This document shows, in pieces, positions 1-40,934 of a stretch of 40,934 nucleotides of DNA. The stretch's first letter is position 1. The number at the start of each line of letters is the position of its first letter. The stretch is taken from the NCBI GenBank assembly GCA_016875395.1, contig VGRF01000035.1:1-40934 (forward strand), written 5' to 3'. The position numbers and the translations under genes are program-made. The DNA is from Deltaproteobacteria bacterium (GTDB lineage: Bacteria; Myxococcota_A; UBA9160; UBA6930). The notes below the pieces were generated by a model. It was not told where the DNA came from. It saw nothing but the letters and a program-made list of their open reading frames with translations, and ran no database searches.

Positions 1-318
1 CCCTGGAGCGCGCAGCACGACGGCGTCGCGGGCCTGCACGCCGAGTGCGTGCCGTGGCTGCGCGAGCGCGACATCGCGGTGCTCGGCTGCGACGGCATCT
101 CCGATGCGCTGCCCGGCCTCGGCATCCCGAGCTGGCCCATCCCGGTGCATCAATGCACGCTCGTCGCGATGGGCGTGCATCTGCTCGACAACCTGCGCCT
201 CGACACGCTGATGGCGGCGTGCGCGCGCGAGCAGCGCTGGGAGTTTCAACTGACCGTCGCGCCGCTGCGCGTCGAGCGCGGGACGGGGAGCCCGGTGAAT
301 CCGGTGGCGGTGCTTTGA
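1..318 (+). CDS. Cyclase-family protein (kynurenine formamidase-like), C-terminal part
   Basis: This is the last 105 residues of a protein whose start lies before the window. The reading frame is open from base 1 and stops with TGA at 316-318. The tail with HLLDNLRLD, then WEFQLTVAPLRV and GTGSPVNPVAVL, is typical of the C-terminus of the metal-dependent cyclase family (PF04199), which includes kynurenine formamidase and related hydrolases of cyclic or amide substrates. The metal-binding HxGTHxD motif would lie upstream, so activity cannot be judged. Its stop overlaps a TTG that could start the P450 at 315, so the two may be translationally coupled. Family assignment is fairly sure; the substrate is unknown. 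Confidence 0.8.
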   Translation, partial: PWSAQHDGVAGLHAECVPWLRERDIAVLGCDGISDALPGLGIPSWPIPVHQCTLVAMGVHLLDNLRLDTLMAACAREQRWEFQLTVAPLRVERGTGSPVNPVAVL

Positions 319-1628
319 AGCGGCTCGAGGATGTCCCGGGGCCAACACTCTGGGCCGCCGACGGTGCCTACTGGGCGTATCGATGGCTCTCCGATCCTGC
401 CGATGCGCACATCACGATGCGCGCTCGTTTCGGGCCGCGCTTCAGACTCCCATCGAACAAGCCCGGCTGGAACCTCGTGCTCGCCGACGCCGAATCGGTA
501 CGCGAGCTGTTGGCCCTCGACCCCCGATGCTTCGCTGAGCCAGCAATTGGGCGCGAAGCCCTGAGCGCAGTGCTCGGGAGCGAGTCGGTCTTCCTCCTCG
601 CCGGAGACCGACATCGGCGCGCGCGGCAGTTGTTGGGACCGGCGATCATCGGGGAGCGGCTTGGCGGCCTGCTAGAGATGATGTGGAGAACCGTGCAACG
701 GTGGACCCTCGCAGGGTCGACCACCGGAGTCGTCGACCTCCTGCCAGCAATGCGCGACATCACGCTCGAGGTGATGTTGCACGCGCTGCTCGATCCCATC
801 TCGGATGAGGAGCTTGCTCGCAGTCGGAGTGTGTTGCGGGCGCCGCTCGACGACGCACCGGCGCGCCTCCTGTTCTTGCCAGCGCTCCAGCGCAGCTGGC
901 TACCGGCATGGCGCCGCTTCGAGGCTCTTCGCAGTGCGCGCGACGCGTTCCTCTTGGAGCGCGTGCGCACAGCTGAGCCCGCGACGGATGGGGGGCTTCT
1001 GTCGCGGCTCGTCCAGCGCAATCCGCGCGAGCCCGCGGAACAGTTGCGCGACCACCTCGTGACGATGCTCGTCGCCGGCCACGACACGACCGCGATGGTC
1101 GCCGCGTGCGCGCTGGACGCGCTCGCGCGAGATCCGAAGATCGCGAGCGAGCTGCGTGAGGAACTCGGCGACGAAGGCACTCCGAAGAGGCTCGCTGCGA
1201 AGACGCCTCTGCTGGACGCGGTATGCAAAGAGGCGCTGCGTGTGTTCCCCGTTGCGACCGAGGCCGTGCGCACCGTGGGCTCCGAGAAGGTCGCAGTGGG
1301 CGAGGTTGAGCTGGAGCCGGGTACGAACGTTTTCATCGCGATACCGGCAGTACACAAAGACGCCGACCTCTATCCGTCTCCACAACAGTTCGACCCGGCG
1401 CGGTTCCTGCGCCGGCCGTATGAGTCGCATGAGTTTCTGCCGTTCGGCGCGGGCCACCGTTTGTGTTTGGGATGGGCACTCGCAACGCTCGAGCTTCGCT
1501 GCGTGATCGCGACCGTCGTGACCGCCTGCGACCTCGCGCCCGTGACCTCGCGCCGACCGAAGCTCCGCCGGTACAACCTCGGAATGGGCCCGGACACGCA
1601 AGTCCCGGTGAGGCTGACGCGGCGGTAG
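315..1628 (+). CDS. Cytochrome P450
   Basis: Heme-thiolate monooxygenase of about 437 residues, without a membrane anchor. Visible marks are the proline-rich VPGP start (7-10), the C-helix RHRRARQLLGP (99-109), the oxygen-activating I-helix AGHDTT (254-259), the K-helix ExxR as EALR (306-309), FDPARF (359-364) and the heme loop FGAGHRLCLG with cysteine 384. I chose TTG 315, which overlaps the upstream TGA, because it keeps the whole P450 N-terminus; the next in-frame ATG at 417 would cut into the fold. An open frame continues upstream but is not P450-like. Sampled 60-base lines inside the gene run 53-67% GC, while several lines in the neighbouring CoA-transferase reach 67-80%. This may mark transfer. 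Substrate unknown. Confidence 0.85.
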   Translation: MKRLEDVPGPTLWAADGAYWAYRWLSDPADAHITMRARFGPRFRLPSNKPGWNLVLADAESVRELLALDPRCFAEPAIGREALSAVLGSESVFLLAGDRHRRARQLLGPAIIGERLGGLLEMMWRTVQRWTLAGSTTGVVDLLPAMRDITLEVMLHALLDPISDEELARSRSVLRAPLDDAPARLLFLPALQRSWLPAWRRFEALRSARDAFLLERVRTAEPATDGGLLSRLVQRNPREPAEQLRDHLVTMLVAGHDTTAMVAACALDALARDPKIASELREELGDEGTPKRLAAKTPLLDAVCKEALRVFPVATEAVRTVGSEKVAVGEVELEPGTNVFIAIPAVHKDADLYPSPQQFDPARFLRRPYESHEFLPFGAGHRLCLGWALATLELRCVIATVVTACDLAPVTSRRPKLRRYNLGMGPDTQVPVRLTRR

Positions 1629-1758
1629 GCCCGAGGTCGCTCGCAGGCGCGAGGCCAGCTCGGGCTCGACACCCCGATGGCGCGCGCGTTCCACCACCGA
1701 GGCAGCGCGGCGCAGAACTAGCGCGCTACCTGTGCCCGACCTGACGAGGGAGCGGACC

Positions 1759-2352
1759 GTGGACGTGATCGAAGCGATGGAGACCACGCGGGCGATTCGA
1801 TACTTGAAGCCCGACCCGGTGCCGCGCGCGCTGATCGAGCGCGTGATCTACGCGGCGACGCGCGCGTCGAGCCCGGGCAACTCGCAGGGCTGGGACTTCG
1901 TCGTCGTCAGCGACCGCGCGACGAAAGAGCGCATCGGGCCGGTGCTGCGCGAGCGGATGCTGCCGATGGTGCAGGCGATGCCCGCGCCGCCCGGCATGGT
2001 CGGTCGCATGCTCGGCGGCGCGCAGCACCTGCTGCGCAGCTTCGAGGACGTGCCGGTGTGGGTGTTCGTGTGCGGGCGCAAGGTGTATCCGCCCGGCGCC
2101 GGCACGGAGCAGATGATGCTCGCCGCGCTCTATCCCGCGGCGCAGAACCTGATCGTGGCGGCGCGCGCGCTCGGCCTCGGCAGCACGTTCACCACGTTCC
2201 AGCTCGCAGCCGAAGCCGAGATGCGCGCCGCGATGAATCTGCCGAGCGACGTCTCGATCGGCGTGTGCATCGCGCTCGGCTACCCGGACCGCCCGTTCGG
2301 CCCGGTCGCGCGCAAGCCCGTGAGCGAGGTCGTGCACTGGGAGAAGTGGTGA
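1759..2352 (+). CDS. Nitroreductase-family FMN oxidoreductase
   Basis: A 197-residue flavoprotein of the nitroreductase superfamily, which uses FMN and NAD(P)H to reduce nitro groups, enones or quinones. The N-terminal METTRAIRYLKPDPVP is the usual FMN-phosphate-binding start with paired arginines (R11, R14). SSPGNSQGWDFVVV and the late AARALGLGSTFTTF segment followed by IALGYPDRPFGP are also family hallmarks. I start at GTG 1759, preceded by a good ribosome site (GAGGGAG, 1746-1752); an upstream in-frame GTG at 1732 lacks one. It sits between the P450 and two CoA-transferases on the same strand. The exact substrate cannot be told. Confidence 0.85.
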   Translation: MDVIEAMETTRAIRYLKPDPVPRALIERVIYAATRASSPGNSQGWDFVVVSDRATKERIGPVLRERMLPMVQAMPAPPGMVGRMLGGAQHLLRSFEDVPVWVFVCGRKVYPPGAGTEQMMLAALYPAAQNLIVAARALGLGSTFTTFQLAAEAEMRAAMNLPSDVSIGVCIALGYPDRPFGPVARKPVSEVVHWEKW

Positions 2353-2422
2353 CGCGCCCGACGCGCGCCGGACTCGAACCTCGCGTGTCGGAAGCCGGGG
2401 ATGCGGCTCCGCCGAGTTGGCC

Positions 2423-3619
2423 GTGAGCGCGCCTCTCGCCGGCATCCGCGTCGTGGACCTAACGCGCTACCTCGCGGGGCCGTTCTGCACGCAGTTGCTT
2501 GCCGACTACGGGGCCGACGTGGTGCGCGTCGAGTCGCCGCGCGGACGCGAGTTCCGCACGCCCGGCGCCACGCGCGACGCGTACTTCTTTCTCTCCGCGA
2601 ACCGCGGTAAGCGCGCGCTCGCGCTCGACATCGCGAAGCCCGAGGCACGCGAGGTGTTGGGGCGCCTGATCGCGCGCGCCGACGTGCTCGTCGAGAACTT
2701 CCGCCCCGGCGTGCTCGCGGCGCTCGGCTTCCCGCCGAACGAGCTGATCGCGCGCCACCCGCGCCTCGTCGTGTGCAGCATCTCGGGCTTCGGCGCGACG
2801 GGTCCGTATGCGCGCCGGCCAGGCTTCGACCAGATCGCGCAGGGCATGAGCGGACTCATGTCGATCACCGGCACGCGCGAGAGCGGGCCGACGCGCAGCG
2901 GCGTCGCGATCTCGGACCTGCTCGCGGGCACGTTCGCGGCGCACGGCATCCAGCTTGCGTTGCTTGCACGAGAGCGCACGGGCCGCGGGCAGCTCGTCGA
3001 GACTTCGCTGCTCGAAGCCACGCTGGGCGTTCTCACCTGGGCGGCGGGCCAGTTCTTCGAGAGCGGCGTGAGCCCCGGTCCCGCGGGCCAGCACCACCCG
3101 CTCTCGTCGCCCTACGGGAGATTCCGCGCGCGAGACGGTTTCATGAACATCGCCGCGGGCAACGACGCGATGTGGGAGAAGCTCGCGCGCGCGCTGGGTC
3201 GCGAGGCATGGCTGCGCGATGAGCGCTTCGCCGCCTCGCCCGCGCGCGTGCGCAATCGCGATGCGCTGACGGGCGAGATCGAGGCTGCGCTCGCGAGCCG
3301 CGACGTCGCGCACTGGGTGGAGCTGCTCAACGCGGCCGGCGTGCCTGCGGGCCCCGTGCTCGGGCTCGCCGAGGTGTTCGCGGATCCGCAGGTCGCGGCG
3401 CGCGAGATGCACGTCGCGCTCCCGCATCCCGAGCTCGGCACGTTCCACACGACGGGCTTGCCGGTGAAGCTCTCCGAGACACCCGGCGCGATTGCGCGCC
3501 GCCCGCCGCTGCACGGCGAGCACACGCGCGAGCTGCTGCGCGAGGCGGGCTACGACGACGCGCAGATCGAGGCGCTCGCAGCGCGCGGCGCCGTGAAGCT
3601 CGCCAGCGCGCCGCGATAA
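2423..3619 (+). CDS. Family III CoA-transferase (CaiB/BaiF)
   Basis: A 398-residue CaiB/BaiF-type enzyme that moves CoA between carboxylic acids through an aspartyl-CoA anhydride. The start APLAGIRVVDLTRYLAGPF, the DVLVENFRPG segment, the CSISGFGATGPYA block and the C-terminal RRPPLHGEHTRELL are all family signatures. The predicted catalytic aspartate is D165 in AISDLLAG. Start is uncertain: GTG 2423 fits the usual short N-terminus, and TTG 2417 would add two residues. A second, clearly different member follows 27 bases downstream, so the two may form a heteromer or serve successive acids. They could activate carboxylic acids made by the P450 and alcohol dehydrogenases; that is inference. Confidence 0.9.
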   Translation: MSAPLAGIRVVDLTRYLAGPFCTQLLADYGADVVRVESPRGREFRTPGATRDAYFFLSANRGKRALALDIAKPEAREVLGRLIARADVLVENFRPGVLAALGFPPNELIARHPRLVVCSISGFGATGPYARRPGFDQIAQGMSGLMSITGTRESGPTRSGVAISDLLAGTFAAHGIQLALLARERTGRGQLVETSLLEATLGVLTWAAGQFFESGVSPGPAGQHHPLSSPYGRFRARDGFMNIAAGNDAMWEKLARALGREAWLRDERFAASPARVRNRDALTGEIEAALASRDVAHWVELLNAAGVPAGPVLGLAEVFADPQVAAREMHVALPHPELGTFHTTGLPVKLSETPGAIARRPPLHGEHTRELLREAGYDDAQIEALAARGAVKLASAPR

Positions 3620-3646
3620 GCTCGCGCGCTCTCGGGAGCACGCGAA

Positions 3647-4840
3647 ATGGCTGGACCGCTGGCAGGCATCAAGATCGTCGACTGCTCACAGATCGTGTCC
3701 GGTCCGTTCGCGGTGATGATCCTCGCGGATCAGGGCGCGGAAGTGATCAAGGTCGAGCCGCCCGGCTACGGCGACCTGATGCGCGTCGGGCCCTACTACC
3801 GCGGCGGCCTCGCGGCGTTCTTCACCAACGTGAACCGCAACAAGCGCTGCATCGTGCTCGACCTCACGAAACTCGAGGGCCGCGAGATCCTGCTGAAGCT
3901 CGTCGCGGACGCCGACGTGTTCGTGCAGAACTGGCGGCCCGGCGCGGCCGAGCGATTAGGTCTCGGTTGGGAGGATCTCCGCAAGATCAACCCGCGCCTC
4001 ATCTACTGCTCGGTGAGCGGCTATGGCCCGACGGGCCCGTACAGCGACCGCCGCGTGTACGACCCGATCATCCAAGGCATTACGGGCCACGTCGCGATCC
4101 AGAAGAACCCCGACGTTCCGATCCCGGACCTCGTGCGCAACATCGTCGCCGACAAGTCCACCTCGTGGACCGCGGCGCAGGCGATCACCGCGGCGCTGTT
4201 CGCGCGCCTGCGCGGAACGGCGGGCGGCCAGCACATCCAGGTGCCGATGATCGACGCGTCGCTCTTCTTCTTCTGGCCCGACGGGATGATGAAGCACACG
4301 CTCGTCGGCGAGGCCGAGCGCCAGCTGCCCGTGCTCTACGACATCTATCGCATCTATCAAACCGCAGACGGGTACCTGATCTACTTCACCGCGAGCGAGT
4401 CCGAGTTCCACGGGCTGTTCCGTGCGCTCGGCAAACCCGAGTGGTGCACGGACCCGCGCTTCGCCACGCCGCAGGAGCGCTCGAAGGCCGAGAACCGCGA
4501 GCTGCTCGGCGGCATGATCCTCGAGGAGATCGCGAAGTGGCCGACGCGCGAGCTGATCGCGCGCATGGCGGCGGAGCAGGTGCCGGTCGGGCCGGTGAAC
4601 TCGATCGAGGAAATGCTCGTCGACCCGCAGATCGTGCACAACGACTCGTGGTTCGAGGCCGAGCACCCGAGCGCGGGCAAGCTGCGCATGCCGCGGCCCG
4701 TCGCGCGCTTCAGCGAGACGCCGCAGGAGGTGCGCCGCCTGCCTCCGCTGCACGGCGAGCACACGGCCGAGGTGCTGCGCGAGCTCGGCATCGACGACGG
4801 CGCGCAGGCGAAGCTGCGCGCCGAGGGCGTGATTCCGTAA
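3647..4840 (+). CDS. Family III CoA-transferase (CaiB/BaiF), second copy
   Basis: A 397-residue CaiB/BaiF family protein starting MAGPLAGIKIVDCSQIVSGPF, with GGGAG-type purines (CGGGAG) ahead of ATG 3647. The catalytic aspartate is D169 in NIVADKST, the same number as in formyl-CoA transferase. It has VFVQNWRPGA, CSVSGYGPTGPYS and the C-terminal RRLPPLHGEHTAEVL. It is diverged from the copy just upstream (27-base gap), for instance in the active-site loop, so this is not a recent tandem duplicate. The unusually aromatic DASLFFFWPDGMM stretch may line the acyl pocket. The acid substrate is unknown. The TAA stop lies inside a TAACAA hexamer of the kind described under findings. Confidence 0.9.
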   Translation: MAGPLAGIKIVDCSQIVSGPFAVMILADQGAEVIKVEPPGYGDLMRVGPYYRGGLAAFFTNVNRNKRCIVLDLTKLEGREILLKLVADADVFVQNWRPGAAERLGLGWEDLRKINPRLIYCSVSGYGPTGPYSDRRVYDPIIQGITGHVAIQKNPDVPIPDLVRNIVADKSTSWTAAQAITAALFARLRGTAGGQHIQVPMIDASLFFFWPDGMMKHTLVGEAERQLPVLYDIYRIYQTADGYLIYFTASESEFHGLFRALGKPEWCTDPRFATPQERSKAENRELLGGMILEEIAKWPTRELIARMAAEQVPVGPVNSIEEMLVDPQIVHNDSWFEAEHPSAGKLRMPRPVARFSETPQEVRRLPPLHGEHTAEVLRELGIDDGAQAKLRAEGVIP

Positions 4841-4864
4841 CAACTCCTGCGACCGAGGTGATCC

Positions 4865-5974
4865 GTGGCCAAGCTGCATTCTCCGATCTGTGAGCTGTTC
4901 GGCATCGACGTGCCGATCGTGCTGGCCGGCATGGGCGGCGCCTCCGCCCCCGAGCTCGCGGCCGCCGTCTCGAACGCGGGCGGCCTCGGCATCCTCGGCG
5001 CTGCGGCCTGCAGCGAGAGCGAGCTGCGCGAGTGGATCGCGCGCACGCGCAAGCTCACGAGCAAGCCGTTCGGCGTGGACACGCTGCTGCCCGCGTCCGT
5101 GCGCCGCGGCACGTTCAACAAGCCCGCGGCTAAGGGGAAGTCGCCGCAGGAGCTGCTGCCCGAGTACCTCGAGTTCGCGCGCGAGTTCATGGAGCGGGAA
5201 GGGCTGAAGCCCGTAGAGCGACCGGCGATGCGCGGTGGCTTTTCGAACGATCTGTTCGAGGCGCAGATGCGCGTCGTGATCGAGGAGAAGGTGCCGGTGT
5301 ACGCCGCGGGCCTCGGCGACCCCGGCCCCTTCATCGAGGCGTTGCATCGCAACGGGACGAAGGTGATGGCGGTCGTCGGCGCGGTGCGGCACGCGCGCAA
5401 GGTCGCCGCGAGCGGCGTCGACGTGATCGTCGCGCAGGGTCACGACGCGGGCGGCCATAACAGCCCCGTCGGCACGATGGCGCTGATCCCGCAGGTGGTG
5501 GACGCCGTGGGCGACATCCCCGTGTTGGGAGCGGGCGGCATCGTGGACGGCCGCGGCGTCGCGGCGGCGATGATGCTCGGCGCGCAGGGCGTGTGGGTCG
5601 GCAGCGCGTTCCTCGCCACGCACGAGGCGAACATCGAGGAGTTCCAGAAGAAGGCGATCGTCGAGTCGAGCGAAGAAGGCACCACGATCACGCGCTCCGT
5701 GACCGGCAAGCCCGCGCGGTACATCAAGTCGAAGTGGACGCAGGCCTGGGTCGACGCCGGCATCGAGCCGCTGCCGATGCCTTATCAGGGCGCGGTTAGC
5801 GGACCGGTACAAGCGGCGGCGTTCCAGCAAGGCCGCGGCGACATCGCGCCGGGCTTCGCAGGCCAGGGCATCGGCATGATCAGCTCCATCCGCCCCGCGC
5901 GCGAAGTGCTGCGCGATCTCGTGGAGGGCGCAGAGCAGGCGCTCGAGGACGCGGCGAGATTCGTGCGGGCGTGA
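4865..5974 (+). CDS. Nitronate monooxygenase-like FMN protein
   Basis: A 369-residue TIM-barrel flavoprotein of the nitronate monooxygenase/2-nitropropane dioxygenase family. FMN-binding marks are VLAGMGGASAPELAAAVSNAGG (19-40), the active-site block QGHDAGGHNSPVG (191-203; H193 and H198) and LGAGGIVDGRGVAAAMMLGAQGVWVGS (221-247), which holds the phosphate-binding loop. GTG 4865 is preceded by GAGGTGATCC. Many proteins so annotated are enoyl-CoA- or alkane-type oxidoreductases of unproven reaction, so real nitronate activity is not implied. It overlaps the next gene by four bases (GTGA), which indicates coupled translation with the LLM flavoprotein. Confidence 0.85.
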   Translation: MAKLHSPICELFGIDVPIVLAGMGGASAPELAAAVSNAGGLGILGAAACSESELREWIARTRKLTSKPFGVDTLLPASVRRGTFNKPAAKGKSPQELLPEYLEFAREFMEREGLKPVERPAMRGGFSNDLFEAQMRVVIEEKVPVYAAGLGDPGPFIEALHRNGTKVMAVVGAVRHARKVAASGVDVIVAQGHDAGGHNSPVGTMALIPQVVDAVGDIPVLGAGGIVDGRGVAAAMMLGAQGVWVGSAFLATHEANIEEFQKKAIVESSEEGTTITRSVTGKPARYIKSKWTQAWVDAGIEPLPMPYQGAVSGPVQAAAFQQGRGDIAPGFAGQGIGMISSIRPAREVLRDLVEGAEQALEDAARFVRA

Positions 5975-6822
5975 GCGACGCGCTCCCGAAGCTCGGCGTC
6001 TCCCTCGGCGCGCTCAATCCGAGTGCGCATCTCGACGTGACGCTCGAGGCCGAGCGCCTCGGCTTCGAGTCGGTGTGGATGCCGGAGCATCTCGTGTTCC
6101 CCGCCACGATGTCCGGCTCGCCGTACCCCGGCGCGGAGCACCCGCCGGTGCCGGCGCACACGCCGGTGTACGACGCCTTCGCGTGGCTCAGCTTTCTCGC
6201 GGCGAAGACGTCGCGCATTCGGCTCGGCACGAACGTCTATTTGTTAGGGATTCGGCACCCGTTCGTGGCGGCGCGCTCGATCGCGACGCTCGACATCGTG
6301 TCGAACGGTCGCGCGGACATCGGAATTGGCGCGGGCTGGCTGCGCAGCGAGTGGGACGCGGCGGGGCTCGATCCGCGCACGCGGGGACGGCGGCTCGATG
6401 AGGCGCTGGCGGTGTGCAAGCGCCTGTGGAGCGAGCGCGAGATCGAGCATCACGGCGAGTTCTACTCGTTCGCGCCGGTGCTGTTCGAGCCGAAGCCGGC
6501 GCAGAAGCCGTGGCCGCGCATCCACGTCGGCGGCGAGAGCGAGGCAGCGCTGACGCACGCGGCGCGCGATGCGGACGGCTGGATCGGCATGGCGCACACA
6601 CTCGCGTCGGTGCGCGCGCCGCTCGCGACGATCGCCGCCGTGCGCGATCGCTACGAGCGCTGGCACGAGCCGTTCGAGATCACGGTGATGGGCGAAGTCA
6701 CTTCGCGCGACGACCTCGCGCGCTGGGGCGAGGCGGGCGTGACGCGCGTGATCGTGGCGCCGTGGAAGCGCACGCGGGATGCGGCGGACGGCTTGCGCCG
6801 GCTCGCGGAGGCGGTCTTCTAG
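5971..6822 (+). CDS. LLM-class (luciferase-like) oxidoreductase, probably F420- or FMN-dependent
   Basis: A 283-residue TIM-barrel protein of the bacterial-luciferase-like family. The pattern LGVSLGALNPSAHLDVTLEAERLGFESVWMPEHL is the standard first beta-alpha unit. RIRLGTNVYLLGIRHPFVAARSIATLDIVSNGRADIGIGAGW is the diagnostic middle, and PWPRIHVGGESEAALTHAARDADGWIG is the cofactor phosphate region. The shape matches the F420-dependent subgroup known from actinobacteria and environmental proteobacteria, but FMN cannot be ruled out. GTG 5971 overlaps the previous stop. Its TAG stop overlaps the convergent GHMP kinase stop by three bases. Together with the preceding genes it forms a probable operon of flavin and CoA enzymes. 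Confidence 0.85.
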   Translation: MSDALPKLGVSLGALNPSAHLDVTLEAERLGFESVWMPEHLVFPATMSGSPYPGAEHPPVPAHTPVYDAFAWLSFLAAKTSRIRLGTNVYLLGIRHPFVAARSIATLDIVSNGRADIGIGAGWLRSEWDAAGLDPRTRGRRLDEALAVCKRLWSEREIEHHGEFYSFAPVLFEPKPAQKPWPRIHVGGESEAALTHAARDADGWIGMAHTLASVRAPLATIAAVRDRYERWHEPFEITVMGEVTSRDDLARWGEAGVTRVIVAPWKRTRDAADGLRRLAEAVF

Positions 6823-7910
6823 CTGGGCGTTCGCGCGCGGTGCGCGGCCGGTGCCGCGACCGCAGGAGCTCCGAGGTCGAGCGGCAGACACGCGACGCCG
6901 AGATCGCGCTCGAGTCGCGCGGCAAGCTGCGCGCGCTCCGCTTCGCCCCGCGCTACGAGCTGCGCGGAGCCGTCGCCGCCGCTGCCGACGCCTTTGCCGC
7001 CATGCGCGAGCGCGCGCACCGCGTCGTGGGCGAGCACCGCGTGGAGCTTCGGGGCCGCGAGCTCGGCGCTGGCGGGCGCGATCTGCGCGTCGAAGAGCGC
7101 CATGGCCTCGCGCATGAGTGCGCCGAGCTGGGCGGCATCGCCCGCTTCGATCGCACCACGCGCGTTCGCGACGAGCGCGAGGTTCTTCGCGCCGAGGGCG
7201 TCGCGCACGTTCGCGGCGACGCGGCCGGGCGCTGCGGGGAAGCACGCGTTCAGGTCCGCGAGGATCCGGCGCGTGTCCTTGCCGGCGCGCAGGTCCACGA
7301 CGAGCAGCGGGATCGGCGTGCGCGTGGCGATCGGCTCGATCTCCATGTCGTCCCCGTCGAACGCGAGCAGGCTCGCGCGGCGTCCGAACGCGCAGATCTG
7401 GTCCATGCGCCCGCACTCCGAGCGCGCGCGGCGCTCACCCTGATAAGCGAGCTCCATCTCATCGCGCTCCGTGAGGCCGAGCTCGTACGCGCGCGAGTAG
7501 GCGCGCGCGACGAGCACGCAGATCGCGGCGGACGAGGAGAGCCCGCGGCCGACGGGCAGGCTGCTGCGAATGCGCAGCGCGAGGCCGCGCACGGCGTAGC
7601 GCTCGGCGACCACCGCCGCGGTGCCGGCCGCGTAGCTGAAAAAGCCGCGCTCGCGCGCAGCGCCCTCGAGCGCAGTCGGCGCCGCGTCGACGCGAAAGGG
7701 CGCGGGGCACGAGCCGTCCGCCAGCTCGGTCTCGATCACGAGCGCGTCGCTGCGCTCCGCAGCCGCCGCGAGGCCGTGATTCGTGCCGGTCACGAGACAC
7801 GCGCCGCGCGGAATATCGGGATGCGTGCGGCGATGGGTCGCGGCCCAATCGGAGTGCTCCCCGAGCAGGCAGAGCCGCCACGGCACGAAGATCTCGGCGC
7901 CGTTCGCCAC
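6819..7910 (-). CDS. GHMP-family small-molecule kinase (galactokinase-like)
   Basis: A 363-residue ATP-dependent kinase of the galactokinase/homoserine/mevalonate/phosphomevalonate superfamily. It has the galactokinase-type N-terminal motif LCLLGEHSDWA (13-23), the ATP loop LPVGRGLSSSAA (118-129), the catalytic-base block ECGRMDQ (165-171; D170) and the third motif GGKGVGSGGDGSAQLV near 304-319. The GEHSD motif favours a sugar substrate, but the flanking residues do not match a textbook galactokinase. A glucuronokinase- or arabinokinase-like role is possible. The start is GTG 7910, only 14 bases after the TlpA-like gene, so the two are probably one operon. The alanine- and proline-rich last 20 residues look disordered. 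Confidence 0.8.
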   Translation of the reverse strand: MANGAEIFVPWRLCLLGEHSDWAATHRRTHPDIPRGACLVTGTNHGLAAAAERSDALVIETELADGSCPAPFRVDAAPTALEGAARERGFFSYAAGTAAVVAERYAVRGLALRIRSSLPVGRGLSSSAAICVLVARAYSRAYELGLTERDEMELAYQGERRARSECGRMDQICAFGRRASLLAFDGDDMEIEPIATRTPIPLLVVDLRAGKDTRRILADLNACFPAAPGRVAANVRDALGAKNLALVANARGAIEAGDAAQLGALMREAMALFDAQIAPASAELAAPKLHAVLAHDAVRALAHGGKGVGSGGDGSAQLVARGEAERAQLAARLERDLGVACLPLDLGAPAVAAPAAHRARTPS

Positions 7911-7924
7911 GCGTCGTCAGGCGC

Positions 7925-8449
7925 TCACGAGCCGGCGGCCGCGCTCTCGCCAGCCTGCTGCGGCGTGAGCTCGCGCAGCGCCTCGGCCAGCTCCTTCAGC
8001 CACTTCTCGTCGAAGCCCACGCGCTTCCAGCGCACCACGCCGCTCGCATCCACGAGCAAGTTCGTCGGGATCTCGCGCACGCCGAAGCTGCGCGCGACGC
8101 CGCTCCTGTCGTGGCTCACGGCGAACGTGAGCTTGTGCGCGTTCTTGCGCAGGTACTTCTTAAGGTCGCGCGCGCTCGCGTCCGTGCTGATGCCGAGCAC
8201 CACCGCGCGTTCGCCCCAGCGCTTCTGCAGCGCCTCCGCGACGGGCAGCTCGTGCGCGCAGTCGCTGCACCACGTCGCCCAGAACATGATCAGCACGGGC
8301 TTGCCTGAGAAGCTTCCCGCCGTGACGGGCTGACCCGCGCGGTCGACGCCGAGCACGAGGTCGGGCGCGAGCTTCTCGCCGACTTCGCGCGCGGACGCGG
8401 GCGCCGCGCAGAGCAGGGCGAGTGCGATCGCAGCGAGCGTGCGGCGCAT
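7925..8449 (-). CDS. Exported TlpA/ResA-like thioredoxin-fold protein
   Basis: A 174-residue secreted thiol-disulfide protein. Residues 1-20 are a clear signal peptide ending APASA. The mature part carries the active site WATWCSDCAHELP (C61, C64) and the cis-proline loop VREIPTN (P128), the layout of the AhpC-TSA/TlpA family. The CSDC pair is an unusual variant of the redox motif; families with CxPC are more common. ATG 8449 has an excellent ribosome site, GGAGG followed by four A. Such proteins reduce periplasmic disulfides, often for cytochrome c maturation, which would suit the c-type heme motif encoded at 35866-37623, though the two loci are far apart. The open frame upstream of the ATG is not part of the gene. 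Confidence 0.9.
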   Translation of the reverse strand: MRRTLAAIALALLCAAPASAREVGEKLAPDLVLGVDRAGQPVTAGSFSGKPVLIMFWATWCSDCAHELPVAEALQKRWGERAVVLGISTDASARDLKKYLRKNAHKLTFAVSHDRSGVARSFGVREIPTNLLVDASGVVRWKRVGFDEKWLKELAEALRELTPQQAGESAAAGS

Positions 8450-8500
8450 TTTTCCTCCGCGGCTCGCGCATCCTCGCACACGCGCGACTACCGTCGCGCG

Positions 8501-8902
8501 ATGCCGATCCGCGGAATCGATCACGTGGCGATCACGGTGAGCGACGTCGAGTCCACCGTGTCCTGGTACTCGCGCGTGCTCGGCGCGAACCCGATGTACC
8601 TCGCCGAGTGGCGCGCGGGAAAAATCCCCGTCGTGATCCTTCAGATCGGCGCGAACCGCCTCAGCGTGCACGCAGCCGCTGCGCCGGCGAAGCCGCACGC
8701 GGAGAAGCCGACGCCCGGCGCGGTCGACATCTGCTTCCGCTGGGACGGCCCGCTCAGCGACGCGATCGCGCACGTGAGCGCGTTCGGCATCGAGATCGAA
8801 GAAGGCCCCGCGCCGCGCCCCGCAGCCGATGGCATGCGCGGCGAATCGATCTACTTCCGCGACCGCGACGGCAACTTGCTGGAGTTGCTGTCGACGGAGT
8901 GA
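8501..8902 (+). CDS. VOC-superfamily (glyoxalase/dioxygenase fold) protein
   Basis: A 133-residue single vicinal-oxygen-chelate domain. The start GIDHVAITVSDVESTVSWYSRVLG is the classic first module, with H8 as a likely metal ligand. NRLSVH gives a possible second ligand, and YFRDRDGNLLELL at the end supplies the usual glutamate. The size fits a lone glyoxalase-like subunit that dimerises. It could be a lactoylglutathione lyase, an extradiol-type dioxygenase or a resistance protein; the sequence does not decide. It is transcribed divergently from the TlpA-like gene (51 bases apart), and a long hairpin repeat follows its stop immediately. Confidence 0.85.
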   Translation: MPIRGIDHVAITVSDVESTVSWYSRVLGANPMYLAEWRAGKIPVVILQIGANRLSVHAAAAPAKPHAEKPTPGAVDICFRWDGPLSDAIAHVSAFGIEIEEGPAPRPAADGMRGESIYFRDRDGNLLELLSTE

Positions 8903-8903
8903 G

Positions 8904-8968
8904 GTGCAACGGGGACGTACGTGCATCTCAACGCGCTCAGGCGAGATGCACCTACGTCCCCGTTGCAC
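8904..8968. repeat. Long hairpin repeat (REP-like) between convergent genes
   Basis: Two 26-base arms (8904-8929 and 8943-8968) are inverted copies with one mismatch around a 13-base loop. Each arm contains a GGGGACGTACGTGCA-type core. The hairpin fills almost the entire gap between the VOC stop and the acyl-CoA dehydrogenase stop, so it could end transcription from both sides without a T-run. It resembles the repeats at 25986 and 33610, especially in the GGGACGT core, which suggests a dispersed family of REP type. Confidence 0.8.
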
Positions 8969-8978
8969 GTCCCGTGGG

Positions 8979-10181
8979 TCAGTGCCCGGCCGGCATCTTG
9001 TCGCGCGGCAGCCCGAGCAGGCGCTCGCCGATGATGTTGCGCTGGATGTTGCTGGCGCCGCCGGCGATCGCGGTGCTGAGCGACATCATGTACTGCGAGA
9101 CCCAGCGGCCATCGGTGAAGTCGCGGTAGCCCATGTCGGCCTCGCCATGGCGAGGCTCCTCGAGGCCGCGCTCGCCGAGCAGGTCCATCGCGAGCTTCGC
9201 GAGCATCTGCCCGATGTTCGTCGCGTAGAGCTTCGCGGTGAGCATCTCGCCGATCACGCTCGCGTCGCGGCCCTTCGCGATCGCCGTGATCATGCGCGCG
9301 CCGGCGTACTCCTGCGCCGCGAGGTAGCCCTCGATCTCGGCGAGGCGCTGGCGCACGAGCGGATCCTTAGTCGCGGGCTGGCCGTTCCGCGTCGTGCGGC
9401 GCGCGAGGCCGAGCAGGCCCTCGAACAACTGCTTCGCACCGCCGCTGTCGCCGATCAGCATGCGCTCGTGCTTCAGCGTCGCGCGCGAGACGCTCCAGCC
9501 TTCGCCGCGCTTGCCCACGATGTTCTTCGCGGGCGTGCGCACGTCGTCGAAGAAGACCTCACAGAAGTCCTCGCCGCCTTGCATCATCTTGAGCGGTCGC
9601 ACGTCGATGCCGGGCGTTCGCATGTCCAATAACAAGTACGAGATGCCGCCGTGCTTGGGCGCGTCGGGCTCGGTGCGGAACAGCCCGAACATCATGTCCG
9701 CCACCGTGGCGTTGCTCGTCCAGATCTTCTGGCCGTTGATCACCCACTCATCGCCCTCGAGGCGCGCGCTCGACTTCAGCGACGCGAGGTCGCTGCCCGA
9801 GCCGGGCTCGCTGTAGCCCTGACACCAGTTGAGCTCGCCGGTGAGCGTCTTCGCGATGTAGGTCTGGCGCTGCTCCTCGCTGCCGACCTCGAGCAGCGTC
9901 GGCACGAGCATGTGCGTGCCTTGCACCGAGGCGCGATACGGCACGCCGGCCGCCGCGAACGCTTGGCGAATCACCGTCTCCGCGAGGATGTCGGGCCGCT
10001 GCCCGCCGCCGCCGTACTGCTTCGGCACCGTGCGACTCAGAAAGCCCGCAGCGATCGCTTCCTTGCGCCAAGCGATCGCCTGCTCGCGCTCGGTGCCGCC
10101 GCTCTTCGGCCAGCTCTGCTTGCAGAACGCCTCGACCCGCTTGCGGAGCTCTTCGTACTCGGGCCCGAACGTGAGGTCCAT
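8979..10181 (-). CDS. Acyl-CoA dehydrogenase, large subunit type
   Basis: A 400-residue FAD flavoenzyme. Key parts are the N-terminal helical domain with QYGGGGQRPD, the substrate/FAD strand QGYSEPGSGSDLASL (121-135), VINGQKIWTS (147-156) and the C-terminal AIAGGASNIQRNIIGERLLGLPRD. The usual MCAD-type base in YEGT is absent (GGAS here). Glu239 in LKHERMLIG sits where isovaleryl-CoA dehydrogenase has its base, so I take it as catalytic. This pattern, with a short partner encoded upstream at 10272-11270, matches heteromeric acyl-CoA dehydrogenases of steroid side-chain degradation. The pair is co-directional with a 90-base gap. Substrate unknown. Confidence 0.88.
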   Translation of the reverse strand: MDLTFGPEYEELRKRVEAFCKQSWPKSGGTEREQAIAWRKEAIAAGFLSRTVPKQYGGGGQRPDILAETVIRQAFAAAGVPYRASVQGTHMLVPTLLEVGSEEQRQTYIAKTLTGELNWCQGYSEPGSGSDLASLKSSARLEGDEWVINGQKIWTSNATVADMMFGLFRTEPDAPKHGGISYLLLDMRTPGIDVRPLKMMQGGEDFCEVFFDDVRTPAKNIVGKRGEGWSVSRATLKHERMLIGDSGGAKQLFEGLLGLARRTTRNGQPATKDPLVRQRLAEIEGYLAAQEYAGARMITAIAKGRDASVIGEMLTAKLYATNIGQMLAKLAMDLLGERGLEEPRHGEADMGYRDFTDGRWVSQYMMSLSTAIAGGASNIQRNIIGERLLGLPRDKMPAGH

Positions 10182-10271
10182 CTCGTTGACTCCGTTCGCC
10201 TTCGGCTCACTGCGCGCGGCCTGCGCGGCCGTGCCGCGCTCGGTCGCTTGCCGGGCGAATTGCTGATCTCG

Positions 10272-11270
10272 TTACCACCCACTCATCTGTGCGATGCGCT
10301 CGCGGTGCTCTTCCGGCGTGCCGAGCCACTGGCGGTCGAACAGGATGCGCTTGAACCAGAGCTGCACGTCGCACTCCCAGGTGAAGCCGATGCCGCCGTG
10401 CGCTTCGACCGCATCGCGCGCAGCCTGCATCGCGCGGTCGGTCACGTGCGCCTTCGCGAGCGCGGCGGCGCGCGCGGCGCGCGCCGGCTCGTGGTCGTAC
10501 GCGTGCGCCGCGTACCACCAGAGCCCGCGCACCGGGTCGACCTCGACCGCCATGTTCGCGAGCTGGTGCTTCAACGCCTGGAACTGCGCGATCGACTGCC
10601 CGAACTGCTGGCGCGTCTTGCAGTAGTCGACCGTCATTCGCACGAGCCGATGCGCTGCGCCGAACGCGTCGGCCGCGAGCAGCACGAGCGCGGCGTCGCG
10701 CAGGCGCGCGAAGTCGCCGCGGGGCAGGGCCTCGCCCGCGTTGGCCGCGAAGCTCGCGCGGAAGATCGGGCGGCCGCGATCGTTCGCGTTCAGAGCTGTT
10801 AGGGCGCCGGCGGCGCTCTTCTCGACCAGCGCGAGCGTGCCGTCCGGTCGCGCCGCCACGATCACGTCGGCCGCGTCTGCATTCGGAATCGCGCCGCCGA
10901 GCGCGACGCTCGCCAGCGCCTCGCCGCTCGCGAGCTTCGGCAGCCAGCGCGCCTGCTGCGCGTCGCTCCCGCCACTCGCGATCGCGAGGGTCGCGAGCGC
11001 GTGACCGAGGAAGGGCACCGGCACCACGCCGCGGCCGAGCTCTTCGGAGACGAGAGCGAGCTCGAGCAGCTCGAGGCCCGCGCCGCCGAACTTTTCGGGC
11101 ACGACGAGCCCCGCGATGCCGACACCGACGAGCCCTTGCCACAGCTTTGCCGCCGCCTCGCCGTTGCCGTCGAAGATCTCGCGGGCGAGCGCAGCCGGGC
11201 ACTCCTTCTCGACGAAGCTGCGCACGGTCTCCTGCAGCAGCTCCTGCTCTTCCGTCAGTGCGAAATCCAT
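10272..11270 (-). CDS. Acyl-CoA dehydrogenase, short partner subunit
   Basis: A 332-residue acyl-CoA dehydrogenase-fold protein, about 50-60 residues shorter than a full enzyme. FALTEEQELLQETVRSFVEKECP, VPEKFGGAGLELLELALVSEELGRG and TRQQFGQSIAQFQALKHQLANM are family marks. The end EAHGGIGFTWECDVQLWFKR is typical of the beta subunits of heteromeric enzymes. In the helix that carries the base in isovaleryl-type enzymes this protein reads LRDAALVLLAADA, with no glutamate, and the middle strand lacks the usual TEPGAGSD motif. It probably supports FAD or substrate binding in a complex with the 8979-10181 product. First gene of its operon, preceded by a palindrome at 11305. Confidence 0.82.
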   Translation of the reverse strand: MDFALTEEQELLQETVRSFVEKECPAALAREIFDGNGEAAAKLWQGLVGVGIAGLVVPEKFGGAGLELLELALVSEELGRGVVPVPFLGHALATLAIASGGSDAQQARWLPKLASGEALASVALGGAIPNADAADVIVAARPDGTLALVEKSAAGALTALNANDRGRPIFRASFAANAGEALPRGDFARLRDAALVLLAADAFGAAHRLVRMTVDYCKTRQQFGQSIAQFQALKHQLANMAVEVDPVRGLWWYAAHAYDHEPARAARAAALAKAHVTDRAMQAARDAVEAHGGIGFTWECDVQLWFKRILFDRQWLGTPEEHRERIAQMSGW

Positions 11271-11304
11271 CGCGCTTCCTTCGCTCGCAGGCGCGCCAAG
11301 GTAC

Positions 11305-11318
11305 TGAAACCTGTTTCA
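11305..11318. promoter_or_regulatory. Palindrome matching the PsrA-type fatty-acid regulator site
   Basis: TGAAACCTGTTTCA is a perfect palindrome with two central bases, lying 35 bases before the start of the acyl-CoA dehydrogenase pair and 71 bases before the divergent exported hydrolase. It fits the known PsrA consensus (G/C)AAAC-N2-4-GTTT(G/C), used by a TetR-type repressor of fatty-acid genes. It is AT-rich in a very GC-rich background. No regulator gene lies next to it, so the binding protein is unknown. Confidence 0.45.
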
Positions 11319-11388
11319 AAAATCCGTGCGTGGTCGGAACGTGGAGGCGCTGTGCCAAGCTGCGCGCGATCTGCGCCAAGGAGATCGC

Positions 11389-12291
11389 ATGCACTCGCGC
11401 TCGCTCGGGCTGCTCGTGGCCTTTGCCCTCACCGCGGCTGCGCACGCGCAGCAGCAAGACTTCTCGAAGGTCGAGATCAAGACCACGGTGCTCACGCCGA
11501 GCCTCGCGATGCTCGAAGGCGCCGGCGGGAACATCGCGGTCTCCACCGGCGAAGACGGGCCCGTGATCGTGGACGATCAGTTCGCGCCGCTCGCGCCAAA
11601 GATCACGGCGGCGGTGAAGGCGCTGCAGAGCGCGCCGATTCGCTTCGTGATCAACACGCACCACCACTTCGACCACACCGGCGGCAACGAGGCGTTCGGC
11701 GGCGCCGGCGCGCTGATCGTCGCGCACGACAACGTGCGCGTGCGCCTCTCGCGCGAGCAGGTGTCTTCGCTGCGCCCCGACTTCAAGCTGCCGCCCCATC
11801 CGAAGAACGCGCTGCCGGTCGTCACGTTCGCGGACGGCGTGACGCTGCACTGGAACGGCGAGACGATTCGCGTGCAGCACACCGCGAACGCGCACACGGA
11901 CGGCGACGCGCACATCTGGTTCACGAACGCGAACGTGGTGCACATGGGCGACACCTTCGTGAATGGGTTCTTCCCGTTCGTCGATGTCGAGAGCGGCGGC
12001 GGGATCGAGGGACTGATCGCTTCGGCGAATCGCGTGCTGGCGGCCGCGACGCCCGAGACGCGCATCATCCCGGGTCACGGTCCTCTCGCGGGTCCCGCCG
12101 AGCTGAAGACTTTTCGCGACATGCTCGTGGACGTGCGTGGCCGCGTGGAGGCCGGCATCGCATCGGGCAAATCGATGGAGGAGTTCGTCGCCTCGAAGCC
12201 GCTCGCGGATCTCGACGCGGAGTGGGGCGACGGCTTCCTGAAGTCCGACCAGGTCGTCACGCTCGTCTGGATGAGCCTGAGCGCGCAGTAG
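11389..12291 (+). CDS. Exported metallo-beta-lactamase-fold hydrolase
   Basis: A 300-residue MBL-fold protein with a signal peptide (1-20, ending AHAQ). The zinc site is complete in sequence: HHHFDH (91-96), H169 in AHTDGD, D188 in HMGDTF and H230 in IPGHG. The family covers beta-lactamases, lactonases, glyoxalase II and others; INTHHHFDHTGGN with HTANAHTDGDAHIWF resembles the cyclase-like periplasmic subgroup often annotated as subclass B3-like. True beta-lactamase activity is not implied. ATG 11389 follows AAGGAG at 11378-11383, a strong ribosome site, so the longer open frame upstream is not used. The next gene begins six bases after the stop. Confidence 0.87.
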   Translation: MHSRSLGLLVAFALTAAAHAQQQDFSKVEIKTTVLTPSLAMLEGAGGNIAVSTGEDGPVIVDDQFAPLAPKITAAVKALQSAPIRFVINTHHHFDHTGGNEAFGGAGALIVAHDNVRVRLSREQVSSLRPDFKLPPHPKNALPVVTFADGVTLHWNGETIRVQHTANAHTDGDAHIWFTNANVVHMGDTFVNGFFPFVDVESGGGIEGLIASANRVLAAATPETRIIPGHGPLAGPAELKTFRDMLVDVRGRVEAGIASGKSMEEFVASKPLADLDAEWGDGFLKSDQVVTLVWMSLSAQ

Positions 12292-12297
12292 CCGCCG

Positions 12298-13014
12298 ATG
12301 ACCACGCGCGTGAAGTGGATCGCGGGCACTCTCGCCGCGCTCGTCGTCCTGGCTGGCCTCGCAGTGATCGCGCTGCCGCATGTCTATGCGAAGCTCGCCG
12401 AAGACCCCGCGTTCTTCGCCGATGAGATCGCCGCGTTCGCAGCGCAGGACGCCGCGACGCCGCCGCCCGACGCGCCGATCGTGTTCGTGGGCAGCTCGAG
12501 CATCCGGCTGTGGTCGACCCTCGCCGAGGACATGGCGCCACTTCCCGTTCTGAATCGCGGGTTTGGCGGCTCACAGCTGTCTCATCTCATTCACTACGTG
12601 GACGAGACGGTGGTGCGCTACCTGCCGCGCGCAGTCGTCGTCTATGCGGGCGGAAACGACCTGCACGTCGCCACCGGGAAGACTGCGGAAGACGTGGCCC
12701 GCGACTTCGCAACCCTGGCGGCGACGATTCACGCCTACGCCCCTGGCGCGCGCGTGTACTTCCTCTCGATCAAGCCGACCAAGCGCTACTGGGCTCGCTG
12801 GCCCGAGATGAAGCGCGCGAACGAGCTGATCGAGCGGCATTGCAAGAGCGACGCGCGCCTCGCCTACGTGGACGTTGCGACCCCGCTGCTCGAAGACGGC
12901 AAGCCGCGCGGCGACGTGTTCCTGTTCGACGGCCAGCATCTGAACGACGCCGGCTACCGCGAGTGGAAGCGCGTGGTGCGCACGCGCCTGTGCGACGACC
13001 TCGGCGACTGCTGA
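12298..13014 (+). CDS. SGNH/GDSL-family hydrolase with N-terminal membrane anchor
   Basis: A 238-residue esterase-type protein. Residues 7-30 form one hydrophobic segment, so the enzyme is probably tethered with its domain outside the cytoplasm. The four SGNH blocks are visible: GSSSIR (65-70), NRGFGGS (86-92), GGND (118-121) and DGQH (211-214, giving D211 and H214). The GSSSIRLW variant is a recognised subgroup of lipase/acylhydrolases. It starts six bases after the MBL-fold gene, implying one operon for two envelope hydrolases, perhaps acting on esters before uptake. Substrate unknown. Confidence 0.85.
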   Translation: MTTRVKWIAGTLAALVVLAGLAVIALPHVYAKLAEDPAFFADEIAAFAAQDAATPPPDAPIVFVGSSSIRLWSTLAEDMAPLPVLNRGFGGSQLSHLIHYVDETVVRYLPRAVVVYAGGNDLHVATGKTAEDVARDFATLAATIHAYAPGARVYFLSIKPTKRYWARWPEMKRANELIERHCKSDARLAYVDVATPLLEDGKPRGDVFLFDGQHLNDAGYREWKRVVRTRLCDDLGDC

Positions 13015-13267
13015 GCGCGGCGGCCGCGCCCGAAGCGCAGGAAGAGCAGCGCGCCCGCCCCATAACAAGCGAGCGAGAACAGCGACGGCCCGCGGATCGC
13101 GGCCGGCGCGTCTTCGCGCTGCGCGGAGCACGAAGCCGCTCGCGCTGAGCGCGCGGTGATCGCCGCGCGCGATGCTGAAGTCGAGTGCGTCAGCGAAGCG
13201 CGGTCTTCGCAGCCGAGCGAAGTTGCAACTTTGAGCGGCTACCGTGCCCGGCTTCCGAGGAGACGCC

Positions 13268-14410
13268 ATGCGCCGCGAGATCTTCAGCGAGGACCACGAC
13301 CTCTTTCGCGATCAGTTCCGTCGCTTCGTGAAGGCCGAAGTCGAGCCGTTCGCGCCGCAATGGAATCGCGACGGCATCACGCCGCGCGCGATTTGGAAGC
13401 GCATGGGCGAGGAGGGCTACCTCGGCGCGAATCAGGCCACCGAGTACGGCGGCGCCGGCGGCGACTTTCTCTACGACGCGATCGTGATGGAGGAGCTCGC
13501 TTACTTCCGCTGCCACGCGCTGCAGGCCTCGCTGCACACGGACATCTGCCTGCCGTACCTCGCGTCGTTCGGGACCGAGGCGCAGAAGCGGAAGTGGCTC
13601 GTGCCCGCGATCGCGGGCGAGTGCCTCGTCGCGATCGCGATGACCGAGCCCGGCGCGGGCTCCGATCTCGCCGCGGTGCAGACGCTCGCGCTGCGCCAGG
13701 GCGACCACTACGTGCTGAACGGCTCGAAGACGTTCATCTCGAATGGGCAGAACTGCGACCTCGTGATCGTGGTGGCGAAGACGGATCCCACGAGGCGCCA
13801 CGACGGCATCAGCTTGATCCTCGTCGAGACGGACACGCCGGGCTTCCGGCGCGGGCGCAACCTCGAGAAGATCGGCCTCGAAGGGCAGGACACGAGTGAG
13901 ATGGCGTTCGAGGACTGCCGCGTGCCGGCGGCGAACTTGTTGGGCCAGGAAGGCGGCGGCTTCAAGATGCTGATGCAGAAGCTGCAGCAGGAGCGGCTCT
14001 GCATCGCGATCGGCTCGATGGCGAGCGTGCGCCGCTCGCTCGACGACACGATCGCGTACGTGAAGGAGCGCCGCGCGTTCGGCAAGTCGATCGCGTCGTT
14101 CCAGAACACGCAGTTCAAGCTGGCCGAGCTGGAGACGGAGTACGAGATCGGCCAAGCCTTCACCGACCGCTTGCTCGCCGCGCACGTGCGCGGCGACGAC
14201 ATCGTGAAGGAGGTGTCGATGGCGAAGTTCTGGTGCTCCGACCTGCAGAAGAAGGCCGCGGCCGAGTGCCTGCAGCTGTTCGGCGGCTACGGCTTCATGC
14301 GCGAGACGCCGATCTCGCAGGACTACTGCGACGCCGCGGTGCAGTCGATTTACGCCGGCAGCAACGAGATCATGAAAGTGATCATCGCGCGCCGGATGGG
14401 GCTCGAGTAA
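13268..14410 (+). CDS. Acyl-CoA dehydrogenase (isovaleryl/long-chain type base)
   Basis: A complete 380-residue FAD enzyme. FSEDHDLFRDQFRRFV, AMTEPGAGSDLAAV, YVLNGSKTFISNG, ERRAFGKSIASFQNTQFKLAEL and LFGGYGFMRE are canonical. The MCAD-type base position reads IYAGSNEI (alanine), while Glu242 in QQERLCIA matches the isovaleryl/long-chain enzyme base, so activity is expected with branched or long acyl-CoA. ATG 13268 follows CGAGGAGACGCC, a strong ribosome site. Bases 13015-13267 upstream contain no convincing gene. They hold a 12-base palindrome at 13220-13231 of unclear meaning. The regulator gene begins 58 bases downstream. Confidence 0.9.
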   Translation: MRREIFSEDHDLFRDQFRRFVKAEVEPFAPQWNRDGITPRAIWKRMGEEGYLGANQATEYGGAGGDFLYDAIVMEELAYFRCHALQASLHTDICLPYLASFGTEAQKRKWLVPAIAGECLVAIAMTEPGAGSDLAAVQTLALRQGDHYVLNGSKTFISNGQNCDLVIVVAKTDPTRRHDGISLILVETDTPGFRRGRNLEKIGLEGQDTSEMAFEDCRVPAANLLGQEGGGFKMLMQKLQQERLCIAIGSMASVRRSLDDTIAYVKERRAFGKSIASFQNTQFKLAELETEYEIGQAFTDRLLAAHVRGDDIVKEVSMAKFWCSDLQKKAAAECLQLFGGYGFMRETPISQDYCDAAVQSIYAGSNEIMKVIIARRMGLE

Positions 14411-14468
14411 GCGCGCGAGCGCGACCTGGCGAGGCGAAGCCGAGCGACGAACGAACAGTGGCGTCCCC

Positions 14469-17240
14469 GTGAAGTTCCGCTTCCGCGACCTCGCGATCGA
14501 TCCCGAGCTGCGCGAGCTCACGCGCGCCGGGAAGCCGGTGCGCGTCCAGCCGAAGGTGTTCGAGTTTCTGCTGTACCTCGTGCGCAATCGCGAGCGGGTG
14601 GTGCCGCGCGAGGAGCTGCTCTCGGCGGTGTGGCGGGACGTCGCGGTGACCGGCGCCTCGATCGTCCGCGCGCTGAAGGAAGCGCGCCGCGCGATCGGCG
14701 AGGACGGCGCGAGCTCGGCGTCGATCGCGACGCGGCGGGGCGAGGGCCTGCGCTTCGTCGCGGCGGTCGAGGTCGAAGGCGGCGAGCGGAGTGATTACGT
14801 CGGGCGCGAGGCGCTGCTCGCGGATCTGCGCGGCGCGTTCGACGCAGCGCGCGCGGGACGCGGACGCATCGCACTGCTCGAAGGCGAAGCGGGCATCGGG
14901 AAGACGCGCACGCTCGCGGAGCTCGCGCGCTGGGCGCGCGAATACGGCGTCTCGATCGCAAGCGGCGCCGCGAGCAGCGAGGCGGAGGCGCCGGCGTTCT
15001 GGCCGTGGCTCCAGGTGCTCGGCGCGCTCGGCGTCGCGCCGCGGAGCCGCCCGGTGCCGAGGCGCGAGAGCGCCGGGGCGGCGCGCTACGAGCTGTTCCT
15101 CGAGGTGCGCGTCGCGCTCGAAACGGCGCTCGCGCGCGGGCCGCTGGTGTTGTTACTGGACGACCTCCACGCCGCGGACGCCGGCACGCTCGAGCTGCTC
15201 GATGCGCTCGCGCCGGAGCTCGAGGGCCGCGCGCTGCTCGTAGCGGGCGCCTATCGCGCCGAGGGAGTCGCGCTCGCGCCGCCCCTCGCGCGCGCGCTCG
15301 CGCGCGTGCGCCGCCACGGAGCGGTGTCCGTGCTCGCAGTGCCGCGGCTCTCCGCCGACGAGATCGCGCGCCTCGTGAACGCGCGCACAGAGCGTGCGCC
15401 GGATTCGGCCGCCGCGGAGAAGCTCGCGTCCCTCACGCGCGGCAACCCGCTCTACGTGGTGGAGATGCTGCGCGCCTCGGGGTCCGCGCTCGCGGGCGGC
15501 GCGAGCGCTGCGCAGCTCGCCGCATCTCTGCAGCGCGCGATCGAGCTGCGCCTCGCGGAGCTGTCTCCGGCGACCCTCGCGTGGCTGCGGCTCGCCGCGC
15601 TGCTCGGCGAAGAGCTGGACGCAGGCGTCGCGCTGCTCGCGGGCGATGCCCCGCGCGAGCGCCTCGATGAGGCGCTCTCGGCGCGCGTGCTCGAGCGGGT
15701 GGCGCCGGGCTCGGAGCGAGTGCGCTTCGTGCACGCGCTCTTCCGCGAGGTGCTCGAAGCGCAGCTCGCCGAGCGCGAGCGGGAGGCGCTCCACGCGCGC
15801 ATCGCAGCCGCGCTGCGCGGGCGCGACGAGGCGGAGCTCGCGCACCACCTGTTGGGCGCCGGCAGCGCCGGCGATCCGCCGCGCGGGATCGCGCTGGCGC
15901 TGCGCCTTGCGGGCGAAGCCACGGCGCTCGGGGCGACCGATCGCGCCGCGAATCTGCTCGGGCGCGCGGCGGCACTGCTGCTCGCGGGCGCACGCGTTCC
16001 GGAGCACGAGGCGGTGCAGGTGTGGAGCGGGCTCGCGGACGCGCGCCATCGCCTCGGCGACGCGCTCGCTGCGCGTGCCGCTGGCGAGCGCGCGCTCGCA
16101 CTGGCGCGCGCGCGTGGCAGCGCCGCGTTGCTGGGCGCTGCGACGCTCGCGTACGCGGGCGACGTCACGACGCAGCGGCTGCCGCAGCCCGAGATCGTCG
16201 CGTTGTTACGGGAGGCGATCGCGAGTGTCGGTGAGGTCGACCTCGCGCTGCGCGCGAAGTTGCTCGCGCGGCTTCACGCCGAGCAGCGCTTCGCGCCGCA
16301 CGCCGACCCGGGCGGGGAGACCCTGCGCGCGGCACTCGCGGCGGCGCGCGCCACGGGCGATCCGCTGACCGAGTTCGCGATCGTCGACGCGCCGTTCTCC
16401 GGGCTTTGGGAGAGCGTGCCGCCGGCGGAGCGGCTCCCGCTCGCGGAGCGCGCGATCGAGCGTGCGCACGCCGAGAAGTCGCTCGAGTGGGAGATGCGCG
16501 CGCGCACGAATCTCCTGAACGAGCTGCTCGCGCGCGGCGACCTCGCGCGATTGCGCGAGGAGTTCGCGAGGGCTGCGGCGCAGGCGCAGGAGCACGGCGC
16601 TGCGTGGATCGGGTATCTGCACGAGCTGTGCGCGAGCAGCGTGGCGGTCGTGCACGCCGATTTCGAGCGCGCCGAGCAAGCTGCGCAGCGCGCGCTCGCG
16701 GCGGGAAGACGCGTCGGCATCGAAGCCGCCGCGCTGTTAGCGGGCTCGCAGATGATCACGCTGCGGATCGAGCAGGGCCGCGGCCAGGAGGTTGCGGGGT
16801 TGTTACGGCTCGGCGGCGAGGGCCCACCCGGACCGGGCACGGCCTGCCTCTCGGCGTGGCTGTGGGCCGAGGCGGCCGACGCGGCGGCCATGCGCGATGC
16901 CCTCGCGCGGGTGGCGCGCGACTTCGGCGGACGGCTCGCGCGCTACGGGACGCCCGTCGCGAACGCGGCGTGCATCGCGCGCGCGTGCTGGCTCGTGGGC
17001 GACCGCGCGCTCGCCGAGGAAGCACGCACGATTCTCGCGCCGCAGCGCGGGCGGCTCGCGATTCGCGGCGTCGTCACGCTGCACGGGCAAGTCACCCACG
17101 CGCTCGCGCTCACCGAGGCGGCGCTCGGCGCGAAACGCGAGGCGCGCGCGCTGCTGCGCGAGGCCCGCGTACAAGCCGCGCAGATCAGCGCGCCGCGCTG
17201 GCTCAAGCGCATCGAGGTGGATGCGAAGGGGCTCGCTTAG
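14469..17240 (+). CDS. Large transcriptional regulator: winged-helix domain plus STAND-type ATPase
   Basis: A 923-residue regulator. Residues 1-98 are an OmpR/CadC-like winged helix (FRFRDLAIDPELRELTRAGK, then KVFEFLLYLVRNRERVVPREELLSAVW and IVRALKEARRAIGEDG). Then comes an AAA/STAND ATPase with Walker A GEAGIGKT (139-146) and Walker B LVLLLDDLHAAD (226-237). The rest, about 500 residues, is alanine-rich helical repeat of TPR type, probably a sensor arm. This plan is known from LuxR/MalT-like and CadC-like ATPase regulators that assemble when a ligand binds. The start is GTG 14469. Its gene follows the acyl-CoA dehydrogenase, which may be a target. The ligand is unknown. Confidence 0.85.
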   Translation: MKFRFRDLAIDPELRELTRAGKPVRVQPKVFEFLLYLVRNRERVVPREELLSAVWRDVAVTGASIVRALKEARRAIGEDGASSASIATRRGEGLRFVAAVEVEGGERSDYVGREALLADLRGAFDAARAGRGRIALLEGEAGIGKTRTLAELARWAREYGVSIASGAASSEAEAPAFWPWLQVLGALGVAPRSRPVPRRESAGAARYELFLEVRVALETALARGPLVLLLDDLHAADAGTLELLDALAPELEGRALLVAGAYRAEGVALAPPLARALARVRRHGAVSVLAVPRLSADEIARLVNARTERAPDSAAAEKLASLTRGNPLYVVEMLRASGSALAGGASAAQLAASLQRAIELRLAELSPATLAWLRLAALLGEELDAGVALLAGDAPRERLDEALSARVLERVAPGSERVRFVHALFREVLEAQLAEREREALHARIAAALRGRDEAELAHHLLGAGSAGDPPRGIALALRLAGEATALGATDRAANLLGRAAALLLAGARVPEHEAVQVWSGLADARHRLGDALAARAAGERALALARARGSAALLGAATLAYAGDVTTQRLPQPEIVALLREAIASVGEVDLALRAKLLARLHAEQRFAPHADPGGETLRAALAAARATGDPLTEFAIVDAPFSGLWESVPPAERLPLAERAIERAHAEKSLEWEMRARTNLLNELLARGDLARLREEFARAAAQAQEHGAAWIGYLHELCASSVAVVHADFERAEQAAQRALAAGRRVGIEAAALLAGSQMITLRIEQGRGQEVAGLLRLGGEGPPGPGTACLSAWLWAEAADAAAMRDALARVARDFGGRLARYGTPVANAACIARACWLVGDRALAEEARTILAPQRGRLAIRGVVTLHGQVTHALALTEAALGAKREARALLREARVQAAQISAPRWLKRIEVDAKGLA

Positions 17241-17342
17241 CGGCGGACCCATGAGTCACGTTCGAGCTTCTGCGCGACGCGGAACCGCTCGCCTCGAAAC
17301 GGCGCGCACCGCCCAGATGCCGACCGCATCGAGGCGCGTCCC

Positions 17343-17912
17343 CTAATGCCTCGGCGCCGCCGGCGGCGCGAGCGTCACCACGCTGTAGCCGATCGCGGGC
17401 TCGCTTCCGGCATTGCGATACGAGTGCCGCTGGTCGCCGAGAAACACCACGACGTCGCCGGCTGCGAGCGAGAAGGTCTCGCCCTCGGTCGTGAGCTCGA
17501 TGCAGCCTCGTTCGCAGGCGAGGTACTCGCGCGTGCCGGGCGTGTGCGGGATGCCGTTCATCACGGCGCCGCGCGGCAGCTCGATCCGCTCGATCTCCAT
17601 GCCCGCGATCTTCTCGGGCAGCAGGTCGCGCACGAGCGCGGAGCCGCGTTTGCGCATGCGCAGCGCGTCGGCCCGGTAGATGCGGCCCGTGGCGCGCGGC
17701 GCTGCGAGCAGCTCCTCGATCGACACGTGCAGCGCCGCGCCGGCGCGCACGAGCACGTTCACGGTGGGGTTCGCGCTGCCGGACTCGAGCGTGGTCCAGG
17801 TCGGCCGCGGGAGCCCCGCGAGCTTCGCGGCCTGCGCCTGCGTGAGGCCGCGCGCATCGCGCAGCTGGCGAAGGTTCGCGGCGAGGCGCGAGGCGAGGTC
17901 GCTGTCGGTCAT
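17343..17912 (-). CDS. XRE-family regulator with cupin sensor domain
   Basis: A 189-residue regulator with an N-terminal helix-turn-helix (LRQLRDARGLTQAQAAKLAGL, about 15-35, continuing to SIEELL) and a C-terminal cupin barrel (about 105-180: ELPRGAVMNGIPHTPGTREYLACERG, then GDVVVFLGDQRHSYRN). Such proteins sense a small molecule or metal in the cupin and repress neighbouring genes. It is divergent from an MFS transporter 74 bases away, the usual layout for a regulator controlling its exporter. The 74-base gap is the likely operator region, but I see no clear symmetrical site in it. Confidence 0.88.
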   Translation of the reverse strand: MTDSDLASRLAANLRQLRDARGLTQAQAAKLAGLPRPTWTTLESGSANPTVNVLVRAGAALHVSIEELLAAPRATGRIYRADALRMRKRGSALVRDLLPEKIAGMEIERIELPRGAVMNGIPHTPGTREYLACERGCIELTTEGETFSLAAGDVVVFLGDQRHSYRNAGSEPAIGYSVVTLAPPAAPRH

Positions 17913-17986
17913 GTCGCCACGTTAACGGCGCGCTGCAATACCAGCGCCGGAGATGACCGGATAGCCGGCTGCGGCATCTTGTCCTC

Positions 17987-19156
17987 GTGTTGCTCGGGCT
18001 CCTCCTTGCCGTCTCGCTCCGCGCCGCCCACGAGCTGGTCGGCGCTGGCGTCTTGCCCGTGCTCACGCGCGATCTCGGGGGCGACGCGCTGGCGGGGGGC
18101 TTCTTCGCCGCGTTCAGCGCGGCGTCAGCGCTCGGCATCGTCTGCGGCGGCTGGCTCGCGGATCGCGTCGGGCCCGCGCGCACGTTCGGCGGCGGGCTCG
18201 CGGGCTTCGCGCTCGGCATGCTCGCGACGGCGAGCGCGCCCACCATGCAGCTCGTGATTGCCGCGCGCGCGCTCGAAGGCTTCGCCGCGGGCATGGTGTC
18301 GTGCGTGGTGAGCGCGGTGGTGATTCGCGCCTACGACGACGCCGCGCGCCCGCGCGTGCTCGCGCTGCTTGCGGCGGCGTGGGTGGTGCCGGGCCTCGTC
18401 GCGCCGAGCGGCGCGGTCGGCGCCGCGGCGCTGTTCGGCTGGCGCGCAGTGTTCTACGGGCTCGTGCCGCTCGTTGCGCTGTCCGCCGCGCTCGCGCTCC
18501 CGCGGCTCCTGCGGGTCGATCGCGCGGAGCGCGCAGCTCCCGCCGGCTCGCGGCCAGTGCTCGCAGACGGCGCGCTGCGGGCGGCGCTCGCGACGCGCGG
18601 CCTCGTGGTGTTCGCGTTCTTCGGTGTCGAGGCGTTCCTTCCGCTTGCGCTCGAGCGCGTGCGCGGCGCCTCGCAGCTCGAGTACGGCGCGCTGCTCACG
18701 CTCTCGGCCTTGTTCTGGACGGTCGGCGCGTTTGCCGAGGCGCGCTGGCATGCGCGCATCGGGCCCACTGCGAGCGCGCGAATCGGCACGCTCGGCCTCG
18801 TGGCCGGCATTTCGCTCGCAGCGCTCGCGCTCACCGGTGCGCTGCCGATCGCGGGCGCGCTCGCGGCCTGGTCGCTCGCGGGGCTCGGCATGGGCGTCGC
18901 GTATCAGGCGGCGACGGCTGCGGCGATGCGCACGAGCCGCGACGGCAACGAGGGCGCGACCAGCGCTGCGCTCGGCGTCACGGATGCGCTGACGATCGCC
19001 CTCGCGACTGCGGTGTGCGGCGCATTCCTCGGAGCGGCCCCGCTCAGCCGCGGCGAGACGCCCGTGATGCTGCTGGCCGGCTTCGCGCTGGCGGCGCTGC
19101 TCGGGCTCGGGAGCCTCGTCAGCGCGACGCGCTTGCGCGCGCCCGCCGCTCCCTAA
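17987..19156 (+). CDS. MFS transporter
   Basis: A 389-residue major facilitator superfamily permease with about 12 hydrophobic segments. The loop 2-3 signature GGWLADRVGPARTFGGG is visible near 54-70, and charged residues at the centre are few, which suits a drug- or metabolite-efflux carrier. The start is GTG 17987 or possibly TTG 17990; no strong ribosome site is visible. It is divergent from the XRE-cupin regulator, which probably controls it. Its TAA stop overlaps the convergent GST-like stop by two bases. Substrate unknown. Confidence 0.8.
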   Translation: MLLGLLLAVSLRAAHELVGAGVLPVLTRDLGGDALAGGFFAAFSAASALGIVCGGWLADRVGPARTFGGGLAGFALGMLATASAPTMQLVIAARALEGFAAGMVSCVVSAVVIRAYDDAARPRVLALLAAAWVVPGLVAPSGAVGAAALFGWRAVFYGLVPLVALSAALALPRLLRVDRAERAAPAGSRPVLADGALRAALATRGLVVFAFFGVEAFLPLALERVRGASQLEYGALLTLSALFWTVGAFAEARWHARIGPTASARIGTLGLVAGISLAALALTGALPIAGALAAWSLAGLGMGVAYQAATAAAMRTSRDGNEGATSAALGVTDALTIALATAVCGAFLGAAPLSRGETPVMLLAGFALAALLGLGSLVSATRLRAPAAP

Positions 19157-19923
19157 CAATCCACCGGCAGCTCGAGGTGCCGCTCGTACACGAGATCGCG
19201 GTGCTCGAGCAGAATCGGATCCAGCGCGGCGAGGAGCACCGGGTCGCTCGCGGTGTAGCTCGCGCGCAGTCCGGGGTTCATCGGGCACTTCTCTTCGGGC
19301 AGCGGCTTCAGCATCGCGGCGAAGGTGGCCCAGTAGAGGTCTACGACCGTCAGCGTGTCTCCGAGCAGGTAGTCGCTGCCGCGGGCGCGCTGGGCGCGCA
19401 GGCGCTGCGCGAAGGCGCGCATGATCTCGGCGCAGCGTTCGGCCGCGCGCGCGGGCGGGAAGTCGGGCGAGGCGTAGCGCGGCAGCAGCGCCTCGAGCAT
19501 CGCGCGCGAGGCGGGCGGCGTCTGCGGCGTGATCTCGAGCAGCATCAGGCGCCGGCACCAGCCGAAGCCGAGCTCGCCCGCGACCTCGTTCGCGAGGCCC
19601 ATGCACAGCGCGCGCTCGTCGACGCTGCGCGGCAGCAGCGGCGGGTTCGGCGCGAGGCGCTCGGCGAGGTGCAGGATCGCGAAGCGGTCCACGCGCGGGC
19701 GCTCGTCCTCGTACATGGCGGTCGGCGCGTTCGCGGCGCCGGTCCAGCGGATCAGCGCGTCGTCGTTCTCGCCCGCGATCTGGGCGACCCTCGCGTATGG
19801 AATCTTCTTCACGTGCAGGATCGCCTTCGCCGCCTCGCCCCAAGGGCCTGGCACGCCGCGCGTCAGCACGAGGCGCAGCCCGCGCAGCCGCATCGCCTCT
19901 TCCACGCTCGAGTAGTTCGCCAC
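19153..19923 (-). CDS. Glutathione S-transferase-like protein
   Basis: A 256-residue protein with a thioredoxin-like first half and a helical second half. VPGPWGEAAKAILHVKKIPYARV resembles the glutathione-site helix with an unusual PGPWGEA start. NAPTAMYEDERPRVDRFAILHLAERL matches the strand-turn-helix that binds the glutathione gamma-glutamyl group, and DYLLGDTLTVVDLYWATFAAM is the C-terminal N-capping box of GSTs. ATG 19923 follows GGAGGAGAAATCGTG-type purines on the minus strand, a good ribosome site. Catalytic role is uncertain; a detoxification or isomerase function is plausible. Confidence 0.78.
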   Translation of the reverse strand: MANYSSVEEAMRLRGLRLVLTRGVPGPWGEAAKAILHVKKIPYARVAQIAGENDDALIRWTGAANAPTAMYEDERPRVDRFAILHLAERLAPNPPLLPRSVDERALCMGLANEVAGELGFGWCRRLMLLEITPQTPPASRAMLEALLPRYASPDFPPARAAERCAEIMRAFAQRLRAQRARGSDYLLGDTLTVVDLYWATFAAMLKPLPEEKCPMNPGLRASYTASDPVLLAALDPILLEHRDLVYERHLELPVDC

Positions 19924-19997
19924 GATTTCTCCTCCGCAAGGGATCGCACGCTAGCCGCGTCGCGATAGCGTCGACGCCGCTTCGGGAGGAACAGGCG

Positions 19998-20927
19998 ATG
20001 TCGCTCGATCCGGTGATCAAGACGCTGCTCGATGGCATGGCGGCGGCCGGCGGCCCCGCGCTGGGCTCGCAGGATGTCGCGGCGACGCGCGCGGCGTTCG
20101 ACAACATGCCGCTGCCGAAGAAGGAGATCGCGCTCGCGAGCGTCGAGAACCGCAAGATCCCCGGGCCCGCAGGCGAGATCCCCATCCGCATCTATCAGCC
20201 GCACGGCGCGGGCGTGAAGCCGGTGCTCGTCTACATCCACGGCGGCGGCTGGGTGATCGGGACACTCGACTCCTACGACGCCACTTGCCGCGAGCTCGCG
20301 CAGGGCGCGGGCTGCGTCGTGGTGTCGGTCGACTACCGGCTCGCGCCCGAGAATCGCTACCCGGCGGCGCCCGACGATTGTTATGCCGCGCTGAAGTGGG
20401 TCGCCGCGAACGCCGCGAGCCTCGGCGCAGACGCGAAGCGCCTCGCGGTGGGCGGCGACAGCGCCGGGGGCAACCTCAGCGCGGTCGTTTCGCAGATGGC
20501 GCGCGACAAGGGCGGCCCCGCGATCCGGTTCCAGCTGCTGATCTACCCCGTGACCGACGCCGACTTCACGCGCGGCTCCTACGTCTCGAACGCGGAGGGC
20601 TACCTGCTCACGACCGCGTCGATGCATTGGTTCTGGGACCACTACCTGCCCGACAAGGCGAAGCGCGCCGAGGCCTACGCGTCGCCGCTGCGCGCGAAGG
20701 ACTTGTCAGGGCTGCCCGCCGCATGGGTGTGCACCGCGGAGTTCGATCCGCTGCGCGACGAGGGCGAGGCTTACGCGAAGCGCCTGCAAGACGCGGGCGT
20801 CGCGACGCAGCTCACGCGCTTCGACGGCCTGATCCACGGCTTCGTCACGATGGGACTCGTGGCGCCGAAAGCGCAGGCGGCCGTCGACGAGGCAGTCGCG
20901 GCGCTCAAGAAGGGGCTCGGCGGCTGA
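19998..20927 (+). CDS. Alpha/beta-hydrolase of the hormone-sensitive lipase family
   Basis: A 309-residue esterase of the HSL (family IV) type. The oxyanion motif HGGGW (81-85), nucleophile GDSAGG (153-158; S155), acid D250 in EFDPLRDEGE and histidine 280 in GLIHGF complete the triad. The N-terminal cap with LDGMAAAGGP (11-20) is typical. There is no signal peptide, so it acts in the cytoplasm on short or medium acyl esters. ATG 19998 follows GGGAGGAACAGGCG. It faces away from the GST-like gene, with 74 bases between the two starts. Confidence 0.92.
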   Translation: MSLDPVIKTLLDGMAAAGGPALGSQDVAATRAAFDNMPLPKKEIALASVENRKIPGPAGEIPIRIYQPHGAGVKPVLVYIHGGGWVIGTLDSYDATCRELAQGAGCVVVSVDYRLAPENRYPAAPDDCYAALKWVAANAASLGADAKRLAVGGDSAGGNLSAVVSQMARDKGGPAIRFQLLIYPVTDADFTRGSYVSNAEGYLLTTASMHWFWDHYLPDKAKRAEAYASPLRAKDLSGLPAAWVCTAEFDPLRDEGEAYAKRLQDAGVATQLTRFDGLIHGFVTMGLVAPKAQAAVDEAVAALKKGLGG

Positions 20928-20962
20928 CGACCAAGGCCACGCAGCAGGGGCAGCGAGTCGAA

Positions 20963-21130
20963 GTGCGCAGCGTGGCGGAGGCGCGGCGTCTCGCGGAAGC
21001 CGGTGCGCCTTCGCGCGCGCTGCGGGCAACCCGCGCGCTCACGGGCGCGAGCGCCGCGCAGGCGCGCGCTTGGCTGGAAGAGATCCTCGCGCGCGGAAAA
21101 CGCGCGGGGTTGCCGCTGCGCTTCCGCTGA
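20963..21130 (+). CDS. Possible small protein, 55 residues
   Basis: A short open frame from GTG 20963 (or GTG 20972) to TGA 21130 between the esterase and the double-PilZ gene. The product reads RSVAEARRLAEAGAPSRAL, then a helical LTGASAAQARAWLEEILARG and a basic tail GLPLRFR. Composition is protein-like (amphipathic helices) rather than the arginine-proline wash of antisense frames. The ribosome site is weak (CAGGGGCAG). No family is recognised. It could also be non-coding spacer. Confidence 0.35.
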   Translation: MRSVAEARRLAEAGAPSRALRATRALTGASAAQARAWLEEILARGKRAGLPLRFR

Positions 21131-21182
21131 GCTGCCTGCACGCGCATCAAGACGCCCGCGCTCGCCGCCGATGTAGAGCGGC

Positions 21183-21941
21183 ATGGCGGCACCTCTCGAG
21201 ATCGACGACACGCTGTTCGCGGCGATCACCGAGAGCCGCCTCGCGCTGCGCGTGCCCGTGCCGCTCGAGCTGGTCGTGTGGGACGGACTGCGTTCGAGGC
21301 GCGGCGAAGTGCTCGACATCTCGCTGACCGGCGCGCGCGTGCGCTTCGCGGAGCCCATCACTACGGATCGGCGCCCGTGGATCTGGCTCCCCGCCGGGCT
21401 CGGCGCTGCGTATCCGCAACCGATCGGCGTCGAGGTGGCGTGGTCGGACGCGCTCCCCGGCGCGCCTACCGGACACTGCCAGGTCGGCGTGCGCTTCCGC
21501 AGCTTTCCGCTCGGCGGGCGCGAGCGACTCGCACGCGTGCTCGCGGATCTCGTGGGGCGCGTCCCCGAGGCCGCGCAGATCGAGGAACCGGCCGACCGCC
21601 GCGCCGCTCCGCGCCACGCGTTCGAGCGCCGCATCATCGCGCGCGGGAAGGGCACGCCCCTCGTGCTGTTGGGGCGCGACCTCTCCGCGGGCGGGCTGTG
21701 CGTCGAGACGCGCCGCGCGCTCGCGATCGGCGACCGACTCCAGCTTGCCCTTCACGCCGGCGGCGAAGTCCCGCTCGTGATGCAGGCCGAGGTCGTGCGC
21801 GCGATCGGCGACGAGCGCTGGGGCCTCGCGTTTCGCGAGGTCAGCAGCGCGCAGCAGCTGCGCCTCGAGCAGATTCTGCGCGATCAGCTCTCGCCGCACG
21901 TCGGCCAGAACGCGCTGCTCGTGAGCGAGGTCCCCGCCTAG
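21183..21941 (+). CDS. Tandem PilZ-domain protein (c-di-GMP receptor)
   Basis: A 252-residue cytosolic protein with two PilZ domains. The first has RLALR (19-23) and DISLTG (45-50), the second has RAAPR (140-144) and DLSAGG (166-171). Both match the c-di-GMP-binding pair RxxxR and D/NxSxxG. The rest of each domain is beta-rich, ending VGVRFRSF and WGLAFREV. Two intact sites suggest binding of more than one c-di-GMP dimer or a pseudo-symmetrical switch. The partner is not evident from neighbours; motility or polysaccharide control is the usual role. Confidence 0.85.
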   Translation: MAAPLEIDDTLFAAITESRLALRVPVPLELVVWDGLRSRRGEVLDISLTGARVRFAEPITTDRRPWIWLPAGLGAAYPQPIGVEVAWSDALPGAPTGHCQVGVRFRSFPLGGRERLARVLADLVGRVPEAAQIEEPADRRAAPRHAFERRIIARGKGTPLVLLGRDLSAGGLCVETRRALAIGDRLQLALHAGGEVPLVMQAEVVRAIGDERWGLAFREVSSAQQLRLEQILRDQLSPHVGQNALLVSEVPA

Positions 21942-22027
21942 CTCGCTGGCAACGAGGCCGACCTGGATGCGGCGACCGGAGCCGGGGCCCAGCTCGCTCG
22001 GCTTCGCCTCGCTGCGCGCTGCGCTCG

Positions 22028-22972
22028 CTAGCGGAACAGGCGCGAGATCGAGCTGCCGTCGTGGATGGCGCGAATCGCGTCGGCGAATAGGCGCGCCACC
22101 GACAGCACGTGGACCTTGTCCACGCGTTTCTCCGGCGGCAGCGGCAGTGAGTCCGTCACGATCAGCGATTTCAGTGGCGAAGCCTCGAGACGCGGGATCG
22201 CCTTGCCCGAGAGCACTCCGTGCACGCACGCGGCCTCGACCGAGAGCGCGCCGCGCTGCAGCACGAACTGCGTCGCCTCCATCAGCGTGCCGCCCGTCGC
22301 GATCTCGTCGTCGATGATGAGCGCGTGCTTGCCCTCGACCTCGCCGATCAGGTTCGTGGCGCGCGCGTTGTCGTCGTCGCCGTAGCGGCGCTTGTCGACG
22401 ATCGCGATCGGAAGGTTCAGCCGGTTGGCGTAGGCCCCGATCTCCTTCGACTCGCCGACGTCGCCGGCGACGAGCACGTAGTTCGAGAGATCGCGCGTCG
22501 AGCGCAGGTGGTCGCACAGGATCGGCGCGGCGTTGAGCTGGTCCGTGGGCATTCGGAAGAAGCCCTGCACCTGCGGCGAGTGCAGGTCCATCGTGAGCAC
22601 GCGGTCCGCGCCGGCGGTCTCCAACAAGTCGGCCATCAGCCGTGCGGTGATCGAGATGCGCGGCCGGTCCTTCTTGTCCGAGCGCGTGTAAGGGAAGTAG
22701 GGGAGCACCGCGGTGATGCGGCCCGCGCTCGCGTGCTTGAGCGCGTCGATCGTGATGAGCAGCTCGACGATGCCGTCGGAGACCGGCGCGCACGAGGGTT
22801 GGATCACGAACACGTCCGCCTCGCGCACGTTCTCTTCGATCTGCACGAGCATGTTCTCGTTCGAGAAGCGCACCACGCTCGACGGGCAGAGATCGATCCC
22901 GAGGTGCCTGCAGATGTCGCGCGCCAGCTGCGGGTGCGCGGTGCCGCTGATGACCTTGATGTTGCCGATCAT
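22028..22972 (-). CDS. prs: Ribose-phosphate pyrophosphokinase
   Basis: A complete 314-residue PRPP synthetase, class I. It makes 5-phosphoribosyl-1-pyrophosphate from ribose 5-phosphate and ATP for nucleotide, histidine and tryptophan synthesis. Clear motifs are the flexible regulatory region RYSDKKDR-like (YTRSDKKDRPR, 95-105), DLHS (129-132), the catalytic loop KRRYGDD (194-200) and the PRPP loop DDEIATGGT (221-229). ATG 22972 follows GGGGGGAACGC. It lies 69 bases downstream of glnS on the same strand. Another PRPP enzyme, apt, is encoded at 39764. Confidence 0.97.
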   Translation of the reverse strand: MIGNIKVISGTAHPQLARDICRHLGIDLCPSSVVRFSNENMLVQIEENVREADVFVIQPSCAPVSDGIVELLITIDALKHASAGRITAVLPYFPYTRSDKKDRPRISITARLMADLLETAGADRVLTMDLHSPQVQGFFRMPTDQLNAAPILCDHLRSTRDLSNYVLVAGDVGESKEIGAYANRLNLPIAIVDKRRYGDDDNARATNLIGEVEGKHALIIDDEIATGGTLMEATQFVLQRGALSVEAACVHGVLSGKAIPRLEASPLKSLIVTDSLPLPPEKRVDKVHVLSVARLFADAIRAIHDGSSISRLFR

Positions 22973-23041
22973 GCGTTCCCCCCGCGCGCTCGGCGTTCTC
23001 CGAATACACGAATCACAAGGAGAGCGCGCGGCGCGATCCTA

Positions 23042-24742
<1,701 letters not shown>

Positions 24743-24781
24743 CCCGGTCCCCCGAAGGCGGCGCAACGTAACGGAGGCGCA

Positions 24782-24809
24782 CGCGAAACTCCGCGCGGGC
24801 GGTTTCGCG
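24782..24809. promoter_or_regulatory. Inverted repeat in the divergent glnS / alcohol dehydrogenase gap
   Basis: CGCGAAAC (24782-24789) and GTTTCGCG (24802-24809) are perfect inverted arms around 12 bases, in the 140-base region between glnS (minus) and the zinc alcohol dehydrogenase (plus). The size fits a dimeric regulator binding one helical turn apart. The binding factor is unknown, and the arms could arise by chance in GC-rich DNA. Confidence 0.3.
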
Positions 24810-24882
24810 CGCGTGCAACCCGCGCAACTATTCGCGCTTCCCGCCGCTCACTCCCGGGCGGCGACACGAGGTGCACGTCGCG

Positions 24883-25974
24883 ATGAAGATCAAGGCCGCC
24901 ATCTACCAGAAGCCCCACGAGCCGCTCACGATCGAGGAGGTGGAGCTGCGCAAGCCCGTGGCGGGCGAGGTGCTCGTGCGCACCGTGTGCAGCGGCGTGT
25001 GCCACTCCGACATGCACTTCGTCGACGGCCTCTGGCAGCTGCCGCTGCCGACCGTGCTCGGCCACGAGGCCGCGGGCGTCGTCGAAGAAGTAGGCGACGG
25101 CGTGACCTACGTGAAGAAGGGCGATCGCGTGATCATGTCCTTCCGGCCGTTCTGCGGCACTTGTTATTACTGCCTGCGCGGCACGCCCCACCTGTGCAAC
25201 GACCCCGCGATTCAGGCGTCGTCAGCGAGCCGGCTCACGTGGAAGGGCGGACCCGTCCTTCAGTTCTCGAACGTGGGCTCGTTCTCCGAGTACATGATCA
25301 CGTCGCAGCAAGGCGTGGTGAAGATCCCCACCGAGATGCCGATGGCCGAGGCCGCGCTGATCGGCTGCGGCGTGATGACCGGCATCGGCGCCGCGCTCTA
25401 CACCGCGAAGGTGCCGGGCGGCGCGATCTGCGTGGTGATCGGCTGCGGTGGCATCGGCCTCAACGTGATCCAGGGCTGCAAGCTCGCCGGCGCGAGCCAG
25501 ATCATCGCGGTCGACGTGGTGGACGGGAAGCTCGATCTCGCCAAGAAGTTCGGCGCGACGCACACCATCAACGCGAAGACCGACGATCCGGTCGCCGCGG
25601 TGAAGACGCTCACGAACGGACTCGGCGCCGAGTACGCGTTCGAAGCGATCGGCAGCCCGGCCGCCGCGACGCAGGCGTTCGAGATGATCCGCAACGGCGG
25701 CACCGCGGTGATCGTGGGCATGATGCCGCTCGGCTCCGAGGTGAAGCTGAACGGCGTGGGCTTCCTGATGGAGAAGAAGGCGATCGGCTGCATGTACGGC
25801 AGCGCGAACTTCCGCGAGCACATGCCGAAGCTCGTGGACCTGTTCCTGCAGGGCCGCATCGACCTGTCGGGGCTCGTGAGCCAGCGCCTCTCGCTGCACG
25901 AGGTGAACAAGGGCTTCGACCTGATGCGCAGCGGCAAGGTCGCGCGCAGCGTGCTCGACATCAGCGCCGCGTAG
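24883..25974 (+). CDS. Zinc-dependent alcohol dehydrogenase, medium chain
   Basis: A 363-residue MDR enzyme. Catalytic zinc ligands are C40 (SGVCHSD), H61 (GHEAAG) and C162 (GCGVMTG). Structural zinc is held by C91, C94, C97 and C105 (CGTCYYC plus HLC). The NAD Rossmann loop is GCGGIG (187-192), followed by IIAVDV, whose aspartate favours NAD over NADP. This is the class III/formaldehyde-dehydrogenase-like type often found in lipid catabolism clusters. I use ATG 24883; GTG 24871 would add four residues, and GAGGTG lies at a suitable distance upstream of 24883. A close relative lies at 29537. Confidence 0.92.
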   Translation: MKIKAAIYQKPHEPLTIEEVELRKPVAGEVLVRTVCSGVCHSDMHFVDGLWQLPLPTVLGHEAAGVVEEVGDGVTYVKKGDRVIMSFRPFCGTCYYCLRGTPHLCNDPAIQASSASRLTWKGGPVLQFSNVGSFSEYMITSQQGVVKIPTEMPMAEAALIGCGVMTGIGAALYTAKVPGGAICVVIGCGGIGLNVIQGCKLAGASQIIAVDVVDGKLDLAKKFGATHTINAKTDDPVAAVKTLTNGLGAEYAFEAIGSPAAATQAFEMIRNGGTAVIVGMMPLGSEVKLNGVGFLMEKKAIGCMYGSANFREHMPKLVDLFLQGRIDLSGLVSQRLSLHEVNKGFDLMRSGKVARSVLDISAA

Positions 25975-25985
25975 CGCGGGGGACG

Positions 25986-26068
25986 CGCACCTGGGACGTA
26001 CGTGCACCGAATTCGATCTGCACGTACGTCCCAGGTGCGTGTCGATGTGCAGGTACGTCCCTGGTGCG
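25986..26068. repeat. Hairpin repeat with an extra half-copy between convergent genes
   Basis: Arms at 25986-26006 and 26019-26039 are perfect 21-base inverted copies around a 12-base loop. A third, single arm at 26048-26068 repeats the right arm with two changes. The core GGGACGTACGTGCA recurs in the repeat at 8904. The element fills nearly all of the gap between the stop of the alcohol dehydrogenase (25974) and that of the convergent DUF1214-like gene (26088). A role as bidirectional terminator or REP element is plausible. Confidence 0.8.
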
Positions 26069-26087
26069 CGGCTCGCGGCGCCGCCCA

Positions 26088-27365
26088 CTACGCCGCTGGC
26101 TCCCGCCGCCGCACGTGCGCCTCGCGCACCGAGATCGCCGCTCGTCGCTGCTCGGGCGTGACGCGCACCGTCGCCGCCGGGAGATGCTGCGCGATGGCGG
26201 CGTGCTTCACGCAGCGCACGCGCGGCTGCGGGTTCGTGCGCGTCCAGATCCAGCGGTACTGGATCATCCCCTCGCGATTGCCGCACGTATCGAGCCAGTT
26301 CGCGACGCCGGGGTCGCGGTGCGCGATCACGCAGCGGAAGCGGCCGTCGGCGTCGACGCGCGCTTGGTTGTGATTGAGGCTGGTCTGGCGCGACGCGAAC
26401 TCGAGCGTCTTGAACCACGGATCGCACAGCTCGATCTGCCAGTAGCGCGCGTCCGGCAGCTCGCTCTCGAAGATGAGCGCCTCGTCGTCGGCGAGCTTGT
26501 ACCAGTCGTTTCCGTAAAAAATGTCCGGCGCGCCGCCCACGAAGCGCCGCGCTGCCGCGATCTCGCCGGGCCTCCACGCGTCGCGCAGCTGCTCCACCCA
26601 CTCCATCCAGAAGCGCGTCGTCGTGAGCGTCCACTCGCCGGCGAGGTCGAGTCGGTCCGCCATCGCAGCGGCGGTCAGGTCTGCGGGCGCTGCGCCGCCC
26701 ACGCGCTCGATGAAGAAGCTCGCGGGCGTCTCGCGCTCCCACTCGAGCAGGTACTGGCGAACTTGCAGGTAGGAGCCGTCGGGATGCAGCGGGACGAAGT
26801 CGCCCGCGTATCCGGCGGGCCGCTCGGGCGCGAGCAGCACGGAGAACGCGCCGCTCGCGTCGAAGTGAAGGTCCTTGCACGTGACGGCCGCGAACACGCG
26901 GTCGTCGCCGAGCTGCATGTGGCCCTCTTTCACTTCGAGCAGGAAGTCATACACGCTGCGGCGCTCGCCGAACACGCGATACGTGCCGCGCGGATCGACG
27001 CGCGCCCACAGGTACTGGTTGTCGGGATTCTCCGCGCCCCACTTCGCCTGCGAGTCGGGGTTGCGGATCCAGCGGGGTGCGCCCGGCTCGGCGAGCTCGA
27101 GCGCGTTGTAGAGGCCGGAGCGGACGAGCCCTAACAAGTAGCGGAAGCCCTCGGCGCGCAGCGCGTCGCTCTCGGCGCTCGCGAGGGGGAAGTCGAGCAC
27201 CGCTTTGCCCGCCGCCGCGAGGTCGCGGCAGAAATCCTCCCACGCGCGTCCGTCGAGCAGGCGCGCGCGCTGCTCGGCCTCCGCGCGCCGCGGGCGCCGC
27301 AGCTTCTTCAGCGCGTCGCCGCGCAGCCCCGTGCCGCCCGTCGCGACGTCATCTCGCTCGCTCAT
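26088..27365 (-). CDS. DUF1214-like protein of unknown function
   Basis: A 425-residue protein without signal peptide or membrane segment. The C-terminal two-thirds has WTLTTTRFWMEW, PDIFYGNDWYKLADDEALIFE, WQIELCDPWFKTLEFASRQTSLNHNQARVDADG and VIAHRDPGVANWLDTCGN. This order of tryptophan-rich strands matches DUF1214-type proteins often encoded near sulfotransferases and SDRs in actinobacteria and environmental proteobacteria. ATG 27365 lies three bases after the sulfotransferase stop on the same strand, so they share an operon. Function unknown; a lipid- or steroid-related role is guessed from such neighbourhoods only. Confidence 0.75.
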   Translation of the reverse strand: MSERDDVATGGTGLRGDALKKLRRPRRAEAEQRARLLDGRAWEDFCRDLAAAGKAVLDFPLASAESDALRAEGFRYLLGLVRSGLYNALELAEPGAPRWIRNPDSQAKWGAENPDNQYLWARVDPRGTYRVFGERRSVYDFLLEVKEGHMQLGDDRVFAAVTCKDLHFDASGAFSVLLAPERPAGYAGDFVPLHPDGSYLQVRQYLLEWERETPASFFIERVGGAAPADLTAAAMADRLDLAGEWTLTTTRFWMEWVEQLRDAWRPGEIAAARRFVGGAPDIFYGNDWYKLADDEALIFESELPDARYWQIELCDPWFKTLEFASRQTSLNHNQARVDADGRFRCVIAHRDPGVANWLDTCGNREGMIQYRWIWTRTNPQPRVRCVKHAAIAQHLPAATVRVTPEQRRAAISVREAHVRRREPAA

Positions 27366-27368
27366 GGG

Positions 27369-28613
27369 TCAGCCCTCGCTCGGAACGCCGAAGCGCTCCT
27401 GGTACGTGCGGAAGCGCTCGCGCTCTTCGCCCGCGCTGCGGCCGAGCGCGGCGAAGTCGTACTTGTGCGTGCCGTGCTTGCCGCGTGGCTTCGCGGCGGC
27501 GTAGTCGCGAATGCGCGCCGCCAGCTCCGGCGTGAAGGGCAGCCCGAAGCGCGCGTAGATCTGCTCGACCGCGCGCGCCGGGTCGCGCACGACGTTCGCG
27601 TAGAGCACGTCGCAGAACTGATTCTGCGGGATCGCGCCCGAGTCGCGGAACGCGCCCATCGCGTCGAGCAGCGCGCGGCAGGTCTCGGGCGAGAACCAGC
27701 CCTTGAACATCTCGGCGTCCACCGCATCGCTGCGCACGAACGCCGTCGAGTAGAGAATGCTCACGACCGAGGGCAGCACCTTCAGCGGATCGCGGTGCGT
27801 GATCACCACGCGCGCGTCGGGGTACTCGCCGAACAACACGGGCAGAAGGCCGAGCCACGACGGCGACTTCAGCACCCAGCGCGCGCGCGCATGGCGGGAT
27901 TGCAGGTGCTGGAGGAAGCGGCGGTGAAACGCGAAGGCGACGGACTTGTCGGCGCTCGCGTACCACGCGGCGTAGCTCGGCACGATGTGGCGGCCCATCA
28001 GCTCGTCGCTCACGAAGCTCGGCGGCGTGATCTGGATGTCCTCGACCGGAATGCGCGCGCCCAGCTCGTGCATCGCGCGGTACTCGGGGACGATGTGGTT
28101 CCAGAGCTGGAGCTCCTCCTCCGCGCGCGCGATGCGCGCATCGCTCGCGTAGCTCGCGGCCTCGGGCGCGGGGCAGGGCAGGCGCACCTCCCAGTGCAGC
28201 GGGACGCGGCTAGTCGGGTCGAGCATCAAGAGCTCGTGCAGAATCGTCGTGCCGGTGCGCGGTAGGCCCGTGATGAAGATCGGGCGCTCGATGCGCTGCG
28301 CGGCGATCGCGGGATCGTGCCTCCGCGCATCGGTGAGGCGCAGGCGATTCGTCAGCCACGTCAGCACGTCGCCGCGCACGAGCATGCGGCCGAGCGCGTG
28401 CAGCTTCGCCTCGTCTTCGCACGCGCGCAGGAAGATTCGGTAGGGCGTGAGGAACTCGTCGCCGCCGAAGTCGTCGAGGCCCGTCTCGCGCCGCGCCGAA
28501 TCGAGCAGCTCGTCCGCGTTCAGCGAGATCCAGCGCGGGTCGACCGCGGCATGGAGCGAGCGCACCCACGCGGGCCGCGGTCCGGGCTGCCACGGATCGT
28601 CGTTCTCGTGCAC
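27369..28613 (-). CDS. Sulfotransferase-family protein (PAPS-dependent)
   Basis: A 414-residue sulfotransferase. The PAPS 5-phosphosulfate loop GLPRTGTT (116-123) and the 3-phosphate motif VVITHRDPLKVLPSVVS are clear, and the C-terminal KPRGKHGTHKYDFAALG completes the site. The long N-terminal part (about 110 residues before the P-loop) and the tail are those of the environmental sulfotransferase group (PF13469-like). The acceptor would be a hydroxyl on a small molecule or lipid. GTG 28613 follows GTGGAGAGCACGC. It is first in an operon with the DUF1214-like gene and divergent from an SDR. Confidence 0.85.
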   Translation of the reverse strand: MHENDDPWQPGPRPAWVRSLHAAVDPRWISLNADELLDSARRETGLDDFGGDEFLTPYRIFLRACEDEAKLHALGRMLVRGDVLTWLTNRLRLTDARRHDPAIAAQRIERPIFITGLPRTGTTILHELLMLDPTSRVPLHWEVRLPCPAPEAASYASDARIARAEEELQLWNHIVPEYRAMHELGARIPVEDIQITPPSFVSDELMGRHIVPSYAAWYASADKSVAFAFHRRFLQHLQSRHARARWVLKSPSWLGLLPVLFGEYPDARVVITHRDPLKVLPSVVSILYSTAFVRSDAVDAEMFKGWFSPETCRALLDAMGAFRDSGAIPQNQFCDVLYANVVRDPARAVEQIYARFGLPFTPELAARIRDYAAAKPRGKHGTHKYDFAALGRSAGEERERFRTYQERFGVPSEG

Positions 28614-28682
28614 GCGTGCTCTCCACGAACAGCGCGCGCGGTGTTATCGCAGCTGCGGCACGCTCGCGCGGCGGAGACGGAG

Positions 28683-29462
28683 ATGGCAGGACGCATCGAA
28701 GGCAGGGTCGCGGTGATCACCGGCGCGGGATCGGGCATCGGTCGCGCGATGGCGCTGCGCTTCGCGGCGGAAGGCGCCGCCGTCGTCGCGAACGACATCG
28801 CGGAGGCGGGGCTCGCTTCGCTCGCGAGCGAGCTGCGCGCGCGCGGCGCGGGCATCGAGACGCACGTGGGCGACATGGGCAGCGCCGCGGTGGCGGATGC
28901 CGCGGCCGCACTCGCGACGTCGCGCTTCGGGCGCCTCGACGTGTGGGTGAACAACGCGGGCGGCGGCATGCCGACGCCATTCGAGGCGACCCACGAGCGC
29001 GCCTACCGCGCCGAGCTCGCGCGCAATCTCGATACCGCGTGGTTCGGCTGCCAAGCCGCGCTGCGCGTGATGAAGGCGCAGGCGAGCGGCGCGCTGATCA
29101 ACGTGTCGTCCGGCGGCGCGCTGCTCGCGTCCGAGGGCCTGCACGCGTACTCGGCGGCGAAGGCCGCGATCCTCTCGCTCACGCGCAACCTCGCGCTCGA
29201 GTACGGGCCGCTCGGCGTCCGCGTCAACGCGATCGCCCCGGGCCCGATCCTCACGCCCGTGTTCGCGGAGTACTTGAAGACGCTGCCTGGCGGCGCTGCT
29301 CGCGCCGGCGAGCACGTGCCGCTGCGGCGGCTCGGCAGGCCCGAGGAGATCGCCGCCGCCGCGCTCTTCCTCGCGAGCGACGACGCCAGCTACGTGAGCG
29401 GCGCGACGCTGGCCGTGGACGGCGCGATCACCGCGGTGCTGACCCCGCCGCGCGCGGGCTGA
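28683..29462 (+). CDS. Short-chain dehydrogenase/reductase
   Basis: A 259-residue classical SDR. It has the nucleotide loop TGAGSGIG (13-20), NNAGGG (90-95), catalytic serine near 142-143, and Y156-x3-K160 (YSAAK). D38 in ANDIAEA favours NAD(H). The end GATLAVDGAITAV is the usual last strand. It oxidises or reduces a hydroxyl/ketone. ATG 28683 follows CGGAGACGGAG, a strong ribosome site. The sulfotransferase gene runs the other way, 69 bases off, and an alcohol dehydrogenase follows in the same direction after 74 bases, so an oxidative cassette is likely. Confidence 0.92.
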   Translation: MAGRIEGRVAVITGAGSGIGRAMALRFAAEGAAVVANDIAEAGLASLASELRARGAGIETHVGDMGSAAVADAAAALATSRFGRLDVWVNNAGGGMPTPFEATHERAYRAELARNLDTAWFGCQAALRVMKAQASGALINVSSGGALLASEGLHAYSAAKAAILSLTRNLALEYGPLGVRVNAIAPGPILTPVFAEYLKTLPGGAARAGEHVPLRRLGRPEEIAAAALFLASDDASYVSGATLAVDGAITAVLTPPRAG

Positions 29463-29536
29463 GCGGGCTCCCAGATCTGGAGCGCGTGCGTGGAGGCGCG
29501 ATAGCGTGACGCGCCCCCACCCCCAAGGAGCCCGCG

Positions 29537-30622
29537 ATGAAGGCCGCCGTTCTGCGCGAAGTGAACAAGCCGCTCTCGATCGAGGACGTGACGATCGACA
29601 ACCCCGCGCCGCACGAGGTGCTCGTGCGCACCGTCGCCGCGGGCGTGTGCCACAGCGACCTGCACTTCCAGAACGGCGCCTACCAGTACCCGATGCCTGC
29701 CGTACTCGGGCACGAGTCGGCCGGCATCGTCGAGAAGGTCGGCAGCGAAGTTCATTACGTGAAGCCGGGCGATCACGTGATCACGTGCCTCTCCGTCTTC
29801 TGCGGCCACTGCGACTACTGCACCAAGGGCCGGCCGGCGCTCTGCGCGGGAAAGGGCGAGACGCAGCGCCAGCCCGGCGGGAAGCCGCGCCTCTCGAAAG
29901 ACGGCGCGCCGGTGTGGCAGTTCCTCGATCTCTCCTCGTATGCGGAGCAGATGCTCGTCCACGAGAACGCGGTCGTGAAGATCGACCCCGAGATGCCGCT
30001 CGATCGCGCCGCCCTGATCGGCTGCGGCGTGATGACGGGCGCGGGCGCGGTGATGAACACGGCGCGCATTCCGGCGGGCTCGACGGTCGCGGTGCTCGGC
30101 TGCGGCGGCGTCGGGCTCGCGGCGATTCAGGGCGCTCGCATCGCGGGAGCGTCGCGCATCATCGCGGTCGACACGGTGCCGTCGAAGCTCGAGCTCGCGA
30201 AGCGCATGGGCGCGACCGACGGCGTCAACGCGAAGACGGGCGACCCCGTCGCGCAGGTGAAGGAGCTGACGGGCGGCGGCGTCGAGTTCTCGTTCGAGGC
30301 GATCGGCCTGAAGCGCACCGCCGAGCAGGCGTTCGAGATGCTGCGCAACGGCGGCACCGCCACGGTGATCGGCATGATCCCGGTCGGCCAGAAGATCGAG
30401 CTGCACGGCGTCGACTTCCTGTTCGAGAAGCGCATCCAGGGCTCGAGCATGGGCAGCAACGCGTTCCGCGTGGACATGCCGCGCTTCATCGAGCTCTACA
30501 AGCAGGGCCGCCTCAACCTCGACGACCTGATCAGCAAGCGCATCAAGCTCGCTGACGTGAATGCCGCGTTCGAGGACCTGAAGAAGGGCGAAGTCGCGCG
30601 CAGCGTGATCACGTTCAGCTGA
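29537..30622 (+). CDS. Zinc-dependent alcohol dehydrogenase, second copy
   Basis: A 361-residue MDR enzyme related throughout to the 24883-25974 product. Catalytic zinc ligands are C38 (AGVCHSD), H59 (GHESAG) and the cysteine in GCGVMTG. Structural zinc is held by C89, C92, C95 and C103. The Rossmann loop is GCGGVG followed by IIAVDT. ATG 29537 follows AAGGAGCCCGCG. The copies differ over much of their length, for example in the central segment after the structural-zinc lobe, so the duplication is not recent and the substrates may differ. A short palindrome (CCAGATCTGG, 29471-29480) precedes the gene. Confidence 0.92.
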   Translation: MKAAVLREVNKPLSIEDVTIDNPAPHEVLVRTVAAGVCHSDLHFQNGAYQYPMPAVLGHESAGIVEKVGSEVHYVKPGDHVITCLSVFCGHCDYCTKGRPALCAGKGETQRQPGGKPRLSKDGAPVWQFLDLSSYAEQMLVHENAVVKIDPEMPLDRAALIGCGVMTGAGAVMNTARIPAGSTVAVLGCGGVGLAAIQGARIAGASRIIAVDTVPSKLELAKRMGATDGVNAKTGDPVAQVKELTGGGVEFSFEAIGLKRTAEQAFEMLRNGGTATVIGMIPVGQKIELHGVDFLFEKRIQGSSMGSNAFRVDMPRFIELYKQGRLNLDDLISKRIKLADVNAAFEDLKKGEVARSVITFS

Positions 30623-30665
30623 GCGAGCGCCACTTCGTGCCAGACCCCGATTGGCCGGCGCCGCC

Positions 30666-32393
30666 TCAGCGGGCGCGCTGCAGCTGATCGAGCGCCGCGC
30701 GTGCTGGGGCGAGCGCTGGATCGAGCTCGAGCGCGCGCGTCAGGTGATGCTCGGCGCCCGCGCGGTCGCCGAGCTGTGCAAGCAGGCTACCGAGGTTCGC
30801 GTGCGCTTCCGCGAGCTGCGGCTGCGCGCCGAGGGCGCGCTCGAAGTGCGCGCGCGCGCCTGCAAGATCGCCGCGCGCGCGCAGCGCGAGCGCGAGGTTG
30901 TTGTGCGCGCTCGCGAGCTCGGGGCGCAGCGCGAGCGCGCGCTCGTAGTCGGTGATCGCGCCCGCCAGGTCGCCGCGCTGTGCGCGCAGGCCGCCGAGAT
31001 TGCTCCAGCTCTCGGCGTCGCGCGGATCGAGTGCGACGGCGCGCTCGGCGTGCTGCTGCGCGTCGGCGAGCTTGCCTTGGGCGCCGAGTGCGATCGCGAG
31101 CGACGCGTGCGCGAGCGCGGTGTCGGGCGCGAGGAAGAGCACGCGATCGTAGGCGGCGATCGCGCCGTCGTAGTCGCCTGCGCGCTCCGCGGCTTCGCCG
31201 GTGCTGATCCAGGCCTGGAGCGAGGTGGGATTGGTGGCGCGCCACTGGGCGAGGAAGGCGGCGTCGGTGTGGTAGGCGGGAGCGCGCACGAGAGTCAGCG
31301 CGGCGAACGCGGTCAGCGCGACTGCCGCGACGCCGCGCGCGACGCGCGGCATGCGTGCGCCCGCCGCGAGGACCCCGAGTCCCGCCCAGCCCGCGAGCGC
31401 TGCAAAGCCCCAGCGCTCCGCAAAGCCGGGCTCCTGCACGAAGACGTTCGCGGTGGGCGCGATCGAGAGCCCGATCAGCGCGAGAAACCACAGCGCTCGC
31501 CCCCGGTCTCGGCGCATCGCGAGCAGGGTCAGCACGCTCGCGCAGAGAAGCGCGAAGAGCGTACGCGGCAGCGACCACCACACCGCGAGCGTCGGCTCGT
31601 ACACGACGGCGAAGAACGGAGCGAGGGTCGTCTGCACGTGGTAGAGCAGCGACAGCAGCGGACCTTCGGGGCGCGAGAGCAGCGCGAGCTCGGGATTCGC
31701 GCCGGCAGGCACCGCGACGGAGCGAAGCGCGACGTACGCGGTGACGACGGCCGCGTGCGGCAGGTAGCGCGCGAGCCAAGCGCGCGGCCCGCGCGGGGGA
31801 TCGGGCGCGATGCGCAGCGCGTCCGCGAGGCCTAACAACAGAGGGGTCGCGATCGCTTGCTCCTTCGAGAGCATCCCGAGCGCGAACCAAGCCACCGCGA
31901 GTGCGCGCCCGCGCGAATCGCCGCGCAGGTAGCCGCCGAGAGCGAGCAGCGTGAAGAGCGTGGGCAGCAGCGTCTCGCGTCCCGACGCGATCGGAATCAC
32001 GCACTCCGACGCGATCGGATGCACCGCGAGCAGCAGCGCCGCCGCGCTCGAAGCGCGCGCGCTCACGCCGAGCGCGGGGCGCGTGAGCAGCGCACGGAGC
32101 GCCCAAGCGCACGCGAAGCCGAGCGCGAGATTCAGCGCGTGAAACGGCAGCGGGTTCGCACCGTGGAGCCATTTCTGCGCGACGTTGAGCAGCCGCGGGA
32201 TCGGCCGGTAGTACGGCACCAGCGGCGACATCGGCTCCGCGAAGATGCGCGCCAGCTGCGAGAAGCTCTCGGGCACCGGCTCGTCCACGACGTGCAGCCA
32301 GTCGTCGTAGACGAAGCCCGCGAACAGCGAGCGTCCGTACACCACGAGCATCAGCGCTGCGAGGACCAGCGCTGCCTTCGCGCGATGGCTCAC
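30666..32393 (-). CDS. Polytopic membrane protein with C-terminal TPR repeats (TMTC/glycosyltransferase-like)
   Basis: A 575-residue protein with about ten membrane segments in residues 1-400 and four or more TPR units in the last 150 (SLQAWISTGEAAERAGDYDGAIAAYDRVLFLAP, then repeated WSNLGGLRAQRGDLAGA and AHNNLALALRARGDLAGA). The motif FVYDDWLHV near residue 25 and the DPXGW-like lumenal loop pattern recall TMTC-type and dolichyl-phosphate-mannose mannosyltransferase proteins, where the acidic pair is catalytic. Activity is inferred only from this likeness. GTG 32393 overlaps the P450 stop by four bases (GTGA), an odd pairing. Confidence 0.75.
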   Translation of the reverse strand: MSHRAKAALVLAALMLVVYGRSLFAGFVYDDWLHVVDEPVPESFSQLARIFAEPMSPLVPYYRPIPRLLNVAQKWLHGANPLPFHALNLALGFACAWALRALLTRPALGVSARASSAAALLLAVHPIASECVIPIASGRETLLPTLFTLLALGGYLRGDSRGRALAVAWFALGMLSKEQAIATPLLLGLADALRIAPDPPRGPRAWLARYLPHAAVVTAYVALRSVAVPAGANPELALLSRPEGPLLSLLYHVQTTLAPFFAVVYEPTLAVWWSLPRTLFALLCASVLTLLAMRRDRGRALWFLALIGLSIAPTANVFVQEPGFAERWGFAALAGWAGLGVLAAGARMPRVARGVAAVALTAFAALTLVRAPAYHTDAAFLAQWRATNPTSLQAWISTGEAAERAGDYDGAIAAYDRVLFLAPDTALAHASLAIALGAQGKLADAQQHAERAVALDPRDAESWSNLGGLRAQRGDLAGAITDYERALALRPELASAHNNLALALRARGDLAGARAHFERALGAQPQLAEAHANLGSLLAQLGDRAGAEHHLTRALELDPALAPARAALDQLQRAR

Positions 32394-33586
32394 ACGCGCG
32401 CCGCGCGGAAGCGCACCGGCATCCGGCGCGGGCCGTTGATGAACCACGAATGGAGGCGCTCCACCGGCCCCGCGTTCTCGAGGTCGTGCACGCGATCCAG
32501 CAGCTCGTCGAACATGCAGGCGATCTCGAGTCGCGCGAGGCTCGCGCCGAGGCAGAAGTGCGAGCCGCCGCCGCCGAACGCGACGTGGGGGTTCGGATCG
32601 CGGCGAATGTCGAAGCGGTCGGGCTCGGCGAACACCTCTTCGTCGCGATTCGCCGAGGGGTAGAAGATCACCACCGGTTCGCCCTCGCGGATCTTCACCC
32701 CGCTGAGCTCGGTGTCGCGCGTGGCGGTGCGCTGGAACTGCACGACGGGCGTGGTGAAGCGCAGCATCTCCTCGATCGCGGTGTCGAGAAGCGTGCGCTC
32801 TTTGCGCAGCGCGGCGAGCTGCTCGGGGTGATCGATCAGGGCCTGCATGCCCGACGCGACGAGGTTGCGCGTGGTGTCGCCGCCGGCGTTGATCAGCAAC
32901 AAGAAGAACAGGTCGAACTCGAGGTCGCTGAGCCGCGAGCCGTCGAGCTCGGACGAGAGCAGCACGCTCGCGAGATCGCTGCCCGGGTTCGCGCGCTTCG
33001 CGGCGCGCACGCCGGCGCTGTAGGCGAACATCTCCGCGACGGCCTGCGCGGATTCGGGCGCGTTGTCGGCGCTGTGCATGATCTCGGTGAGCTCGTAGAG
33101 CTTGCGCCCGTCCTCGAGTGGAATGCCGACGAGCTCCGCGATCAGGTAGCTCGGCAGCTCGCCGGCGATGTCCGTCACGAAGTCGCACTCGCCGCGCGGC
33201 AGCACGGCGTCGACGATCTGCTTGCAGAGCGCGCGGATGCGCGGCTCGAGGGCTGAGACGCGGCGCGGCGTGAAGCCGCGATTCACGAGCGAGCGCAGGC
33301 GCGTGTGCTGCGGCGGGTCCATCCCCAACAACATGAGCCGCGACTGTTCGAGCCCGACCGGATCCGCCTCGGGCGTGGGCATGTAGCCCTTCCGCGCGGA
33401 CGAGAAGAGCGCGGAGTCGCGCGAGACCGCCAGCACGTCCGCATGTCGCGTGATCGCCCAGAACCCGCCCGCGCCCGTGTGCGGATGCCAGTACACGGGC
33501 GCCTCACGGCGCAGCGTGCGAAACGCCTCGTAGGGCGGACCGGAGGCGAAGGTCGCGGCGTCAAGCAGATTCGGGATGTCGCGCAT
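32390..33586 (-). CDS. Cytochrome P450 (CYP124/125-like class)
   Basis: A 398-residue soluble P450. The I-helix is AGGDTT (234-239), ExxR is EMLR (273-276) and the heme loop FGGGGSHFCLG carries C345. MDPPQHTRLRSLVNRGFTPRRV (89-110) is the usual C-helix region. The INAGGDTTRNLVASGM helix and the heme loop resemble bacterial CYP124/125/142-type enzymes that hydroxylate the terminal carbon of branched lipids or cholesterol. Substrate remains inference. ATG 33586 begins the transcript; its end overlaps the TPR membrane gene, so both are translated together. A 309-base repeat region lies upstream of it. Confidence 0.88.
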   Translation of the reverse strand: MRDIPNLLDAATFASGPPYEAFRTLRREAPVYWHPHTGAGGFWAITRHADVLAVSRDSALFSSARKGYMPTPEADPVGLEQSRLMLLGMDPPQHTRLRSLVNRGFTPRRVSALEPRIRALCKQIVDAVLPRGECDFVTDIAGELPSYLIAELVGIPLEDGRKLYELTEIMHSADNAPESAQAVAEMFAYSAGVRAAKRANPGSDLASVLLSSELDGSRLSDLEFDLFFLLLINAGGDTTRNLVASGMQALIDHPEQLAALRKERTLLDTAIEEMLRFTTPVVQFQRTATRDTELSGVKIREGEPVVIFYPSANRDEEVFAEPDRFDIRRDPNPHVAFGGGGSHFCLGASLARLEIACMFDELLDRVHDLENAGPVERLHSWFINGPRRMPVRFRAARV

Positions 33587-33609
33587 TGGAGCGCAGCGTA
33601 GGCCCCGTG

Positions 33610-33696
33610 GCAGAGGAAATCGCGTGCGCCAAACCGGGGACGTTCCGCAAGTAAGTAAAGAAACTCCCGCTTTACCTTCTTGCGGAACGTCCCCGA
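33610..33696. repeat. Tandem hairpin repeat, copy 1 (87 bases)
   Basis: First of two 87-base copies that differ at five positions and start 131 bases apart. A perfect 16-base stem, GGGGACGTTCCGCAAG (33637-33652) with its inverse at 33680-33695, encloses an inner GTAAAG/CTTTAC stem. It follows a 22-base lead beginning at 33610. The GGGGACGT core is shared with the repeats at 8904 and 25986. No gene of its own is visible in 33587-33895. Confidence 0.82.
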
Positions 33697-33740
33697 GGTG
33701 GAGCGCTCCGCTTCACGCGCCGCGGACGCTTGTGAGCCCC

Positions 33741-33827
33741 GCAGAGGAAATCGCGTGCGCCAGACCGGGGACGCTCCGCAAGTAAGTAAAGAAGCTCCTG
33801 CTTTACTTTCTTGCGGAACGTCCCCGA
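33741..33827. repeat. Tandem hairpin repeat, copy 2 (87 bases)
   Basis: Second copy, 131 bases after copy 1, with the same lead, outer stem and inner GTAAAG/CTTTAC stem. Compared with copy 1 the inner arm pairs better here (ACTTT instead of ACCTT), while the outer left arm has one change (GCTCC for GTTCC). The 44 bases between copies are unrelated to the stem. The two copies occupy most of the gap between the P450 start and the PQQ dehydrogenase stop; the flanking genes are co-directional. Confidence 0.82.
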
Positions 33828-33895
33828 GTGCGCGGCTTCGCCTCCCCGAGTGCCCCGCTTCGGGTGCGCGACGCTTCGCGCGCGCGAACGCTCGT

Positions 33896-35869
33896 TCACT
33901 CCGGCAGCGCGAACCCCAGCAGCCAGTCGCCGCGCTCGCTCGGGATGCTGGTGTGGCCGCCCGCGGCGATCACCACGAACTGCCGGCCGCCGGGCCGCGC
34001 GCGGTAGGTCAGCGGGTTCGCGTGGGCGCCGGCGGGGAGGTGCGCGCGCCAGAGCTCGGCGCCGCTCGCGGCGTCGAAGGCGCGCAGGTAGCCGTCCATC
34101 GCGGCGCCGATGAAGACGAGACCGCTCTGCGTCGCGAGCGGCCCGCCCATTCCCGGCGGCGCCCACGGCAGCCAGAACGGCCACGGCGCACTGCCACGCG
34201 TGGTGCCGAGCGGTGCGCGCCACGCGACATCGCCGTGCGCGAGGTCGATCGCGACCAGCTCGAACCACGGCGGCTTCGTGCACGGGATGCCGAGCGGCGA
34301 AGTGAACACGCGCTGGATCGCGGCATACGGCGCGCCCGCCATGGGCACGAGCCAGCGGTCGCGCGTGCGCGGGCCGAAGGCGAGGGCGTGCCCGCGCGGC
34401 ACGAGCTGCTCGATCATCGCGATGCGCGACTGCGCGAGAAACAACAGCTCGCGCCCCGGGTCGAGCGCGCTGCCGCCCCAGTTCACGCCGCCCGCGACGC
34501 CGGGGAACTGCACGGCGCCGGCGAGGCTCGGCGGCGTGAAGGCGCCCTCGTTGCGCGACGCGGCCAGCAGCTCGCGGCACGCGGCGCGGTCCCAAGGTGT
34601 TAGGCCGAACAGGTCTTCCTCGCGCACGCCGTGCGGATGGAGCGGGGGCGGAAACGTGGGGAAGGGTTGCGTCGCCGCGGTGCGCTCCTCGGCCACGTCG
34701 GTCTGCGGCACCGCGCGCTCCTCGACTCTGTGCAGCGGCTCGCCGGTCTCGCGATTCAGCAAGAACACATGGCCCGCCTTCGTGGAGACGGCGAGCGCTG
34801 GCGCGCCCGCGTGCTCGAGCAGCGTCGGCTGCGCGCCCACGTCGTAGTCCCAGAGATCGCGGTGCACGGTCTGAAAGCGCCACACGACTTCGCCCGTCGC
34901 GCCGCGCAGCGCGATCACGGCACTGCGGTAGTGGTCGATCGCGCCGCGCGTGTCGCCGCGAAAGAAGTCGTTGCTCGGGTTGCCCGTCGTGATGAAGAGC
35001 AGGTCGCGCGCTTCGTCCGCCGCGAACACGCCCCACGCGTTCGGCGTGCCGCGATGGAACTGCGGCGAGCCGTCTGCCGCGGCTGGAAGCTCGGGCGTGC
35101 CCGGCGGCGCTGGATCGAACGCCCAGCGCAGCGCGCCCGTGCGCGCGTCGAAGCCGCGCACGACGCCGCCCGCGATGTCGAAGCGTTGGTTGTCCGATAC
35201 TTGGTGCCCCGTCGCGATCACGTCGCGGATCGCGGTGGGCGGGGAGGTCACGCGCACCTCGCCGGGCGAAACCGCGCCGAGCCCGCGCTCGAGCTCGACT
35301 TCCCCGTTCGCCCCGAAGTCCGCGCACGGCCTGCCGTTCTTCGCATCGAGCGCGATCAGCCGCGCGTCGTTCGTGGCGGTGAAGACGCGCACCGCGCAGG
35401 CCGCATCGGGGGCGGCTGCGGGGTCGTGCCACAACGTCACGCCGCGGCACACGAGGCCGTGGCCGTCGCGCTCGAGCGCGGGATCGAAAGCCCAGCGCGA
35501 GCGACCAGTTTCGGCGTCCACCGCGAACACGCGGTTGAACGGGGAGCATAAGTAGAGGGCGCCATCGTGCAGGACGGGCGTCGCCTGGAACGACGTGCGC
35601 AGCTCGCCGCTCGGGTCCCAGTCGCCGGTGCGGAAGCTCCAGGCGAGCTCCAGCGCACCCACGTTCGCAGGCGTGATCTCGCCGAGCGCCGAGAACTTCG
35701 TGCCGGCCGCATCGCCGCCCCAGTGCGACCAGCCCGCGGCCGGCGCGCTCGGCTCGCGCTGGAAGCTCGGTGCGCCGCACGCCGCAAGCGCGAGAGCGCC
35801 GACTGCAAGCGCGAGGCCGCAAGCACTGCGCAGCCGCGCGCGCAGCGAGCCGCAGGCGAGCGAAGTCAC
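33896..35869 (-). CDS. PQQ-dependent dehydrogenase lipoprotein (quinate/glucose dehydrogenase type)
   Basis: A 657-residue quinoprotein. Residues 1-30 are a lipoprotein signal ending LAAC (C31), so it is anchored to a membrane in the periplasm. The eight-bladed PQQ propeller is indicated by WGGDAAGTKFSALGEITPANV, FQTVHRDLWDYDVGAQPTL, LFGLTPWDRAACRELL, GGVNWGGSALDPG and GGPLATQSGLVFIGAAMDGYLRAFD. Those blocks match membrane glucose and quinate/shikimate dehydrogenases, but the N-terminal five-helix domain of those enzymes is missing. Electrons would go to a cytochrome or quinone. GTG 35869 overlaps the stop of the upstream heme-motif protein (GTGA). Confidence 0.88.
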   Translation of the reverse strand: MTSLACGSLRARLRSACGLALAVGALALAACGAPSFQREPSAPAAGWSHWGGDAAGTKFSALGEITPANVGALELAWSFRTGDWDPSGELRTSFQATPVLHDGALYLCSPFNRVFAVDAETGRSRWAFDPALERDGHGLVCRGVTLWHDPAAAPDAACAVRVFTATNDARLIALDAKNGRPCADFGANGEVELERGLGAVSPGEVRVTSPPTAIRDVIATGHQVSDNQRFDIAGGVVRGFDARTGALRWAFDPAPPGTPELPAAADGSPQFHRGTPNAWGVFAADEARDLLFITTGNPSNDFFRGDTRGAIDHYRSAVIALRGATGEVVWRFQTVHRDLWDYDVGAQPTLLEHAGAPALAVSTKAGHVFLLNRETGEPLHRVEERAVPQTDVAEERTAATQPFPTFPPPLHPHGVREEDLFGLTPWDRAACRELLAASRNEGAFTPPSLAGAVQFPGVAGGVNWGGSALDPGRELLFLAQSRIAMIEQLVPRGHALAFGPRTRDRWLVPMAGAPYAAIQRVFTSPLGIPCTKPPWFELVAIDLAHGDVAWRAPLGTTRGSAPWPFWLPWAPPGMGGPLATQSGLVFIGAAMDGYLRAFDAASGAELWRAHLPAGAHANPLTYRARPGGRQFVVIAAGGHTSIPSERGDWLLGFALPE

Positions 35870-37623
35870 CGGGCCGGATCGAGGCGAATCACGACGGGCT
35901 GCCCGCGCTCGATCTGCCACGCGGGCGAGTTCGAGTTGCTCGTCCAAACGCGGCCCTCGGCGTCGAAGTCGAGCTCGCGCGTGTACGTCACGCGCGTCGG
36001 CAGCGGATACACCGTGAAGCGCTTCGCGTCGGGCTCGTAGCGAATCAGCGTGTCGCTGTTCGTGCCGCACACCCACACGTGCTGCGTGACGGGGTGAATC
36101 GCGAGCGCGTACGGCGTCTCGCCCGCGAGCGGCTGCGTCGGCAGCGCGATCTGCTCGAAGTGCTCCGTCGCAGGATCGAACCACGCGATGTGTCCCGTCG
36201 TGAAGCTCGGGATCCAGAGGCGGCCCTTCGCGTCGAAGCGCAGGCGCCGCGGGCCGGGGAACGGCGTCTCCCACAGCTTCACGGCGAGCGTCTCGGGATC
36301 GATGCGGCCGATGCGGTTCTCGTTCAGCTGCGAGAACCACACGCCGCCGTCGGGCGCGATGTCGATCCCGTAGGGCACGGGCATGTTGAAGCCGTCGGCG
36401 GACTCCGAGGCGTCGCCGCGCAGGTTGATCGCGTCGAACTTTTCGTCGAGCCAGAACATCGCCGGCATGAGCCGCAGCACGACTTCCTGCGCGAGCGTGC
36501 GCGCGGGCAGCCGCACGTGGGCTTGCTTGCTTGTTACGGGATCGAAGCGCCCGACGTGGTTCGAGGCGCTCATCGTGTACCAGATGCGCCCCTTGCGATC
36601 GAAGCGCAGCGTGTGCGGATAGATCCCGTCCGCGACCTCGTGGATCGCAAACGTCTTCGACTTCGGATCGAAGCGCGCGAGGCGATTGCCGATCGCGAGG
36701 GTGATCCAGACCGCGCCGTCGGGAGCGACCTGCAGCGAGTGCGGGCCGACGTGCGCGCTCGAAGCCTGCGACGGCGGGCGGTCTTCGCCGCCGAAGATCC
36801 CACCGAGCGCGACGCCCGCGACCTCGACGGGCCATGACTCGCGTTGGCCGTCGCCCGCGCGCGGATCGAGGCGAAACAGTGCGTCCTGTGCGCCATCGAC
36901 CGAGTAGAGCGTCCCGTCCGGGTGCGCGATCACATCGTGCTGCATCGAGGCGCGACCACCGAGGTCCCACTCCTCTATGACGGCGCGGCGCACCTCGGCG
37001 GGCGGCGGCGGCGCGAAGCGCTCCGCGTTCTCCCAGCCGCGGGTGAGCGCCGGCACCGCGTGCTTCGGGTCGTATGCCGCGTTGAACAGATCCGGCACGC
37101 GCGCGCGCAGGGCGCTCGGCAGCATCGCGCCGCGCCGGCCCATCAGCGCGAGGATCTTCTCCCAGTCCTCCGTGCTGCGAACGCGCCGCGTCCACGGCGC
37201 GCCCTGCTGGTGGCAGTACGTGCACTCGCGCTTCAGCAGGTGCTGCTCGCTCGCGCCGAGGTCGCGCATCGCGAGCGCGTACCAGTGGTGCGCGGGAAGC
37301 TGCGCGGCGACCTCGCCGGCGCGCGTGTGGCGAGTCGCGCGCAGCTCGAGCGGGCCGCTTGTTACGGCGTCGAGCCACGCGTCCTCCCAGCCGATGCGCC
37401 GCGCGCGCACGCGCCACGCGTCGCCACCCTCCGGCGTCGGCAACACGAACGCGCCGTCATCCCCGCTGAACACCGTGACGCGATAGGCCGGGTCGCCGCG
37501 CTCCGCGGTGACGTGCGCGCCCGCGATCGGCGCGCCGCTCGCGGCGTCGACGATGCGCCCGCCCAGCTCGGCATGCGCGAGCGCGGGCAAGAGCGCGAGG
37601 GCGAGTGCGGAGCTGCGACGCAT
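35866..37623 (-). CDS. Exported fusion: CarboxypepD_reg-like domain, CxxCH heme motif, streptogramin-lyase-like propeller
   Basis: A 585-residue secreted protein (signal peptide 1-18, ending AHA). Residues 19-97 form a carboxypeptidase-regulatory-like beta sandwich (GGRIVDAASGAPIAGAHVTA). Residues 134-138 read CTYCH, the covalent c-heme signature, in a short helical segment with methionines nearby (M161, M167) as possible sixth ligands. From about 225 on, repeats of the form IDIAPDGGVWFSQLNENRIGRIDPET mark a Vgb/SMP-30-like beta-propeller. It is translationally coupled to the PQQ dehydrogenase, so it may pass electrons from it or bind its substrate. ATG 37623 is chosen at the signal peptide start; no other start fits. 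Confidence 0.85.
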   Translation of the reverse strand: MRRSSALALALLPALAHAELGGRIVDAASGAPIAGAHVTAERGDPAYRVTVFSGDDGAFVLPTPEGGDAWRVRARRIGWEDAWLDAVTSGPLELRATRHTRAGEVAAQLPAHHWYALAMRDLGASEQHLLKRECTYCHQQGAPWTRRVRSTEDWEKILALMGRRGAMLPSALRARVPDLFNAAYDPKHAVPALTRGWENAERFAPPPPAEVRRAVIEEWDLGGRASMQHDVIAHPDGTLYSVDGAQDALFRLDPRAGDGQRESWPVEVAGVALGGIFGGEDRPPSQASSAHVGPHSLQVAPDGAVWITLAIGNRLARFDPKSKTFAIHEVADGIYPHTLRFDRKGRIWYTMSASNHVGRFDPVTSKQAHVRLPARTLAQEVVLRLMPAMFWLDEKFDAINLRGDASESADGFNMPVPYGIDIAPDGGVWFSQLNENRIGRIDPETLAVKLWETPFPGPRRLRFDAKGRLWIPSFTTGHIAWFDPATEHFEQIALPTQPLAGETPYALAIHPVTQHVWVCGTNSDTLIRYEPDAKRFTVYPLPTRVTYTRELDFDAEGRVWTSNSNSPAWQIERGQPVVIRLDPAR

Positions 37624-37712
37624 CGCGCCACATCGTACGCCCGCACTCGCGCGAGATCGCTGCGGACTTGCGCTATGCGAGCCGATAGCTTGCGCGTGCC
37701 CGCGGAGCGTCA

Positions 37713-39020
37713 TTGAGCCAAGCCGACCCGAACTCGCCGCAGGACGCTCCCGTACGCGCACCGCGCTGGACCCGCGTCGTGCCTTGGCCCGCTCGCATGC
37801 CCGCCCTCACACCGCGGCAGTGGAAAGTCCTCGGGCTGCTCGGCGCGACCGAGTTCATCGATCATTTCGACGTGGGTCTGCTCTCGATCCTGCTCGTGCA
37901 GATCCAGGCGGGCCTCGGCGTCGCGGAGAACGAGATCGGCACGATCTCGGCGTGGATCCGCATGGGCGTGTTGCTCTCGCTCGCGGCGGGCGTGATCGCG
38001 GATCGCGTGGGTCGCCGCCGGCTGCTCCTCATCACGGTGATCGGCTTCTCGATCACGACGTTTCTGACGGCGTTCTCACGCACACCCGAGGAGTTCGCCG
38101 CGCTTCAGTTCCTCGGGCGCGCGTTTCTCTACGAGGAGACCGCGATCGCGATGGTGGTGGTGACCGAGGAGCTCGCCGCGAAGGACCGTGGCTTCGGCCT
38201 CGGCTTGTTAGGTGCGCTCGGCGCGTTCGGTCACGGCGCCGCCGCGATCTCGCTCAGCATCGTCGCGCACGTCCCGTTCGGCTGGCGGGCGCTCTACGCG
38301 ATCGGCGTGCTGCCGCTGCTCGGCCTCGCATGGCTGCGGCGCAATCTTCCAGAGACCGCACGCTTCGCCGCAACGAAGACCGCGGGCACGAAGTGGTGGC
38401 AGCCGCTCGCGGCGCTGTTCCGCGCATACCCGGGCCGCCTCAGCGCCGTGCTCGCCGTCGCGTTCTCGGTCGACTTCGCGAACAGCGCGGCGGTCGGCTT
38501 CATGGCGAAGACGCTGCAACAAGTGCACGGCTACGCGCCGGGCCAGGTCACGCTCCTCTACCTGCTCGGCGGCATGCTCGCGATCGCGGGCAACCAGGCG
38601 GCGGGGATCTGGAGCGATCGCGTGGGCCGGCGGCCGGTGCTGATCGTGCTGCTCGCGATCGCGGGCCTCGCGTTCGCCGGCTTCTACGACCTGCGCGGCT
38701 GGATCATCGTGCCGCTCTGGATCGCGCAGGTGTTCGCGCTGCAGGGCGCGGCGGTGATTCTGCGCGCGCTCGGCAGCGAGCTGTTCCCCACCTCGTATCG
38801 CAGCACCGCCTCTTCCGCGCGCCTCGCGGCTGCGGTGCTCGGCGGCTCGCTCGGGCTCATGCTCGAGTCAAAGCTCTACGACGTGCTCGGCTCGCACGCG
38901 GCGGCGATCAGCGCGCTGCTGCCCGGCTTCCTCGTCGCGATCCTGATCGTGTGGCTGTTCGTGCCCGAGTCCGCGCGGCGCGAGCTGGAAGAGGTTTCGC
39001 CCGAGCGCGCCGCTCCGTAA
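37713..39020 (+). CDS. MFS transporter (sugar/organic-acid porter type)
   Basis: A 435-residue permease with about 12 membrane segments. It has the loop motif ADRVGRRR after segment 2 and its second-half copy SDRVGRRP, plus PESARRELEE after the last segment. The pattern FIDHFDVGLLSILLVQIQAGLGV resembles carriers for organic or aromatic acids and sugars. The start is uncertain: TTG 37713 has a GGAG a few bases upstream; ATG 37797 would remove 28 polar residues and keep all helices. It is divergent from the heme-motif operon (90 bases), so substrate uptake and periplasmic oxidation could be linked. Confidence 0.82.
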   Translation: MSQADPNSPQDAPVRAPRWTRVVPWPARMPALTPRQWKVLGLLGATEFIDHFDVGLLSILLVQIQAGLGVAENEIGTISAWIRMGVLLSLAAGVIADRVGRRRLLLITVIGFSITTFLTAFSRTPEEFAALQFLGRAFLYEETAIAMVVVTEELAAKDRGFGLGLLGALGAFGHGAAAISLSIVAHVPFGWRALYAIGVLPLLGLAWLRRNLPETARFAATKTAGTKWWQPLAALFRAYPGRLSAVLAVAFSVDFANSAAVGFMAKTLQQVHGYAPGQVTLLYLLGGMLAIAGNQAAGIWSDRVGRRPVLIVLLAIAGLAFAGFYDLRGWIIVPLWIAQVFALQGAAVILRALGSELFPTSYRSTASSARLAAAVLGGSLGLMLESKLYDVLGSHAAAISALLPGFLVAILIVWLFVPESARRELEEVSPERAAP

Positions 39021-39045
39021 GTTGGGAGCACTTCGAGGGGGCGAG

Positions 39046-39729
39046 GTGGGAAGCGAGCGCTGGCGGCACATCCGCGCGTTCGCAGCGCGCTGCGTGTGCG
39101 CTGCGCTGCTCGCGTGCGCGGTCATCGCCTGCGAATCGCCGCCCGCGCGCCCCGTGACGACTCACGTCGTGCAGCGCGGCGAGAACCTCTACCGCATCGC
39201 GCTCCACTACGGCGTGAGCGTCGACGCGCTGATGCGCGAGAACGGCATCCGCGACCCGCGCACGCTCGAAGTGGGCGCGCGGCTGCGCATCCCGGGCGCG
39301 AAGCGCAGCGCGCCGCGGGAGCCGCTCGCGCGCGAGCTCGACGCCGAGGCGAAGGCGCTCGCGCTCGGCTGGCCCGTGCACGGCGTCGTCACCTCGGGCT
39401 TCGGCGTGCGCAATGGGCGCCCGCACGAAGGCATCGACATCAGCACGCGCGAAGGCGCGCCCGTGTGGGCCTCGGCGCCCGGCGTCGTGACCTTTTCGGG
39501 GCGCCTCGGCGGCTACGGCAACATCGTCGTGGTGAAGCACGACGCGCTCTACTCGACGGCCTACGCCCACAACAAGCGCAACCACGTCGAGAAGGGCGAG
39601 CGCGTCGAGCGCGGGCAACACATCGCCGACGTCGGCAAGACCGGGAATGCGCGCGCGCGCTTTCCGATCGTGCACTTCGAAGTGCGGCGCGGCGAGGAGC
39701 CGAGGAATCCGCTGCGCTATTTGCCATGA
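39046..39729 (+). CDS. NlpD-like lipoprotein: LysM plus M23-fold domain with altered active site
   Basis: A 227-residue envelope protein. A lipobox lies at VIAC (C29; LLAC at 21-24 is an alternative). LysM spans about 39-84 (HVVQRGENLYRIALHYGVSV) and an M23/LytM domain about 110-225. Zinc ligands H127 and D131 (RPHEGID), H175 and H210 remain, but the first histidine of the HxH motif is isoleucine (FPIVHFEV, I208), which should weaken or abolish peptidase activity. NlpD and EnvC-like proteins with degenerate sites activate amidases in cell separation. GTG 39046 has GAGGGGG upstream; TTG 39022 is an alternative. The MFS stop is 25 bases before 39046. Confidence 0.85.
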   Translation: MGSERWRHIRAFAARCVCAALLACAVIACESPPARPVTTHVVQRGENLYRIALHYGVSVDALMRENGIRDPRTLEVGARLRIPGAKRSAPREPLARELDAEAKALALGWPVHGVVTSGFGVRNGRPHEGIDISTREGAPVWASAPGVVTFSGRLGGYGNIVVVKHDALYSTAYAHNKRNHVEKGERVERGQHIADVGKTGNARARFPIVHFEVRRGEEPRNPLRYLP

Positions 39730-39763
39730 CTGCGCGCGCTGCGCTGCACGACGCGAGGGATCC

Positions 39764-40282
39764 GTGAGTGCCGAAGACCTGAAGCGCTTGATTCGCGACA
39801 TCCCCGACTTCCCGAAGCCGGGCATCCTGTTCCGCGACGTGACGCCGCTGCTGCTGCACGAGCCGGCGCTGCGCGCGGCGATCGACGCGCTCGCCGCGCC
39901 GTTCCGCGGCGCCGGCGTTCAGCGCGTGCTCGGCATCGAGTCGCGCGGCTTCATCTTCGGCGCGCCCGTCGCGCTCGCCCTCGGCGCGGGCTTCGCGCTC
40001 GTGCGCAAAGAGGGAAAGCTGCCGTTCGAGACGTTTGCCGCGTCGTACGCGCTCGAGTACGGCGAGGACCGCGTCGAGATGCACGTCGACGCCGTCTCGA
40101 AGGGACAACGCGTGCTCGTGGTCGACGACCTGATCGCGACCGGCGGTACCGCCGCGGCAGCCGTGAAGCTCGCACGCATGGCGGGCGGCGAAGTGGTCGG
40201 CGCGAGCTTCCTGATCGAGCTCTCGGCCCTCGGCGGGCGCCAGGCGATGGACGTGCGCTGCGAGGCGGTGCTGAAGTATTGA
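39764..40282 (+). CDS. apt: Adenine phosphoribosyltransferase
   Basis: A complete 172-residue enzyme that salvages adenine to AMP with PRPP. IRDIPDFPKPGILFRDVTPLL is the family start, GIESRGFIFGAPVAL binds the base/ribose side, KLPFET is the flexible lid, and VLVVDDLIATGGTAAA (117-132) is the PRPP loop. GTG 39764 follows GAGGGA at a proper distance; the longer open frame upstream is not used. It directly precedes the tRNA-Arg gene. Confidence 0.96.
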   Translation: MSAEDLKRLIRDIPDFPKPGILFRDVTPLLLHEPALRAAIDALAAPFRGAGVQRVLGIESRGFIFGAPVALALGAGFALVRKEGKLPFETFAASYALEYGEDRVEMHVDAVSKGQRVLVVDDLIATGGTAAAAVKLARMAGGEVVGASFLIELSALGGRQAMDVRCEAVLKY

Positions 40283-40311
40283 GCGCGGACTCCGGTAGGT
40301 TCCGCGCGCTC

Positions 40312-40388
40312 GCCCCCGTAGCTCAGACGGATAGAGCAGCGGTTTCCTAAACCGCGTGTCGTCGGTTCGACTCCGGCCGGGGGCGCCA
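40312..40388 (+). tRNA. tRNA-Arg (anticodon CCU)
   Basis: A full cloverleaf can be drawn. The acceptor arms are GCCCCCG (40312-40318) and CGGGGGC (40378-40384), followed by discriminator G and encoded CCA (40386-40388). The anticodon stem GCGGT/ACCGC encloses TTCCTAA, giving anticodon CCT (CCU) that reads AGG. The T-arm is GTCGG, TTCGACT, CCGGC with one G-U pair. AGG is rare in such GC-rich genomes, and this tRNA is a frequent phage attachment site, consistent with the integrase scar just downstream. Confidence 0.96.
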
Positions 40389-40596
40389 GCCGAACTCTGC
40401 GAGTTCCCTCAGCAATTCGGCGCGGTGCGCTCTCGGCGGTCGCTGCGACCGCGAGGGCAGGGGCCGTCTGGGGCCGTTCGGGTGCGTCGGATGCCACGGG
40501 CGCACCCGAGAAGTTGGCGAACGAGAGGTCCGCTTCCTCCCCGCGAAGTGCATGCGCGTAGACGCGAAGCGTGAGCGCAGGGTCCGCGTGCCCCCG
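40389..40596 (-). pseudogene. Tyrosine recombinase (integrase), C-terminal scar
   Basis: Reading the minus strand, bases 40593 down to about 40510 give GHADPALTLRVYAHALRG, the end of a phage integrase catalytic domain with the conserved histidine of the GH motif and the nucleophile tyrosine of VYAHAL. The coding trace stops abruptly at about 40596, where the upstream catalytic residues should be. The remaining frame runs without a stop into the tRNA, and its end there is not credible protein. It is therefore a remnant pointing at the tRNA, the position expected for an element integrated at this tRNA-Arg. Confidence 0.7.
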
Positions 40597-40759
40597 CTGC
40601 GGCGCCCGCACGCGCGTGATCTCGGCGCATCTTCCCCCAGATGCGGTCGCCGCGATCCTCGGATGCCTCGGCCTGCCGACGCGAGCGCCTCCGGCCACGC
40701 CGCCGCGAAGCGACGAGCTATGGGCGGACGACGGATTCGAGACGCACCTTCGCACCTGA
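40586..40759 (+). pseudogene. IS91-like transposase, C-terminal scar
   Basis: On the plus strand, 40589-40759 encodes CPRCGARTRVISAHLPPDA, then AILGCLGLPTRAPPATPPR and a short tail ending HLRT before TGA. The CPRCG zinc-knuckle followed by a proline-rich LGLPxRAPP tail is what IS91-type (Y2) transposases carry after their catalytic domain. Only this tail remains, joined back-to-back with the integrase scar at about 40590. The gene is inactive. Assignment rests on motif recall, not on alignment. Confidence 0.55.
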
Positions 40760-40863
40760 GGAGCCGCGAGCGCCGCGGCGGGCTGCGGAAGGCGGGCGTG
40801 CGCCCGCTCGCAGGGCGGGGGGCGCGGCGTCCCGTCGCCGCACCCGGATCGGCTTGATTTCCC

Positions 40864-40875
40864 CGCCTATAGGCG
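40864..40875. other. Palindrome, possible end of the IS remnant
   Basis: CGCCTATAGGCG is a perfect 12-base palindrome 105 bases after the transposase tail, preceded by CTTGATTTCCC, which is AT-rich relative to the region. IS91-like elements end in short hairpins near their terminus, so this may be one boundary of the scar. Bases 40876-40934 show nothing else. The other end is not visible. Confidence 0.25.
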
Positions 40876-40934
40876 ACGAAACGGTCCGGCGGTGCTGGAT
40901 TTGTCATAACGTTCGTTCGCGACCCAGCGGGAAA

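Follow-up and report, generated by a model that had tools for sequence, protein, structure and literature searches.

Does the exported fusion protein encoded at this locus form a dedicated periplasmic pair with the PQQ-dependent dehydrogenase encoded beside it, or does it have a role of its own? The window (the whole stretch of 40,934 nucleotides that was analysed) belongs, as a single contig, to the draft genome G000 (4.5 Mb, 96% complete). On its minus strand, the gene for the fusion protein (hereafter, A; 585 aa, 35866..37623, ATG start, TGA stop at 35866-35868) is followed by the gene for a PQQ-dependent dehydrogenase lipoprotein (hereafter, B; 657 aa, 33896..35869, GTG start), and the two share the four bases GTGA (35866..35869), in which the stop codon of A (TGA, 35868-35866) and the start codon of B (GTG, 35869-35867) interlock. 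A divergent MFS gene adjoins A, with 90 bases between. The two open reading frames and their overlap, from which the initial annotation set out, are thus real. Homologues of A and of B are each found at full length in dozens of genomes, with 50-65% identity, and in ten loci besides the window the two genes likewise overlap or are separated by a short gap (-10 to +66 nt), indicating that the arrangement goes beyond chance.

A family search alone sees in A no more than a streptogramin-lyase-like and carboxypeptidase-regulatory-like protein. From its N terminus, A comprises a likely signal peptide (residues 1-18, MRRSSALALALLPALAHA; 37570..37623, minus strand, as are all coordinates below for A and B), a carboxypeptidase regulatory-like beta-sandwich (residues 20-88; 37360..37566; Pfam PF13620 CarboxypepD_reg, 5.2e-9), a helical stretch with the motif CTYCH (residues 134-138; 37210..37224) inside a predicted heme c domain (residues 104-198; 37030..37314), and a seven-bladed propeller with the Vgb lyase fold (residues 208-584; 35872..37002; Pfam Vgb_lyase, 2e-24), in agreement with the domain content first read from the sequence. 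Homologues of A are present in 52 of 98 related genomes, and more occur elsewhere in the phylum. One homologue (L035) belongs to Pseudomonas sp. N040, a culturable carrier. Our literature search for this domain combination returned nothing, nor did we find published biochemistry on A or on the partner protein X introduced below.

B matches the Pfam PQQ family at 1.4e-208 and is covered by TIGR03074 at profile positions 148-783 only, scoring 665 bits, under the family cut-off of 833; by this profile, the five-helix N-terminal membrane domain is absent, and a lipobox (LAAC, residues 28-31, ending at Cys31; 35777..35788) is present, bearing out the initial description of a glucose/quinate-type quinoprotein that has exchanged its membrane part for a lipid anchor. 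The same loss and the same lipobox are also seen in B copies far from A, including a paralogue in the window genome; they are common across the B subfamily and not peculiar to the A-B pair. In an alignment with Escherichia coli Gcd, D341 of B (34847..34849) corresponds to the catalytic base D466 and K364 (34778..34780) to the PQQ contact K493, and both are invariant in 44 of 44 B homologues, as are W279 and R142. The Gcd residues R266, D354, W404, D466, K493, D730 and H775 are kept in B, most of these columns being invariant among the 44 homologues; Gcd H262 falls in an alignment gap and N607 is not kept. B has the hallmarks of the glucose/quinate family, a quinoprotein propeller that retains both the catalytic Asp and the Lys that binds PQQ. 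We found no PqqC or PqqE above cut-off in the window genome (96% complete), whereas PqqC is present in 44 of 98 relatives, suggesting that, barring an assembly fault, B must obtain its PQQ from an external source or else lie idle. E. coli Gcd also relies on external PQQ. The presence of A does not clearly follow PQQ synthesis (26 genomes with PqqC, 20 without, p 0.09).

The initial annotation proposed a coupled periplasmic pair, and the strongest rival to the reading we arrive at below takes this furthest: A would be the dedicated electron acceptor of B, its heme taking electrons from the reduced PQQ of B and its propeller serving for docking. Linkage to the dehydrogenase does recur. A is followed by B on the same strand, often with overlap, at 11 of 43 core loci, and B lies nearby in another arrangement at three of the 43, where about 0.3 linked loci of 45 would be expected by chance. 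The A-linked B genes form one clade in the B tree; members of a second B clade precede A, in the order B-X-A-cytochrome c, and a third faces distant A homologues, adding two further types of association. The architecture of B points the same way, in that Gcd-type enzymes contact quinone through their membrane part and B, which lacks it, would need another acceptor; PQQ methanol dehydrogenase with its cytochrome cL is a precedent (PMC9456337). However, B is not found near most A homologues, and many B homologues occur without A. Of 91 genomes from the class, 42 encode both proteins, four only A, 31 only B, and 14 neither. Within the linked B clade, the place beside A was lost twice, and at locus L038 A is directly followed by the gene that comes after B in L051 and L062, indicating that B dropped out there and A stayed. 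A dedicated acceptor also leaves the invariant propeller pocket described below unexplained, and the window genome has no recognisable genes for the two PQQ synthesis proteins named above. The A-B association is true but secondary, and has been lost repeatedly; we consider it rather unlikely that A exists to serve B, and possible that B does supply A with electrons in the lineage represented by the window.

A different protein fits A better as a partner than B does. This protein (hereafter, X) is small and exported, often carries a lipobox, and is encoded outside the window, in the window genome at G000:C6:3223-3717, unlinked to A. Across the same 91 genomes, 41 have both A and X, five only A, one only X, and 44 neither; Fisher statistics for this association are overstated because the genomes are related and not independent, a problem that does not touch the contrast between X and B. 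The distributions of A and X show matching patchiness even inside single families. X lies within 1.5 kb of A (<=1.5 kb), divergent or adjoining, in 34 genomes, and is present but unlinked in seven, the window genome among them. Some of the five A genomes without X may reflect gaps in draft assemblies. Beyond the class, X has weak matches only, and a likeness to DUF2135 suspected by eye was not confirmed, with searches returning only weak PPC-domain matches. Given that A at L038 has no B and that the presence of A across genomes tracks X instead, the PQQ dehydrogenase does not hold up as the defining partner, and the emphasis moves from it to X.

Soluble cytochromes are a further recurrent neighbour. 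In one A clade, a class I cytochrome c gene lies directly downstream of A (L046, L048, L054, L059, L060 and L061, with more found by search), often in stop/start contact with it. The gene order of this clade is (B)-X-A-cytochrome c, with B optional, and in L054 and L061 all four genes form a single run. A has several redox neighbours that can replace one another, and B is one of them. We also considered a GMC oxidoreductase with its small subunit, which lies near A or X at several loci, as a third partner and rejected it, as the subunit gene, found in 66 of 98 genomes, occurs regardless of whether A is present.

An AF2 model of A (five sequences, mean pLDDT 77.9) has its best structural match for the propeller in 2qc5 (Z 31.7, 295 residues aligned, rmsd 1.9), covering all seven blades, and other propellers score lower (Z 25-27). 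Among 60 near-full-length homologues of A, 19 of them distant and with quite different neighbours, H295, Y418, R459, Y505, D524 and R549 are conserved in all 60, and H229, D230, H337 and R460 in 59. Seven of these residues, H229, H295, H337, Y418, R459, Y505 and R549, stand at the inner-strand starts of successive blades, from which, by blade order and by analogy with other propellers, we infer a ring of polar residues around the top-face opening of the central channel. This ring is as invariant as the heme motif, suggesting that A probably carries out chemistry or binds a ligand of its own, and the invariance of the ring in all gene contexts argues for a role of A beyond that of collecting electrons from B. 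The propellers of N2O reductase and carotenoid cleavage dioxygenases carry metal-binding histidines at inner-strand, top-face positions (PMC8916777), and thiocyanate dehydrogenase has a copper site inside its central tunnel (PMC9456337); by this analogy, the pocket of A might conceivably hold a metal. Plasmid homologues match the propeller part alone (from residue 216), and the two whose surroundings were read have no adjoining redox genes. Among the candidates for a fusion of A with a PQQ dehydrogenase were open reading frames of 1242 and 1170 residues that include an A-like part; on inspection they are not such fusions.

The propeller also matches the SMP-30/gluconolactonase profile, and together with the Vgb match this raises the alternative that A is a catabolic lyase, lactonase or hydrolase acting on the product of B (e.g., a lactone), with the heme structural or regulatory. 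Glucose-type PQQ dehydrogenases do produce lactones, and beyond the class the neighbours of A resemble those of a pathway gene, with an epimerase/SDR on one side and an MFS transporter on the other, or else a TPP enzyme and an SDR next to it; the divergent MFS gene in the window is in keeping with this. The catalytic residues argue otherwise. The Vgb set comprises H228 in blade 6 and E268-P-H270 in blade 7; A has no E-P-H and does not keep this set (H228, E268, H270). The active site of Vgb is on blades 6 and 7 (PMC8916777). On an end-to-end pairing of the blades, the equivalent inner-strand positions in A hold Y505 and R549; a sequence-only alignment of A with Vgb slips by one blade. Linkage to cytochrome c in one A clade points to redox chemistry, and an invariant CxxCH is hard to account for in a hydrolase, leaving this alternative unlikely.

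The heme motif varies just as little: C134, C137, H138, G141 and R146 are found in 60 of 60 near-full-length homologues, and W154 and M161 in 59. We looked for homologues that lack CxxCH and keep the same neighbour, a combination that would speak against the motif, and found none. The profile of the heme domain has its best PDB match in 1jmx_A, a weak one (E 0.0056), and PF09098, the QHNDH alpha heme domain, is matched weakly by 17 of 26 A members (best E 2.4e-4), the A sequence of the window by itself giving no match. A is exported, carries a CxxCH conserved across its family as c-type cytochrome domains do, and the window genome also has genes for cytochrome c assembly. CTYCH is thus likely a real heme site, as the invariance of CxxCH implies, and H138 and M161 (37141..37143) are the probable axial ligands, M161 being a candidate by its conservation. 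Structure prediction is less informative here: the models of A contain no heme and are uncertain at CTYCH, the full model having pLDDT <50 at residues 1-15 and 136-141 (the motif region), and the heme domain folded alone gave a low-confidence apo model with no PDB match at E <= 0.001. This low confidence and the missing cytochrome fold would suit a zinc or disulfide motif in a binding or scaffold protein, an explanation that we regard as very improbable in view of the profile likeness to a true heme-binding domain, the conserved downstream W and M, the export of A, the cytochrome c assembly genes and the linkage to cytochrome c.

Building on the observed domains and their conservation, the co-occurrence of A with X, and the recurrent linkage to B and to cytochrome c, we tentatively favour a reading, held at somewhat less than even confidence, in which A is a periplasmic redox protein in its own right, combining heme and propeller, and B a lineage-specific dehydrogenase of the same pathway. 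A would carry one covalent heme c, attached at CTYCH and probably ligated by H138 and M161, joined to the Vgb-fold propeller, whose top central pocket, lined by invariant His, Tyr and Arg, would bind a substrate, a metal or another ligand. The heme would carry electrons into or out of this pocket and on to a soluble cytochrome c, and A would work with X, encoded elsewhere in the window genome. In the lineage of the window, B, predicted to be lipid-anchored in the periplasm and to be co-translated downstream of A, would act in that pathway by oxidising a sugar- or alcohol-type compound, with the heme of A as a possible further recipient of its electrons. A bolder proposal, which we consider doubtful at present, is that A and X represent an undescribed type of periplasmic heme-propeller oxidoreductase, in which a three-His pocket, perhaps with a metal, is wired to the protein's own heme c, assisted by X and served by exchangeable electron partners, a PQQ dehydrogenase in one lineage and a soluble cytochrome c in another. 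Conservation points to a heme plus a second, propeller-borne site in A, and co-occurrence singles out X as a specific, uncharacterised partner, so that two or three proteins would suffice to test a redox system in the periplasm of a large group that is mostly uncultured.

Each part of this system has a known counterpart from which it departs. A shares the seven-bladed propeller of virginiamycin B lyase (Vgb; 2qc5, 2z2n) and adds N-terminal beta-sandwich and heme domains to it; the site on blades 6 and 7 of Vgb (PMC8916777) has been replaced, and an invariant His/Tyr/Arg ring of its own distinguishes A. The alpha heme domain of quinohemoprotein amine dehydrogenase (PF09098; 1jmx, 1jju) resembles A in its CxxCH...W...M...G pattern, whereas A has a single heme motif and a propeller fused to the heme domain, and the match is weak (E 0.0056); a gene for the CTQ subunit was sought among the immediate neighbours of A. 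The three invariant histidines of A stand at propeller positions comparable to those in N2O reductase and carotenoid cleavage dioxygenases (PMC8916777), a likeness of position only, for which we claim no sequence relation. B spans the whole quinoprotein part of the membrane-bound glucose/quinate/shikimate PQQ dehydrogenases (TIGR03074; E. coli Gcd) and differs from them in its missing N-terminal membrane domain, its lipobox and its score below the cut-off. In two known pairs, PQQ methanol dehydrogenase with cytochrome cL and thiocyanate dehydrogenase with cytochrome c552, a propeller enzyme in the periplasm hands its electrons to a cytochrome c that is a separate protein (PMC9456337); here, unlike in those pairs, the candidate cytochrome, A, is fused to a second propeller, and its linkage to the dehydrogenase is facultative.

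The window genome (G000) encodes a 688-residue paralogue of A, the exported protein that combines a CarboxypepD_reg domain, a CTYCH motif and a Vgb-fold propeller, at L078:5293-7347 (G000:C19). The paralogue has a CxxCH motif, and no PQQ dehydrogenase gene adjoins it. At L076, L131, L134 and L138, in genomes from different classes, A-type genes adjoin one gene for a thiamine-diphosphate enzyme and another for an epimerase-type SDR, a grouping that possibly represents a separate catabolic cluster. A longer A-like protein of ~1080 residues (L077:5356-8598) carries Cys-rich repeats C-terminal to its propeller.

The window genome’s copy of X, a small exported protein that co-occurs with A across genomes, is located at G000:C6:3223-3717 (L140), where it adjoins a gene for a CusF/SCO1-type copper protein; nearby is a gene whose product resembles glucose/sorbosone dehydrogenase and has a CxxCH motif. 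A CusF-like gene is also present near X at L142. P450-like genes are found repeatedly in the vicinity of A or X, at L038, L053, L054, L055, L141 and L146.

Within the window, a cytochrome P450 gene (32390-33586) lies downstream of B, the PQQ dehydrogenase lipoprotein gene, on the same strand, and the interval between them contains a palindromic element in two tandem copies (33605-33828), each of 88 nt and 94% alike, with the sequence GGGGACGTTCCGCAAGTAAGTAAAG ... CTTTAC.TTCTTGCGGAACGTCCCC. Because the core of this palindrome was found again in G000, in two further palindromes near cytochrome c assembly genes (L148), the element looks like a dispersed repeat of the REP type.
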